The notes under the pieces were generated by a model. The model was not told the origin of the DNA. It saw only the letters and a program-made list of their open reading frames with translations, and did no database searches. A stretch of 64,000 nt of DNA from Hysterium pulicare CBS 123377 (lineage: Eukaryota; Ascomycota; Dothideomycetes; Hysteriales; Hysteriaceae): contig AJFK01000895.1 in assembly GCA_000467715.1 (NCBI GenBank), positions 1 to 64,000 of the forward strand. The letters run 5' to 3'. The position numbers and the translations under genes were made by a program. Numbering within the stretch: the first letter of the stretch is position 1; the number at the start of each line of letters is the position of its first letter. This document shows, piece after piece, positions 1-64,000 of the stretch.

Positions 1-274
1 TACGCCACTCATCTTCTCGCTTAATTATCCAAAAAGGGCAATCATCGCTAGCGCACATCGAACCGTCAAAATATTTTCACAAGATGATCATGCAAAGACA
101 ACATTTGTAAAGCTCGAATTAATAATTAAAGAGGAAACAGAGACATAAAAGACTTTCGGATCCGCATCATGGACAACCAGAACCATCAACGCACTTTCAT
201 CTCGTTCCAAATACCATCTTCCTCCTCCACTTTACTCTTATATAACTAAGGAATAGTACTACCGACAAATAAAC

Positions 275-1498
275 ATGGCAACCCACCCAGCCATAGTAAC
301 AACAGCCCCTCACGCCCCCCTCTCCCTGATCCAAGTTCCCACCATTACTCCCACAGGCGACGAAGTCCGAGTCCGAGTCGAATGGACGGCTTCAACGCCC
401 CTCGATATGCACCAGAACGACGGAGGTTTGCTAGTCAAGCATCCCCAAATCCTAGGTGATGGAACAGCGGGGACGGTAGTGGAAATTGGAGAAGGGGTCA
501 AGAGGTTACAAGTAGGAGATCAGGTGTTTAGGTTTACGTGGAGGGAAGGGAGGGAGAAGGCGCATCAGGGGTTTGTTACTTGTCCTGAGTGGCTTTTGGG
601 GAAGGTATGTGGTCATGTTTCATTGGAGGGCTTCTCGTTGGATGGATGGTATGGAGAGAGCTAACAATGTGATAGCTTCCCGAGGGCTTTACGCTTCAAG
701 AAGCAGTCACGCTGCCGAATAATTTCGTCACGGTATTTCATGCTGTCACGACGGATCTTTCTCTTCCTCTGCCGTGGCCTAAACATGCGTCCTACATTCC
801 TGATCATGCGGATACTGCGATCTTGATTTGGGGCGGTTCGTCGTCGGTTGGCCAGTTCGCCCTTCAGATACTCAAGTACTATGGCTACAGAAACTTGATC
901 GCGACGGCTAGCACGAAGCATCACGATATGCTGAAATCCCTGGGCGCGGCATCTGTCTTCGATTATAATGATCCCGAGGTCGGCGAGAAGATTTTGGAAC
1001 GTGCGGGAGAAGATGTCCCGTTCATGCTAGATTGCATCGGCTCGCAGAATGGGAGCGTGAAACCGATTTCTCAGATTGCGAGGAAGGGGGCAAAAGTCGC
1101 CATTCTGCTGCCGGTTATTGTGAAGGATTCTACGGAGACGGAGATGCCGGAGTATGAGATGGATATTGGGAAAGCGGCGGATTGGGTGGAAGGGGTTGAT
1201 GTTAGAGGTGTGCGGACGCATTTTTATCTTGATGTAAGTTTATGATTACGTTAGTTCATCTTGAGAGAATGAGGATCTGGAGAGTTTGGCTGATTTTGCG
1301 TAGAAGGAAATGTTCAAGGAGAAATTGCAGTCTGAGATCATGCCCTTTATGCTGAAGGAGGGAATCGTTAAGCCGAATAAGCAGAAGATCATTGAGGGTG
1401 GAAGCATGTTGGAGAGGGCGCAGAAGGCGATGAATGCGCTGAGGGCAAAGGAGTCTAGTGGGGAGAGATTGGTGTGGAAGGTTACTGATGAGGAATGA
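275..1498 (+). CDS. Zinc-type alcohol dehydrogenase-like / trans-enoyl reductase (ToxD family)
   Basis: Medium-chain dehydrogenase/reductase of the fungal toxD-like enoyl-reductase group, expected to be an NADPH-dependent cytosolic enzyme. Exons 275-604, 676-1233 and 1304-1498 join in phase 0 and give 360 residues, normal for the family. The N-terminal GroES-like part has TAGTVVEIGEGV at about residues 66-77. The second exon opens with the typical LPEGFTLQEAVTLPNN block and carries the Rossmann motif WGGSSSVGQFALQI near residues 157-170. Classical catalytic zinc ligands are not apparent, as usual in this group. Relatives include stand-alone enoyl reductases that work with polyketide synthases, but no synthase is adjacent, so the substrate is unknown. 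The start is the first ATG of the frame and follows a stretch with in-frame stops. Family assignment is sure; the specific reaction is inferred. Confidence 0.9.
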
Positions 1499-2420
1499 AG
1501 AGAATGTTCTTCATAATGTCATGGGAGCCATGGGGACAATCAAGAAAACATCGAAGTTCGCAGTGTTCAATAAAATCTTCTTCTTAAAAAGTAACGACGA
1601 TGGTTGACGAGTTGAATTGCCCTCTGGTCTAATTGAGGGCGTCCGAAGGGGGACTAGCGCGTTTTGGCGCTCGTATCTCCCCGAAATCATCTCCTTGGTC
1701 CTTTTCATCCACCCTTCAGCCATCCCAACGCGAGGCATCATTCGAGCTTTATCCCATCTATTGTCTTATTTTGAAGGTCGAGAATACATCCTTACGCATA
1801 CGTCCATCATTCAAAATCTCCGAGTTCGCTTCCCGTCTTCGGGTGGGAAACATACGCATGAAACAGCCTACGCAACCCAAAAGACGTGACAAGATTGCCG
1901 AACGTTTCAATCCGGGTCCTCGGTGGCTCGCATATATGAACGGCGTCTACCAAGACGCTGCTGAAGGATAGGAAATTTCCAAGGAAGTGACACCATGCAA
2001 CATTTGGCACAGCATAACAAGACATGGTGTTGGCTTGCGAAGGAACACAACTTCTCTCGCCCAGGTAACTGGAGATCCCGTCTCGGTACTGATGGCTATC
2101 CTTCAGATTTCCATGATCTTCAATGTCTGTAAACGAGGTTATGGTGGAGGTGTGCGACCGTCAAATAGCCCTTCGGAAAATTGCTGAATGGAATTGTCGC
2201 AAGATCGGCTCTAGTTAGGCACTACTCATAATGTAGTCGAAAAGTGTATATCAGTTGTTTTGCCTTCGTCTGCTTTTCTCTTCCATCTCAACGATCTTTG
2301 ATTTCATTTCTATCTTCGTTCGGTCTGAGACCTTTCCATTCATTTCGTTCAAGGTCCTTCGTTCGCCTGGTGCTAAACCAATTACGTTCTTTTCTTCGAT
2401 TATCCATCCATTTCACCAAG
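1499..2420. other. Intergenic stretch, no supported gene
   Basis: Short overlapping open frames exist on both strands around 1510-2190, but none shows a family motif, a signal peptide or splice sites that extend it. It probably holds the 3' region of the enoyl reductase and the promoter and 5' leader of the oxygenase gene at 2421. The pyrimidine-rich run at about 2270-2410 looks like a fungal 5' leader. Confidence 0.5.
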
Positions 2421-3440
2421 ATGAAGCAAATGATCTCTGCTTTGGCCATTGCTGGTCTCATCTCATTGGTCTCTAGCCATGGGTTTATTACATCTCCCCA
2501 CGCACGTATGCCCCGCTCGGCGATGGCTGCTGCTTGTGGCCAGCAAGTCGAGGTCAACCAAGCCTCCGACAATTATGGAAATATACAGGGAGAACTACAA
2601 GTGGCCAGTAGTCAATCGGACTACGATGAGGCTGCGTGTAATATCTGGCTTTGCAAGGGCTATAAATTCGACGACAACACAGCATACGTGCACACATACA
2701 CTATCGGCCAAACTGTGCCAACAGTGGTTGATATCCGTGTTCCACATACTGGTACTGCCAATGTGTCGATTGTGAAGACTGCCACCAACACTGTTATTGG
2801 AGAGCCACTGAAGATCTGGGGTGTGTATGCTTCGGTCGCATCTATGATTCCAGATGACGACAAGAGTTTCTCGATCAATATCCCCAGCGATCTTGGAAGC
2901 GAATGCTCTACGGCTGGAGACTGTGTTATCCAATGGTGGTGGAATGCTCGATCGATTGATCAGACCTATGAGTCTTGTACTGATTTTACTATTGGGGCTT
3001 GGGGAGACTCGCCTGCCCCAAGTGCATCCTCGTTTGCTGCTGCTATCTCTTCGGTTACTCCAGCTACCTCTTCTGTCATTCCATCTTCTATCGCTCCATC
3101 TTCCGTAGTTGCGGTCGCTGAGCCTTCTTCCGTTCTCATAGCTACATCAGCTTCACATGTCCCCGCCTCTTACTCTCCCACCACATCTACAACATTTGCA
3201 ACAAGCGTAGCATCATCAAATCCGACACAGTCGGCCTTGATTCCTACTTCTGCGAGCCCATCTGCTTTGTTGAGCTCCACACTTCCGACTCTACCTACCG
3301 GCACTGCTACGACAAAGGGGTTGAAGCCATTTTCTGCCAGTACAACTTTCAAGGATATTCTTGACTGGAGCAACTATATTCTGTCGACATACTATCGAGG
3401 GGCTGAGAGAAGACATGCACGAGACATGACTACAGCATGA
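2421..3440 (+). CDS. Secreted lytic polysaccharide monooxygenase, AA16-like
   Basis: Copper-dependent oxygenase that cleaves polysaccharide outside the cell. The single-exon frame codes for 339 residues. A signal peptide covers residues 1-19 and is followed directly by HGFITSP, placing a histidine at mature position 1 as needed for the histidine-brace copper site. ARMPRSAMAAACGQQ, ACNIWLCKGYKF and RVPHTGTANV (second candidate copper histidine) match what I recall of family AA16 (LPMO_10-type fold). The domain ends near SCTDFTIG at about residue 190, and the rest is Ser/Thr/Ala/Pro-rich, like an O-glycosylated linker, without a CBM1. I chose the ATG at 2421 because it gives a clean signal peptide; the frame is open upstream to 2244, but that part lies in the leader. 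AA16 rather than AA10 or AA11 is a recollection, so the sub-family is less certain than the LPMO call. Confidence 0.85.
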   Translation: MKQMISALAIAGLISLVSSHGFITSPHARMPRSAMAAACGQQVEVNQASDNYGNIQGELQVASSQSDYDEAACNIWLCKGYKFDDNTAYVHTYTIGQTVPTVVDIRVPHTGTANVSIVKTATNTVIGEPLKIWGVYASVASMIPDDDKSFSINIPSDLGSECSTAGDCVIQWWWNARSIDQTYESCTDFTIGAWGDSPAPSASSFAAAISSVTPATSSVIPSSIAPSSVVAVAEPSSVLIATSASHVPASYSPTTSTTFATSVASSNPTQSALIPTSASPSALLSSTLPTLPTGTATTKGLKPFSASTTFKDILDWSNYILSTYYRGAERRHARDMTTA

Positions 3441-3999
3441 AGTATTCACGACCAATTTGTGCCCATCATGCACATAGCTAGCTTGATTGCTTGACCGATT
3501 GGAACCATATCAAACACCTTGGTGTTTATACCTTCCGCTTTCAAAGCCCTTTGATTTTTTCTTTTGATCAATACGAATCCATTCACTTTCTTGGAAACGT
3601 AGGTGCGTTCCCCTGTATACCCTGTACATGTTATTTACATAGGTTTACATATCCTTGCAATGACATCAAAATGGTACGAATATACTAGTCGGCTCTTCCT
3701 TTTTTTTGAATGCTAGAGAGCAGCTTCCGCGCATGCGGATCGGGTATCCACGGGACTTTGATGCTACTGACTTTACTCTACGGAAGTTCGGTGATTTTCG
3801 CATCATAGTCTGCATGTGCAAAAAGGGTTGCGGTTTCGCTCAAAGGACGTTGGATCAACACTGTTCTCTCAATTTCGACCAAGCCTAGTTTTATATATAC
3901 CATTTCCAACCCAGTACCTTCCTCTAAGTATCTACATCTTACATCTACGCGCTTTCAACACAACCAAACACTATTCTCCTGCGAAACAAGGTATCGAGA
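3441..3999. other. Intergenic stretch between oxygenase and BTB-like gene
   Basis: No convincing gene. The open frame of the next gene runs back to 3816, but that portion reads like leader sequence and follows no domain. A TATA-like run lies at 3892-3899. Confidence 0.5.
3892..3899 (+). promoter_or_regulatory. TATA-like element upstream of the BTB-like gene
   Basis: The run TATATATA lies about 100 bp before the ATG at 4000. Its position supports transcription starting downstream of it, and so a start codon at 4000 rather than in the longer open frame beginning at 3816. No transcript data are available. Confidence 0.35.
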
Positions 4000-5720
4000 A
4001 TGCAACGCACCTTTGCAAACATGCCACCCGCAAACTCCCAGTAAGTTTGTGCAGGCCTGCCTGTTGGTACTCCCTCACTGATCCGGGATCTAGTACTGGT
4101 ATTACTGTCACTGCCGGGACCCGAACAGGATGGGTACCGGAGGAAAATGTGCGCATTAGTTCACGCGCCATGCGCCAATCACCCATTCTAGGGAGCCTTA
4201 GCGAGGGCATACGCCTTCCGAGTACTCATCCATTTGCATTGAAGACCATCGTGCAATTCCTAAATGGTATTGAGTATCTCGATCATGTCTTTGGATCGCC
4301 TCGACCGATGTATTACTTTGTTCTGGTCTGGACATTGGCTCAACAGCTCCTACTTCCAGTCATTCAGAATCGTCTTATGGATACCTTCCAAAAATTCTAC
4401 CTTGAGGTTAAGGACGATCGCAATTTTATCCATTTCGACGACGAAGCTTTCAAACACGCTTGGTATATTTTAGGATCTGGCAGTGTGCTCGAAAATTTCA
4501 TGGTGCATGTATGTGCATGCTTTTATGACCACCATTACGTTCACGGGGAGACTTGCAACTTTCCTGATGATTTAGAGGACTTTATTTTGGATGTGAAGGA
4601 CGGCCTCGACATCGGCCATCCTGATGAGATTGCTACGTGCATCGAACAGTTTCATGTCGGTCCTGGCCAAATACCGCGCGATCGTACTACACCATTGACT
4701 ATTTTGCCGCCTGCTCCGCCTGCTCCGCCCGTTCCGGCGGTTCATTGTCCTCGGCTTCCTCGTACTCATCAACCGGCTCGTCTCCCTACTCAACCAGATT
4801 CTCGGTATGAGCCTGCTACTAGCCCGCAATGTTCGACTTCATACGTGCCTCCCTCGGCGCCATCGGTTCGTTTGAGCATCCCAGGGCAGCCTTTGGAGAT
4901 TGTCATAAATGACCCGAAGGTCGTTGCACATATGCTCAGCGGACTGCAAATCAACAGTTCTTCGGTAGCTGATTCTCGAGAACCGGCACAAGCTGAACAG
5001 CCGGTTACGTATGGATCTAGCATGCCCGGACAAGAGCAACCTCGGAGACGACGAGGCCATAATACTTCGGCTTCTACACAAGATTATCTTGGCGAGGGCG
5101 CGAGGTCTACGCGATTCGAGAATCAGCACCGGCTTGACATAACTAGAGTCCACCAACCCTTACATCGTGACCGTAATGGACCTGAGTGGATGAGAGACGA
5201 GTATTCGGCTCGGAATGAAGATGTCAAATCCCCAATCAACTCGCGTCTGCCTCAATCTGAAGGACTGTCTTCAGCATTTAGCTCAACTCGTCGCGGACGG
5301 CCTCAAGAGTGGCTACCTAGACAACCTCGCGTTCGTGCCCGTCATGCTACGGTGGAGGATGGATCACCATCTCCCCCACGTGCAGGCGCCTTCTCTCCCT
5401 CAACGGTGCAGACTGGGTCCGATTATCGCCCATCGTCAGCTTCATCTTCACAAATATGCCCAATCTTAACGCCAACTAGTCCACCGGCGGCCTCTTCTGC
5501 TACTCATACAGGGTCTAGTGCTTCTCCAAGGCAACATTCTCATGTGGACACCACGTCGTTCGTCCCGCCCGATGGTGTGCCCTCCGTCCCTCAACCAGCT
5601 CCCATTATGAGATCTGGTAGACGATCAGCTCGCGTGCGCTTTGCCGGTCCTCCTTCTTTTGCCGGCGATGCTGCGACATCCTATCATGCAAGCTATGAGT
5701 CCGATGTTTCAGACTGTTGA
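4000..5720 (+). CDS. BTB/POZ-like domain protein with Pro/Ser-rich tail
   Basis: Probable adaptor-type protein of unknown partner. Exons 4000-4040 and 4094-5720 (53-nt intron, donor GTAAGT) give 555 residues. Residues about 15-120 look like a divergent BTB fold: VRISSRAMRQSPILGSL, IRLPSTHPFALKTIVQFLNG, then a helix pair including WTLAQQLLLPVIQNRLMDTF. The remaining 400 residues are rich in Pro, Ser, Arg and Gln with no domain I recognise. The strand and beta/alpha core is related to the N-termini of the genes at 6404 and 15386, so the three form a local family. I prefer the start at 4000 because a spliced first exon removes filler sequence and a TATA-like run lies upstream; the open frame could also begin at 3816. 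The BTB assignment is inferred from the pattern, not from an exact motif. Confidence 0.72.
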
Positions 5721-6403
5721 TGGTCGATAGGTTTGAGCAGCGGTTGGTGGGTAGATATGGAGAGGATATGTATTTGGGATTAAGGAGAGATAATTTGGCA
5801 TGGCCGAGAAACGAGGTTTCATGACAAGGGGCGTCTGAGTTTGTTTCACATGCAGTTAGAGGTTGGCGACATGATATAAAGTGGCCAAAAGTCTTCGTGA
5901 GCGAATACACATAAGTATATCAAATTTGACAAATGAAAACCACAAATTTCTTTTGCGTTGCAACAGATACGCTCAGTAGCATGATAGTAGCCTCAATTGA
6001 TAAATGAATGATAAGAACGTTACTTTTAGAACTGTACCAAGGTGATTATAGGGGAGAATCTAGCTCTCAGTGGGATGTCGAAATCATCGTCCGCGTGACC
6101 TTCTGCATATGAATAGGTAAGATAGTGAAATGAAAATCCATGTCTTTGCCAGTGAAAAGTCCCGAAAATACAGGACACTTTGCGGTATAAGATGCTCAAA
6201 CTAGACATTCACTCTTTTCATACCTTGATCTTCGTCCGCCGCAAAATGTCTCTCATCACCAAAGTGCTTTCACGGTCTACTTCCCTGGCGATCCCAAACA
6301 ACATATAAGCCTCCTGCTCCGCTTCTCCTCTATCCCGCCATTAAACACACTCGGTCTATACCACTACCGACTACAACACAACCTTTGAAGGGTTGAACTT
6401 GGG
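5721..6403. other. Intergenic stretch
   Basis: No supported coding sequence. The part before 6404 contains an ATATAAG run at 6303-6309 and pyrimidine-rich leader-like sequence. Confidence 0.5.
6303..6309 (+). promoter_or_regulatory. TATA-like element upstream of the 6404 gene
   Basis: ATATAAG lies about 95 bp before the ATG at 6404 and is followed by a pyrimidine-rich leader, a usual fungal core-promoter layout. It is a motif match only. Confidence 0.3.
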
Positions 6404-7611
6404 ATGAGAGTGCCTACAATGACGACTACCCCAATGGCAAAAACCCCTTCGACAAACGCCCCTGTGGCAAATACTGCAACGACCGCTAACCCGCTACTCA
6501 ATAATCCACTGCTCAATACTCCATTGGCAAATACTGCGATGGGAAAGGCTTCTGCGGCAAATGCTCCAAAGGCAAATGCTCCAAAGGCAAATGCTCCAAT
6601 GTCTACTCCCAGCTTGACAACCAAGTAAGTTTCTTCCTGCTATTCACATAAACTATACTAACACCCATGTCTAGCGGGGGAATTACTGTCCGAGTCAATG
6701 GAGCCGGAAACCAAGCCGACGTTCAGATCAGCACTGACGCCATGAACAACTGCATTCTCCTAGCTGGCTTGGCCAATGGAGCTCATTTAAAGGGACTTGA
6801 GCCCGACGTCCTCAAAGCTATTGTCGCCTTGTTAGAAGCTGGATCGTCTAAGCTTATTGTCTCAAACTCACCGTTTGGGGCTCCGTTTGGGGCTCCAGTG
6901 TCTACTACCGGCCAACCTGGACGACCTCCTCCAATCTTTCTGTTTCGTGATAGTATTGATCCTATCACGAGCACCCTCGATGGTAATGGGAACATCGTGA
7001 AGGACAGTAGCGAGGCGATTGAGAACTCCTTATATGGACCTTGTGGTCTCGATCAACGTACTGCTAACGGTCCTCGAGAACATAAGCATCCCATGCGGAC
7101 CGTCCGTGTCGGTCATCGCACTCCATCAGGAGAGCGGCCGTCTTTTGTTACACAAAATCTGTTCACCAATGGCGTACCTCCAAACACTCGGAATCAATCT
7201 CCCTATAGATCGGGACGACCTGCCCGTGTGTCACCGCAAGACCCACTTCGTCCTCGTAATCGTGGCCGGTCTCGTCGTCGATCCACTCGAAATGAAGCTT
7301 CTGATCCAGTCCATGTCGCAGGACCTTCCAATATGTACGACCCTTCCGGAGCAGTTCGTCCACCACATATCGCTGTAGTAGGCTCCAGTGCCGCTGCTAG
7401 ATCTGGTTCAGGATTCGGGTTTGGTCCGTTTCAGCCCATTAGGCCAATGTCGTATCCAGCGCCAATGCCAGGATCCTATCCGTATATGCGCTATCCCATG
7501 TTCCCAGCCTGCAATATGCCATATAACCCCGACCACATCCCCAATTATGGAGGTTCTCAGGGTGGTGGTATGAATGATGGTTCCACGCAGCATGGTGGCC
7601 TATTCTTCTAA
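6404..7611 (+). CDS. Local-family protein with half-BTB-like module and low-complexity N-terminus
   Basis: Unrecognised function. Exons 6404-6624 and 6675-7611 (50-nt intron) give 385 residues. Residues 1-73 are Asn/Ala/Pro/Thr-rich with short repeats (PLLNN/PLLNT and three ANAPK/ANAPM units). Residues about 76-130 carry the module shared with the genes at 4000 and 15386: ITVRVNGAGNQADVQIS, DAMNNCILLAGLANGAHL, PDVLKAIVALLEAG. The second half of the BTB fold seen in the 4000 gene is absent. The rest is Pro/Arg/Ser-rich and ends in a Gly/Tyr/Pro/Met-rich tail, suggesting disorder. There is no signal peptide or membrane segment. A role in protein or RNA assembly would be a guess. Confidence 0.65.
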
Positions 7612-8181
7612 TGATGAATATATATGGTAGGCAATAGTAGCTTCCAGGGCTTCTAGCGGTTACGATGGCGGCACTCATTCCCTTTCCCCATTGCTAGATG
7701 AGTCTTGCTGGTAGCAAATGGCTGTGCTTGTCTCTCTTTAACACATTGGGCGTTCAATGGCGGAACACCTACATGTAAGTCATTTTATCTCTCAATTCGA
7801 ATAAAATCCCCCCATAAGACCCATAGAATTCTAGCATTGAAGCAAAATAACGTCCATCATATGCCCAATATTGTACCAACCGCAGAAGCATTCTTCCGAA
7901 GCACCCTCAGAAACCCACTTATGCCAGTCAAAGTGGTCGTCGACCCTTCCTTAATTACTTCTCTGACGTTTGATGCATGACCTTGTAGCGTTTCCGATGA
8001 AGACATAATATAAAAAAAACTGTTCATAAAGCAGCCTGCTGAGATGGTTTCTTTCTTTTGCGGCGGTTTCGTCTTGTTATTTTCCCTTTCGATGATTGAG
8101 ATACAAGACTAGGTGACGTCATGGAATAGAAAAGTTTTCAAAGCTATAGTAGGAAAGTAATAAGTGCTAAGACTTCTAATG
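7612..8181. other. Intergenic stretch between convergent genes
   Basis: Lies between the 3' ends of the 6404 gene and the tyrosinase gene. An open frame at 7705-7980 has no motif and low coding appearance. Nothing else seen. Confidence 0.5.
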
Positions 8182-11142
8182 TCAACTCGCGATAATGCCT
8201 GTCATGTCCGCAGAGGAGTTCTCTATGATCTGTGCCGTCACTTCTGGATACTGCCCCAACTGGAGCTGCTCTTCGCCACCAATGCCAGTGTATGTCGCCG
8301 AGTTGACCATAAGCTCCAGACCATGTTCCTCCGCAAGCTTACGAGGGTCGCTCTTTTCGCCGTCAACCTGCAGAAAACCTGTCAGCTCCCATCATCGCAA
8401 AGTCAATTGATTGACGAGGAAGGAAAGACGTACCAACAAGACACGCCATCTTAGCCTGTCTACCAAGAAGGGCTTCACATCCTCAGCCTGCAGACTCTTC
8501 AGCTGACCAATCTTGACATAGTCGCGCAAAATCGGAGTGATGGTCGTTGTGCTGGTGATCTTCAAATGCTCTCCATCATGCACAGCGCAGTTGTCGCAAG
8601 TATCGACGGGGGCCGCGAAGTTATAACTCATGCCCGCCAAGGTCGGCGCGACCATGTACTCAGCAGGTGAGACATTGATAGCACCGCCAGAAGAGCCAAT
8701 GAAGAAATAAATACCAAAGGGCCCATTGAGAGCCAATCTAGAAGATCTGGTTATCCTCTGGTCTGCATGGCTTGGGTTGCGCTACTTACCGTTCAACCTC
8801 ACTGTCAATGTACCACTCTATAGGCGTGTCACTGCTCTCGACCGGAAGAAATCCCGTAGACCAAAATTCAGAGGGAACAGGCGTGAATTCGGTGGAAGTG
8901 AAGCCAGTCTGCGAAAACTCTTTTGTGAGATCGTGTTTATCATCGGCCTGCCCATCAATGACGGGCTTGAATCCAGCGGAGTTGAATTCCGCCTTGCCTT
9001 CGTCAACGGGTTGGAATCCGCCCTGCGTGAACTGAGTTGCAGCAGGCTGTTGGTTATCAGGCTGACCCTCTACTTGAAATCCGGCAGAGTTGAATTCAGG
9101 CTTCTTGTCGCCGACCATGGAATCGATTTGCGGCTGAGGCGCTTCGGGTCGACTATTTCCAAGAGTATTCGCAACCTTTTCGGCAACTTGAGTTGTGGCT
9201 ACTACGGCCTTATTAGCTACCATCTTTGCGATGGCCACTGGTTTATTGTTGATAACAACCGGGCCCCAAGGTGGTAGATACTCGGGGTGGTTCAAGAGAG
9301 CATCCTTCTTAGACAGATCGAGTGGCTCTCTCTCTGCTGGTGCTTTTGGGCTCTCGGTGAGAGACCATAGTTCAAGAGCGATAAAATTATCTTTGGTTTG
9401 GGCGGAGTCATTCTTGATGATAGCTGGATATTTGTATCCAAAGATTTCGGTATCCTTGACCATGGCCGACGTCCAATACCCATTCTTGTTCCCCGTGGCT
9501 TGAGACAGGAATGGTGCAAGCTCTTCGCCAAGCTCCTTCGGACTATCGTTAAACCAGCTATCGGGGTTGACCGCCCGCCACATGGCGAGGTAGCGATCAA
9601 TGTTCCTAAGTATTCGTGTTAGCAAGTCAAATCTCGACAAAGATAGCACGCCCCTGGCTGTCATACGGTTCAAAATCAAGCTCGAGATGTTCAGTGAAGC
9701 AAGGGGAAGGTCTGGATATGCCGAGGTCTGTGACGCTCTGGAAGGAAAGTTGCTTACGCATGGTGCAAGAAGAAAATCGGATCGAATGCAGCAACGGCAG
9801 GATTGCCCATGTGTCCGACCATACTGCCAATGTTGCCATGCCAGCCGTTGTGGAAATCTTCGAGAGACCCACTTGGTTGATCTGCAGTTCGTTTACCGTC
9901 TGGCCCGCGGTTTGTCGCAAAATTTTCGTATTTGCTGTATCCCGAGCCTTTAGGGGCTAAGATCATGTCTCGCATGTTACGCAGTGTGCGCTCACGGGCC
10001 ATATTCACGGTGAGCTGGAGATTCTCGTCGTTGCCTTGCAAGGTAGCCCTCGCGAACCTGTTCATATTTCGGCCATTAACTTCGAGGAATTGCTTGGAAT
10101 CACGATCGCTGTCCACAGCAAAGTATCGAAGCCCATGACGCACTGTGTGGCCTCGGGCATAACGGGCATGCTTGACAAGTGTTAGCATCAAAGCGTGACT
10201 CCCCAAATCATCAACTTACACCAGAATCGATCAACTTCCAATCAGGGTCAGGGACACCGTTCGTCATCGGAAACCAGAAGCTGCGAAGTGGATTTGAGAT
10301 GGCTTTTGTCTCCAGCTGGCCTTCCACGGGTACAGTCACGGTAAGCCTTTCCAGAGTAAGGACCTGGGGGACAGCGAAATCGTACGGAAAGCTGGTAAGT
10401 CCTCCTCCGGAAATCACGCCGGGGAAGAAGGTCCTATAGTCACGAGGACGAAAGTAGTCCCAATACGGCAATCGAAAGCCTTGTACAGCCTGCAGGTAAG
10501 TGCTAGGATCCGGGAATGTCTCCGCAATTTTGACCATCTGGAGGTAGAGAGATTGCTGGCAGGTATTAGCTCCGTCGACGAAGGCATGAAGAGGATCTGC
10601 GAGAATGGAGTGACTTAGGAATCCCAAAGCGGGATGACAGAAGCATGGACATCTCATCAAGAGGCTATGAACGATTCTCTGCATTCTCTGCAGGGCTATG
10701 AATTGGGACTTACCTCAATCATGGCTAGATAAGGCCGGTGCCAGGATGGAAATTTGATCGAGGCGTGCTCACAGTAGCCATAAACGCTTGTGTTGCCTGC
10801 GACTTTGCGACCATGTTTGATCCCATTCCATTCGCGCTTTGGAAGCCCATGAATACCTGCGATCTCCATGAAGCCCATGGGAGACTTCACTAGCTTCGGG
10901 TCATGTTGCAGATCATAGAGCGCAAGGAGGAAGAGATTGAAGCATTTTGGATCTTCGTAGAGGAGGACGTCAACATCCTTTCGCTCCACCGATCCTGCAA
11001 CGTCGTAAAGGCCAACAACCTGCCCGAGCTCATGCTTTCGGCGAAGTTTGGCCACCTTCTCAGCGGAGTATGGGACGTTGGCAAGCATGACGAGCAAGAT
11101 CTTTGCGAATTCAAGTAAAGGTCTGAGATGATGCGTGAGCAA
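8182..11142 (-). CDS. Tyrosinase (type 3 copper polyphenol oxidase) with repeat insertion
   Basis: Oxidises monophenols and diphenols to quinones, as in melanin and pigment formation. In gene order the exons are about 11142-10714, 10555-10220, 10170-9758, 9605-8790, 8737-8434 and 8367-8182, about 827 residues. Copper [11 protein letters not shown], then [17 protein letters not shown]. Copper [10 protein letters not shown] and [19 protein letters not shown]. The C-terminal domain starts with [18 protein letters not shown]. Between core and C-terminal domain, roughly 9120-8800, lie about five diverged units of the pattern E/Q-F-x3-GF-x-PV, which I have not seen in this family. The N-terminus is not settled: another frame from 11288 codes for a signal-peptide-like MESIDLWTCHVVLAFLIVET, but I found no intron joining it to the copper A frame. 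Transcribed divergently from the laccase at 12526. Confidence 0.9.
8800..9120 (-). repeat. Coding repeats inside the tyrosinase
   Basis: About five diverged protein repeats of 15-25 residues. Cores in protein order are [53 protein letters not shown] and [12 protein letters not shown]. They lie between the copper-binding core and the C-terminal shielding domain, where activation cleavage of fungal tyrosinases usually occurs, and they enlarge the linker. Confidence 0.7.
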
Positions 11143-12525
11143 GACGAAGGAGAAATCTCGAGCGACGGGTGAGAATGTGGAACCGGGAACTGTTTATGCT
11201 TCTCTGCCATCGTGTTGATGACTGGAGCCGTCTCCACAATCAAAAAGGCCAGAACAACGTGACACGTCCATAAGTCGATTGATTCCATCCTTCTTGAGGG
11301 GCCATCGCGTGGCCAGCTGAATTTACCAGTGGATAGCGAATCGCATCAGCAAACATCAGGCAATGGCTATACATTCAATGCAGCCAAGCGCCCAAATAGA
11401 CATTAGAACCTGAAGATACTGCATCTTGCCTCCCAAAGAAGCTCTCCAAGGTCTTCAGGAGGCAGCTGCCTTTGCTGTGATGTCTGCAGGTGACTTACGC
11501 TTCGCTAATGCGGAGTCCAAGTTGGTCGAAGGAGACGGGAGCATAACTGGGCCGTTGCTGCAGCCGTGGTCTTCAGCTGAGGCAGAATCACACCTCTTGA
11601 AGTTCTGCATCGGGTTGATGTATGTGGTAAGCTGCAGGGTGAAAGGGCGATCAGGAAGCGGGGCTGCGAAAGGAGTTTAGCCTTGACGGCACGTGCCGAG
11701 AATTGTGCTTAAGAGCTCAGCTTGCAGGGTCTAGGCTTCACGTAACCTCCACCCTTCGATCGCACGCAGGGCAGCGTCTACAACATGTCCTTGAGCAACT
11801 ACATGGCAATGGAACGGGTAACGCAGAGAAGTAAAGACAAAAATCATCGCCCGCGGGGAGAGGATTTGCCTGCTATTCTATTGAACACATTGATGCTACG
11901 CCAGGTCCCGAGAAAGGCTTTTGGCTCCTCATGTAGAGACCCCATCGACGGCGTCAACTGCGGCCCGACGCGCCCATCTACTTTGGGATTGGAAAAGGCC
12001 AGAGCTTGTGTCTTCTGTGGCCCAAAAAGGGAAACATAGTCGGGACTCAGCTGCGGTCGGGGAGCGCTATCACCTCTCCGCAAACGCCAACCTGTCAACT
12101 TGGACGATCCGAGTCTTCGAGAAGCTGTCTCGGAACCGAGCTCTGATGGACATACCCCTCGTCTACTACAATAGCCGGCACTTCACACAACGACAAGTTT
12201 CAACCCTCAAGATCGAATCTCAGCTCTGTCTCTGACGCCACTGGATTATGCAGAAATTATACCTGCGGTCAACGCTATCGTTCTTTCCCCCTTCTCTTAA
12301 CAAGGCATGTCGGCTGATCCGTATACGTCATGAGGAGTTTGATCGTCTACCCATGGCATTTGAGGCTTTCATCCTCGCCGCCCCTGTGAACTCCAGCTGA
12401 ATGTGGAAGCTATAGTTCCTTGGAGACTGGGTTGAAATGGAGTCTTATTGCCACATATCCGTCTCAGTCGGTTACCATCATTCTCTTCTCCATCTTTGTT
12501 TTTCACATCAACGCTGAATTGCATC
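11143..12525. other. Shared 5' region of the tyrosinase/laccase pair
   Basis: About 1.4 kb between the two divergent starts, so it may act as a bidirectional promoter for both phenol oxidases. It also contains the frame at 11288-11100 (minus) that might be the missing tyrosinase N-terminus. The open frames at 11426-11680 and 11785-12235 have no recognisable features and I do not call them genes. Confidence 0.5.
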
Positions 12526-14887
12526 ATGATTGATCTCCACACGTGCTGGGCTTACCTCTTGTACTTTTTCAATCTAGCCAGTCTCTCGTCCTATAATGGC
12601 CAAAGTCCACTTGTAACTCACAATGGCCCAAGCCTTCGACCAGAAGTAGCGACTACACTGCCAGTTAAGGCGGACTATCCATCTTTCCAGCCACCAAATG
12701 CCCCGCAGCATAGTACCTTTCTTTGCCAATATCCAGATCTGCCCGATTACGAGCCCTGTTCTGAGCATGATGCCCGAGGGTGCTGGCTACGGCCAAAGAA
12801 CAAGGCTTCGGGCTTACCAGAATACAACATTTACACGAACTATGAGCATTTCTTTCCCAAGGGCATCCTGCGTCGCTACAACTTAACTGTCACAAACACA
12901 ACGTTGTATCCGGACGGCTGTAAGAACAATCAATGCAAGGTATTCGTGGATGAAAAAACGATCAGTGATCCCTCCTATCCAGGACCATGGGTTGAAGCCT
13001 GTTGGGGCGATACGGTAAGTTGAAGTCTCCCGTAAGACATCATGATGGTTCTGCGAGCATTTCTACCAAAGGCACGCCGGATTGGTTTATATCGTGAGAG
13101 CTCAAGCTTACCACCACATACTTACAGATTGAGGTGACTATCAACAACAACTTGACCTGTAACGGCACCACCGTGCATTGGCATGGCTTGAGAATGTTCA
13201 ACAATGTGGAAAATGATGGAGTAAATGCCGTCACTCAATGTCCGATTGCTCCAGGTGAGAGCCAGACCTACAAGTTCCATGCCAGGCAGTACGGTACTTC
13301 ATGGTATCACAGCCATTATGCATTACAGGTGCGTTGCATACCCGTATGTACGTTTTTAACTGACTGACATTTGGTAGTATGCAGACGGTATGGCTGGACC
13401 TCTAACCATCCACGGACCTTCTTCCGGCTGCAATCAAACTGAGAAACGAGGTTGCTATGACACTTCGAAAGATCCGATTCTCATGACAGATTGGAATCAG
13501 CGCAGTGCATTTGAGGACTGGGCCTGGTCAATGGAGAAAGGTGGCAGACCTAGTATGACTAGCATCTTACTTAACGGGAAAGGTCTGTGTACCTCTGCCT
13601 ATCCTGTTCTCCAGCTAACAGGGCAACGTTTAGGCAAGTTCAAGCCCAGCAAAAGCGACAAGTGCATACCAGAAGAGACAAAGTTGCATACTTTAGTCTT
13701 CCAAAAGGTCAGTGAGGAATACTTCTGCCGCAACCTCGGCATTGACGGGCGTACAGGGTGTGCGGTACCTCCTTCGCCTGATCAATACTTCCGTCGATAG
13801 CACTTTCGTCTTCTCCATTGACGACCACAATCTCACCGTAGTTCAAGCGGACTTCGTTCCAATCGAACCTTATACCAACACCAGTGTCCTGGTCGGCATT
13901 GGACAGCGGTACCATGTCATTGTCGAAGCAAATGCCCCAGATGGAAACTATTGGATGCGTACGGTGCCTGCTACTCAATGCAATGGGTTCAGAAAAGATA
14001 GTAATGGGAATCCGATCGTGGAAGAGCAGACCGGAATCGTTCGATATAATTCGCAGAGCAAACTCGATCCCGTCAGCAAGCGAAATACGTTTGATATTCA
14101 ATGTTCCGATGAGACATATGAAAGCTTGAAGCCCATTCTGCCATGGAAAGTCCCTGAGCCCGCAGGTAAGATGTCCATCAGTGACCTACTCAAGATGAAT
14201 GCTAATTGATGCAAAGTTGCCGAATCCAATACCTTGGACGTGGGCTTTCAAGTGACAGAAAAGGGCGTCGGACCATATTACCCATCAGGCATAAGACGCT
14301 GGAAAATGCATAATGGGCCACTGTGGCTTGACTTCGGCAACCCAACGCTTTTGCAACCAAACTCAACACAGACCCCTCCGAAATGGACAGCGGAGATGAC
14401 AATCACGTCGAGCAAATCATCTGGGGACCAATGGGCTGAGCTGGTCATCCTAGCACCCCCTTTCAATTTGAGCGAACCACATGTTCCCCGCGCATTTCGC
14501 TCTGCAGCGCACCCAATCCATCTTCACGGCCATGACTTTGCAATCCTGGCCCAGGGTGACGGTGATTACAAGCCTGGGTCGACGGAGCTGAAGCGGAACA
14601 ATCCGCCTCGTAGAGATGTGGCGCTCCTTCCGGGAGGAGGCTACCTGGTTATTGCTTTCAAGATTGACAATCCAGGCATTTGGCTTATTCATTGCCACAT
14701 CGCCTGGCATGCTTCTTCGGGTCTCGCCATGCAGGTAAAGGAGAACGTGGACAAAATTCAATTGCATGATCCGACAGCACTGAACCACCAATGTAGCCAG
14801 TGGAAGAAATGGTATAATGGGAAGAGGGTTGAGAAGGGAAGCACTTGTACAGCTTGGGACCACTTTCAGGATGACTCGGGTATTTGA
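12526..14887 (+). CDS. Laccase (secreted multicopper oxidase, asco-laccase type)
   Basis: Extracellular benzenediol:oxygen oxidoreductase. Exons 12526-13014, 13128-13328, 13378-13582, 13634-13707, 13757-14165 and 14217-14887 keep the frame and give about 682 residues. All four copper signatures are present: HWHGLRM, WYHSHYA, HPIHLHGHDF and HCHIAWHASSGLAMQ. A signal peptide with a hydrophobic core (CWAYLLYFFNLASL) follows the ATG at 12526. The protein ends in DDSGI, close to the conserved DSGL C-terminal plug of ascomycete laccases that enters the oxygen channel; no longer cleaved extension follows. It points away from the tyrosinase, so the two genes may share control in pigment or phenolic metabolism. 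Some family members act in secondary metabolism, and this cannot be distinguished here. Confidence 0.95.
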
Positions 14888-15385
14888 TATAGCTGGCACA
14901 TTCTTTCAAGCGAACCGAAACTTGAGCTTGCAAAACCACGTTACTTGGCTTCTGCACGGCCGACGGTGTAGTAGCCCTGCGCCGAGGCATAGTGAACCAT
15001 TTTCTAGCTCCAAATTGTATCATTGACTTCATATATGTGATCACCTCATGGGGTCTCGCTCGAATTCCTTGCATTTACGTCTTTGTCATGTTTTCCCCTT
15101 CGATGATTGGGATACGGGAATTACGAAATTCCACCCCAGATAAGATTTCCTGTAATGATTTAGATGATAATGCCTTGACATGCAGTGAGCTTATAGTGAA
15201 TCTAAAGTCGACACACCGCATTCACTACCCTTGTTTTCACTCCGTAAGTAGCTGGACTCCTATCCTACAGCAACTTTGAAGCTTCACCGAGAGCTCACAA
15301 ATTCACCGTTACTACTTCCGCCGGATCAATACCCTCCTACCAGGTACTTTCATCCCGGCTAGACACAAACTCCCAATTGACCTCC
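14888..15385. other. Intergenic stretch
   Basis: No supported gene. It probably holds the laccase 3' UTR and the promoter of the gene at 15386. Confidence 0.5.
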
Positions 15386-16125
15386 ATGTACAGCGAAACC
15401 ATGTCAACCTCTACCCCAACCTCACGACCCTCAGTCAGTAAGTCCGCCGTCCGAGCCTACAATGGAGTAGTCGTCCAAGCAGGCCGACCTGGTGCGGAGC
15501 AAGACGTTCATTTGAGCGATCAAGCCATGATGAATTGCTTCATTCTAGCGAGCCTGACCGATGGAGCTACGCTACCGAATCTCGATCCTGGGGTCCTTAG
15601 GGCTATCAATGATTTGTTGGGTGAGACGAAGCTAAATGTAGTTCAGCCTGTCGGGACGTCGAATCAAGTGTCTAGCTCAGCTTCCGCTGCGCTGTCTGCT
15701 TCCACTGAGCCTGCGCAGCGTGGTCCACGTTTTCCAGCGAAACATTCCACCGGCGGAATTGACGTTGAGCAAGTTCGAGGATCCACGCTCAAGGAACGCG
15801 TTAGCGATCCAGTTGGCGGTCTTGGGGGCTCCATGGAAGTTGAGATAAAGGGGAGAGGGAGACGGAAGCCGATAATGGCCAAAAAACATGAAGCTGTTGG
15901 CGGTCTTGAGCCGCTCACAGGGACTGAGAGGACGACGCGAGGCAAGCAGTGGCGGATGAGGAGGCAACAAGAGATCTTGGATGAAATCAAAGAGAGAAAG
16001 TGTGTAAATCCCATATTGTTTAAGATCCTCTTGAAGGCTAACTGTCGTATAGGCAAATTGACATGATGTCACGACAGGAAAGAGGCGAAGAAGGAGCGGA
16101 AGCCAAACGAGCTGCGGAGGAATGA
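15386..16125 (+). CDS. Local-family protein with half-BTB-like module and charged C-terminus
   Basis: Unknown function. Exons 15386-15999 and 16053-16125 (53-nt intron) give 228 residues. Residues about 25-80 carry the family module: VVVQAGRPGAEQDVHLS, DQAMMNCFILASLTDGATL, DPGVLRAINDLLG. It resembles the 6404 gene most closely and the BTB-like gene at 4000 more weakly. The rest is low-complexity and Arg/Lys/Glu-rich, with a probable helix (RRQQEILDEIKERK) running into the last exon, which reads acidic/basic and ends at TGA 16123-16125. ATG codons at 15386 or 15401 are both possible. A relationship to BTB/Skp1-like folds is inferred from hydrophobic spacing only. Confidence 0.65.
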
Positions 16126-16610
16126 TGATGTGAGTGGAACATCTAGGGACCTTTGCGTTGACCTCGGGAGATATGGTCTCTTGGTGATCAGGAGTTAAGT
16201 GGACAGGGATGGAAAATTTTGAGCTTCAAAAGCTTCGAAACTACTATGATTCGACTCCAATGCTAGGGCTTAACCACTCATTCGATTTTGATAGAATCCT
16301 AGATGTAACTCTTCCCCATTTCGCCCTTCGATGCTCTAGACGTGATGTTACACGATAGTGCGGGTAGGTGGTAATGCCGTCTTGTGGACTGGTTTCTTCC
16401 ATCAAACCATTCATTCCCATTGGTAGTGCCACAAAGCGTGAATCTTGATTGAATGTCTTTCATATGGCCCAGTGTGAACCGATAGAGAAATGAGAATGAT
16501 AATACGAAACAAGGCACTCACGGTCCGGCAGTTCCAAACAGGCGAAGTATGAAGGAAAATTGCATGAGTTCAATAAAAAGGCCTTGCCCCCTGATCATGG
16601 TCTAGCAACC
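16126..16610. other. Intergenic stretch with one copy of a diverged repeat
   Basis: Lies between convergent genes. It contains the 16401-16467 copy of a repeat whose partner lies at 18047-18113. No gene supported. Confidence 0.5.
16401..16467 (+). repeat. Diverged direct repeat, copy 1 (flanks the 2EXR-like gene)
   Basis: About 51 of 67 positions match the copy at 18047-18113 in the same orientation, with shared cores such as ATTCCCATTGG and TTCATAT. About 13 of the 16 differences are transitions. Confidence 0.5.
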
Positions 16611-17921
16611 TTAGACAACCTCAGAGTGGACTGGTTTCCATGTAAGAACTTTCACGACGTAGCCCATTGTGTCTCCTTTCGGATGATGTGGGAAGGTCTG
16701 TCCATCACCAAATTTCGTTGGCCCCTTCCACTTCCACTCTCTCACTGCAGTATCCCTGCCATCAACCCTTAGAACAGATCTTGTGTTCTCTGAAGGCGCT
16801 GATGTTGTCAATATGTCCCATGTCTCTGGCTGCCTTAAAATACCCGTCACGACGGCGTCAAGTTCAGACTTCTTGAATTCGGCCGTTTCCAACTCCAGAA
16901 TGACCCTCTTCACGCTACGAGGGAACAACATGCCGCGAAAAACACTACAATCCAGCCTGAGAGGAGTGTTAGACTCCCAATACCACCAATCGGTGTAGCG
17001 GATGGTAATAGTAACGGTCGAAGGCTGCATCTGCGGATATTGTGAGAACATCCTAGGAGTGAAGGCGTAGAGCTGAGGAACAATTCTTATCTGCTTGAGC
17101 AAGGACCATTGATCATTTGTGAGCAGATTGACGCGTGGGAGGTAGAAAGTTTCTTCATTGTAGCGGTAGCCCTTTCGGTCGACATACTCTGCAGATAGTG
17201 TTACTCACTTGCATTGAGGTCTGGTTCTAATGGGGGAGCTAAGGAGCAGGTTATAAACGAAACGGATTATACGCATACCGGGAGGAACCCGCGCACTGCT
17301 TCCTCGATAAAAGCAAACTTCAAGATCTCGTAGCGGAATCGGGTTTGTCTCTAGGTAAACTAGTTTGCAAGTTCTAAGTAATGCCACGTCCACACGTTTC
17401 CGAGCGGCAAAACCGGGTCTCGTATAGTACGTTTCTCGTTCGTACTTGTGGTCAGGGTCCTCGTACTCTTGAAGCGCCAATTCAAAGACCTCATTTCGGA
17501 TTTCTGGAGGAATGGTGCTGAATAACGGCGATTGTGCCTGAGAATGATAACACTGTAATGACTGTTTAAGCAGGAGTGCTTCTTTTGACGCCTCGCACGA
17601 CGTGAGGTCAGCCTTATGGACCAGCATTGAATGCTCGCGGTCTTGGGTTGAATTTTTTCGATTTTTACGTGACTTGATAGCAAGTGCACGTCTGATAGAC
17701 TCCAATACCATTTCAAAGTGTGTGATGGCGTTGTTGAGAAAAGTTGTCAGTAGATGGTAGTGGACTTGGGAGAAATCTAGGCAGCAGCGTGAAAGGCGAC
17801 CGTCGGTTGCACGTAGAGGGCGACCACGTGATGCTGTGTGAAGTGAGGTAGCTTTATCATACGCCGCGTAAAGTACAGCTGGCTCTTCTCCGTGGAGTAG
17901 TATTATGGACGTCGACATCAT
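16611..17921 (-). CDS. 2EXR/F-box-like hypothetical protein
   Basis: Member of a large, expanded fungal family of unknown role. Exons 17921-17279 and 17188-16611 (90-nt intron, donor GTATGC) give 406 residues. The signature block near residues 130-190 is SPLFSTIPPEIRNEVFELAL, then RPGFAARKRVDVALLRTCKL and VYLETNPIPLRD, the usual layout in which an F-box-like IPPEIR helix is followed by ALLRTCK and YxEtnp. The C-terminal half is a mixed alpha/beta region with a WKWKGPTKFGDGQTF block and no other known domain. There is no signal peptide. It is flanked by two copies of a diverged 67-bp repeat. Similarity to F-box proteins is structural only; ubiquitin-ligase function is not shown. Confidence 0.75.
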
Positions 17922-18444
17922 GTAATATATGTCACATCATCTGATATGAATCCTAAGTGAAGATGTTATATAAAATGCAGTAAAGCACACCTTTGTAGGA
18001 ACGTATTTCTCTCTTCCTCTGACGTGCTGGTCAGGGAGAGAATTCGATGAAACCATCTATTCCCATTGGCAGCGTCATAAGGTGTGAATTTTGATTAGAT
18101 TCCGTTCATATAGTCTATATTCTGTAGCGTGGACAGGTAGGAAAATGGAACTGATGAATAGGAATCCGGCACCTGGATGAAATCGGTCCGAGGAGTCGAC
18201 CTCGGAACAATTGCCGCGACTTCAACACCACAAGTCTATCGCGTCACTCCCAAAATCCGTATGTTCGCGAATATTGTACCTTCAAAGCTGCAGACTGCAA
18301 ATATTGACTTGGTATCTATCTTAGAGCTCTCCATTGGCTTGTCATTTCTCCAAAAAGGCTTTCCACGCTACTCCGGAAGAGAGGCGACGGCTGTTGCGCG
18401 CTCCCATTTCCCCGCTTGTCAGCGACTCTGAAGCTTCGTTCAGC
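17922..18444. other. Intergenic stretch with second copy of a diverged repeat
   Basis: Promoter region of the divergent genes at 17921 and 18445, with the repeat copy at 18047-18113. The open frame of the 18445 gene extends back to 18334 but without an ATG. Confidence 0.5.
18047..18113 (+). repeat. Diverged direct repeat, copy 2
   Basis: Partner of 16401-16467 in the same orientation, about 76 percent identical by eye. The two copies bracket the 2EXR-like gene. Its origin (old element or duplicated UTR) is unknown. Confidence 0.5.
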
Positions 18445-19346
18445 ATGTCAAAGCTCTCTCCAGGCCTGAAGGCCCTCATAAGTGCTGCTCATTCGCGACC
18501 CGGGCCTATACCAGCCCCACGACACATTGAATCCGTTTATAGTAGGATAGCAAAAGAGGCCACGGAGAAGAGCGTAGGACGCCCATCATGGCTAGCTCTA
18601 TCGACAGCTGCAACTATGACAATGAACTCTCCGGATTCAATGCTGGCTCTTTTCAAGGTGGCAACCGCATCGCAGTCAAATGCCGACGCAACTGCTACAG
18701 CAGAACTGATGCGGGAGGTAGGATTGAAATGTATAGGTTTCAATGGAGTGTGTATACTGGGTTTCCCTTGATGCGCTGCTCTGATGTCTTACACTAGGTA
18801 CCTCGAACCATTAATATGCTAAATGCATTCCGCGCCTCCCTCCCACCCTCGATAGTATCCTCCCTCTCCAAAACCCCCACAAGATTCCCTACACCGTCAA
18901 ACATCGACTCAATAAATTCTCGGGGCCGTCAATTATGGGACTCGATATATCGTCCCCTAGAAAACAAACTCGAGGCTAAGCTTGCCGATGCACACCCTGA
19001 CCTACCTGTCTTCATTATAAGCGGAGAATACGGCGCGCTTTTCTCCGACCCTCCCCGAGATACTGGTGCGAATGTCGGAAGAGTAACAACAAGTCTCGTG
19101 GCGATTGCATGTCTAAGAGCGCAACAAGGTGTCGGCCCACAAGTATTAAGCCATGTCTTTGGTCTGCGAAAATCCTTTGAGGATGGAACATGGAAAGATG
19201 AACCATCAGCAGGAGAAGAGGAGGGAATAAAGTGGTTGGTCAGCGACGATGGCTGTACTTGGATACTAGAGAAGGTGGATGAAGTCGTAGCGGCGCTTGG
19301 AGGAGGGCAAGGATCCACCTTCGCGCCTTTCAAAGCAAAATTATAG
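18445..19346 (+). CDS. AhpD/carboxymuconolactone-decarboxylase-like protein
   Basis: Probably a small redox-type or structural protein of the AhpD-like superfamily; substrate unknown. Exons 18445-18747 and 18798-19346 (50-nt intron, phase 0) give 283 residues. The spliced junction reads [16 protein letters not shown], the helix segment that is typical of this all-alpha fold in fungal members. The catalytic CxxC of true AhpD enzymes is not seen (only isolated Cys residues, such as KCIGFNG), so peroxidase activity is doubtful. C-terminal blocks include [18 protein letters not shown] and [19 protein letters not shown] chose the ATG at 18445 as the first ATG of the frame. The superfamily assignment rests on remembered fungal proteins and is moderate. 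Confidence 0.65.
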
Positions 19347-20167
19347 ATGGTACCTCTCATTCGACCCAGGAAGTTGGAACCAGCGGTTGGTGAGTCACAA
19401 ATCCAATCCTCAAAGTTTCGAGCGACCCAGGCTTGAATGTGGGTCCACCCAAACTTTGAGTTCTTCTTGAATTCGCGAGTATCTGGCGAACCGAAATTAT
19501 GCTTCACGCAAAGTGCCCACATGAAACCCATAATAGGTCGCATCTGTTGTATTCTTCGGTCTTAAAGGGACGTCCGGTACTATCTCCATCGTTGCTATGT
19601 TTATCGATTTGTACCGTTTAAACTGACGAGAAGGAGGTACCCTAAGCCGATACTCGCTTGACTCCGGAGCGAAAGCCAGCGGATGGCCTTGAACTCCGTG
19701 GTACTTGAGGTAGGCTCCGCTAAAAAGATCCTTCTGCCGCCTTCCCGCCCCATTAGCCCACTTCCTTCTCAGCAGTTTATACGATATTGATGCAGATATT
19801 GCCCATTTCATCGATTTGGAGTTATTCAGAGCTCATGAGACATTATATGTTCACCATGGCGCTTTTCCCGTTCCCCATGCTGTGGGCTGTCTCTTATTCA
19901 CGCTATTCACGTAAACTTTATCAAAATCCTCGACACGGTGATTTTAGCAGTTAGAGTCATCCAGCAGTTAGCGTGATCTATGGCATTGAAATTTGGTGAA
20001 CCACCCAAAGTTGAGCACCTGGATCACCAAATTTGAAACATGGAGGGAGCTATAAAGCGGAGAGCCCGTCCTTTCCTGGTTCCCAGCTTTTCAACTCATA
20101 CGACTTCTACTCTCTAAATCATCTTGCTATCAGCATTACCTTTAGTCATCTTCTATCAACTTTGACA
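19347..20167. other. Intergenic stretch with a weak minus-strand open frame
   Basis: A minus-strand frame at 19811-19497 (104 codons) and another at 19543-19350 (for example NSKFGWTHIQAWVARNFEDW) look less random than their surroundings, but I found no introns joining them and no family. They could be a decayed or unrecognised gene. The region also carries the promoter of the gene at 20168. Confidence 0.3.
20051..20056 (+). promoter_or_regulatory. TATA box of the HELAH-protein gene
   Basis: TATAAA lies 112 bp before the ATG at 20168. It sits inside the longer open frame that begins at 20033, so it argues for translation starting at 20168. Confidence 0.4.
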
Positions 20168-21517
20168 ATGTGCAAATCTACATCCCCACTTAGCTGGTCG
20201 TCTCCTGAGGTGATGGAGACCCTTAATGACGCTTACACCCATCCAGATTTCCCCAATTCTGAGCATTGTAAGCAATTCAAAGAGCCTCTCCAGCAATCTT
20301 ACCAGCCATATCGAGAGCCCTTGCAAGAACATGGTTATCTAGAAGTCCCATCAATCGATCCAGTAGACTTTTTGGAGGGGGAAATTCATCCTATATTTCA
20401 AAACTCGAATTGGTTGTCGAAGGTGGGAATGGAGGATGTATATGAAGCGATGGCGCCTGCATTCAGACTGGCCACGATGTTGATTACGAAAGACGAATTG
20501 TTGGGGTGGTGGATACACGTGCGATATGGAAAACGGGTCCAAGATGCGTCTGGTGAATGTTACCTCGAAGACGACGAACGCGAAAATCAACCACAGGCCC
20601 GGGACAACGTCAAACAAGACTTTTTGGATTTGGCTGAGCGCATCAGATTTTTTTGGTATCCTAACTGCTGGAGACCTTCTTGCGAGGCCGTAACAATTGC
20701 TTCTCCACGGTTCCTCGTAACAATGCTCGATAGCGAGGAAACCCCGTCCAAATCTGCCATCGACCAGGAAGCAGCTAATCCTGGAATCGGAATCAACCTC
20801 AAACTTTTCGATCTTCTGCTCGCGTCTCGCGATACCCGAAAGATCTCTCCAAGCGAAAATCTCCGACTCCAATTCATGTTCGCTCTAGTTTTGGTGCATG
20901 AGCTCGCGCACGCTTGGTCCACCACCTGGCAAGGCTTCGTAGACGGAGAACCCTTCGCTCGATTGTCGGATCCCCTGAAAGAGATGGGAAAGTCGTGGGA
21001 GAATTCAATATTCGGCGCCTCCATCGATGGTAGCGATATCTCTAAACCCCTAGTCTCCACGAGCTGGAAGAACTACGTCCCATACCACGTACCCTTGGAA
21101 GCAATCATCCCCATGACATGGGTACAACAGTGGTTCCGGAAAAAGACATGGGAGAATATCGCCGAAATGCAGTCGCAGGGCCACCTCAAAGCACCATCGA
21201 CCGCCGAGGACCCCAAAGCTTTCTTCGCGCGACGCTTCGACGATAAACGGATAGGTGTCGCTATGTATGTGGATCACGTCCAGATGATGCCGTCGTTACA
21301 ACATGTTCGCGACGTCGTTTTCCCGGGACTGTCGACGCCGCCGAGATCGCTCAAGTGCATCGACAGCTGGTATGAGAAAGTTTGGGCTAGGGAACTCCGC
21401 AGGGCGCAGGTCAGGAGCAATGGGAATGCGCCGAGGGTATGGTTTCAGGCGTGGGAGTATGCGAAGTTTTGTTATGGGCAACACCCGGATCGAGAGATCC
21501 CAGATAAAATTATTTAG
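20168..21517 (+). CDS. Putative zincin-type metalloprotein with HELAH motif
   Basis: Unrecognised fungal family with a probable zinc-metallopeptidase site. The single exon codes for 449 residues from the ATG at 20168 (starts MCKSTSPLSW). The motif LVLVHELAHAW at about residues 244-254 is an HExxH zinc site in a hydrophobic helix, and DGEPFARL follows some 15 residues later, where the glutamate could be the third ligand. There is no signal peptide, propeptide or membrane helix, so the protein is probably cytosolic. The open frame continues upstream to 20033, but a TATA box lies within that part, which makes 20168 the better start. Peptidase activity is inferred from the motif alone; proteins with such sites can be inactive. 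Confidence 0.75.
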   Translation: MCKSTSPLSWSSPEVMETLNDAYTHPDFPNSEHCKQFKEPLQQSYQPYREPLQEHGYLEVPSIDPVDFLEGEIHPIFQNSNWLSKVGMEDVYEAMAPAFRLATMLITKDELLGWWIHVRYGKRVQDASGECYLEDDERENQPQARDNVKQDFLDLAERIRFFWYPNCWRPSCEAVTIASPRFLVTMLDSEETPSKSAIDQEAANPGIGINLKLFDLLLASRDTRKISPSENLRLQFMFALVLVHELAHAWSTTWQGFVDGEPFARLSDPLKEMGKSWENSIFGASIDGSDISKPLVSTSWKNYVPYHVPLEAIIPMTWVQQWFRKKTWENIAEMQSQGHLKAPSTAEDPKAFFARRFDDKRIGVAMYVDHVQMMPSLQHVRDVVFPGLSTPPRSLKCIDSWYEKVWARELRRAQVRSNGNAPRVWFQAWEYAKFCYGQHPDREIPDKII

Positions 21518-22419
21518 AATTTTATGTGTTGTTGGTGTTAGTAGAAATTTTATATTTTCTGAGCCCTTTAGAGTAGATACCCAATTTATATGTTATTCCT
21601 GAGTCACCTCCATGACGGCAACTTGCTTTGAGGCTTGGTACAGAGTCCAAACCGCCTTTGTAGGCTGATGAGAAAGCCGTCGGTAGACGTAGGTGCATCC
21701 TCGGAAAACGATAAGTCATCACACTCTTATGTAGCATGATATAAATTTTAAGAAGATAATATCTATAAATTAATAAATTTTTATGTATAGCTTATATCCC
21801 TTTTCCTACCTAAGAAAGGACAGAGAAGGGATAAAAGAACCTATATGGGTTAGGCTTACAGCAGCGAAAGCACTTGCGTACATAACACGGAGATTACATC
21901 TCCCGAAGGGAGGGAAGTGAATACAGTATATGGTTCTAAAGGTTTTATAAGAACCTTCTATGTTATCATTATTTGGCATTAACATCCGTCCCTTCAATCA
22001 AGTCTAAAAGCTAACTCCCCTGCAGTAAGTAAACAACCTAAACGCCATACCACACCCTCAAGGCCTTCAGGCGGCGCTATCGGCTTGACGTTTTTTTGCA
22101 CCCTTGGTCGGAAGCTGGCACCGTAGCGTTCGGGAAAGAAGGAGGATGGGAGGAGTCATCTCGTATCACCACTAGTATTCTACATGACTATCCCAGTCAC
22201 GGCTGAGACGAAGGAGTTGGGGCTTGTATCCCTAGCGAATGGGCTCTAAAAATGTTTTCTATTTTGGAAGGTCTACCATAAACAAGCTGTTTATGAAAGG
22301 CTATTTTGCTGGTTCGAAACTTAGGAAAAATAAAGACTCCGCAAAATCTACGGATGTCTGCCGCAACTACGCGTCCGTCCTGCCCATAACCCCATCCCAT
22401 TCCATTCCTTTACCCAAAC
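21518..22419. other. Intergenic stretch, AT-rich in the middle
   Basis: Lies between convergent genes. About 21720-21800 is strongly AT-rich (runs such as ATAAATTAATAAATTTTT). No open frame of note and no clear element ends. It could be worn-down repeat sequence, but nothing identifies a family. Confidence 0.5.
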
Positions 22420-25400
22420 CTACATAAACATATAAATAACCCCAGACCTATCCGCCGAAATAACCATCCCATACGGAATCTCCAACAATGCAACATCCAT
22501 AACATTGTCCAAATGACTCCCCAACAAATGCTGCTGCTGCAACGAAATAAGCGAACTCCGCGAAGGTTTATTTCCTCCCCTCTTGGCCGATGTATTCGAC
22601 GACGCTCTACTACTATCTCTTCCACTTGAGAGCGAAGACTGCTGGGCTTGATGAGGCTGGGATAATCTCTCGGTTACGATAATCGTATCTGGACTCGGTT
22701 GATCGATCTTGTAGGTTGGTTTTGCTTCTTCCATGTCCATGCCGCTGACGACCATAGAGGCTTCGTAGCGTGTTGTATCCCAGTATCTGACTTTCCAGTC
22801 CGGGCCAGCGGTAAGGAGGAATAGTTGCTTAGGCTCCCCACCATCCTCTACGGATTGCGAACCCAACACCATTGCCCGGATGCCGCGGTCGATGCTTGTG
22901 TTTGCAGTTGATTCTAGAGATGTAGCAAATCGGCCAAGCATTCCGCCCGCTTTCTCTTCGTCCAGATCAATCAATGTCGTGCTCTTCGATCCTGTCTCTC
23001 GGCTCGTTCCAGTTCGGTATACCTCTTTACATACAGTCTTCTCTATGTCCCAGACCGTGACTTCGCCTTGGCCGGTGCCGCCCGCGACGTAGACTCGGCT
23101 CTTGCGCGATCGAATAGGTGAGAGTATAATTCGATGTATCGGCGATGAGCCATGAAAACCCCAAGACTTGAGGCGAAGTCTAAATCGAAGATCCCATAAA
23201 TCCATTACGCCATGCGAGGTTCCCAGCAGTAACCAGTTGTGCCTCCGGTCAACACAGAAACAGGTTGGGGTGCCATGGTGAATTGGATTGCTCAGTGTAA
23301 ACAGTTCTGTCATTGTCCGCAGCTCTAGCGCGATGACTTTGGAAGTGTTCGTAGCCAAGATAAGTATTGATTGGTTTTCGCTGTTGTAGTGTTCAGACCA
23401 CACTGCGTAATCGCCCTCCTGAAGCTGGTATTCGCGCAGAACTTTGACTTTCCCGAACTTTGAATTGTTATGGGATGGATAGTATTCTACCCTTACCACA
23501 GTGACACTTCCGTCGGTGCCTGTGCAAGCAAAACAATAAGTATTTTCGATAAAGACAAGGCTTGATACTTTGACGCCAGCAGAGAGTGAAAAGGTTTGCC
23601 GGGACCGGCGGCTAATGTTTCGCTCTAATCTTGAAGTATCCCATACCTTGACAGTGCCATCGTCGGATCCAGTGATAAAAAAGGCATGATCTTGGGCCAC
23701 CAACACGCGAGTGACTGCTGCGGTGTGTTCCCCGAGCATGGCAACTAAAATGCCTTCGGGTCGCCACGGTTTTGCTGGTGAAGAATTCTCGCCGCTCCTA
23801 TGTTTGATTGGTTCTCGTCGAAGGTTTGGCGGTATTTGAGCACCAATCTCAAGATCATCGATTGGATGGTTTTCTTGGTAAAGCGAATCCAATAGTCTCA
23901 ATACGCTTGGGTCGTTTCCGGTGTAGTTGTGCATGTCTTTGTATCGTATCCTTGACGGGCTTCTTTGAGGCCGCTCTTGAGCTAGGGAACTTTGCCGACT
24001 AGTTCTCAATCCATCCCGTTGGGCTACATCGACCTTGCCGAAAGCATTTTCAGAGGTTGTTCCAGTCTCTGCTACAGCTTTATTGTCACGTCTGTTTAGT
24101 AAGCTGATAGCACTACCCTTATTCCGAAGACCGTGGATGTGGTCTCCTATTGAGACTCCTGCAAGAGAGCCGACTGGGGATTGCCCAGTCGGAGAGCCAG
24201 TGGCCCTGGGTGCTGATCTAGGTACTTGGAGCGATCCACGACGAAAGTCAGTCTCCGAAGTTGGTGAACCTTGACCAGAATGCAAATCACTTGGTGACGA
24301 AGAGAGCTTCCTTGGGGACGGGACGGAATTTCGTCGTGCTTCAGACTCTCCCCGAGTCAGTCGATCTACGTGAGATGGTTTTCGCCTTGATAGAACGTCG
24401 TCTTCCGTTGTGGAAGCCTCAAGCAAGGCATCTGCGACAGTGCGTGGCCTTTGGGCCTGGTCTGTACCTGACCCATCATCTCGATCGCGGACTTGCGCTC
24501 TCTCTGATACCTTCTGGCCAGTGTCAAATAACACTGTCTGAGGGATAATATTTAGTTCCGTGAGAGCAATTATTTTGTTGAATCGTGCTTGAGATGACCC
24601 TGACTCATCCTTCCGACGTCGATGCGCAACCCTCCAAATGTATTCTCTGAGTGCCACAAGTTTGAAACCATCATCCGGATCCATTCCTGAGTTGCGAAGT
24701 CGTTTGAGCCAATAATCATCCTCATCGTTCTTTGGTAATTTCTGCAGGACTTTGGGATCAAGTTCCTTACCAGAAACGGTGGGTACGGTATCTTCGGTGG
24801 ATCCGAAGGAGAACGTTCGTTGTTGTCTTGCTGGAGCCCAGAAAAGCCCTTTCTCCGATGTGACGGCCCAGGTTGAAGCGAGATCCAACACCAGCCGTGG
24901 TAATGGTTTCTTTAACGAATCAAGTAATCTGAGCTCGGAGAATTCCGACGGTAGTACCTTGAGATAAGGTCTGATTAAACTGACGAGTATGCTGTGTGTG
25001 TCGGCAACAGACAAGTATTTTGTTGCAGCTGAGATGAATTGCGCAGCGGCCTCCCTGATCCATATGTTCGGGTGCATGGTGAAACGACCCACGATATCGA
25101 CTAGCTCCCAAGTTTTGGATCGTTGGAACAAGCCAAGCTCTGCCATGGAGGAGAAAGCCCTGAGCACTTTCTCAACAACGAATTCTTCGGGGTCAGTAAG
25201 AGCCTGTACCATTAGAGGTAGGATGAATTCTTCGAGACTGGGACCTCCGACAAAGACGGCTACACCAACGATAGTGTCGAAGAACGCGCATTTAAGCATC
25301 CAGTCGCGATCATTCAAATATGTATTCAGATGGCTAAGTACGACGTCGTTAGCTTTGGGGCTCCCAAAGAAGACACATAAGCCTGCAACTGATCCAAGCA

Positions 25401-27254
25401 TAGCACGACGGACAGAAGGTTCAGTATCCGTGAGGAGAGCTTTCGTTTGTACTTCGAATGGGGACAGCAATTCTAATCGGTCCCTGTCGAAGAGCGTTTG
25501 GTAAGACGAAGCAGACATGATATCATCCTCTGCTTCCGGATCAATGGGTGGTAGTGATCCATTAATACGCATAGCTTGTATCATATCCAGAAATCTGGAC
25601 GCCGTATTAGCCAATGTGCCCATGCAAGATGCATAGGTCATCCGAACTAGCGAGCTCGGCTTCGCTGAAGATCCTGGGCTGAATACAGCAAGTCTTGGGA
25701 GAATGTATTCGGGAAATATATAGGCATTTAGTGGGGTGATAACTCGGACAAGGTCTAATGTTTGAGTCAGAGTTCGTAAAGCGGCAACCTTCACCAGATC
25801 GGATTTATCGAGCAGAAGATTCGTTAGGTAAGGAATGATACGGTCGAGCTTCGCTTCGTCAGGAATCCTCTCCGCAAATGCTAATAGGAGTTCGCAGGCT
25901 CGGATACGAGCAGATGCTCTAGCTGTGCCCCGCAAAGAAGATACAATGATATTCAGGAAGATCAGGCAGCCGTCGTCCGGAGAAAGTCCTGTTCTAGGCG
26001 ACGCTTGATGTTGATAATTAGGAATATCAACACAGATAGGAAAGAGTGGGTTGTTCGGCATATGGACTGCATGATGTGGCTGGCTCGGCTCGAAACCTTC
26101 TCCGCCAGCTAAAAGGACGGAAATCTTGTCAAAGTCATTGTAAATCTTCTCAATCCTGTCGTCCGTTTCGCCAAGATTGTCAGATCCGGCGGTGACTGGT
26201 CGTCGGCCTGATGATGGGTCTGTGATGGAATGCATATATTGTTGAAGAAACCCATAGAAATAGTGTGGAAAAGCCTTGCCCTTCCAGAAATTTAGATACT
26301 CCTCGGCGACGTATCTAGAATTTGGGTCCAGTTGAATCATATGAGTGACAAGTTCGCGGATATTGTCGTCGGATATTTTGCTAAGGTGAGTGTGTGTCGG
26401 GTCGTACTCTTTCTGTCGGTATTTGAACATCTGGCTTAAAGAGAAGATGGGCGTCTCAAGAAACAGCTCGGCAATGACACATCCTACACTAAAGATGTCC
26501 ATAGCCCAAGTAATATTCTCTTCGCCTTCGGGATGAGTTCCGGCGGGTAGAAATCGTTCAGGGGCCAAATAACATGTTCGACGTCCAGACATATCAAAAT
26601 AAAACGTGAAGTCGGAGGGGTTGTCTTCCGGTAAGTAAGTAGGCTTAAACGAAGATGAGAAGTCTGTCAGATACAGCCAGTTCCAAGAGGTCACAAGAAC
26701 ATTCTCCGTTTTGATATCGCCGTGGTAGATGTTCCGCGCATGACAGTCGCGAACAGCGCAGAGGAGTTGAAAAGAAATCCACTTCCTCTCGATATCTTCG
26801 AGGAACGGTCGGGTACTATACTTGTCAGACCTGTTTTGATTTTTTGCGGATGAGAACACAACGTTACCTCATACGGTCGTATAGTGAACTATGAATATAC
26901 TGACGAACAAGATACCCATTCCCACTCGTTTCGATGATACGGTGGTATGCCAAAGCATTTGGAACTTCGGCAAGTGCTTTTCTCTCGTCTGCAGTGCACA
27001 TTAACACAGAATAGGCCAAAAGAGGGCTCAGATTATTTACCGAGAAGTAGTCGAACATATTTATCAAGTGTCAGTTCCTGATACGGCTTCATCACTACTT
27101 TTGCAACAACCAATCCATCTTTATGCCTAGCCCGGATGGATTTCATAAAACGAGCGGCGCCGAGGGTTTTCTCATATGTAAGATCAGCTAGCTCTGGCAC
27201 ATCGATGCCGGCTGAGCCAGCGGATAACGTAGTAAGAGAATATCCTTGGCCCAT
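22420..27254 (-). CDS. VPS15: Vps15, regulatory protein kinase of the Vps34 PI3-kinase complex
   Basis: Membrane-anchored pseudokinase-like subunit that supports Vps34 in endosomal sorting and autophagy. Exons 27254-27041, 26988-26868 and 26830-22420 give 1581 residues. The N-terminus MGQGYSLTTL provides Gly2 for myristoylation. The kinase domain has the family-typical HGDIKTENVLVTSWNWLYL loop with HGD in place of HRD, followed by LTDFSSSFKPTYLPEDN. HEAT-type helical repeats fill about residues 380-750, a Ser/Pro/Arg-rich linker comes next, and WD repeats form the C-terminus (ITGSDDGTVKVWDTS, LLLGTSHGVMDLWDLRFR). It is divergent from ALG2 with 329 bp between starts. Length and domain order fit filamentous-fungal Vps15. 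Confidence 0.97.
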
Positions 27255-27583
27255 GTTGGTGGTTGGATGGGCTGAAGTTTATTAGGTATTGTTCGTAGAG
27301 CAGTTACCTCGAAGTCCGCATATTGAGTCTTAAGGATTAGCCTGGGTTCCGGCCAGAGTCGTGAATAGGTTCCCAGAAATTTAAGTGGTGCCTTCTCCTG
27401 TTCATCAGTTCAGATAGAGGTCGGCGTCATGTGAAGCGTTGAGACAGAAGTCATCCTTCACCTCCATCAAGATGCCGACCGTTACCTAGCCTAAAACTCT
27501 CTAAACTCACCAGCCACGCACTGCCACAGCTTGCTAGTCAACAGGCCACCTCTTGGCTTTTCACACTCGTCACATCAACAACT
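27255..27583. promoter_or_regulatory. Shared promoter region of VPS15 and ALG2
   Basis: 329 bp between the two divergent start codons, with no room for another gene. It must contain both promoters and leaders; no specific operator was recognised. Confidence 0.6.
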
Positions 27584-29099
27584 ATGGCCTCGAAACCCCA
27601 GAACATAGTGTTCTTCCACCCTGACTTGGGCATTGGCGGTGCCGAACGCCTGGTCATCGATGCCGCCGTCGGTCTTCAAAGCAGAGGTCATAAAGTTACA
27701 ATCTTCACCTCCTACTGCGATGCTAGACACTGCTTCGACGAAGCGCGCGATGGTACGCACCTTGTTAATCATCCACGACCATTCTTTGCTCATAGTGAAG
27801 GACAAGGTAGCTGAGACTCTACTTTGCAAAACAAAGGAACCCTCGATGTACGCGTACGCGGTAACTCCATCATACCCTCTGCCATCTTAGGCCGATTCGC
27901 TATCCTATGCGCCATTCTCCGACAGCTACATCTGATCGTTCAGATAGCGATATTCTCTTCGGAATTGCGGAACCTGCAGGCCACTACCTTTTTCGTCGAT
28001 CAATTAAGCGCTGGTATACCGCTACTACGATTAGTACAGCCGAAAATTCGAGTCATCTTCTATTGCCATTTCCCTGACAAACTCCTGGCAAAGAAGGGAG
28101 GCTTGTTCAAAACACTGTATAGAGGACCATTCGATTGGATTGAAAGCTGGAGTACAGGATGCAGTGACACGATCGTGGTGAACAGCAAATTTACAAGAGG
28201 TGTCTTTGGAGAGGCATTCCCGGGCTTGAAGGACCGAGAGCCAAGGGTAGTTTATCCTTGTGTGGACACGACAGTGGCAGATGACTTCGAAGAAGTGAAG
28301 CCACTATGGGATAATAAGAAAGTACTCCTCAGCATCAACCGGTATGAAAAGAAGAAGGATGTGGCACTTGCTATCCGAGCGTATGCCGGACTATCACCCA
28401 AGGAACGACAGAACACGAGACTTGTGATAGCTGGTATGTCTACAATCATGCAAGTAATGCTGTCATATCTAACTATGTATTTTCATAGGAGGCTATGATG
28501 CACGAGTCGCCGAGAACCTCTCCACCTATACCGAGCTGTGTGAGCTATCCGACTCTCTGAAATTCAAGCATGCGACTGCCAAAACAGTGATCAGTGCCAT
28601 GTCCATACCTGACGATATCGCCGTCCTTTTTCTCCACTCCGTCCCGAACGCTTTCAAATCCACCCTCCTGAAAACCTCCCGACTTCTCGTCTACACACCT
28701 CGCAACGAACACTTTGGCATCGTGCCTCTCGAGGCCATGATGGCAGGAATACCTGTTCTAGCAGCGAACGAAGGCGGTCCCACTGAGACGGTGATAAGTG
28801 GTCAGACTGGCTGGCTCAGGGATGTGAAGAAAGTGCAGGATTGGACTGAGGTCATGCGCGTTGCGTTGGAGGATGGGGCTGGAGAGGAGAGGCTCAGGGA
28901 GATGGGTAAATGGGGGCGTGAGAGAGTCATCTCAGAGTTCTCCAAAGAGAAGATGGCGGAAAGACTGGAAGGGGAGATTCAGGGGATGAAGGGACCCAGG
29001 CCGCCGGTGGTCACCCGTGCCGCTGTGCTATGGGGAGTTGGCCTGCTTGGCGGGTTGTCTGCATTCGCTTTTTGGGTAGTGAGCAGACTCAGTGCGTAG
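27584..29099 (+). CDS. ALG2: Alpha-1,3/1,6-mannosyltransferase Alg2
   Basis: Adds the second and third mannose to the lipid-linked Man1GlcNAc2 precursor on the cytosolic face of the ER, using GDP-mannose. Exons 27584-27752, 27837-28433 and 28489-29099 give 458 residues. The GT4 family features are [20 protein letters not shown] at the start, [43 protein letters not shown], and the nucleotide-sugar site [18 protein letters not shown] with GGPTE after it. A C-terminal hydrophobic helix ([20 protein letters not shown]) fits membrane association. ALG3, a later step of the same pathway, lies about 6 kb downstream on the other strand. Confidence 0.97.
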
Positions 29100-29748
29100 G
29101 TATATACATAGGTTGCGAAGGAATACATTAAGTAGAATGTCTTATAGCCCTTCTGAAGGCTGTGCATACCTATTCCAGTGGAGGTTATCGCGGTAGACCG
29201 ACCCATTTTGGGCTTTTTAACGGGCTTCGAAGCGGCCTTCCTGCTGTGAGGGCATCCCATTTACCTACATTACATATCTCTATTTTAAGATATAGGGGGA
29301 AAAGGTTATAGTAGAAACTATATATTTCAAGTTTATATAGATTGCTTTTTCTTCTCTTCTAAAAGAAAGAATCTTTACTAGAGTAATTAGTAGGTACCTA
29401 TACGTGAAGTAAAAGCAGACTTGATACCATCCTTTCTTTCCACCACAATGTTATAAATGAAGACTTGACCCCCAGTACAGCTCGTCTAACCATTTTTCAT
29501 TCTCCTCCACCCAATGCAATTCACTACTTTCTCAGAAGTGACTCCACTCAATCTCCAAAATCGCACTACGTCATCCCGTAACCGCAACCTTGTAAACAAA
29601 GCCACAGCTAGCTAGCTACCTAGATACAAGAAGAGCTCATCACCGCCTCCCATTCCAAATCTCCACACATTTCCAAACTATAAGCCCAAGCCCAAGCCCA
29701 CTCTCTCCAAACCCACCTCCACCCCAAACCCAAACATCCAATTCCCCC
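29100..29748. other. Intergenic stretch
   Basis: AT-rich around 29270-29400, followed by a C/A-rich leader before 29749. No gene supported. Confidence 0.5.
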
Positions 29749-30300
29749 ATGGACAACGCCGCCCCAGCATCACCAACCCCAAACCCAACCCCAACCCCAA
29801 CAACCCCCAAACCCCCCCACACCCGCTACCGCATCGGCCGCGGCGAAACCGGCGTGCTAACCTACGAGCCCTACAAATCGCAAATCCTGCCCCTCTGGCG
29901 CTTCAAAACCCCCGCCATAGCGCGCAAAAGCGCCGACGATATACGGCGGAAGTTCGAGCAGTATGATCAGGAAGACGACTTCGTGGGCATGGATATGTGT
30001 AGGAAGTTCCTGCAGATGGGCATGACGCGCGCGAAGAGGTATGCGAATCATAAGGGGGGCAGGAAGTATGATGGGGTTACGGGGAGGGAGCTGGAGAGGA
30101 GTGCGGGGTTTGAGGGGAGGGAGGAGAAGGAGGAGGCTAGTAGGGTTTTTAGGGAGGTTTGGGAGAGGTGTAAGGGGTATGAGGGGTATGTGAGGAGGAA
30201 GGAGGTGTTTTTGGCGGAGCAGAGGAAGTGGGATAGGGAGGAGAAAAGGATGAAGAACGGGAAGGAGAAGGGAATGGTAGAGAACGAGGGAGGGGAATGA
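29749..30300 (+). CDS. DUF4385 family protein
   Basis: Conserved protein of unknown function found in fungi, bacteria and large DNA viruses. The single exon codes for 183 residues. After a Pro/Thr-rich N-terminus, residues about 27-105 carry the family hallmarks in order: YRIGRGETGVLTYEPYKSQI, LPLWRFKTPAIA, DDFVGMDMCRKFLQMGMTRA and KRYANHKGGRKYDG. The C-terminal third is a charged helix (Glu/Arg/Lys-rich). Strong G-rich codon use in the second half makes the reverse strand open as well, but that is a shadow. Confidence 0.88.
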   Translation: MDNAAPASPTPNPTPTPTTPKPPHTRYRIGRGETGVLTYEPYKSQILPLWRFKTPAIARKSADDIRRKFEQYDQEDDFVGMDMCRKFLQMGMTRAKRYANHKGGRKYDGVTGRELERSAGFEGREEKEEASRVFREVWERCKGYEGYVRRKEVFLAEQRKWDREEKRMKNGKEKGMVENEGGE

Positions 30301-30398
30301 TGGTAGGTGTTGCATTTCTTCTCATCTTCGTGAGTTATATTCTATGTTATCCTTCCCATCCATGATCTCTCATATATATCCAGCCCACCAGTCTCCTC

Positions 30399-31802
30399 CT
30401 ACAAGCCATGCGGCTTGATAGGTTTGGTAGGCGTCACGCTATCCAACAAGCCCGCAAACTTCAACAACCCGATATCCGAGCTTGTGTTCCGTGAGTTATA
30501 TTTTCCGCCGCCGAATTCAAACAGGAAGTTCATGGGGAATCCGACTTGGAATCCACTCGCCGAATCGATATCATCAATCTCCTCATCCGTCAACTGCAAC
30601 CCCAAAGCCTCAATGTTGCCCTTCAAATGTTCTACCTTCCTGCCACCAACAATCGGGAACACGTACGGTGCCTTGTGCATGACATAAGCCAATGCAACAC
30701 TCGTCATCACGGTATTCTTCTTCTTCGAGATCTCTTCGAGCTTCTTGGAGATGTTGATTTGAGCTTCGGATGGTCCGCCCATGTTACGGCCTTCGCTTGA
30801 TTTTCGCTGCTCTTCGGTCTTGAAATTGCCGCCGCCGAGGGAGCCCCAGGGTGCTAGTGCCATGCCTTCTTCACGGGCCATGGGGATGATTTCGCGCTCG
30901 AAGTCGCGGTCGGCAGCGGACCAGCGGCCTTGGTAGACGCTGAATTGGCGAAGGCCATGATTACGGGCGTCTAGTAATGTACGTGTTAGTTAAAGGTTCC
31001 TCTTAGAGGTAGAATCAGTTGTAAGGGGTGGGGAAACAGGTAGAAAAGGGGAAGGAGACATACATTCGTTTGCCTTGGACACAACCCAAGCTGGGGTATC
31101 ACTAACACCCAGGTATAGTACTTTCCCTGCCTGAACCATGGTGTTCAAGCTCTGCATCAATTCGGCCGTACTAGTGGTGAAGTCCCACCAATGAACGTAC
31201 AACAGATCGATGTAGGACGTCTGAAGCTTCTTCAGACTGGCTTCAAGGGATAGATGCAAGGATTTGGTGCTATTGCCCGCATAATTGTCCTTGAACCGGG
31301 GGACGTCCTTGGAATTGGGATCAGGATAACAGGTTGTGAATTTGGTAGCAATGACCATTTGGTCCCGAATCTTCTTCTTGGCCATCCATTCTCCAATCCA
31401 CGTCTCTGATTCTTCGTTCTGGTAGTTGTTGGAGCTGTTGGTGGGGTGTGTCAGTCTCGATCTGGAATCAGGTACCGCGGCTATCGTGATGTGGGGCAGA
31501 CGCCCTGATAGTGGGGTTGGGGAGTTCACTCACGTATCGATGAAGTTACCGCCTTGATCGAAGAAGTAGTCGAGCATTTCGAAGGATGTGGTCTTGTCGC
31601 ATTTGCCCATGACGGACTCCCTGAAGTCTCTTAGAAACTGCCTGCAACTAGTAGCATTTGGAGCGGGAAATAGCTACCAGGCATCTCCAAAGTTCATTCC
31701 TCCCAGGCATAGTGGCGAAACTCGAATGCCGGCTGTAGGAGCAAGGACTCGATGGAACTCAAGCAAGCTCTTTGGCTTGGGTGGAGCTCCAAAGATAGAC
31801 AT
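30399..31802 (-). CDS. Aldo/keto reductase, aryl-alcohol dehydrogenase / norsolorinic-acid-reductase type
   Basis: NADPH-dependent TIM-barrel reductase of the AKR group that includes yeast Aad proteins and fungal NorA-like enzymes. Exons 31802-31678, 31620-31534, 31434-31064 and 30970-30399 give 384 residues. Motifs include [14 protein letters not shown] near the start, [17 protein letters not shown] (catalytic Asp and Tyr), [12 protein letters not shown] (active-site His), [19 protein letters not shown] and [20 protein letters not shown]. The C-terminal AAD-type extension ends in [17 protein letters not shown] run at about 31939-31946 lies upstream on the minus strand. No polyketide synthase is nearby, so a role in a toxin pathway is not supported. 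Confidence 0.93.
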
Positions 31803-32411
31803 GACGATTGAGGTTTTGGTGTGAAGGAATCGACTAATTCAGGTAGAATTGAAGCTTGAGAACTCGAAGCTTAGGAATTGACAGTAGACTGATCGGGGCA
31901 AAGAGAAGTAGAACTCAATGGCAGTCCCAAGGAGCTCCCTTATATATTTTTTAGCGAAGCGGAGACATGACGTCTTGCAACTGATAGTTCAGAACCCTCC
32001 TTGCTGTGGTGGGGAGCTTTCGGCAGCTGCAACAAAGAGGGAGCAGTGATTTGAGGATAGCCAGTTAAGTCCGATGTTAAGTCCGCCCCCTGCCACTTAA
32101 ACCTCTAAGGCTTGGAAACCCCTAGCTAGATTTGCGATTAAGACGACTGGAATATTCAACACAGCTTAACGCGAAAACCGTGACGCTTTGTCCGTTTCGT
32201 AGTTAAGCTAAGGTAGATCCTATATCCGAAAAGTTCGATCAACAAGCATGCAAGGCCAATGCTAAAGCTAAGCCCCTACTTCCTCTGAATTTGTACTCCT
32301 TAAATCCCTGCAAATGTTCCGAAACCAAATACGGAAATGAGCATAGCTGCTGTATTCCACAGGAAGAAGGAAGCATTTGATCAGCCAACCACAGAGCCCA
32401 GGGATGTCGTC
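31803..32411. other. Intergenic stretch
   Basis: Promoter region of the reductase (minus strand) and 3' region of the transporter. No coding sequence supported. Confidence 0.5.
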
Positions 32412-34144
32412 TTACTCGGTCCTCTTCCGCACTCTAGGCAGAACAAACCAACAGATAAGCATCACAACATACAGTCCTATACACACGGGATGAAGAACCC
32501 ATGTTCCCACAGCTTGTGCCAAAATACCCGTGGTGAAAGGCGCAACAGCGCCGCCTGAACTTCCAGCCGAACCAATGAATCCAATGGCCGTCGTCTGGAC
32601 ATGTCTCGGCATGAGTTTTGTGAAGATTGTCTGAGCGCAAGGATACACGGGGCCTAAAAGTAGACCGAGAATAGCCACAGCTACGGCGTCGCCAATAACG
32701 TTGGGAATGAGCCATGCGAGAAGCTGAAATACCATTGATCCTGCAACGAGACCAATGACAAAGGTCCGCTCTCCGATCTTTCCGGCAGCGTGCGTGAGTG
32801 TGAATCTCCCCAGGGTTATCCCTCCCTGGATATATAATCAGTATGTGATGAATGAGCTGTTCGAGCTGATAGAAGACAGACCCAGAAACCTGCCGTGACA
32901 TAACCAACATGCGCCGGATCGCCATTGCGATAACTGATGAGGAAAGAAATAACCCAGCCGGAAACGGAGACCTCTGCTCCTTGGTATGCGAAGATGAAGG
33001 CCGCGCCAAGAAGTGTAGTCCGGTTCTTCAGAGCTTGCTTCAAATTACCGAGTTTGGACACTTCTCCTTCCCCTATCGCATGCTGACGGCTTGCTGTACG
33101 CTCTAAAGCTGATAGAAGCATGGCTGGAGAATCCTCTTTGTATGACCAGAACGCCCAAGCAGCAAACATCATACAGAGCACTCTCAGCCCGAGAGTGATG
33201 AAGTAGAATCGAGTCCAGATCAAGCCCTTTGAAGCCATGACTGTTGCCATTATAGGAGCTACAATTCCTGTGACAGGTGTTAGAATGGAAGGTCGAGATA
33301 CAGATGTTGAGCTTTACCTCCAATGCCATAGCTGCCGTGGGCAATTCCTAGGATAACGGTTGAAGGATGTAGATTTGCACAGAAAACATTGTTTAAGGCA
33401 AGGTTCGTCGCCTGACCAAATCCAGTGAGGAAGAATCTGAAATTAAGTGAGGATTTGAATGCAAGTCTACAATGGAATGGCTTACGATATGACAACGACT
33501 GGAAAAGGAGGCGTAGTTACTATCATGATGTACGCAATGAGAATAACTATCTCTGCCAAAATCAGAGACTTCGCCCGACCAAGCCAGTCGAGTATCGTGG
33601 TCGTAGTAAACCCAGCTAAAATATAACCCAGGGCGTTGCCGACGAAGATGAGAGCCACAATAGCGTAGCCAATTTTGTAATACTTCTCCATATAGGGAAT
33701 TAAAGCACCGGGAGCTGACATGAGTTAGTGTGTCATTCATTTCGCGTATCATTCGTTGAACCTAACCATACCGCTATCGTTGATGCCATTTCCGAAGTAA
33801 ATCAAACAGCAGCACAAAACCCTCCACTTGTTCATAGATGAACTGTTCCACGTCTGCATGGAAGATACTGCCTCATCTAGCTTTGGAGAAGGCGGTCTAC
33901 TCATCTCCAATTCATTAGGAGTCTTCGGGGCCATGGGAGTCTGAGCTCGAGTAGGAGGTCCCTTCGCATGAGATGCTCGAGCTCCGTTACCTGGACCATT
34001 GTATTGGTCGCCCCATGTGTATTCATCTAATTCGAATGCAGACGGAGCTGGATCTGCAGCTTTATGATGAGCAGCGGGCGGACTAGTAACGGGATTTGAA
34101 ACAGGTTGAATATCAAAGAAGCCAGCAAAGGTTGCTGAAGACAT
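32412..34144 (-). CDS. Major facilitator superfamily transporter (fucose-permease/Bsc6-like)
   Basis: Polytopic plasma- or organelle-membrane transporter of unknown substrate. Exons 34144-33772, 33714-33486, 33436-33318, 33267-32882 and 32825-32412 give 506 residues. A cytosolic Pro/Ser-rich N-terminus of about 105 residues precedes the first helix (VLCCCLIYFGNGINDSG). Helices follow in two groups of six with a charged loop (KLGNLKQALKNRTTLLGAAF) between. GFWGGITLGRFTLTHAAGKI at the exon 4/5 joint is characteristic of this MFS branch, as is the late block GPVYPCAQTIFTKLMPRHVQ. Sugar or drug transport cannot be told apart from sequence. Confidence 0.9.
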
Positions 34145-34730
34145 GATTATGTTTAGATTAGTCCCAAATTGATCCCTAGGAGTGTGGGTAATGGTGAATT
34201 TGGGGACTGGAGTAGTCGGAATCAGCTCCTTGAAATACCACGATAGATTTGCGTTGCTGAATAATTATTGTACAGCTCGACAGATGGTGGATCAGCAACA
34301 GGTTATGATCTACCCCACAAGCTAAATTATGGAACTTATTCCTAAAATATTGACGAGCTGCTTGAATTCCGCTCTTTTCTCGATGGGTAAAGTCAAAAGT
34401 GGCACAACATGACGCTCACGGACTGCCCCTCGCTAGATTATCGTGAATTTGGGTAGTCAACAGTAACAATAGGTTGGCATATTGGTAATCGGAAGAGAAT
34501 TGCTAGGCGGAACGTCTCAACATGGATACGCTTCCGAGCCCCAATTCTCTGATGGAAGAATTCACTGATTCGATATTGCTGGTGGTGTGAGTCAAATTCG
34601 GGCTCGGCTTGCGAGTCGTTCCAATGAGGAAAATCCCGGCGCCTCTTGCACCTTGCGCCCCTTCTCGGCAAACCTTCCCTCGCAACCTCCACCAAAAAAA
34701 AATCATCGTGAACTCCCACATCAGTCCAGA
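34145..34730. other. Intergenic stretch between divergent genes
   Basis: Promoters of the MFS gene and the EIF1AD-like gene. The minus-strand open frames at 34438-34818 are reverse-strand noise. No gene supported. Confidence 0.5.
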
Positions 34731-35192
34731 ATGGGCCGACCAAAGCGAAACCTCCTCGCCACCGAAGAAGGAACTCTGACCCCTCCCGATACTTTGTCCG
34801 GCAGCCAATCCATTGCACGAGTCACAAAAGCTGCCGGCAACAACCTATACAATGCGGAGCTCCCCTCCGGTGAAGCTGTGCTCGTCGAGCTACCTGCGAA
34901 ATTTCGCTCCAAGATCTGGATAAAGCGGGGTTCATACGTGTTGGTCGATACAAAGGCACTTGCAGAGCGAGACAATAAGTTGGATGGGGAGATCGTGAAC
35001 GTGGTTAGGGATGAGAAAGAATGGCGGAAGCAGAGTTATTGGTACGAGGTAGTTATTTGGAGAGGGTGTCATCTTGCTGATGAATTCAGGCCTGCTACGT
35101 TCGCGAAGAAATCCGCGTATCCAGTGGAAAGTGACGAGGACGAATCGACTGTCGGGAAGATGCCACCAGAGGAATCCGACGAGGAAACTTGA
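34731..35192 (+). CDS. EIF1AD-like S1/OB-fold RNA-binding protein
   Basis: Small protein related to translation factor eIF1A and human EIF1AD, thought to act in late 40S ribosome assembly. Exons 34731-35041 and 35090-35192 give 137 residues. The core is IARVTKAAGNNLYNAELP, LVELPAKFRSKIWIKRGSYV and GEIVNVVRDEKEWRKQSYW, followed by an acidic tail (ESDEDESTVGKMPPEESDEE). The 48-nt intron at 35042-35089 is a multiple of three without a stop, so the frame looks continuous; I call it because removal restores SYWPATFAKK, matching the family, and because of the GTACGA donor and TTCAG acceptor. Retention would insert 16 residues at the end of the OB fold. Confidence 0.9.
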   Translation: MGRPKRNLLATEEGTLTPPDTLSGSQSIARVTKAAGNNLYNAELPSGEAVLVELPAKFRSKIWIKRGSYVLVDTKALAERDNKLDGEIVNVVRDEKEWRKQSYWYEVVIWRGCHLADEFRPATFAKKSAYPVESDEDESTVGKMPPEESDEET

Positions 35193-35210
35193 AGGCTGTT
35201 TTATTATGCT

Positions 35211-36737
35211 CTACTCGGCATGCTCATGCTGTGGCCTTGTTCCACCATTGACCAGAACATCGCCGAAATCCTCCCTAGTACCCCACCAAGCGCCCGCTAC
35301 AGTGATCGCCAACACTGCTACAACCGTCATCGAACTCGCTGGCGTACTCGGGTACACATTCCACGCCCATTCCTGTGCAGCCCAAAGAGCATACTGAAGG
35401 ACTGGATGAAAACCCGCTCGCCACAGAAGGAAAGGTGTAGTCCACGCAATGTATGCATAGAATTGATAATGCAAGGATCTAGCACACAACAGGCCAACAG
35501 CCACTGCTGTAAGAATGGTAGTCATGATGAAGTTTGGCGTTACTCTTCTTGATATTTGACGTTGGTCCCGTGGCTCGTTCTTTATCAATTTCAAAAAGTC
35601 TGGAAATGGTCGCTGCGCTGGCTGAATCCACCTTGTGAGAGTAAAGAGGACGAGAAGACTGGCATGCAGCCCCAGAAGTAATATAGCAAATGGCCTGGAC
35701 AAGAATATTCTCTCGCCGATGAACCTCCAGTTTACGGTCCATTCGAACAAGAATTGCCGTGTTACTTCGAATGCTCTTGCAAAGTATGAAAGCGTGTGGT
35801 TCTTCAAGAAGGGATATCCATAAGCAACCTGGGTCACGTGTTAGCAACTGGTGTCTCCCTGCGGAAGAGAGACGTACTAGCCCCTGTCCTATTATCCACG
35901 CTTGAGTTATTGCTTGAGTTGTTCCAATGGCTTGAAGCACAATGATTCCGATAGCAGGAAGCGGCAGTAGTAAAGACATTTTGACATTGAGACCAGTCGT
36001 GTAGAAGAAGGATCCGAGATACCACCAACGTCTTTGGTAGAAGTAGATAGCAAGAAAGAGACCCAAGACTGCAAAGCAATCATTGAAGCAACGTAGCATG
36101 AAAATGCTATGCAAGCGCTTGGATAGGATCAAGAGCGGAAACACATATGGTGGAGCCTACTAGACGTTAAGATGCTGCTATGAAGATGTGATTGAAGATC
36201 GAACCTTTGCTGCTCTATAGCATTGCATGACAACCGTTAAAGTGAGCAAATAAATAAGCCCAAAGATGATTTGCGCAAGTTGGATGTTGGTTCCACGATC
36301 CGTGACCTCGTACAAGGCTCGGTAGATGTAGACATGGGCAGCTGGATAGACCAGAGGACCTGTGCCGCCTTCGATTTTCTTGTAGTCTCTTTCGCCGGTA
36401 ACATAGGTCTCAATTTGCTGCATGTATGCTTTCCAGTCGATTTCGGTGTCTAGTCTTTGGTATTAGCGACATGCGTCGTTCTTCGTTTTGGCGCGTACGG
36501 ACATGGGACTTTCCATATTATTAGACCGCATAGAGCTGCGTCTACAACCAATAGTACGGGCGATAGCCATCGAGTATGCTTCGGATTCTGGGCCAATTCA
36601 AGACCCTGATTGATAAAATTCATTTTGAAATTATTTGTGGTGTTATTGTTTTTCTGAGGGATGTGGACACGGTCACGATAATAAGGATCAGTTAAGTTGC
36701 TTACGTGATTGGGTTCTTGTGTTTCACTTTCAGGCAT
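35211..36737 (-). CDS. ALG3: Dol-P-Man:Man5GlcNAc2 alpha-1,3-mannosyltransferase Alg3
   Basis: ER-lumenal, multi-pass glycosyltransferase that adds the sixth mannose of the N-glycan precursor from dolichyl-phosphate mannose. Exons 36737-36503, 36449-36205, 36156-35878 and 35828-35211 give 458 residues. Recognisable blocks are [18 protein letters not shown] across the first joint, [53 protein letters not shown] and [10 protein letters not shown]. The first intron uses the unusual donor GTCCGT, which is needed to give PYTEIDW. Its stop lies 19 bp from the stop of the EIF1AD-like gene on the other strand, a very tight convergent pair. Confidence 0.96.
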
Positions 36738-37065
36738 CGAACATTTCTTAAAACATTTAGTGTTTTACCTCTAAAGCTTGGTTGAATGACTGTCTAAAGC
36801 ACTGTCTAGTCCATAAGCGCCAATTGCTTTTAGATTAAATGCGTCCCCTGGAGTCAGACACCAGTCTTTCCAGCACCAATTCTCCAAAATGGAATCTGAA
36901 CCCAATTGCGTGAGAAACATATTTACATCGAAAATAAAATAAAAGTACGAGTGATGTATTCTTAGAGTAAAATGACCTCTTTCTGCAGGCCATAGATCAA
37001 TTAAAGTTCAGAACAAAGCCAAGTTCATGCTTCAATGAGACTCTTTGCTAGAACGTGGACGTTCC
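36738..37065. other. Intergenic stretch
   Basis: Lies between the ALG3 start and the 3' end of chorismate mutase. It should hold the ALG3 promoter. Nothing else seen. Confidence 0.5.
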
Positions 37066-37980
37066 CTATGCCCACGCTGTACCTTTCAGCCGCTGCATGA
37101 GGTATTCTACTTCAACTTCTTTCGTCAGTGGAATAACCCAATCCTACACAGTTCGTTAGCGGCGTCTCCCGGATCGAAATCATTCAAAAAAAATACCTTG
37201 TACATCGCGACGACCGCCTCAACGTTTATCTTGACTGGACTGGCACTTCCTCCATCTGGATCCGTTCCGTATGTTTTTGCCTTCAATCTCAGTCTCTCCA
37301 GGACCTTCTTCTCCACCTTCGCGTCTGTTATGGCCTCATTTATTCCTTTCCTGTCCCCAGCCTCAATTAGCTTCACGAAGCGCTCAGTCTCCGTCCGGAA
37401 TTTTGACTCGGCCACAAACTTTCCAAAGTGTATTCGGCGGGATAGCGCTTGTAGACACGAAACGTCGCATGTTGCAGCAGAACCATAGTTTTCTTGCTGT
37501 TCTCCTCTATCATCTCTATCGAATTGCGCACACGCCGCAGGTAATATGTGCTTGATATAACTGTCCTTCAATTGGGCATTGACGTTGACGTCGTTCAGAT
37601 GTAGGACCTTTGGGTAATTTAGAGGCTTTAGAATAGGAGTTTGAAGGACATCGGGAAAGAAAGGATATTCGTCGGGCGATTGATAACGGCGAACAAGCGA
37701 TTGCAAGCGTTCTTGCTCACGGAGCATCCAGTCAAACAGGCTCAACGAGCTGTCTGGCAGCTGCACTCCTCCAGGAACGTAGATAGTCTGATTAAGAGGA
37801 AACTGGACTCGTTCGATTAGGTGAAAAGTAATTGTATCTTCCAGTCGTCTGCTTACAGTCAGCTCAATGCTCGCTATGTACATCCTAATTGAGCTTTGCT
37901 GTTGCTCACATGAGTTGAAAGCGAATGTTGGCTAGGTCCAAGGCCTTGGAAGCGTCCGGGAGATCTACTGCCGAGTCCAT
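37066..37980 (-). CDS. ARO7: Chorismate mutase (AroQ, eukaryotic type)
   Basis: Converts chorismate to prephenate in phenylalanine and tyrosine synthesis; the fungal enzyme is an all-helical dimer inhibited by tyrosine and activated by tryptophan. Exons 37980-37910, 37848-37197 and 37143-37066 give 266 residues, the usual length. The sequence is very conserved: [88 protein letters not shown] and [11 protein letters not shown] joined to [19 protein letters not shown]. It has no secretion signal, so it is the housekeeping enzyme rather than a secreted effector-type mutase. Confidence 0.97.
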
Positions 37981-38303
37981 GTTGAATGGCTATGAATGTC
38001 AACATTCAAATTGCAATTGTTCAAGTCGAAACAGTGGAAGTGGGATGCTGACAGAATAAAGATAGTCCAAACACCATGCCGAAGTCGGGAAGAGCTTGGA
38101 ATGACGCATGATTTACCGAGCCGACATGTGGACCTGCAGGCGACCTTCAACACCAAAACATTCATCGTCACAACGCGCGTGCCACTTCCGCGTGAACGAG
38201 CTCACAAGAGTCTTGCCATTCACTTTCATTTTGGAATACAGAAATGCCCCTCTACAGCATCTGAAGCCAGACTTGAACTTCGCCCGCTTTTACATCTGCG
38301 CGC
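37981..38303. promoter_or_regulatory. Shared 5' region of chorismate mutase and MDV1
   Basis: 323 bp between divergent start codons, containing both promoters. No specific site recognised. Confidence 0.45.
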
Positions 38304-40401
38304 ATGGCCTCCTCCGCCGGCAATGGATCGCCTGCTCGTGGAAGATCAATGAGTCCTAGGCCAATGACACCTCCTGATGATGACTCCAGTATCATTGAGA
38401 GTCTTCCAAACGTAAGGGATCATCATACTCCGCTTTTCGCACTCTAAAACTGGGTTGCCATAGGGTCGCCAACTCGAGGCATTTGGACGGAAAGTTACAG
38501 CTACTGCCGGGCACTTGATTGGCGAGGGAGGTGTCAGCCAGCACTATCAAAATGCACTCGGGGAACTGCATCGAGAACTTCGCCGTCCTATGCTCCAACG
38601 ATCCGTCTTCTCCTTTGCTCAAGCGACGCCTCGCGAACTTGTTCGATCAAGAATATCCGTACCCGAAATTCAGCACAGAGCCCTCACATACCTTCCTGAC
38701 GACATTTTGAGCAGTATTCCAGAAGATAACAATGCATATTCTCTTTTCCAAGGATTCCAGGCATCTTTACCAGAAGAAAAGAATCCTAGGAAGAAGCATG
38801 GCAGGCATAATTCAAGAGGTCACAAGTTGTTAGGAGATGCCACGGAGGACACAAATTTGCCGCCATCTATGGTTAAGTTGAAGAACCAGAAGCATAGTAT
38901 GAGCCACCGATTAGAGATGATGGAAGTTCGGAAGCATATGTGCGCATCAGAAATACACGAAATAGACAACAAAATCGCCAATCTAAATACCATGCGGAAA
39001 ATTGTACTCGACAGGCTAGCTGATTTGGAGCAGGAAGAGGCAGAGCTTGAACACGAGCTGTTCGAGGTGGATATCAAGATCGAGGACCTACAGGAAGAGC
39101 TGGAGGATGATGCGGCTTTGGCGCCAAAATCACCAGAGACAGACACCATTCCGAACAATGAAGAAGAGGCTAGTGATTTCATGTCCGAATCAATCTATCA
39201 AAAGTTACCATCCCCGAAATCCAAGCGTCGAAGACCCGTCAGGAGAATATCGATGCCAATCCTTCACGAACATCTAGAGCCTGGGTCAAAAATCAGAGAG
39301 CTTCCAGCGCACAACGATTGCATCACAGCGCTAGACTTTGACGCACCATGGGGAACGATGGTCACAGCTGCTTTGGACGATACAGTAAGAGTGTGGGATC
39401 TTAATGCTGGGAGATGCATAGGCCTACTCGAAGGACATCTCTCTTCAGTTCGTTGCTTGCAGGTCGAAGACAATATTGTTGCGACAGGTTCTATGGATGC
39501 TTCTATACGCCTGTGGGATTTAAGTAAAGCCGATTACGCTCCCCTAGACAACCGGATAGGCAAAGATGCTCATGAAGATGATGACGATGGCTTGACTTTT
39601 GAAAATGCGGAGGATGCGCCTCCACCACCTCCGCCAACGATTATGCAAGATTGCCCTTTGTTCTCCCTTGAGGCTCATATGGATGCAATTACCGCTCTCC
39701 ACTTTAAAGGAGACACTCTCGTGTCCGGCTCCTCAGATAAAACTCTGCGACAATGGGATTTGGTGAAGGGCCGGTGTGTTCAGACTCTGGATGTTCTATG
39801 GGCAGCTGCACAGGCTTCAGCGGCACAGACCACAAATGGCGATCAATGGCGCCAGACAGGACGCCAAGCTGATGCAACAGCTGACTTTGTTGGAGCGCTT
39901 CAAGTGTTTGATGCGGCGCTAGCATGTGGAACAGCGGATGGTATGGTTCGACTTTGGGATCTACGGAGTGGTCAAGTTCATCGCAGTCTTGTTGGTCATA
40001 CGGGTCCGGTGACGTGCTTACAATTTGATGATGTTCACCTCGTTACGGGAAGCTTAGATAGGAGCATTCGGGTGAGTTTCCTTCCTATCTTCCCTTCTGT
40101 TAACCCAGCTCACTAATGGGAACAGATATGGGACCTCCGTACTGGTTCCATTTACGACGCATATGCCTACGATAATCCAGTCACTAGCATGATGTTTGAT
40201 GCACGTCGCATTGTTTCCGCTGCTGGAGAGGACGTTGTGAAGATCTACGACAAGACCGATGGTAGGCATTGGAGCTGCGGCCCTGGAGTTGGTGTTGATG
40301 ATGACGCCGCCGTTCTTTCGACCATTGAACGTGTGCGAATCAAGGAAGGGTATATGATAGAAGGACGCAAGAATGGCATAGTTGGGGTCTGGTCATGCTG
40401 A
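38304..40401 (+). CDS. MDV1: Mitochondrial division protein 1 (WD-repeat adaptor)
   Basis: Links outer-membrane Fis1 to the dynamin Dnm1 during mitochondrial fission. Exons 38304-38411, 38464-40071 and 40126-40401 give 663 residues. The N-terminal extension ([18 protein letters not shown]) precedes helices that would bind Fis1. A long coiled coil follows at about residues 220-310 ([40 protein letters not shown]). The C-terminus is a WD40 propeller with units such as [66 protein letters not shown] and, across the last intron, [16 protein letters not shown] Pro-rich loop ([13 protein letters not shown]) sits between blades, as in other filamentous fungi. Confidence 0.95.
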
Positions 40402-41002
40402 TACAACTTGTACAAACATTTAAGGTATAACGTGTACCAAAGGGTGCATGCTCCGAGACATTTGGTATATAGATCGCAAAACCGAGAATTGTAAATCATA
40501 TTGTTATAAGATTACCCGCGCAAATGACTGCATTCAATCAAGTCTGTTTTTCTGCAGTCATTATGTAAAATTACGGGTGGCTGAGAGCTGCAGTTTGATG
40601 ACCGCTTTGAATAATAACAAATCTGGTTTTGAGAACGACATAGAACAGGAGGATGCCAGAGAAGTTTTTCGTAACATCATCACTATATATGGGCTTTTAG
40701 AACTCCTGGAATGCCATTCGAAAAGATAGTAGGCATCGATATCGTGAAGTATCAGCTTTGGTGTTGAGCGAATCTTTGATCTGCGGTGCCAAGTACGTCA
40801 TTCTTAGAACCCTGAGCTGCAGTTGATCAACATCCACTTTTGTTTTCTCTCATACGACATATCTATCCCTCGCCCTACAGTTTCTAACACTACCCTACAA
40901 TGATATAGCGACGCCGATAACACACTCGCTTCCCAATTGACCTCTTATTCTTCGACGTCGCCTCCGTTACTTTCACGAGTCCGCCGCTTCCGTTAGCTCG
41001 CG
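40402..41002. other. Intergenic stretch
   Basis: 3' region of MDV1 and promoter of the NADH dehydrogenase gene. The open frame at 40448-40729 has no motif. Nothing else supported. Confidence 0.5.
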
Positions 41003-43244
41003 ATGCTGCTGCGGCAGGCCGCAATCACTGCGCGTGCTGCGAGCTCCTCTTCACGATCTGTTCTCCTAAAGTCGAGATTACCTCGCATAACCGGTCCGTT
41101 ACTACCAGTTCGCGCATCATGTAGTCACCGAGGATCCTCGGATGCCTCTGTACAATCTCAGCTAGGACCCTTAGCCAAGCTGCGCGCATCTTTAAGATGG
41201 AACAGAAAGGGTTCATCGCAGATAAGAACTGTCTCAACAAAGCCTTTACCAGCTCCTAAGTCTCGATTCATTCGATTTTGCTATAGGACCGCCGCCACAT
41301 TTGGCGTATTCGTCGCAGTCGGCGGAGGGCTTGTCGTAGCATTCTTTATCTTCGACTGGAGTACATACAAAGAAGATGGCACCGCGTCAGATATACCAGT
41401 ATCAGAGCTGGCTTTGAATCCAAGAAGAGGAGGACCCAAAAATCTCCCCATTGCGGATTACTTTATCGATGATGACGACTGTGCGGAAATGAAGGGTCAA
41501 AAACACAAACCCAAATTGGTCATACTGGGTACTGGGTGGGGAAGCGTAGCTCTGCTGAAACAGTTGAATCCGGGCGATTACCATGTCACGGTGATCTCTC
41601 CGTCGAACCATTTCCTCTTCACACCAATGCTCCCTTCCGCTACCGTCGGCACTTTGGAGCTTAGATCTTTGGTTGAGCCGGTCAGGAGGATAGTCAAGAG
41701 AGTATACGGTCACTTTTTGAAAGCAATGGCAGAGGATGTGGATTTCTCAGAAAAGCTGGTCGAGGTCTCTGCGGTTGATGCAAATGGAATTAAACAGAAC
41801 TTCTATGTTCCTTATGACAAGCTTGTCATTGGCGTTGGTAAGATTGATTTCTCCAAGATGAGGTGAACGAAGCTAACCAATAAGGCTCTGTAACCAATCC
41901 CCACGGTGTGAAAGGACTAGAGAATTGTCACTTCCTCAAAGATATCACTGATGCTAGGCTAATTCGGAACTCCGTCATCCGCAACCTCGAGACTGCTTGT
42001 CTCCCTACAACGTCGGATGAGGAGAGACGGCGACTGTTATCATTCGTCATCTCTGGTGGCGGCCCCACTGGAGTCGAGTTTGCTGCAGAACTATTCGACA
42101 TGCTGAACGAAGATGTTGCGAAGTTTTTCCCAAAGATTCTGAGAAATGAGATTTCAGTGCACGTGATTCAAAGTAGAGGTCACATCCTCAACACTTACGA
42201 CGAGACACTATCTAAATATGCTGAGGTAAATCCCGCAATTGAGAGAGATAGATTCATTTAGCTGATGTCTAACGTAGCAACGTTTCGCACATGATCAAGT
42301 CGATGTACTCACCAACTCTCGAGTCAAAGAAGTACAGAAGGATAGGATCCTGTTCTCGCAAAAGGACGAGAATGGCAAAGTCGTGACCAAAGAAATCCCC
42401 ATGGGCTTCTGCCTGTGGTCCACCGGCGTCTCCCAAACCGACTTCTCTAAACGCATCGCCGCAAAACTTGAAAACCAAGAGAACAAGTACGCCCTTGAAA
42501 CAGACCCACACCTCCGTATCGTTGGCACACCCTTAGGAGACGTCTACGCCATCGGCGACTGCAGCACCGTCCAAAATAATGTCTCTGAACACATTGTCAG
42601 CTTCCTACGCACCCTAGCGTGGGAAAAGGGCAAGAACCCCGAAGAAATGCAAATTAAATTCCAAGACTGGCGCGGCGTTGCAAAGAGGGTCAAAGCGCGC
42701 TTCCCACAAGCTTCGGATCATCTTCGTCGACTCGATAGACTCTTCCAAGAGTACGACAAGGATAAGAGCGGGACGTTAGACTTCGGCGAACTCCGCGAAC
42801 TGCTTCTTCAGATTGATGCGAAGCTGACATCTCTACCTGCAACTGCCCAGCGAGCGCATCAACAGGGCCAGTACCTCGCTCGTAAGTTTACTAGGATGAG
42901 TCAAGCTGAGGTAGGAATGAAGCTGAATGAGGTTGATTACGGGGATCTGGATGATGCGGTGTACAAACCATTCGAGTACAAGCATCTCGGCAGCTTGGCG
43001 TATATTGGTAACGCCGCAGTCTTCGATATCAACGGGCACAATTTCGCGGGTGGTTTGATGGCCGTGTATCTATGGCGGAGCGTGTATTTTGCACAGAGTG
43101 TGAGTTTGAGGACGCGGATACTTTTGGCTATGGATTGGAGTAAGCGAGCGCTTTTTGGGAGAGGTGAGTTACACTCGAAACCCCCTTTGGATGATTTTGG
43201 ATACGGGGGATGCTAACGTTGTGACAGATCTGATGAACTTCTAA
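41003..43244 (+). CDS. External alternative NADH:ubiquinone oxidoreductase with EF-hand
   Basis: Rotenone-insensitive type II NADH dehydrogenase of the mitochondrial inner membrane that passes electrons from cytosolic NADH to ubiquinone without proton pumping. Exons 41003-41837, 41885-42225, 42278-43163 and a 17-nt last exon 43228-43244 give 692 residues. An Arg/Ser-rich presequence is followed by a membrane helix (GVFVAVGGGLVVAFFIFDW) near residue 105. The FAD site is LVILGTGWGSVALLKQL, the NADH site is FVISGGGPTGVEFAAELFD, and VYAIGDCST closes the FAD fold. An EF-hand loop DKDKSGTLDFGELRELL is inserted before the C-terminal domain, marking the calcium-responsive type (compare N. crassa NDE1). 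The C-terminus MAVYLWRSVYFAQSVSLRTR ends in DLMNF. Confidence 0.97.
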
Positions 43245-43467
43245 ATCGTGAGACAGCGTGTTTATTAGAACGACGAGTACCCCCTTCTGCGATAACGGAG
43301 ACTGCTTATAAAAAGAACTCGTTTTGGTATCGGAGAGCTCGATTATAGTCCATACATGTACAGATAGCTACCTTACGAATAGATAACTTTTCTTTTTCCC
43401 TTCATCAAACTATTCACACAAAACGCTCACAAATGCAATGCTACCATGGGTATGCCAAAAACCGTGA

Positions 43468-45697
43468 TTAAACCTTTTTCGACCTCGCCTTCACCCTCGC
43501 CGCCAACTTCTTCAAATCATCCACATCTCCCACATCCTCTCCCTTGCCCTTTTTCCTTCTCTTCTCCCCAGTCTCATGCGCTCCGTCATCATCATCATCA
43601 TCACCAACCCTCCTTTTCCTCCTCCCCTCCTCCAAAAGCGCCTTCATGCCCTCGGTACCCTTAAACCTAGGATTCGTAGGATCAATAGCAAACTCATGGC
43701 TCTCGAACAACTTGGTAAACCTCGGATCTTTGACATCCATCTTGAACCCGCCATCCATCCTGGCAGTATCTAGCTCCCCGGCATTATCTTGTCGCTCTTT
43801 CTTATCCTTCTTCCCTTTCGTTTTCTTCTTTTTCTTCGCCTTTTCCTCTTTCATAATCTCGTTCATATCGAAATGGCGCATGCCGGATTTCTCATCATCG
43901 TCTACCATTAACAACTCGAGTTCCGCACGCTGGGCAGCGGATGCCTGTTCCTCTTTCTCTCGTTCCTCGCGCTTTTTAGCGCGTTCGGCTTTGCGAGCAG
44001 CTTTGGATTGTTTGTGTGCGGTTTCGGGTTCGGGGGATGCGAAGAAGGGGTCGTTGAAGCCTTGGTTTTGCTCCTCTCGGTCCTCCGCTTCCTTCGCCGC
44101 GTCATCCTTCATAATCTGTGCGGTATCCTCTTCCACGCCGTCACCATTCTTCGCGGCTTTAGAGCGTTCTTTCCGCCTAGCTTTCCGTTCTCGCTCTCTC
44201 CGGACGTATTTCTCGACTGTCGTTTCTTCTAATATAGGGTCGTTCTCAAATCCCGAGCCTCTGGGCGCTGAAGCTGATAAACCGGCAGAGAAGGTAATCT
44301 GCATATCGCCTTCTGGTTTCTTGAATTCTCTATCTTTTTTCGTCGATTTTGATGTTTTGGGTTCATCCGAGGCGCCAAGGCCTAATGCAGCACGGAGAGC
44401 TGCTGCTTTGTCGGTCTTAGGGTTCTTGGTGCCAGGTTCGGGAGCTTCTTCGTCTTCTGAAGAGGAGGAGTCGCTGCCGATGTATGCTGCGAGGTCGTTT
44501 TCGTCGATTTCCTTTCTTGAGAAAGCTCGTTTCTGGATTTCTTTCCGCGTTGAATCATCCGCATCCCATGTTAATTTGACTTTGCTATGGTTTAGCGCAG
44601 CCGTGGTAAAGTCATTCGGTCGGTACGCATCTGGTAGCCTTCCACACGTGTCATGTAGTCGGTCGTCGAATGTAACGTCATCTGGTATGAACCGTAAATC
44701 AAAGAAGTTCGCGGAGGAGAGGTATTCGCGTCCGTCCATATTATCGTAGAGGGCTTTTGCGACGCTGGGGGAGGAGCACGTCACAACGGCGTAGTAGTAT
44801 CTCAGTCGGTCGAGTTGGTAGGCGCGGAGGGCTGTGGGGTCAAAGTCTTCGTTATTACTCTCTTTCAAGAGGTCTTTCTTGATCTGGTCTTCGTCGGCTT
44901 CGGAATCGGAGGATTCAGGAGATAGTGATGCAGATGGATGACGCTTGTTTTTCGAATTCGTATTTGCGAAGATTTCTTTGGGTGGCCCTTCAATTTCTTC
45001 GCGGTCTAAACGCTCGCGACCAAATTCGCTAGGGTATATGGTTACGCTTAGGATGCGTCCCTCGGCGGGCACGAAGCTGGATGCTACTGCCATGAGATCG
45101 ACAGCTCGAATGTTGTCCCAGTCCATGTTCACGGCCGCGATTCGTGACGACACTTCGCCCATGGGCACTGCTTCTTTTTCTTCCGCTAATTCTGCCTCCT
45201 CTTCAACTTCAGCTTCGTCCTCTTCCTCGTCACTAGAGCTCTCCTCGGATGACGATTCAGCAAATCCTCCTTCACGAATGGGATCGTATTTCTTCCCAGC
45301 CTTTGCCAACTCCTTGCGCACCACATTATCATCTTCGCCTTCCACATCATCATCACCCTCCTCGTCATCTTCTTCCACGCGGTAGAATCGTTCCAACTCC
45401 TTCCTTCCAGCACCCTTCTCTAACTTGCGCCCATACTTATCTACGCTAGCTTTGCGCGAGAAGTCGTCATCTTCGAGCATGTGCGAAAAGCGCTTATCGA
45501 GTTTTGTTTTGACATGTTTCTTGGAAGGAAGGCGGAAACGGGGGTCCGTTTGGATGTTTACGAATCGAGGGTCGGCTAGTTCGAGAATTAGTATTTTGGT
45601 AGAAGATGGAGTAGATATAGTTAGGCATCTTACTGATAGTAGCTTCACTTCGTATTTGGCGGCCTTTAGGCGCCTTTTGTTTCGGAGGAGGAGCCAT
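43468..45697 (-). CDS. ESF1: Esf1, nucleolar pre-18S rRNA processing protein
   Basis: Small-subunit processome-associated factor for early cleavages of pre-rRNA. Exons 45697-45634 and 45575-43468 give 723 residues. The frame stays open upstream of the acceptor, but the family start is recovered only by splicing: MAPPPKQKAPKGRQIRSEAT joins to ITDPRFVNIQTDPRFRLPSK. The core has VNMDWDNIRAVDLMAVASSF, VTIYPSEFGRERLDREEIEG and DPTALRAYQLDRLRYYYAVV, an RNA-recognition-like region. Long Glu/Asp/Ser tracts and Lys-rich coiled segments follow. A second DPRF-type block (MDVKDPRFTKLFESHEFAID) lies before the basic C-terminus. The large open frame on the opposite strand is a low-complexity shadow. Its 3' end is close to that of the NADH dehydrogenase gene. 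Confidence 0.96.
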
Positions 45698-46171
45698 TGC
45701 GGGATATGTTTGTGGCTGCGGAGGTGAGATGATATTTTGTGTTGACCGTCGGCGGTGAATAGAATTTCTGCCGATGCCAAGATTTCGTGCATTTCTTATC
45801 GATAAGAAATAATGACATAATGGCTAGATTCCAAATGATGTACAATGAAAATATATTGGAAGATGCTAGGTACAAAGGATTGATTCGAATCCCTGGGCCT
45901 TCACTGAGTTCATGTCCAATCAATAAACCGCGAGAACCGAAATATACGTAATGAAGCCTAGATTACGGGTGTCATGAATCGTGGGGAGCAATGGAGATCC
46001 TCGGCTAAAGTTGACCGGGGTTCTCCATATTTGTTGGGAAAGCGGTCGTGTGCTTCAAAGGCACCACCCTCCAATTGAAACTACGACACTCTTTCAACCT
46101 CTCCAGCCCTCATTCAACCTCTAGAGCTCTACAAAGAAACCTAGAACCTCGAAAGGAAGCAAGCGAAGCCA
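45698..46171. other. Shared 5' region of ESF1 and the 54-residue membrane protein
   Basis: Lies between divergent starts. No additional gene; 46080-46170 looks like leader sequence. Confidence 0.5.
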
Positions 46172-46602
46172 ATGGCATATAGTAGGTTCTTTAGGTATGA
46201 TTGTAGCTCCATGCAAGCCCCCCCGCATTCATAACTCGGGAGCTTACTTCTACCTACGTACAGTGGACGCAACCTCGCCATTTTCTCAGTACTGTCTTTT
46301 GGCGGGGGATACATGATGCTGAAATCGAGAACATTGGCTGCAAAGAAGGAGAGAGCAGTTGGTGACTATTCTGTGTCAGTGGATAGGTCTGGTATGGGCC
46401 ATTTTCTTCTTCTTTCTGGGAACTTGATCACCGTGATGGGCCTTGATGTGATGTCCTTACTGTGGGGGCATCCACCTTAGGCAGTCCCGGTCCTACGTCC
46501 AGACTAAGAGTAATGAAGCACGCAACTTAATATACGGATATTGGTACGATAGATATTGAGATAGGCAGCTTGACTAACTTGTGTATAGGTGGAGGCATCT
46601 AA
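46172..46602 (+). CDS. Small single-pass membrane protein, 54 residues, three exons
   Basis: Easily missed small gene, not previously visible as one open frame. Exons 46172-46194, 46264-46391 and 46589-46602 give 54 residues. It begins MAYSRFFSGRNLAIFSVLSF, continues through a hydrophobic segment ending GGGYMMLK, then has a basic patch (SRTLAAKKERAVG) and ends YSVSVDRSGGGI. The last four residues and stop come from a 14-nt exon behind TGTATAG; that choice is supported because I remember fungal mitochondrial small proteins ending in DRSGGGI. Topology and basic flank suggest a mitochondrial inner-membrane protein, perhaps an accessory respiratory-chain or ATP-synthase subunit, but the function is unknown. 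Start and splice sites agree in phase throughout. Confidence 0.68.
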
Positions 46603-47645
46603 AGATATCTCAATGGCTTTTCTCCGCAAAAGGAATTAACGACCCCATGAAAATGGATTGACTCAGTTGGTGGTTACCTACTTACAGCATTTTGGGGGTC
46701 TTTTGTTTAACAGGGATTTTCTATGGGATTCCGCGAGCCCGAGACTGTATCATCGAAATGTATTGCATTGTTGGCGTTTTCCAAACTTTTTGTGGCAAGT
46801 ATCGTTGCTCTTATTCCCTAAATAATAGCTACTCTTTAGCCTATCATGTACCCTACATGCCTGTTTCAATGCTACCCAATTGCATGTAATACAATCAGAA
46901 CCGTCTAATGCGAGCAGTGCAATTGTGGCTGGATCCGAGTTTTTATAGCGTGAGCTCAAATTCTCTCCTCCTTCCGCATAACAAGATTTGGCCTGTCCAA
47001 AATCGGACGAAATGGTTTGTCGTACTATGTGCTGAAGCCATATGCCCACCCTATCTCTACTCTCCGTAGCCATGAACTTATAGCATTATCAGGAATGTTA
47101 CTATCTTTCTCAGAAAAATCAACTACAAAAACGAAGTCTTAAGCTAAAGTCTCTATTATCCTCCCGTTATTCAATCTGCCTCAACATCTCCACTCGTTCT
47201 CCCCACCAATTTCCCCCGCTTCCGACGTTGTATAATCGGCGCGGGGTTGTATACCATCTTAGAGCAAGGTGGATGTTTATCTAAAAAGGCTCTGCATCCG
47301 TTCAATAAGTGCAAAAGCCAATCAAAGCTCTGATGACCTCTAGAACAGCCTTACAAAGATATATGCTGTGATTTGATTGATCATCATGGTGGTGTATGCA
47401 CTGACGATCTCAACATGCGTCATTTTGAAACTGATATTCAGGGCGGAACTGTTAATTATATAAACATTATTACACACGTAGAGCATCATATCATCTTCCA
47501 AACCCACCTTTTCTCACTACTTCTTTAAATCTATCTACGTGATATAATAACTTGCAATTTTCTTTTTCAGCCTGAGCCCTGCCAACCTCAACTAAATCCC
47601 CAAATTACGCAACCTCCCGCAATATTCTAGCCCTCATCACCAAAT
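46603..47645. other. Long intergenic stretch
   Basis: About 1 kb with scattered short open frames (46692-46889 plus, 46750-47073 minus) that show no domain, signal peptide or splice extension. AT content rises towards 47450. No gene or element supported. Confidence 0.5.
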
Positions 47646-48536
47646 ATGCCCTTCTACGACATCAACCACAGCACCCCTCTAACGCCCCACCAACGCTCAA
47701 GCCTCGCCGAGAAAATTACCTCTCTCCACTGCGAGACCTTCTCCGCCCCCTCCATCTTCGTCAACATCCGATTCACAGGCCCGCAGAAAGAAGAAGAAGA
47801 TGAGTTTGATAAAGCTCAGCCACGCGTAAGCAGTGATTATATTCAAAGCTCTCATTCATGGTCTATTTTATTTTATTTTATTTTATTATATAACGTTGTT
47901 TCTTTGATTTCTTGTTTACTTCTCATTGGTTTTGGTTTGCACGCCATCGTCACCGTCGACGACAAAAAGAGTGACTATCCGCAGAAAGAAGAAGAACCTT
48001 CCTCAACCACCGCTTACGAGAAACGCGAAACGGCATTTTTCGTGGGCGGACGGCCGGTGAGTGAGCCCCCGCTTCCCCTCCTCTCACCCTCTATTCGGAT
48101 TTCTAGCCTAGTCCAGATCAGAACAAATAGAGGAAAGTGAGTACACCAAGCTAAAGGGTACATCGAAAAACGCCAGGAACGCCCAAACGCCATATTCGCA
48201 CACATCCGAACCCGCGCCTCCCTCACCGCTCATGAAAAGCAGGAGAAATTGAATGGCTTGACCACGGCTCTTGTACCGATTTGGGGCGAAGTGGTGCGGA
48301 AAGATGATTCTTCTACGCCTCGGAACCCGAATGGAAGGCTAGATGATGAGAGGGCGCTTCATACGATCTTTATTATGGAAGATATCGAGGCCGGGTATGA
48401 GCAAGGGTTTGTGATGCCTAAGGCAGGGGATGATGGGGAGTGGGTGAAGAGGAATATGAGGGATTTTGAGGGGAGAGCTGAGGCGGGGGATCGGGCGATG
48501 GAGAGGCTGGTTGGGGAGTGGAAGGAAAGGATTTGA
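47646..48536 (+). CDS. Tautomerase/cis-CaaD-like protein carrying an in-frame insertion
   Basis: Related to the small tautomerase superfamily, whose catalytic base is the N-terminal proline. The protein starts MPFYDINHSTPLTPHQRSSL, with Pro2 in place, then SAPSIFVNIRF. Later come TAYEKRETAFFVGGRPV, spliced at 48060/48157 to RYIEKRQERPNAIFAHIR, and a helical C-terminus. Between IRFTGPQ and TAYEK lies extra sequence flanked by an 18-bp direct repeat (47781-47798 and 47979-47996; 198-bp period). It includes a MITE end with donor GTAAGC at 47826, and CCGCAG ending at 47984 is an in-frame acceptor. The likeliest model is exons 47646-47825, 47985-48060 and 48157-48536 (211 residues); without that first intron it is 264. 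Activity is inferred. Confidence 0.65.
47781..47996 (+). mobile_element. Insertion in the tautomerase gene with a MITE end and 18-bp flanking repeat
   Basis: An 18-bp sequence beginning CCGCAGAAAG occurs at 47781-47798 and again at 47979-47996. Within the insert, 47802-47854 matches the right end of the MITE at 50817-50869 at about 46 of 53 positions, in the same orientation. Only one end is recognisable, followed by a TTTTA-rich tract at about 47862-47890. The period is 198 bp, so the host frame is preserved. Confidence 0.6.
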
Positions 48537-48934
48537 TACTTATATGGTATAGTGTGGTACTTTGTGATCGGAGGGAAGTCTCTAATGCAACGTGACTGTA
48601 GTTATTCAGCGGACATTTCCCGTAACTCAACAGTTCTTTAGAAGAAATTACTGATGTTATGTTTATAACTCGCTTTTGTAATCGTGACATAATTCTACCT
48701 AAAGACGCTTTAATTTACCCGTTTTAAACAATCAATCGAAAAGACTATGCTACAGAGAATGCGCCTCATCTAATCCACTTGTCCGCCCCCTTTACTGATG
48801 TAACAAGTCACTAGGGATTCTCCTCAGCTGTAACTTGGAAACTTTGAAACCGCCCGCTATTGAATCAAGAATCGACTTTCTCTGCGAAAACTCCGATAGA
48901 GTTACCTGGCCCAAGAGGATTAAGTAGAAGGGTA
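48537..48934. other. Intergenic stretch between convergent genes
   Basis: Holds the two 3' regions. No gene supported; minus-strand frames here are shadows of the tautomerase exon. Confidence 0.5.
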
Positions 48935-50162
48935 TCAGTGCTTTAAGAACAAAAGGAAGGGGAGGAATCCAGGTGATACAGAGCTTGCTTTGAATCGCTC
49001 TATTTCTCGTCTCTTATTCTTTGCACGCCATGCTATTCAATGGCAATACATTAGCAGGCATATGAGAGAAAGGCTAGAAGGTGCACTTACCGTCCAACGT
49101 GGTCCCGATATTGTAAACAAGCGCGATAAGCATGACGAACGAGTATATCGAGGCGAACGTAGTGATGATGCGCTCTTTGTCGTCCTTCAGCCATCCAGAG
49201 GCGTTCATCCACTGTCGTAACTCGAAGCAATTCCATAGTGCGATTCCTATGAAGATAATCGATGTTGTGATTGCAAGGACCTCGCACCCTAGCCTTTTCA
49301 ATGAGAAATCTCTCTTGTAAGCGTTCCTCTCATCGTCGGTCTTGTGCTCATCTTCAAATCTGGTCCAACGGTTCTGAGCAAGAAGAACGATGAACAGGAT
49401 TAGGCCCAGAGCGATCAATGCGAAGATATCCGAAAAGAAGGTTAAGTGACTCCGGTCCGTGCTGAACTTACACTCTCGAGGAATCTCTTCGTCAAGGAAA
49501 CACGACATTGGTAACACTAGAGCGGTGTATTTTTGCGTGCCACTCGATGGAGCTCTCCCAGCAAAATATCCACTCTTTCTCCGGAACCACAAAAGGGGAG
49601 CCAGGGAACCGATTGCTGAGGCAAAGAGAAAAAAGCGTGCTGCGCTGATAAAATTCTTCCGGAAATAGCGAGGGAGGCAAAACATCGCTGCGACTGAAGT
49701 GAAAATAGCTGCAATCGCAAGTTCGCAGGCCATATTATAATGGTATGCAGAGATGATGTTGAGTCGCATGCAAATTAATGCTGTTACGGAAATGGAAACG
49801 CTGCCCCCAAGTGCAGTATCACTGAAGATGAGAGTCAAAATTGACCACACCGTATCGTGCTCATCGAACTTTTTCGTCCTATATAGCGAGTTAGATGACG
49901 ATCGTAATCGATAGAATTAATAGAACGAGTTTTGCACTCACCGCAGCTTGTATTGCCGCCGCGCGACTGAAAAAATGGTAGACAACATAGTGCCACTCCA
50001 AGTGATAAGAAAGATGAGTAGCAGCTAATACAAATTAATGCATTCTCTAGGTCATCGTCTTCTTTTACTTACAGCGAGTCCGGCAATACCGCTATCAGAC
50101 GGTACCGATTCGGGAAATTCGCATTTTGGTCCGGCATTCTCAAAGCATTTGACGTTATCCAT
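48935..50162 (-). CDS. Seven-helix integral membrane protein of unknown family
   Basis: Exons 50162-50073, 50024-49942, 49878-49091 and 49032-48935 give 352 residues. The N-terminus MDNVKCFENAGPKCEFPESV holds two cysteines and should face outside. Seven hydrophobic segments follow: LLLIFLITWSGTMLSTIF, ILTLIFSDTALGGSVSI, LAIAAIFTSVAAMFCL, FFLFASAIGSLAPLLWF, IFALIALGLILFIVLLA, VLAITTSIIFIGIALWNCF and IYSFVMLIALVYNI. The fourth exon is less certain and adds a basic tail. The layout resembles fungal receptor-like or transporter-like 7TM proteins (PTH11-type also have seven helices and Cys-rich N-termini), but no CFEM motif or family signature is visible. A 10-bp tandem repeat lies just upstream of the start. 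Confidence 0.68.
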
Positions 50163-50210
50163 AGCTCCAATCAGATGACTCCTCGAGCAAGGGAGTTGTC
50201 TGTCTTGCTG

Positions 50211-50240
50211 TGGTGAAGACTGGTGAAGACTGGTGAAGAC
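50211..50240 (+). repeat. Tandem repeat, unit TGGTGAAGAC, three copies
   Basis: Three exact copies of TGGTGAAGAC followed by a partial, diverged fourth. It lies about 50 bp upstream of the start codon of the seven-helix protein and so probably in its leader or core promoter. Confidence 0.85.
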
Positions 50241-50344
50241 TGGTGGAGATTGTTGGAACTTCTAGAGAGAATCGATCAAAAGAGCAGTGCCTTTATACTG
50301 CACGCCGGATGCGCGTTGAGTCAACGGAATGCTGAATTAGAGAT

Positions 50345-50398
50345 AGATGCTTTAACTTTTAATCACCGTTTACGTATGGTTGAGCTTCACCAAGCTCT
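50345..50398 (+). mobile_element. Diverged single MITE end (left-type)
   Basis: Similar to the left end of the complete element (50571-50623), sharing TGCTTTAA, ATCACCG and ATGGTTGAGCTT with a one-base length difference. No matching right end is seen before the complete element begins, so it looks like a remnant. Confidence 0.55.
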
Positions 50399-50570
50399 TC
50401 TTTAGAGGTAGACCTAGAGATCGTGTCATCTCATTGACACTTTTCGTTGTCAACGGTGACCAGAGGGTATAAACCAACCCAAAGAACTAAAACTAAGTTA
50501 CCAAAACCAATAAGAACTAAAGGTGAAGTTAAAGAAACAGCGTTGCATCATTCAGTGTATCAGCAATGAG

Positions 50571-50869
50571 TGAGTGCTTTAAACATAATTACCGCTTACG
50601 CGTGGTTGAGCTTTACCAAACTCTCCTTTCCGGCACCGAAGCAAGTTGGTTGAAGAGGATTGAGGGCAAGAGGTTAGCAAGCCGGGCTTACGTGGAGGAA
50701 AGCTCCTGGGGGTTGAAGGTTGGCTGAAGGAAGGTTGAGGATTCGGCCGACTCGTGGTTTTGGAAGTTGTGATATCGCGAGAGGCCGGGGAGAAAAGCAT
50801 TTGGGTAGTTGACGAAGAGTTTGGTAAAGCTCTACCAAGCGTAAGCGGTGATTATGTTTAAAGCTCTCA
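50571..50869. mobile_element. Complete 299-bp MITE-like DNA element
   Basis: Non-autonomous DNA-transposon-like element with 53-bp terminal inverted repeats: left end 50571-50623, right end 50817-50869, matching at 49 of 53 positions. Outermost sequence is TGAG[T/A]GCTTTAAACATAAT. The 193-bp interior shows no open frame of note. I could not identify a clear target-site duplication, so the superfamily is open. Related ends occur at 47802-47854 and 50345-50398. Confidence 0.85.
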
Positions 50870-51859
50870 TTTATCGTTGGTTGGGGTAGTTGCGCAACAA
50901 TAACTTCGCAATCGTGGTTGCGTTGGTCATTGGTTGTGTCATTCTGGTTGCATTATGATCCGGGGACTTCTCTTTTTCTCGAGCAAGGAACTTGGCGCAA
51001 AGAGAAGCAAACACCGCAGAATATGGCAGATAGAAGCTGTTCTGAACGATGATAGTCTTAAGTTATAGAAGAGATACTTATGCCCCTTGAGCGCATAATG
51101 CTGAAACTTGGGCGGACTATCCTGCAGTCCAGAGGGATGCTGCAGTGTCGAGGTCTATCATTGATCGCTGTTTTCATCCGAAGGAATTAGGTATGTATCC
51201 CTTAATTGGAAAGTTAGAAACAGGTACTGGAAGCCAAGCGTAGGCTTTTTTTTGGGGGGGGGGTTAGGACCCGAATTTTAACGCAGGGTGTAAAGGTGGC
51301 GTAACCAATTCATGGCCATTGATTGAAGGGTATTTTCCTCAGCTCACTGAGACAGCCCACTTGTGCCATGTAAAATTGACTTTGTTAACTGTTCCCAAAC
51401 CCCAAACCTCTCGTCATTTACGCGCCCTTCTCATCCTATTGGAGTGTTACTTCCCTTTCCAACGACGGCGTCGGGGATGGTGGAAGATCTTGTGACAGTG
51501 CTAGGTATGTCAAAAGTTAGTAGTCGCTGTCATATAAATTGAGGTGGTTGATTGTGATCGAATGACAGGGATAGGGGACTCCAGATAGGTCGATAATAAG
51601 CAAATAAACCGTCGGAGATGAGTCTTAACTCTAAATTAAAGGGAAAGAGTGGAGGGAGAGTTTCGAGACGAAGGCTGAGAAGGGGGCGGCGAGTTTGAAA
51701 TAATATATGGAATAAGATTGATTGTAGATGGCTCACAGGATATCTTTCACTTACGTACACCGTCTGAAGTCCGTCTTCGTCTAACTACACCTTGATACAA
51801 CGGACAACCCAAATCTATCCACACATCCTCTTTCCGACTTCCACGCCTGATTTGTGATC

Positions 51860-53300
51860 TCATAGCGGTACATCCTCCATCATCTGCACCGCGCCCTCTC
51901 TTCCAACTGTAAGTATAACATCCCCCAACGTCTTACTCAAAAACCCAGCCTCCGAATACGCAAAATAATATTCCCACTTCCTCTTAAAAACCTCTGCTCC
52001 CGCCTCATCCGCCTCTTGCTCTTCGCACAACAAACTCGGTTTAATCTTGCTCTCGAAATTCTTCATGAATGCCGCTCGCCATAACCTCAGTGCTTTCGCG
52101 TAATGTGGACCAATGTTCTCGATGGCATCGACGACCAACGTCCCGGCTGATGCTGATGTAATATTGGAAACGAGTTGTGTGACAGTTGGGAGATGGCCGC
52201 CGGGAAATATATACCGTCTGATGAAATCGTCGGATTTGGCATAAGCGTCGTAGCGAGATTCCGGCATGGTGATGCATTGGAAGACTGCGATCCCTCCATC
52301 TTTCTTTAACAGGCGATCTATACAAGAGAAATATGTCTCTAGATATTCCTTGCCGACAGCCTCCAACATCTCGATACTGATGATTTTGTCGTATGCGCCT
52401 GAAGGAGGGGGTTTGGCGTCCCGGTAGTCGCATAGTTGGACTGTAATGTTATTAGAGAGTCCCGCCTCTCTTATTCTCCCTTCTGCTAATTGCTTTTGCT
52501 CCACGCTCAGTGTTAAAGTTGTGACGTGACATCCTGTCTGTCTCACAGCCTGGATTGCGAAGCTGCCCCATCCTGTCCCAATTTCTAAGACCCTATCTGC
52601 GGATTTGATATGCGCGTTATCTATGAATCTCTGCAGTTTCCTTACTTGCGCATCTTCAAGTGATTCCGTCAAGCTCGCAGGATCTGATTTCGGAAGCCAT
52701 ATGGGACAGGAGTATGTCATATCAGGCGAGAGAAAAGCGGCAAACATTTCGTTGCTAATGTCGTAGTGCGCGGAGATATTCAGTCGCGCGTTTCTGAGAT
52801 TATTGCTGCGGCGCACCATGGCAGCTAGACCGGTGCTGAGGGTAGATGTGAAGGAGGAGCCATTGGACAAGTATTCACGGTTGAGGATGAAGAGCTGGAA
52901 GAATTGCGTCAAGTCCGGACAGGAGACCTCTTCAAGCATGTAGCTTTCCGCAAAGCCCTAGAGCTCTGTCAGCTTCGTTTTGCCGAAAATGGTACAGTGA
53001 CAGTAAGCTGTGCTGAAAATCAGGTTGAGAACGCACCATATCGGCGAACAGTGCCAGGCGCACCCAGAATCTCTCATCATGAATCCGTAGTGCGACAAAT
53101 GGGAGTCCTTCTTGCTCAGTCCCGCAGGTTGTTGAAGCTTTGGAACCGCCTTCGTATATAACCATTCTCCCCTTTTGAATATTCTTCAATTGAGCTATCA
53201 CTGCACTCCTACAAGCTGGGACTAGTGGGGCCCATGCTGTGGAAGTTGCTGTGTTCCATAGAGTCTGCACAAGCTCCGTGATGGGATTGAGGATTCCCAT
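51860..53300 (-). CDS. Cyclopropane-fatty-acyl-phospholipid synthase-like methyltransferase
   Basis: SAM-dependent enzyme related to bacterial CFA synthases and fungal sphingolipid C9-methyltransferases, acting on lipid chains. Exons 53300-53037 and 52957-51860 (79-nt intron, phase 0) give 453 residues. The N-terminal domain ends in FADMGFAESYMLEEVSCPDL, a typical CFA-family block. Then come SAHYDISNEMFAAFLSPDMT (substrate loop), the SAM site ADRVLEIGTGWGSFAIQAV, LSVEQKQLAEGRI, KIISIEMLEAVGKEYLETYF and YIFPGGHLPTVTQL. No long membrane-spanning N-terminus of the sphingolipid enzymes is present, which favours the CFA type. The start at 53300 gives MGILNPITELVQTLWN; an in-frame ATG at 53330 is possible. 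Product identity is inferred. Confidence 0.92.
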
Positions 53301-55368
53301 AGCTGCACGCAAATCGCAAAAATGCGGCAATTAAAGGAATCGTATTCTCCCGGGGTTATACAAGACAATTAAGGGACCGCAATCAGAGGTAAGCCTCTCG
53401 TGTACGTTTGTAAACGGAAAGAAAGAAGATGTAGAAGAAAACGCCCACCATGCATCTATGACAACAACAAAAGAAGGGTCTCGGTGGGATGCCATTGCAG
53501 TTATCATAGCATCAGTTGCGCCGGAAGAAAGACCTACCGGTCGGACCGCCGCCGGAACAGTAGTTGCGCTTGATCATGCTTGACTTCTGGAACAATAAGG
53601 AATCATTGTTGTGTTTGAGGTGCAGAATGGTACGGGGCCGCCTTGCCGCTTCCAGCATTCGATGACGTTTGCGACATTGACATTGTCGTTCTTTCTTGTC
53701 GGCAGCATTCCGCGGGCTCCACGTGGGAATGGTGCAAAGGGTCTTCATCTGGATCGTGTCTGAGTGCGTCGATTGGAGATGGCTCCAAATGTTTTGCGCA
53801 GAAGGTATACAGAAGTATTCCTTGGTGTTGATCAGCAAAGATGCTCATAACCTTAAACGCAGGGACGAGGGCAGGGGGTTTCGCTTCGCTAGTGAGGGGC
53901 ATTGTGCATGCTGCAAGGGCGACATCGACATCTTGTCACAGCCACCTCGGTCCAGCTATTCCCGTGCTTCAAGTTATGTACATCCACATGTTGTCTTCGC
54001 ACCGGCGTCGGAGTACTGGATTTAGCCTAAGTGGAGGGATCGTGAGGCATGCGACCTCCTTCTCTTCTGAGGGATGAAAGCAGCGTCACGTGATCATTGG
54101 GCTTGCTGCAGTGTCGACGGCCGTGTTCCAGTAGAAATCTTTAGGAGAAACATCCGAACGGTTTTTGAGAGAGTAGTTCTAGCAGGAAGCAACGAAACTA
54201 GGACGACCAAGATGGACTGGGTTTGCTCAGCGAAGCGCGGGACTAGGCCACTATAGTTTGAGAAGAAGGATGGGAGAAGATGTATAGCAAGCAGCTGTTC
54301 CATTTTTGCGATGCGAAGATGGTCTTGAAAGGGCTAAGAACATTATACCAGCTTGTCTTTTCATCCCCAACGCGCGTCGGCTGGATCAGGACGTGTATTG
54401 GCCTCAGGCACAGATTCGGGATACAAACCTTCCTAATTCGGTAATACAGCAAAAAGTGTTGATTTCGGAGAGCAGATGCGATTTTTCGAGGTGCGAGGTC
54501 GACGGGCTTTAGCGCGCTTCGGTTATGGTCTAGTAGATGTATTCACCGTTCTTGGTGAAGGTGAATGCAGTGAATGAGCGGGGCGAGTTCCGCAGTGCTT
54601 AATATTCCACTCTCGAGCTCGTTGACTAGGGAGGAGGTCTGGGAGGTATAAGGACGGCTCCCGTAGAGAACGTATAGCCTCCGCAGTGCGCAATGTTGAA
54701 AATGTAAAGTTGATATAGAGAGTAAGTTAGATGCTAGTAAGAAAGTATGAATGAAGAAAGGTATGATCGAGAGCTAAGGCTGAATATATATTCGAAATGG
54801 AGTCACTGATCGCGCTATTTAGCATCTAAGTGAACGCTGAGGCAGTCATCTTTTCCTTTGATTCATAGCGAGTCAGAATCATCAGGGAATAAGCCATTGG
54901 TCGACAATTGGCTGCATAACGCGGTACATACTTGACGTGTGTCTAACCGATCGAACGGAGGTTGTCGTGGGTTTCAAAGCAAGATTGACTTCAGTGAGGA
55001 CCTCAAAGGGCTTTTCCATGTCTTCCAAGAACTATCCTATAGTATGTGACAGGGCTCTAACTTGGGCTGTGTGAGAAAATGATTAAGATTAAGAATGTAA
55101 TTTATACCTCTGGACTAAGGGTGGAAGACATCAACATAGCACAACCCTCTATCAAGCCATAGAATGTTTTGCTTACCCACCATAATAGTGCTTTCGAGTC
55201 GTTATGTAGGTTAAGGAGCATAGAGGAGAAGTTGAGAAAGATCGTGTTGAAGAGCGCCAAGAGACTTTCCCACATGGTTTATGTAATCCACTAACTCCGA
55301 CATCTCCGCGTTCAATCTACGCGTTCACGCGTCTCCCCAAACCTCCAAACCGACTTCTGCAATTCAAC
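53301..55368. other. Long intergenic stretch
   Basis: About 2 kb. A minus-strand frame at 53902-53603 (99 codons, His/Cys-containing) and plus-strand frames at 53696-54256 overlap it; none has a family motif or convincing introns. From about 54640 the sequence becomes more AT-rich. No element ends recognised. It also holds the promoters of both neighbours. Confidence 0.45.
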
Positions 55369-55931
55369 ATGTTATCCATACAACAACCATCCAACAAGCC
55401 TCAAAAGTGTACCCCGAACCTCCTACCATGTCGTCTCGCTCATGATGGCCCCATTGATGCCTCCGAACGATACTGGAATCCCTCAACCGACCACAGTAAT
55501 GGTGCCACTCAAATCATTAGGGTATCTTCCAAAAACTGACTGCCTAAACAGATGGCGAAAAAGTTTCCTACTTCCGCGGTCGCAAATTGAAAGGGAAAAC
55601 GTTCAAAGTCCCGGAGAACTATCAAGGCGCTGTGCTCAATTTCACCGACCGGATCGCTTCGCAGACAAATGGCCCTCCAGACGAAGATGAGGAGCAGGCA
55701 GCGGAAGTCAAGGTGGTAGAAATGGCTGGAAGCTTCGATGAGATTGTTATTTGGGGACATGAGAGTTTACAGTCGGATGTTGAGGATCCGTATGCGAAGG
55801 GTATGCAGGAGTGGATTGCTTTCGCTCAGGCAGTTAGTGAGATTTATCGGCTGGGACTATTTAGAGACTGACTAAAGCAGATGCATGGCGATTCGGAAGA
55901 GAAGACTAAGACTGTGCCGAAGGCGCCTTGA
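55369..55931 (+). CDS. Ribonuclease H2 subunit C
   Basis: Non-catalytic subunit of the trimeric RNase H2 that removes ribonucleotides from DNA and degrades RNA:DNA hybrids in the nucleus. Exons 55369-55501, 55552-55832 and 55881-55931 give 154 residues. The N-terminus has TPNLLPCRLAHDGPIDASER then YWNPSTDHSN, spliced to DGEKVSYFRGRKLKGKTF. The core VVEMAGSFDEIVIWGHES and the ending EWIAFAQA joined to MHGDSEE fit the family (Ylr154-type). The first intron must use the weak donor GTGCCA to keep frame; the second uses GTTAGT with a clear ACTAAAGCAG end. Reading through the second intron gives an alternative C-terminus ending at 55871. The call rests on the RGRKLKG and WGHE blocks. Confidence 0.85.
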
Positions 55932-56531
55932 AGTTTCTACAACATAGCCGAGCCCCTCAGCCCAATGGACGGTGTCCTCGTCCAATCTTTTGTTTAGATC
56001 AGCTTGAAGGTCTTGACGGGGTAGCATCGACAGAATAGCACCAGACTCTTCGTCCACTCCTTCCTCTGGAAGCATTCTTGTCTGAGATCATTAGCCATGG
56101 TTCATCCCGTGGCTTCGGGAATCCTGTTGCTTGGAGAACGAGAAGTAGATACGGCGAGAGGTGGGTGCAGAATGAGGCATAACGAAATGCTTGTTTCTAA
56201 AATACAAGTAAATTCTCGTATTCCAGTACTTCATTGGATTAGAAGATATCCTCATTTACAACAGAAACCCCGAACTTCAATTCAGTACTTGGCAATTTAC
56301 ACATTTGTCTGCAATCCCTAAGATGAACCAACATGGCATGATATGCAGAAAGGTTGTGCCGAATGCCCTTTCTATCTCCTGATCCAGCCCACGAGTATAT
56401 GAATCCCTTCTACATGTCCGTACAATAAGCTGTTGCCGACAGCTTGGTGTGATGATCGAAACAGCCACATATACCCCGTCGATCGATATGAGAGTGCTCA
56501 GCCATGAGTCATAGTCGTGATCATCTTTTTC
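55932..56531. other. Intergenic stretch between convergent genes
   Basis: Contains 3' regions only. Short frames at 56097-56321 and 55872-56075 lack support. Confidence 0.5.
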
Positions 56532-57536
56532 TTACTTCTTCGCCTTCTTCTTTTTCTTCTTCTTCCGCTTCTTTTTCTCGCCATCTGCCAATTCAACCTC
56601 TTCCTTAACCTCCGCAACTCTACTGAATTTCTTCACGGCCTCCCTCTCGAAGCCATCCTTCTCCAATCTAAACAGTGCCATTGTAGCTCTAGCATCTTCC
56701 ACACTGCTATGCCAGCCCGACTGGATCTCCAATCCCAACAACTCCTGCACCAGCTTCTTCAACCCTGGGGTCCGTCCCGCACTCAACTTCCTGAATTCTG
56801 GATACCGAGCCGTGTCTCTGATATCACGTTTCGGATGGCTCATGATCAAGGCAGAAAGATCATTCTTGAGAGCGTGTCCCACCAGTATTCGACCCTCCAA
56901 TAGTGTCGCTATATCCTTCTGAACTTCCGTGAACGGACGTGCGAAGGAAGGCTCGAGGTGTCTGGGTAGTATTCCGGAAACCGGAGTGCGGTAATCTGTG
57001 ACTGGTACCACAGGTAGGACGTATGAATCGTAGATTTGGTGACCATGAAAGTTCACCAGACTCACTCTTGCAAGTTGACCATCGCGGTCGGGTTCAGGAC
57101 CAATACCCACCATTTCACAGTCTAGCGCTACGTATTTGCCGGGTAGAGCAGTGCTTGAGATACCTTCATTCTCAATATCGGGATGATGAGGGGAAGGAGT
57201 GAGGACGGAGATTGGTTCGGCGGTTGTGGCAGAGTCCTTCAGGAGGAGAGAAGAAGAAGTTTTGAGGTGCGGCATCGAGACACTGCGAGTCAATTCGTGT
57301 AGGGGTAGTTTCCTCTTGGAAGCACCTATTGAAGGAGGCTCTTCCATCTTAAGCTTCTTGTTGGATCGAACGGGCTTTACTCCGTTCTGTTTGTGGGAGT
57401 GGTGATTGCTCTCATTTCCGGTTCGTTTGCGCTTTAGTGAATTTGAAGTCGGATTGGAATTGCTGTTTGATCGTTTGTCGGCTTGGAGAGTCTTTTGAAG
57501 CTTCTTCCAGTTACTGGAGAGGTTCTTGACCTCCAT
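56532..57536 (-). CDS. REX4: RNA exonuclease 4 (REXO4-type DEDD 3'-5' exonuclease)
   Basis: Nuclear/nucleolar exoribonuclease involved in pre-rRNA processing. The single exon from the ATG at 57536 gives 334 residues, starting MEVKNLSSNWKKLQKTLQ, the usual start of the fungal family; the frame is open to ATGs at 57551 and 57593, which I consider less likely. Exonuclease motifs in order: YVALDCEMVGIG (Exo I, Asp and Glu), LVGHALKNDLSAL (Exo II, His-Ala-x3-Asp), and GWHSSVEDARATMALFRL (Exo III, His-Ser-x3-Asp). The N-terminal third is basic and Ser/Asn-rich, and the C-terminus is a Lys-rich tail of about 14 basic residues, fitting nucleolar location. It is divergent from ESA1, 270 bp away. Confidence 0.94.
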   Translation of the reverse strand: MEVKNLSSNWKKLQKTLQADKRSNSNSNPTSNSLKRKRTGNESNHHSHKQNGVKPVRSNKKLKMEEPPSIGASKRKLPLHELTRSVSMPHLKTSSSLLLKDSATTAEPISVLTPSPHHPDIENEGISSTALPGKYVALDCEMVGIGPEPDRDGQLARVSLVNFHGHQIYDSYVLPVVPVTDYRTPVSGILPRHLEPSFARPFTEVQKDIATLLEGRILVGHALKNDLSALIMSHPKRDIRDTARYPEFRKLSAGRTPGLKKLVQELLGLEIQSGWHSSVEDARATMALFRLEKDGFEREAVKKFSRVAEVKEEVELADGEKKKRKKKKKKKAKK

Positions 57537-57806
57537 TTCCTGTACTGTCATCGGATATTCATGGCGGTGTGCGGTTCGTATCGTTTCAAGCATTCGTCAA
57601 TTGAAAGCCAGCCCTAACGGCGGTAGAAAAAGTTCATGGTCCGTGCGTTTTGCAGAGCCACTGCACGTGATTGCTTATGTCATGGAAACGAAGTTGCCTT
57701 CGCGGTCGCAAACAATCGCCGTCGCCATCGTCAAGTTTGAGCGACAACATCAATCCACAACGCGATCTTTCCATCTCCAGAATTTGACTAGAGGATCTTG
57801 TATAGC

Positions 57807-59694
<1,888 letters not shown>

Positions 59695-60007
59695 TTCGGT
59701 ATCTCTGTTCGTGTAATTCAGCGTGGCGTTTTGTTGGGAGGTAAATGGTGATTTCTATCTTGCATTTATGGATACGGTGAGCATAGCTTAGGATAGATTA
59801 CTATTGGATACCCGAATGAATCATTCAGCGAGGCTGGTTTTCATAGTCCAGTAATATCATCAGATTTCCCTTTCTTCTAATTATAAACTCCATGCCAAAA
59901 ACACACGTTTGTTCTTTCGTGGTAAAGGCATGATGCTCTTTGCCCACGGGTATCAACCTCGTTTCCCGTACACCCCTTTAACTCCTATCCTAACACCTCA
60001 CACCCCC
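59695..60007. other. Intergenic stretch between convergent genes
   Basis: 3' regions of ESA1 and the phosphatase gene. Nothing else seen. Confidence 0.5.
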
Positions 60008-61534
60008 TCACAAGAAATAGTCCGCCACAGGCTTCTTAGCCGGCATACCCCTACTATCCTGCGGCGCAGCATCAAAGACCCTATATCTCCTCCCCGGTCC
60101 ATCTCTCTGCTTAATTTGCTCCGCAAGCGCAACCGTGCTCATCTTCCTATCATTGAAGAAGCCCGCATCACCATTACTCCTCCTCACGAAACCCGCATTA
60201 CTTCCATCTTCCCCAAGCTCCAGGATTGCAGCGACGTTACCGCACCGATAGCAGTAGTTAGGGGCACTCCAGACCGTGACTATGGTGGAATCGAACATTT
60301 CTTTGAAACCCTCCATGACGAGTTGATGTGCACGAGCGATCAGTGAGAGGTCGTTCTTGTGGTTGAAGCATTTTACGATGTCGGCGCCGAAGAGGAATCC
60401 TGCGCCGCGGGGTGAGAGGCCCCAGCCGTCGATTTCGTCGGGGTCGGACCAGAGGAGATCACACATGGCGCCTTCGTGAGGGACTTCTTGTTTGCGATCG
60501 AGCAAGCGAATTTTGTCAATCGTATCTATTAGAGGCGATAAGCCACCATGAACGCATAGCACAGCACCGGTATCATTTCTCAAGGATCCGTTTGCGGAAG
60601 AGGATGCGCCTGTGCCCGGAACGCCAGCTCGGGAGGGTGTCGGAGCTATTGGGGAGCTAGAGTTAGGATTGGAGTTGGGCTGAGAGAGCTGTGGTTGGGA
60701 GTTATCGTTGTTTCGCGCGAATCTGAACATGATTTCTCCGTTTGCGTTGAGCGTTTCAATTTCGATGTCCTGCTCATTATCGGGCATGCTGGCTTGGGAG
60801 GAGGGGTCGACAAAGGGCGCATCGCTGGGTTCGAGGTTTGTGGCGGCGCCGGTTACGAGGGCGCCGAGGGCTAGGTAGTCGAAGACCTCGCAGCAGTATC
60901 TAGAAGATGGATCAATATGGAGTTCATGACAGAGGTGAAGAACGGGTTGATACCTCCACACGTTCGCACTCCCGTATTTTCTCAAACATTCGTCATAGAA
61001 ACCGTAGACAGTTGTGATTTGCCTCGACTCATGATTCCCTCGAATGAGCGTTATTCGGTCTGGATATCGCACTTTAAGGCAAAGGAGGAGAAGGAATGAT
61101 TCAAGAGAGTAGAAGCCTCGGTCGACAAAGTCACCTATCCATTCATTAGTTTCTGCGATCATCGCGGAATAAACCCAAGGAACTCACCCATGAACAGATA
61201 ATTTGTGTCCGGGACATCGCCGCCCACCCGAAAGAGCTCCATCAAGTCGTGAAATTGTCCATGTATATCACCACATATCTATCCGTTCGATTGCGATCAG
61301 CTTACTTCTGGGCGGATAGTATCAATGGCCATACCGTCACTGGCGCATCTACTCCCACTACATTTCCCTCCTCTATCAGCAGCTCGCGAGCTTTGTAACA
61401 TAGCTCTCGAACTTGGTTCTCTGGTATGGGTCGGCATGCGCGTAACTGAGCGATGGCCCTGGGAGGATTTAGCAAGCTTCCTTGTTGGATTCGAATGAAA
61501 CTAACCTGTCAAGGTCGCTGCCACCAATGCTCAT
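60008..61534 (-). CDS. PPG1: Serine/threonine protein phosphatase Ppg1 (PP2A-like)
   Basis: PPP-family metallophosphatase; yeast Ppg1 acts in glycogen metabolism and in the Far complex that controls mitophagy. Exons 61534-61506, 61458-61335, 61278-61188, 61134-60954 and 60899-60008 give 438 residues. It begins [20 protein letters not shown]. Metal and catalytic motifs: [56 protein letters not shown] and [13 protein letters not shown], with [12 protein letters not shown] near the end and the C-terminal DYFL. About 100 residues rich in Ser, Pro and Asn are inserted between EVFDYLAL and [10 protein letters not shown], which enlarges it relative to PP2A (about 310). The DYFL ending retains the methylatable C-terminal leucine of PP2A-like enzymes. 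Confidence 0.95.
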
Positions 61535-62157
61535 GATTGTCACTGATGCCCGCGAAGGGCTGGCAGGAATCTAGTTTTAGGGTGGCTATTGGATGGATTT
61601 GGTAGCTCTTTGTTTGTCGCAGATTCTCGGGGTGTCTTTCAAAATATCATTACGCCCGGGATCAGTGAAAATGAAGTGGCGTTGCGTGCTCGTTCCCCGC
61701 GTGTCGCATAAACCGGTGATGATTGCTATGAGCACTAATTCTTTGAAGTATATCGACTAGAAGCTATGGTGGACAGTATTTCTAGAGGAAGATAGGGTGG
61801 GTAGTGAACGTTATATGACGAGTATTTGGGATTGCAGCTGTCGTTGAATTCAGATGTCTTGCAGCCACTAGACAGGGGTGCCCGCCAATGTAAGCCGCGG
61901 AAGTGACGCCTTGGCAAGTCCCAGCTTCAACACCAAAACTCTATCACCGCTTTCTCTACACCAGCACCGCATTCTCCTTCACCTCTCCCTCTGCCATCGC
62001 AATTGAGTTTGTAAGTCAATACAACATGAATCAGCTATGTCTTAGCAAGCCATTGACCCCAGATCTAGCTTCCCCATGCGTCCAAAGTAGCTCCCTTCCG
62101 CATCCGCATCCGCAGCCTCGACCCAATCCTCCTCCATCATCCACAACACCAACCAAA
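61535..62157. other. Shared 5' region of PPG1 and the 62158 gene
   Basis: Lies between divergent starts. The open frame of the 62158 gene extends back to 61903, but without family-like sequence; it may be leader. No other gene. Confidence 0.45.
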
Positions 62158-62619
62158 ATGCCGCCAGCTCTTCACCCTCGCTCGCGAATGACAACATCTC
62201 TATTCACAAGCACTCTACTCTTCTCATTTCTTGTAGTCGGGACACCGCATCTCCTTCCCTGTCCCGTGGATCCTCGAGCTCAAGCGGATTCAGACCCCGA
62301 TGCATTTTCTACAAGACCAAGGAGGAGGCGACGGAGATCAAAGGGCCAAGGGGACACTCCTCCAATGTCATGTTCAGGGAAGGATTTAACGACTGATGAT
62401 AGCTCGACGGTCAATGCGGAGGAGAGATCACAGCCAGCGGAAGAGGCATGGAGTGTGGAGAGGAAGAGGGAATGCCCTGTGCCAAAACCTGGAGGCCTTA
62501 TGGGTCAAGTACTAGGGCTGAAGAAAGATGAAGGCGGCGGTGATTTAAGGCCAATCGTAGTAAGGGTGGAGCCGGTTAGGCGGATGAGGGTTCAGAAGGA
62601 GAGAGAACAAGACTCATGA
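62158..62619 (+). CDS. Conserved small fungal protein with one membrane segment
   Basis: Function not known. From the ATG at 62158 the product is 153 residues. It starts MPPALHPRSRMTTSLFTSTL followed by a hydrophobic stretch LLFSFLVVGTPHLLPCPVDP, then an Arg-rich cluster (RPRRRRRRSKG), a polar acidic region, and KRECPVPKPGGLMGQVLGL near the end. The arrangement of a short basic N-terminus, one hydrophobic segment and the motif ECPVPKPGG matches a fungal family I remember only as hypothetical, perhaps mitochondrial. The frame is open back to 61903, including ATGs at 62026 and 62032, so the start could lie further upstream. Confidence reflects the family memory, not a domain match. Confidence 0.6.
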   Translation: MPPALHPRSRMTTSLFTSTLLFSFLVVGTPHLLPCPVDPRAQADSDPDAFSTRPRRRRRRSKGQGDTPPMSCSGKDLTTDDSSTVNAEERSQPAEEAWSVERKRECPVPKPGGLMGQVLGLKKDEGGGDLRPIVVRVEPVRRMRVQKEREQDS

Positions 62620-63270
62620 TTTAAGACTCCGATCTGGGTAGCAAGGAGAAATTGAGCGGGCACTGCATCACTGGCTTTGGTTTGTGAGTGGAAAGGCGGT
62701 GTACATTACAAAGAGTCCACGTAAGAGCCCCGCGGGTGTACCATATGTACGCAAATCATAGGAGCTGGAGTCCAGATCTTCTGTAATTACTTGTCAAGTC
62801 TTCGTTCCTTGAATGTTGGTCCATTTTGCTAGAATCGGTGAGCTAGACTTGTCACGAGCTGCCTTTGGTCTCTTCCGCTTAACCTCTCTTCGATTCTTTT
62901 CTAAAGCACATTTAGACTTCATGTCACTCATCGCTGCCACTTTAAGCCAGCACTGTGCCCATCTTCTCAGTACTCTTTGTATGACCCTAAGTAGGGAGTC
63001 ATTTGCCGTTGTGAGTCTGTTCCTGTAGTCATTACTCTCATAAATCTTTACTGACGTGCTTACGTTTAGAGCACCATGATGACTCCTCACTAGAGGTATA
63101 AATCCTGAGCTGCTGTTGGATTCCTTCTTCTTTCTTTCTTCCACCAACAAAACTTTCTGAACTTCACACTACCAATACTATTCACATCATCTTCAACCCT
63201 TTTGTCCTCATCAATACAATCCCCGTACGGCTCACTCTCACGGTAGGCAATATATCAGAATTCAAGCATC
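62620..63270. other. Intergenic stretch
   Basis: Promoter of the 63271 gene, with a TATAAA run at about 63097-63102. The open frames at 62794-63150 are not supported. Confidence 0.45.
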
Positions 63271-63975
63271 ATGTCAAACAAAAATCCACGCCCCAGTATA
63301 TTGCAGCATATCAAGGAGGCTTTGATGCGGCCTGAAAAAACATCCGAAATCAACTTCATCGAGGTCCCCATCGTCGAGCCTCCAAGTTTAACAAGTATCA
63401 TCATCGAAGTTCTCGACACCAAGTACAACATCACCAGCCATCCAATTCGCGCCATGCGTGCCGTTGAAAGCGAATACGAGGTTATCTGTGTCCGTTTACG
63501 AACCGAGATCTGGAAGAAGATGCGCAGATTTGAGACTGGACGACGGCCTCCGGCGGAATTCTGGAAGAATCCTACAGCACGTAAGCAGCCAAGAATCATC
63601 AGTAGAAAGCCCAGCTAACGAATTCTGCATGAAGTGCCCAATGGTCGCTTGAGTTCCTTTGACGAATTTTGCCTTATCGAGCCGCTCCTGAAACAAAAGG
63701 TCCAACAATCCCGAGAAAGCCTGAGGGCATTGCAAACTCAACTGCAATCCAAAAAAGCGGAGCAAAAGCATGTTGAAGAGGGAGACTTACCTAGGAGTTC
63801 TAAGGAATACACAGCGCAGATGTCGCGTATTAAGGTTGAGTTGACCTTGCTGGAGGAACATCTCGTCGCCCTTGAGGATGACATTAAGAAGTGGGATATT
63901 AAGTGGTATGCACATGTTCTCCCAGGTTGGGATGCTCTCAAATTGAAGATATGGGTGTATTCTGTCAAGGATTAA
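63271..63975 (+). CDS. Hypothetical protein with C-terminal coiled coil
   Basis: Not recognised. Exons 63271-63580 and 63635-63975 (54-nt intron, donor GTAAGC, branch-like CTAAC, acceptor GAAG) give 216 residues. The N-terminal half has mixed strands and helices: INFIEVPIVEPPSLTSIIIE, then VESEYEVICVRLRTEIWKKM. The joint reads FWKNPTALPNGRLSSFDEFC. The C-terminal half is a probable coiled coil with regular hydrophobic spacing (LIEPLLKQKVQQSRESLRAL, RIKVELTLLEEHLVALEDDI). There is no signal peptide or membrane helix. The protein ends 25 bp before the window edge, so it is complete if the model is right. The frame is coherent across the splice, which is the main support. Confidence 0.6.
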
Positions 63976-64000
63976 CTTCTCCCCATTTTTGTATCTTTCT

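Follow-up and report, generated by a model that had tools for sequence, protein, structure and literature searches.

The window, a stretch of 64,000 nucleotides from Hysterium pulicare CBS 123377 (contig AJFK01000895.1), carries on its plus strand an open reading frame that matches Tautomerase_3 (Pfam PF14832, E=3.3e-8). Leaving aside an insert in its first exon, the gene model comprises 190 codons, and neither a premature stop nor a frameshift was found in this frame outside the insert. No paralogue was found in the fungus's own genome, the gene being single-copy. Judged by its ESF1 protein, the fungus falls in the Dothideomycetes, with Zopfia rhizophila as best match (70%). The features of the locus, together with two related loci, were as follows.

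47646 to 48056, plus strand: exon 1, interrupted by the insert (Pfam match; the homologue alignment extends to either side of the insert).
47781 to 47798, plus strand: first copy of the target-site duplication (TSD), 18 bp, identical to the second.
47799 to 47978, minus strand: 5'-truncated retroposon copy, the 3' end of its RNA lying leftmost (family alignment; table of truncations and TSDs).
47826 to 47984, plus strand: candidate intron or exitron, GTAAGC...CCGCAG, 159 nt, a multiple of three and stop-free (splice-pair search).
47936 to 47937, minus strand: fossil exon-exon junction of the source RNA, downstream-donor splice form, where two source blocks meet.
47972 to 47975, plus strand: branch-like TGAC, its A 10 nt from the AG, the only TRAY motif near the acceptor.
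47979 to 47996, plus strand: second copy of the TSD, containing the candidate acceptor CCGCAG (47979-47984).
48057 to 48176, plus strand: ordinary intron 2, GTGAGT...GCCAG, 120 nt, with a stop inside (deduced from the frame and the homologue alignment, VGGRP/ERPNAIF).
48177 to 48536, plus strand: exon 2, open to the stop codon (frame and homologue alignment).
50811 to 50882, minus strand: a further family member, shorter at 72 nt and likewise framed by a TSD, here near-perfect.
C234:3600-9600, about 1093-2800 of locus L132, minus strand: locus rich in introns; once spliced, its RNA corresponds to the dispersed retroposon copies.

The insert measures 180 bp and lies between perfect 18-bp repeats (CCGCAGAAAGAAGAAGAA) spaced 198 bp apart; it is in frame and without stops, and the reading frame is open across it. 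The border between the first repeat and the element can be placed only to within about 3 nt, as both contain GAA. When one repeat unit was deleted in silico, the gene read ...FTGPQKEEEPSSTTAYEK..., the continuous junction that a previous sequence-only reading of the locus had described. That reading had also pointed to the identical 18-mers and the unchanged frame, to GTAAGC at 47826 and to CCGCAG ending at 47984 as an in-frame acceptor, all of which the sequence bore out, and our recount reproduced its 46 matches in 53 positions between 47802-47854 and 50817-50869. It was also right in seeing a mobile element that duplicated its target within a coding exon and supplied a GTAAGC, the second target copy supplying CCGCAG. 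It had called the shared stretch the end of a MITE; the stretch does belong to a mobile element, but that element proved to be of another kind.

The own genome assembly (37.2 Mb, 596 contigs) was searched with a 35-place pattern of the conserved end, yielding 175 matches (88 forward and 87 reverse), and the same pattern read backwards yielded none in this assembly, so the resemblance goes beyond chance. From the fetched loci, 116 distinct copies were taken for the analysis of ends and TSDs. One end was constant (GAAGAAGAGTTTGATNAAGCTC...), and the other was truncated at many different positions. At the truncation point, 74 of the 116 copies showed a direct repeat scoring at least 9; by this criterion the other 42 had no TSD. 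The repeats ranged from 9 to 21 bp, with a median of 13. When the left flanks were swapped between copies, 0 to 3 of 115 passed per round, compared with 73 of 115 for the real flanks. A fixed 3' end, a ragged 5' end and TSDs of variable length are the mark of target-primed reverse transcription. The stretch at 47802-47854 is the constant 3' end of the retroposon RNA, in reverse, and since the RNA strand is the minus strand of the window, the element lies antisense in the tautomerase gene. It is nearly certain that the 180-nt insert arose when target-primed reverse transcription copied a spliced retroposon RNA, without its 5' part, into the gene in antisense orientation and duplicated 18 bp of the target. 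The length of the duplication, which had been taken as long for a MITE, was a useful clue but is normal for this family, and the two layered events suggested to account for it are not needed, as one retroposon insertion explains the repeat.

A MITE or other DNA transposon was rejected: no inverted repeat of at least 10 was found in 47600-48100, and in place of a fixed short TSD with two fixed ends, the family has TSDs of 9 to 21 bp and one variable end. A MITE on its way to becoming an introner would agree with the known introner arrangement, in which the element gives the donor and the duplicated target the acceptor (PMC9860276), but this explanation is highly improbable given the absence of inverted repeats in that interval, the variable end and TSD length, the derivation of the copies from spliced RNA and the lack of excess in open reading frames (ORFs), the last two of which are described below.

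The evidence for a spliced source came from a relative of the family on contig C234 (loci L132 and L043), which carries extra segments of about 50 to 60 nt. When the fetched loci were screened for insertions of 30 to 130 nt relative to the consensus, such segments turned up in C234 only; in RNA orientation, each opens with GTAAGT, GTACGT or GTAGGT and closes with AG. The dispersed copies are without these introns, the gaps falling at GT-AG borders, and thus derive from spliced RNA. Five C234 junctions matched retrocopies at 23 to 29 of 30 positions. For a sixth junction, all 31 spanning copies fitted a spliced form best and none the unspliced one; 21 of them used the first donor, and 10, including the window copy, a donor 4 nt downstream. 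At this fossil junction, the window copy matched the second splice form at 25 of 30 positions, compared with 20 for the first form and 20 for the unspliced sequence. Of 18 junction tests, which include the five matches at 23 to 29 of 30, several did not resolve: low scores out of 30 were obtained for C390 (18, 18 and 17), C474 (16) and the window at 50.7 kb (16), and L026 and L059 scored 21 of 30 at the first intron, again without resolving.

From its sequence, C234 looks like the source gene of the family or a close relative of it, and the introns imply that the source transcript was presumably made by polymerase II. Just upstream of the intron-rich locus lies a LINE-like reverse-transcriptase relic (about 2956-5874 of L132, minus strand; one of three RVT_1 matches) with broken frames; this stretch had no other copies in the genome except for about 60 bp belonging to the first exon of the retroposon itself, a result that gives no support for the relic as part of the retroposon. 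In addition, C234:1942-2175 of L132 (plus strand) and C390:52597-52737 are 78% alike without gaps, and an open frame also runs along the opposite strand of the former stretch; a captured gene piece is possible.

The family resembles non-LTR retroposons (SINEs and LINE 3' tails) in its constant 3' end, variable 5' truncation and variable TSDs of 9 to 21 bp. It differs from them in having no poly-A at the constant end; Rfam gave no match at E<=1 to an RNA-gene head (the polymerase III kind, from tRNA, 5S or 7SL) in the three long copies L059, L026 and L053, and no intact reverse-transcriptase partner was identified among the three RVT_1 matches, one of which has two internal stops. In being made of retrocopies of spliced RNA, with two donor forms at one intron, it is similar to the SpIREs of human L1 and to processed pseudogenes; that spliced RNA can be retroposed is already known (PMC5860796). 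As described in that paper, however, spliced L1 copies are generally dead ends, whereas here the spliced copies constitute the dispersed family, and in a fungus. The family is therefore both an unusual mobile element for a fungus and a fossil record of splicing, preserving retrocopies of at least two splice forms.

With regard to introner behaviour, ORFs of at least 150 codons spanned 5 of 30 insertion sites and 19 of 60 control points taken at a distance of 800 bp (Fisher p 0.21, with a small control), so that there was no excess of copies in genes. Considering all 74 TSD sites, 12 lay in such ORFs, 5 in sense and 7 in antisense orientation; L036 and L100, both among the 12, are doubtful on account of neighbouring copies. 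Wherever a sense copy in another ORF was read through, a stop was met inside the element, and none of the copies was shown to be an intron of a gene. Family-wide introner behaviour was not supported, and the candidate intron itself has neither a stable fold nor a canonical branch site. One of the copies, L022 (C196:36230-36349), is a 130-bp antisense insertion, not a multiple of three, that interrupts a UbiA prenyltransferase family gene, which matched Pfam with E 2.4e-36 once the copy was removed.

Introners supplying one splice site are already known, and the element studied here is like the introners and introner-like elements of Dothideomycetes in that it could give one splice site and its duplicated target the other (PMC9860276, PMC4457414). 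It differs from them in its long TSDs, in not being concentrated in ORFs and in not being intron-shaped. The ascomycete introner families are reported in PMC9860276 to be without TSDs and terminal inverted repeats.

Donors in 47700-48056 and acceptors in 47760-48056 were paired, and 47826/47984 was the sole GTRNG...YAG pair of 40 to 260 nt. Splicing there in silico gave a 203-aa product without a premature stop. The 13 additional residues are the best outcome attainable relative to the empty-site protein, which is not exactly restorable by splicing because the first target copy lacks a GT at the equivalent position. GTAAG occurs within the first 60 nt of 102 of the 116 copies, which makes the donor a feature of the family and no sign of selection. 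No strict NYTNAY branch motif was found in the 40 nt searched by the acceptor, whereas five of the seven introns deduced here contain one (by eye); these introns measure 49 to 120 nt, compared with 159 nt for the candidate. The candidate intron RNA showed no stable fold relative to shuffles (z 0.78). Judging from these sequence features, the missing canonical branch site, the length and the open frame in multiples of three argue against constitutive splicing; selection is reported to act against introns that are stop-free multiples of three (Jaillon et al., cited in PMC4484396).

Among 63 TSD-bearing copies of at least 100 bp, the window copy alone had any stop-free frame, and mononucleotide shuffles of the 180 nt were stop-free in 2.2% of cases. 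Of the three consensus stops in this frame, two were lost through variants found in other copies too, and the third was bypassed by the window copy's own indels. A stop-free multiple of three, the sole case in 63 copies, argues that read-through would matter. Translation across the insert would add 66 residues with a membrane-helix-like stretch, raising the 19-residue hydropathy maximum from 0.63 to 2.45.

The insertion site falls in the loop that separates VNIxF, the first conserved block, from VGG. We found 87 homologues, and in the 65 with both loop anchors this loop spans 7 to 30 residues, never more than 30. In the present gene it would have 23 residues without the insert, 36 when spliced and 89 when read through. 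This comparison, which the sequence-only reading had recommended, does not date the insertion, since over most of their length the homologues reach no more than about 50% identity; nothing closer, whether orthologue or strain, was found.

Taken with the loop data, exonisation without splicing, in which the insert is simply translated and its 66 residues with the hydrophobic segment are accommodated in the VNIxF-VGG loop, is possible and ranks second among the accounts considered. It would explain why the 198 bp are a multiple of three and stop-free, which splicing does not require and shuffles seldom reproduce, and it agrees with the absence of a canonical branch site; but it has to reconcile an 89-residue loop with the 7 to 30 residues of the homologues, and a hydrophobic maximum of 2.45 with a protein otherwise at or below 0.63, and it leaves a usable GT-AG pair without a role.

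The age of the insertion bears on a further explanation, namely that the gene was broken fairly recently and is heading for loss, the open frame and the GT-AG pair being due to chance. The window copy departs from the family majority base at 29 of 174 sites, and among its differences 7 are private and 12 more are common to at most 4 other copies. These 7 to 19 lineage-specific or rare differences suggest an insertion of some age, which is uncertain given that the TSDs are identical at 18 of 18 positions; coding constraint could keep them alike. By the same identity, the insertion may be too young for an intact gene to prove anything. Gene loss would also be in line with the disruptive appearance of other copies in ORFs, such as the 130 bp in the UbiA-family gene, and with a single-copy gene that nothing shows to be essential. 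We nevertheless regard it as rather unlikely, since the remaining frame is intact, the rare differences point to some age, and the one copy of the 63 that has no stop is in frame within a gene that is intact.

Optional splicing of the insert is, tentatively and at about even odds, the most likely single account, ahead of read-through alone and then of a dying gene, because a stop-free sequence, often a multiple of three and with weak sites, is the feature set of exitrons. Exitrons are described as lying inside coding exons, with GT-AG borders, no stops, lengths often a multiple of three and weak splice signals (PMC4484396). The candidate is similar in every one of these respects. Alternative splicing is the defining feature of exitrons, and for the candidate here it is a prediction; the exitrons described in that paper come from plant and human exons, and the string 'transpos' is absent from the text of it that was searched.

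In the favoured account, the retroposon RNA copy that was inserted antisense by target-primed reverse transcription into a coding exon of a living Tautomerase_3 gene is by chance a stop-free multiple of three and supplies one usable GT, with the AG supplied by the duplicated target. The gene would survive because at least some transcripts lose the 159 nt, so that a variable loop grows by 13 residues, and the remaining transcripts would be read through into the product with 66 extra residues. The outcome would be an optional intron made in one step from the antisense strand of a retroposon. The stronger form of this proposal, that a single retrotransposition made a working exitron, the antisense strand giving the donor and the 18-bp duplication the acceptor, with two proteins as a result (a soluble tautomerase close to normal and a version into which a membrane segment has been built), is doubtful as a whole.

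The origin of new spliceosomal introns in fungi is an open question. In the literature searched, we saw no account of an intron created by a retroposon in a fungus, which is not proof of absence. If the insert is spliced, an antisense retroposon with a long TSD would have given rise to an intron, which would be a new variant and a TSD-bearing route in an ascomycete, as opposed to the introner families reported without TSDs. The anatomy of this retroposon is known, TSDs flank it, and the intact gene around it offers a single donor and a single acceptor, so that intron birth or its failure is testable.

The window contains further pieces of the family, clustered at 50271-50882. The 72-nt copy, with its TSD at 50801-50811 and 50881-50892 (one extra G, by eye), interrupts upstream-exon pieces at 50770-50798 and 50671-50739, and pieces in the opposite orientation lie at 50406-50628, 50349-50402 and 50271-50326. 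Elsewhere in the genome, L026, L059, L061 and the minus-strand copy L036 are AT-rich, with apparent heavy C-to-T/G-to-A mutation (by eye), and look as after repeat-induced point mutation.
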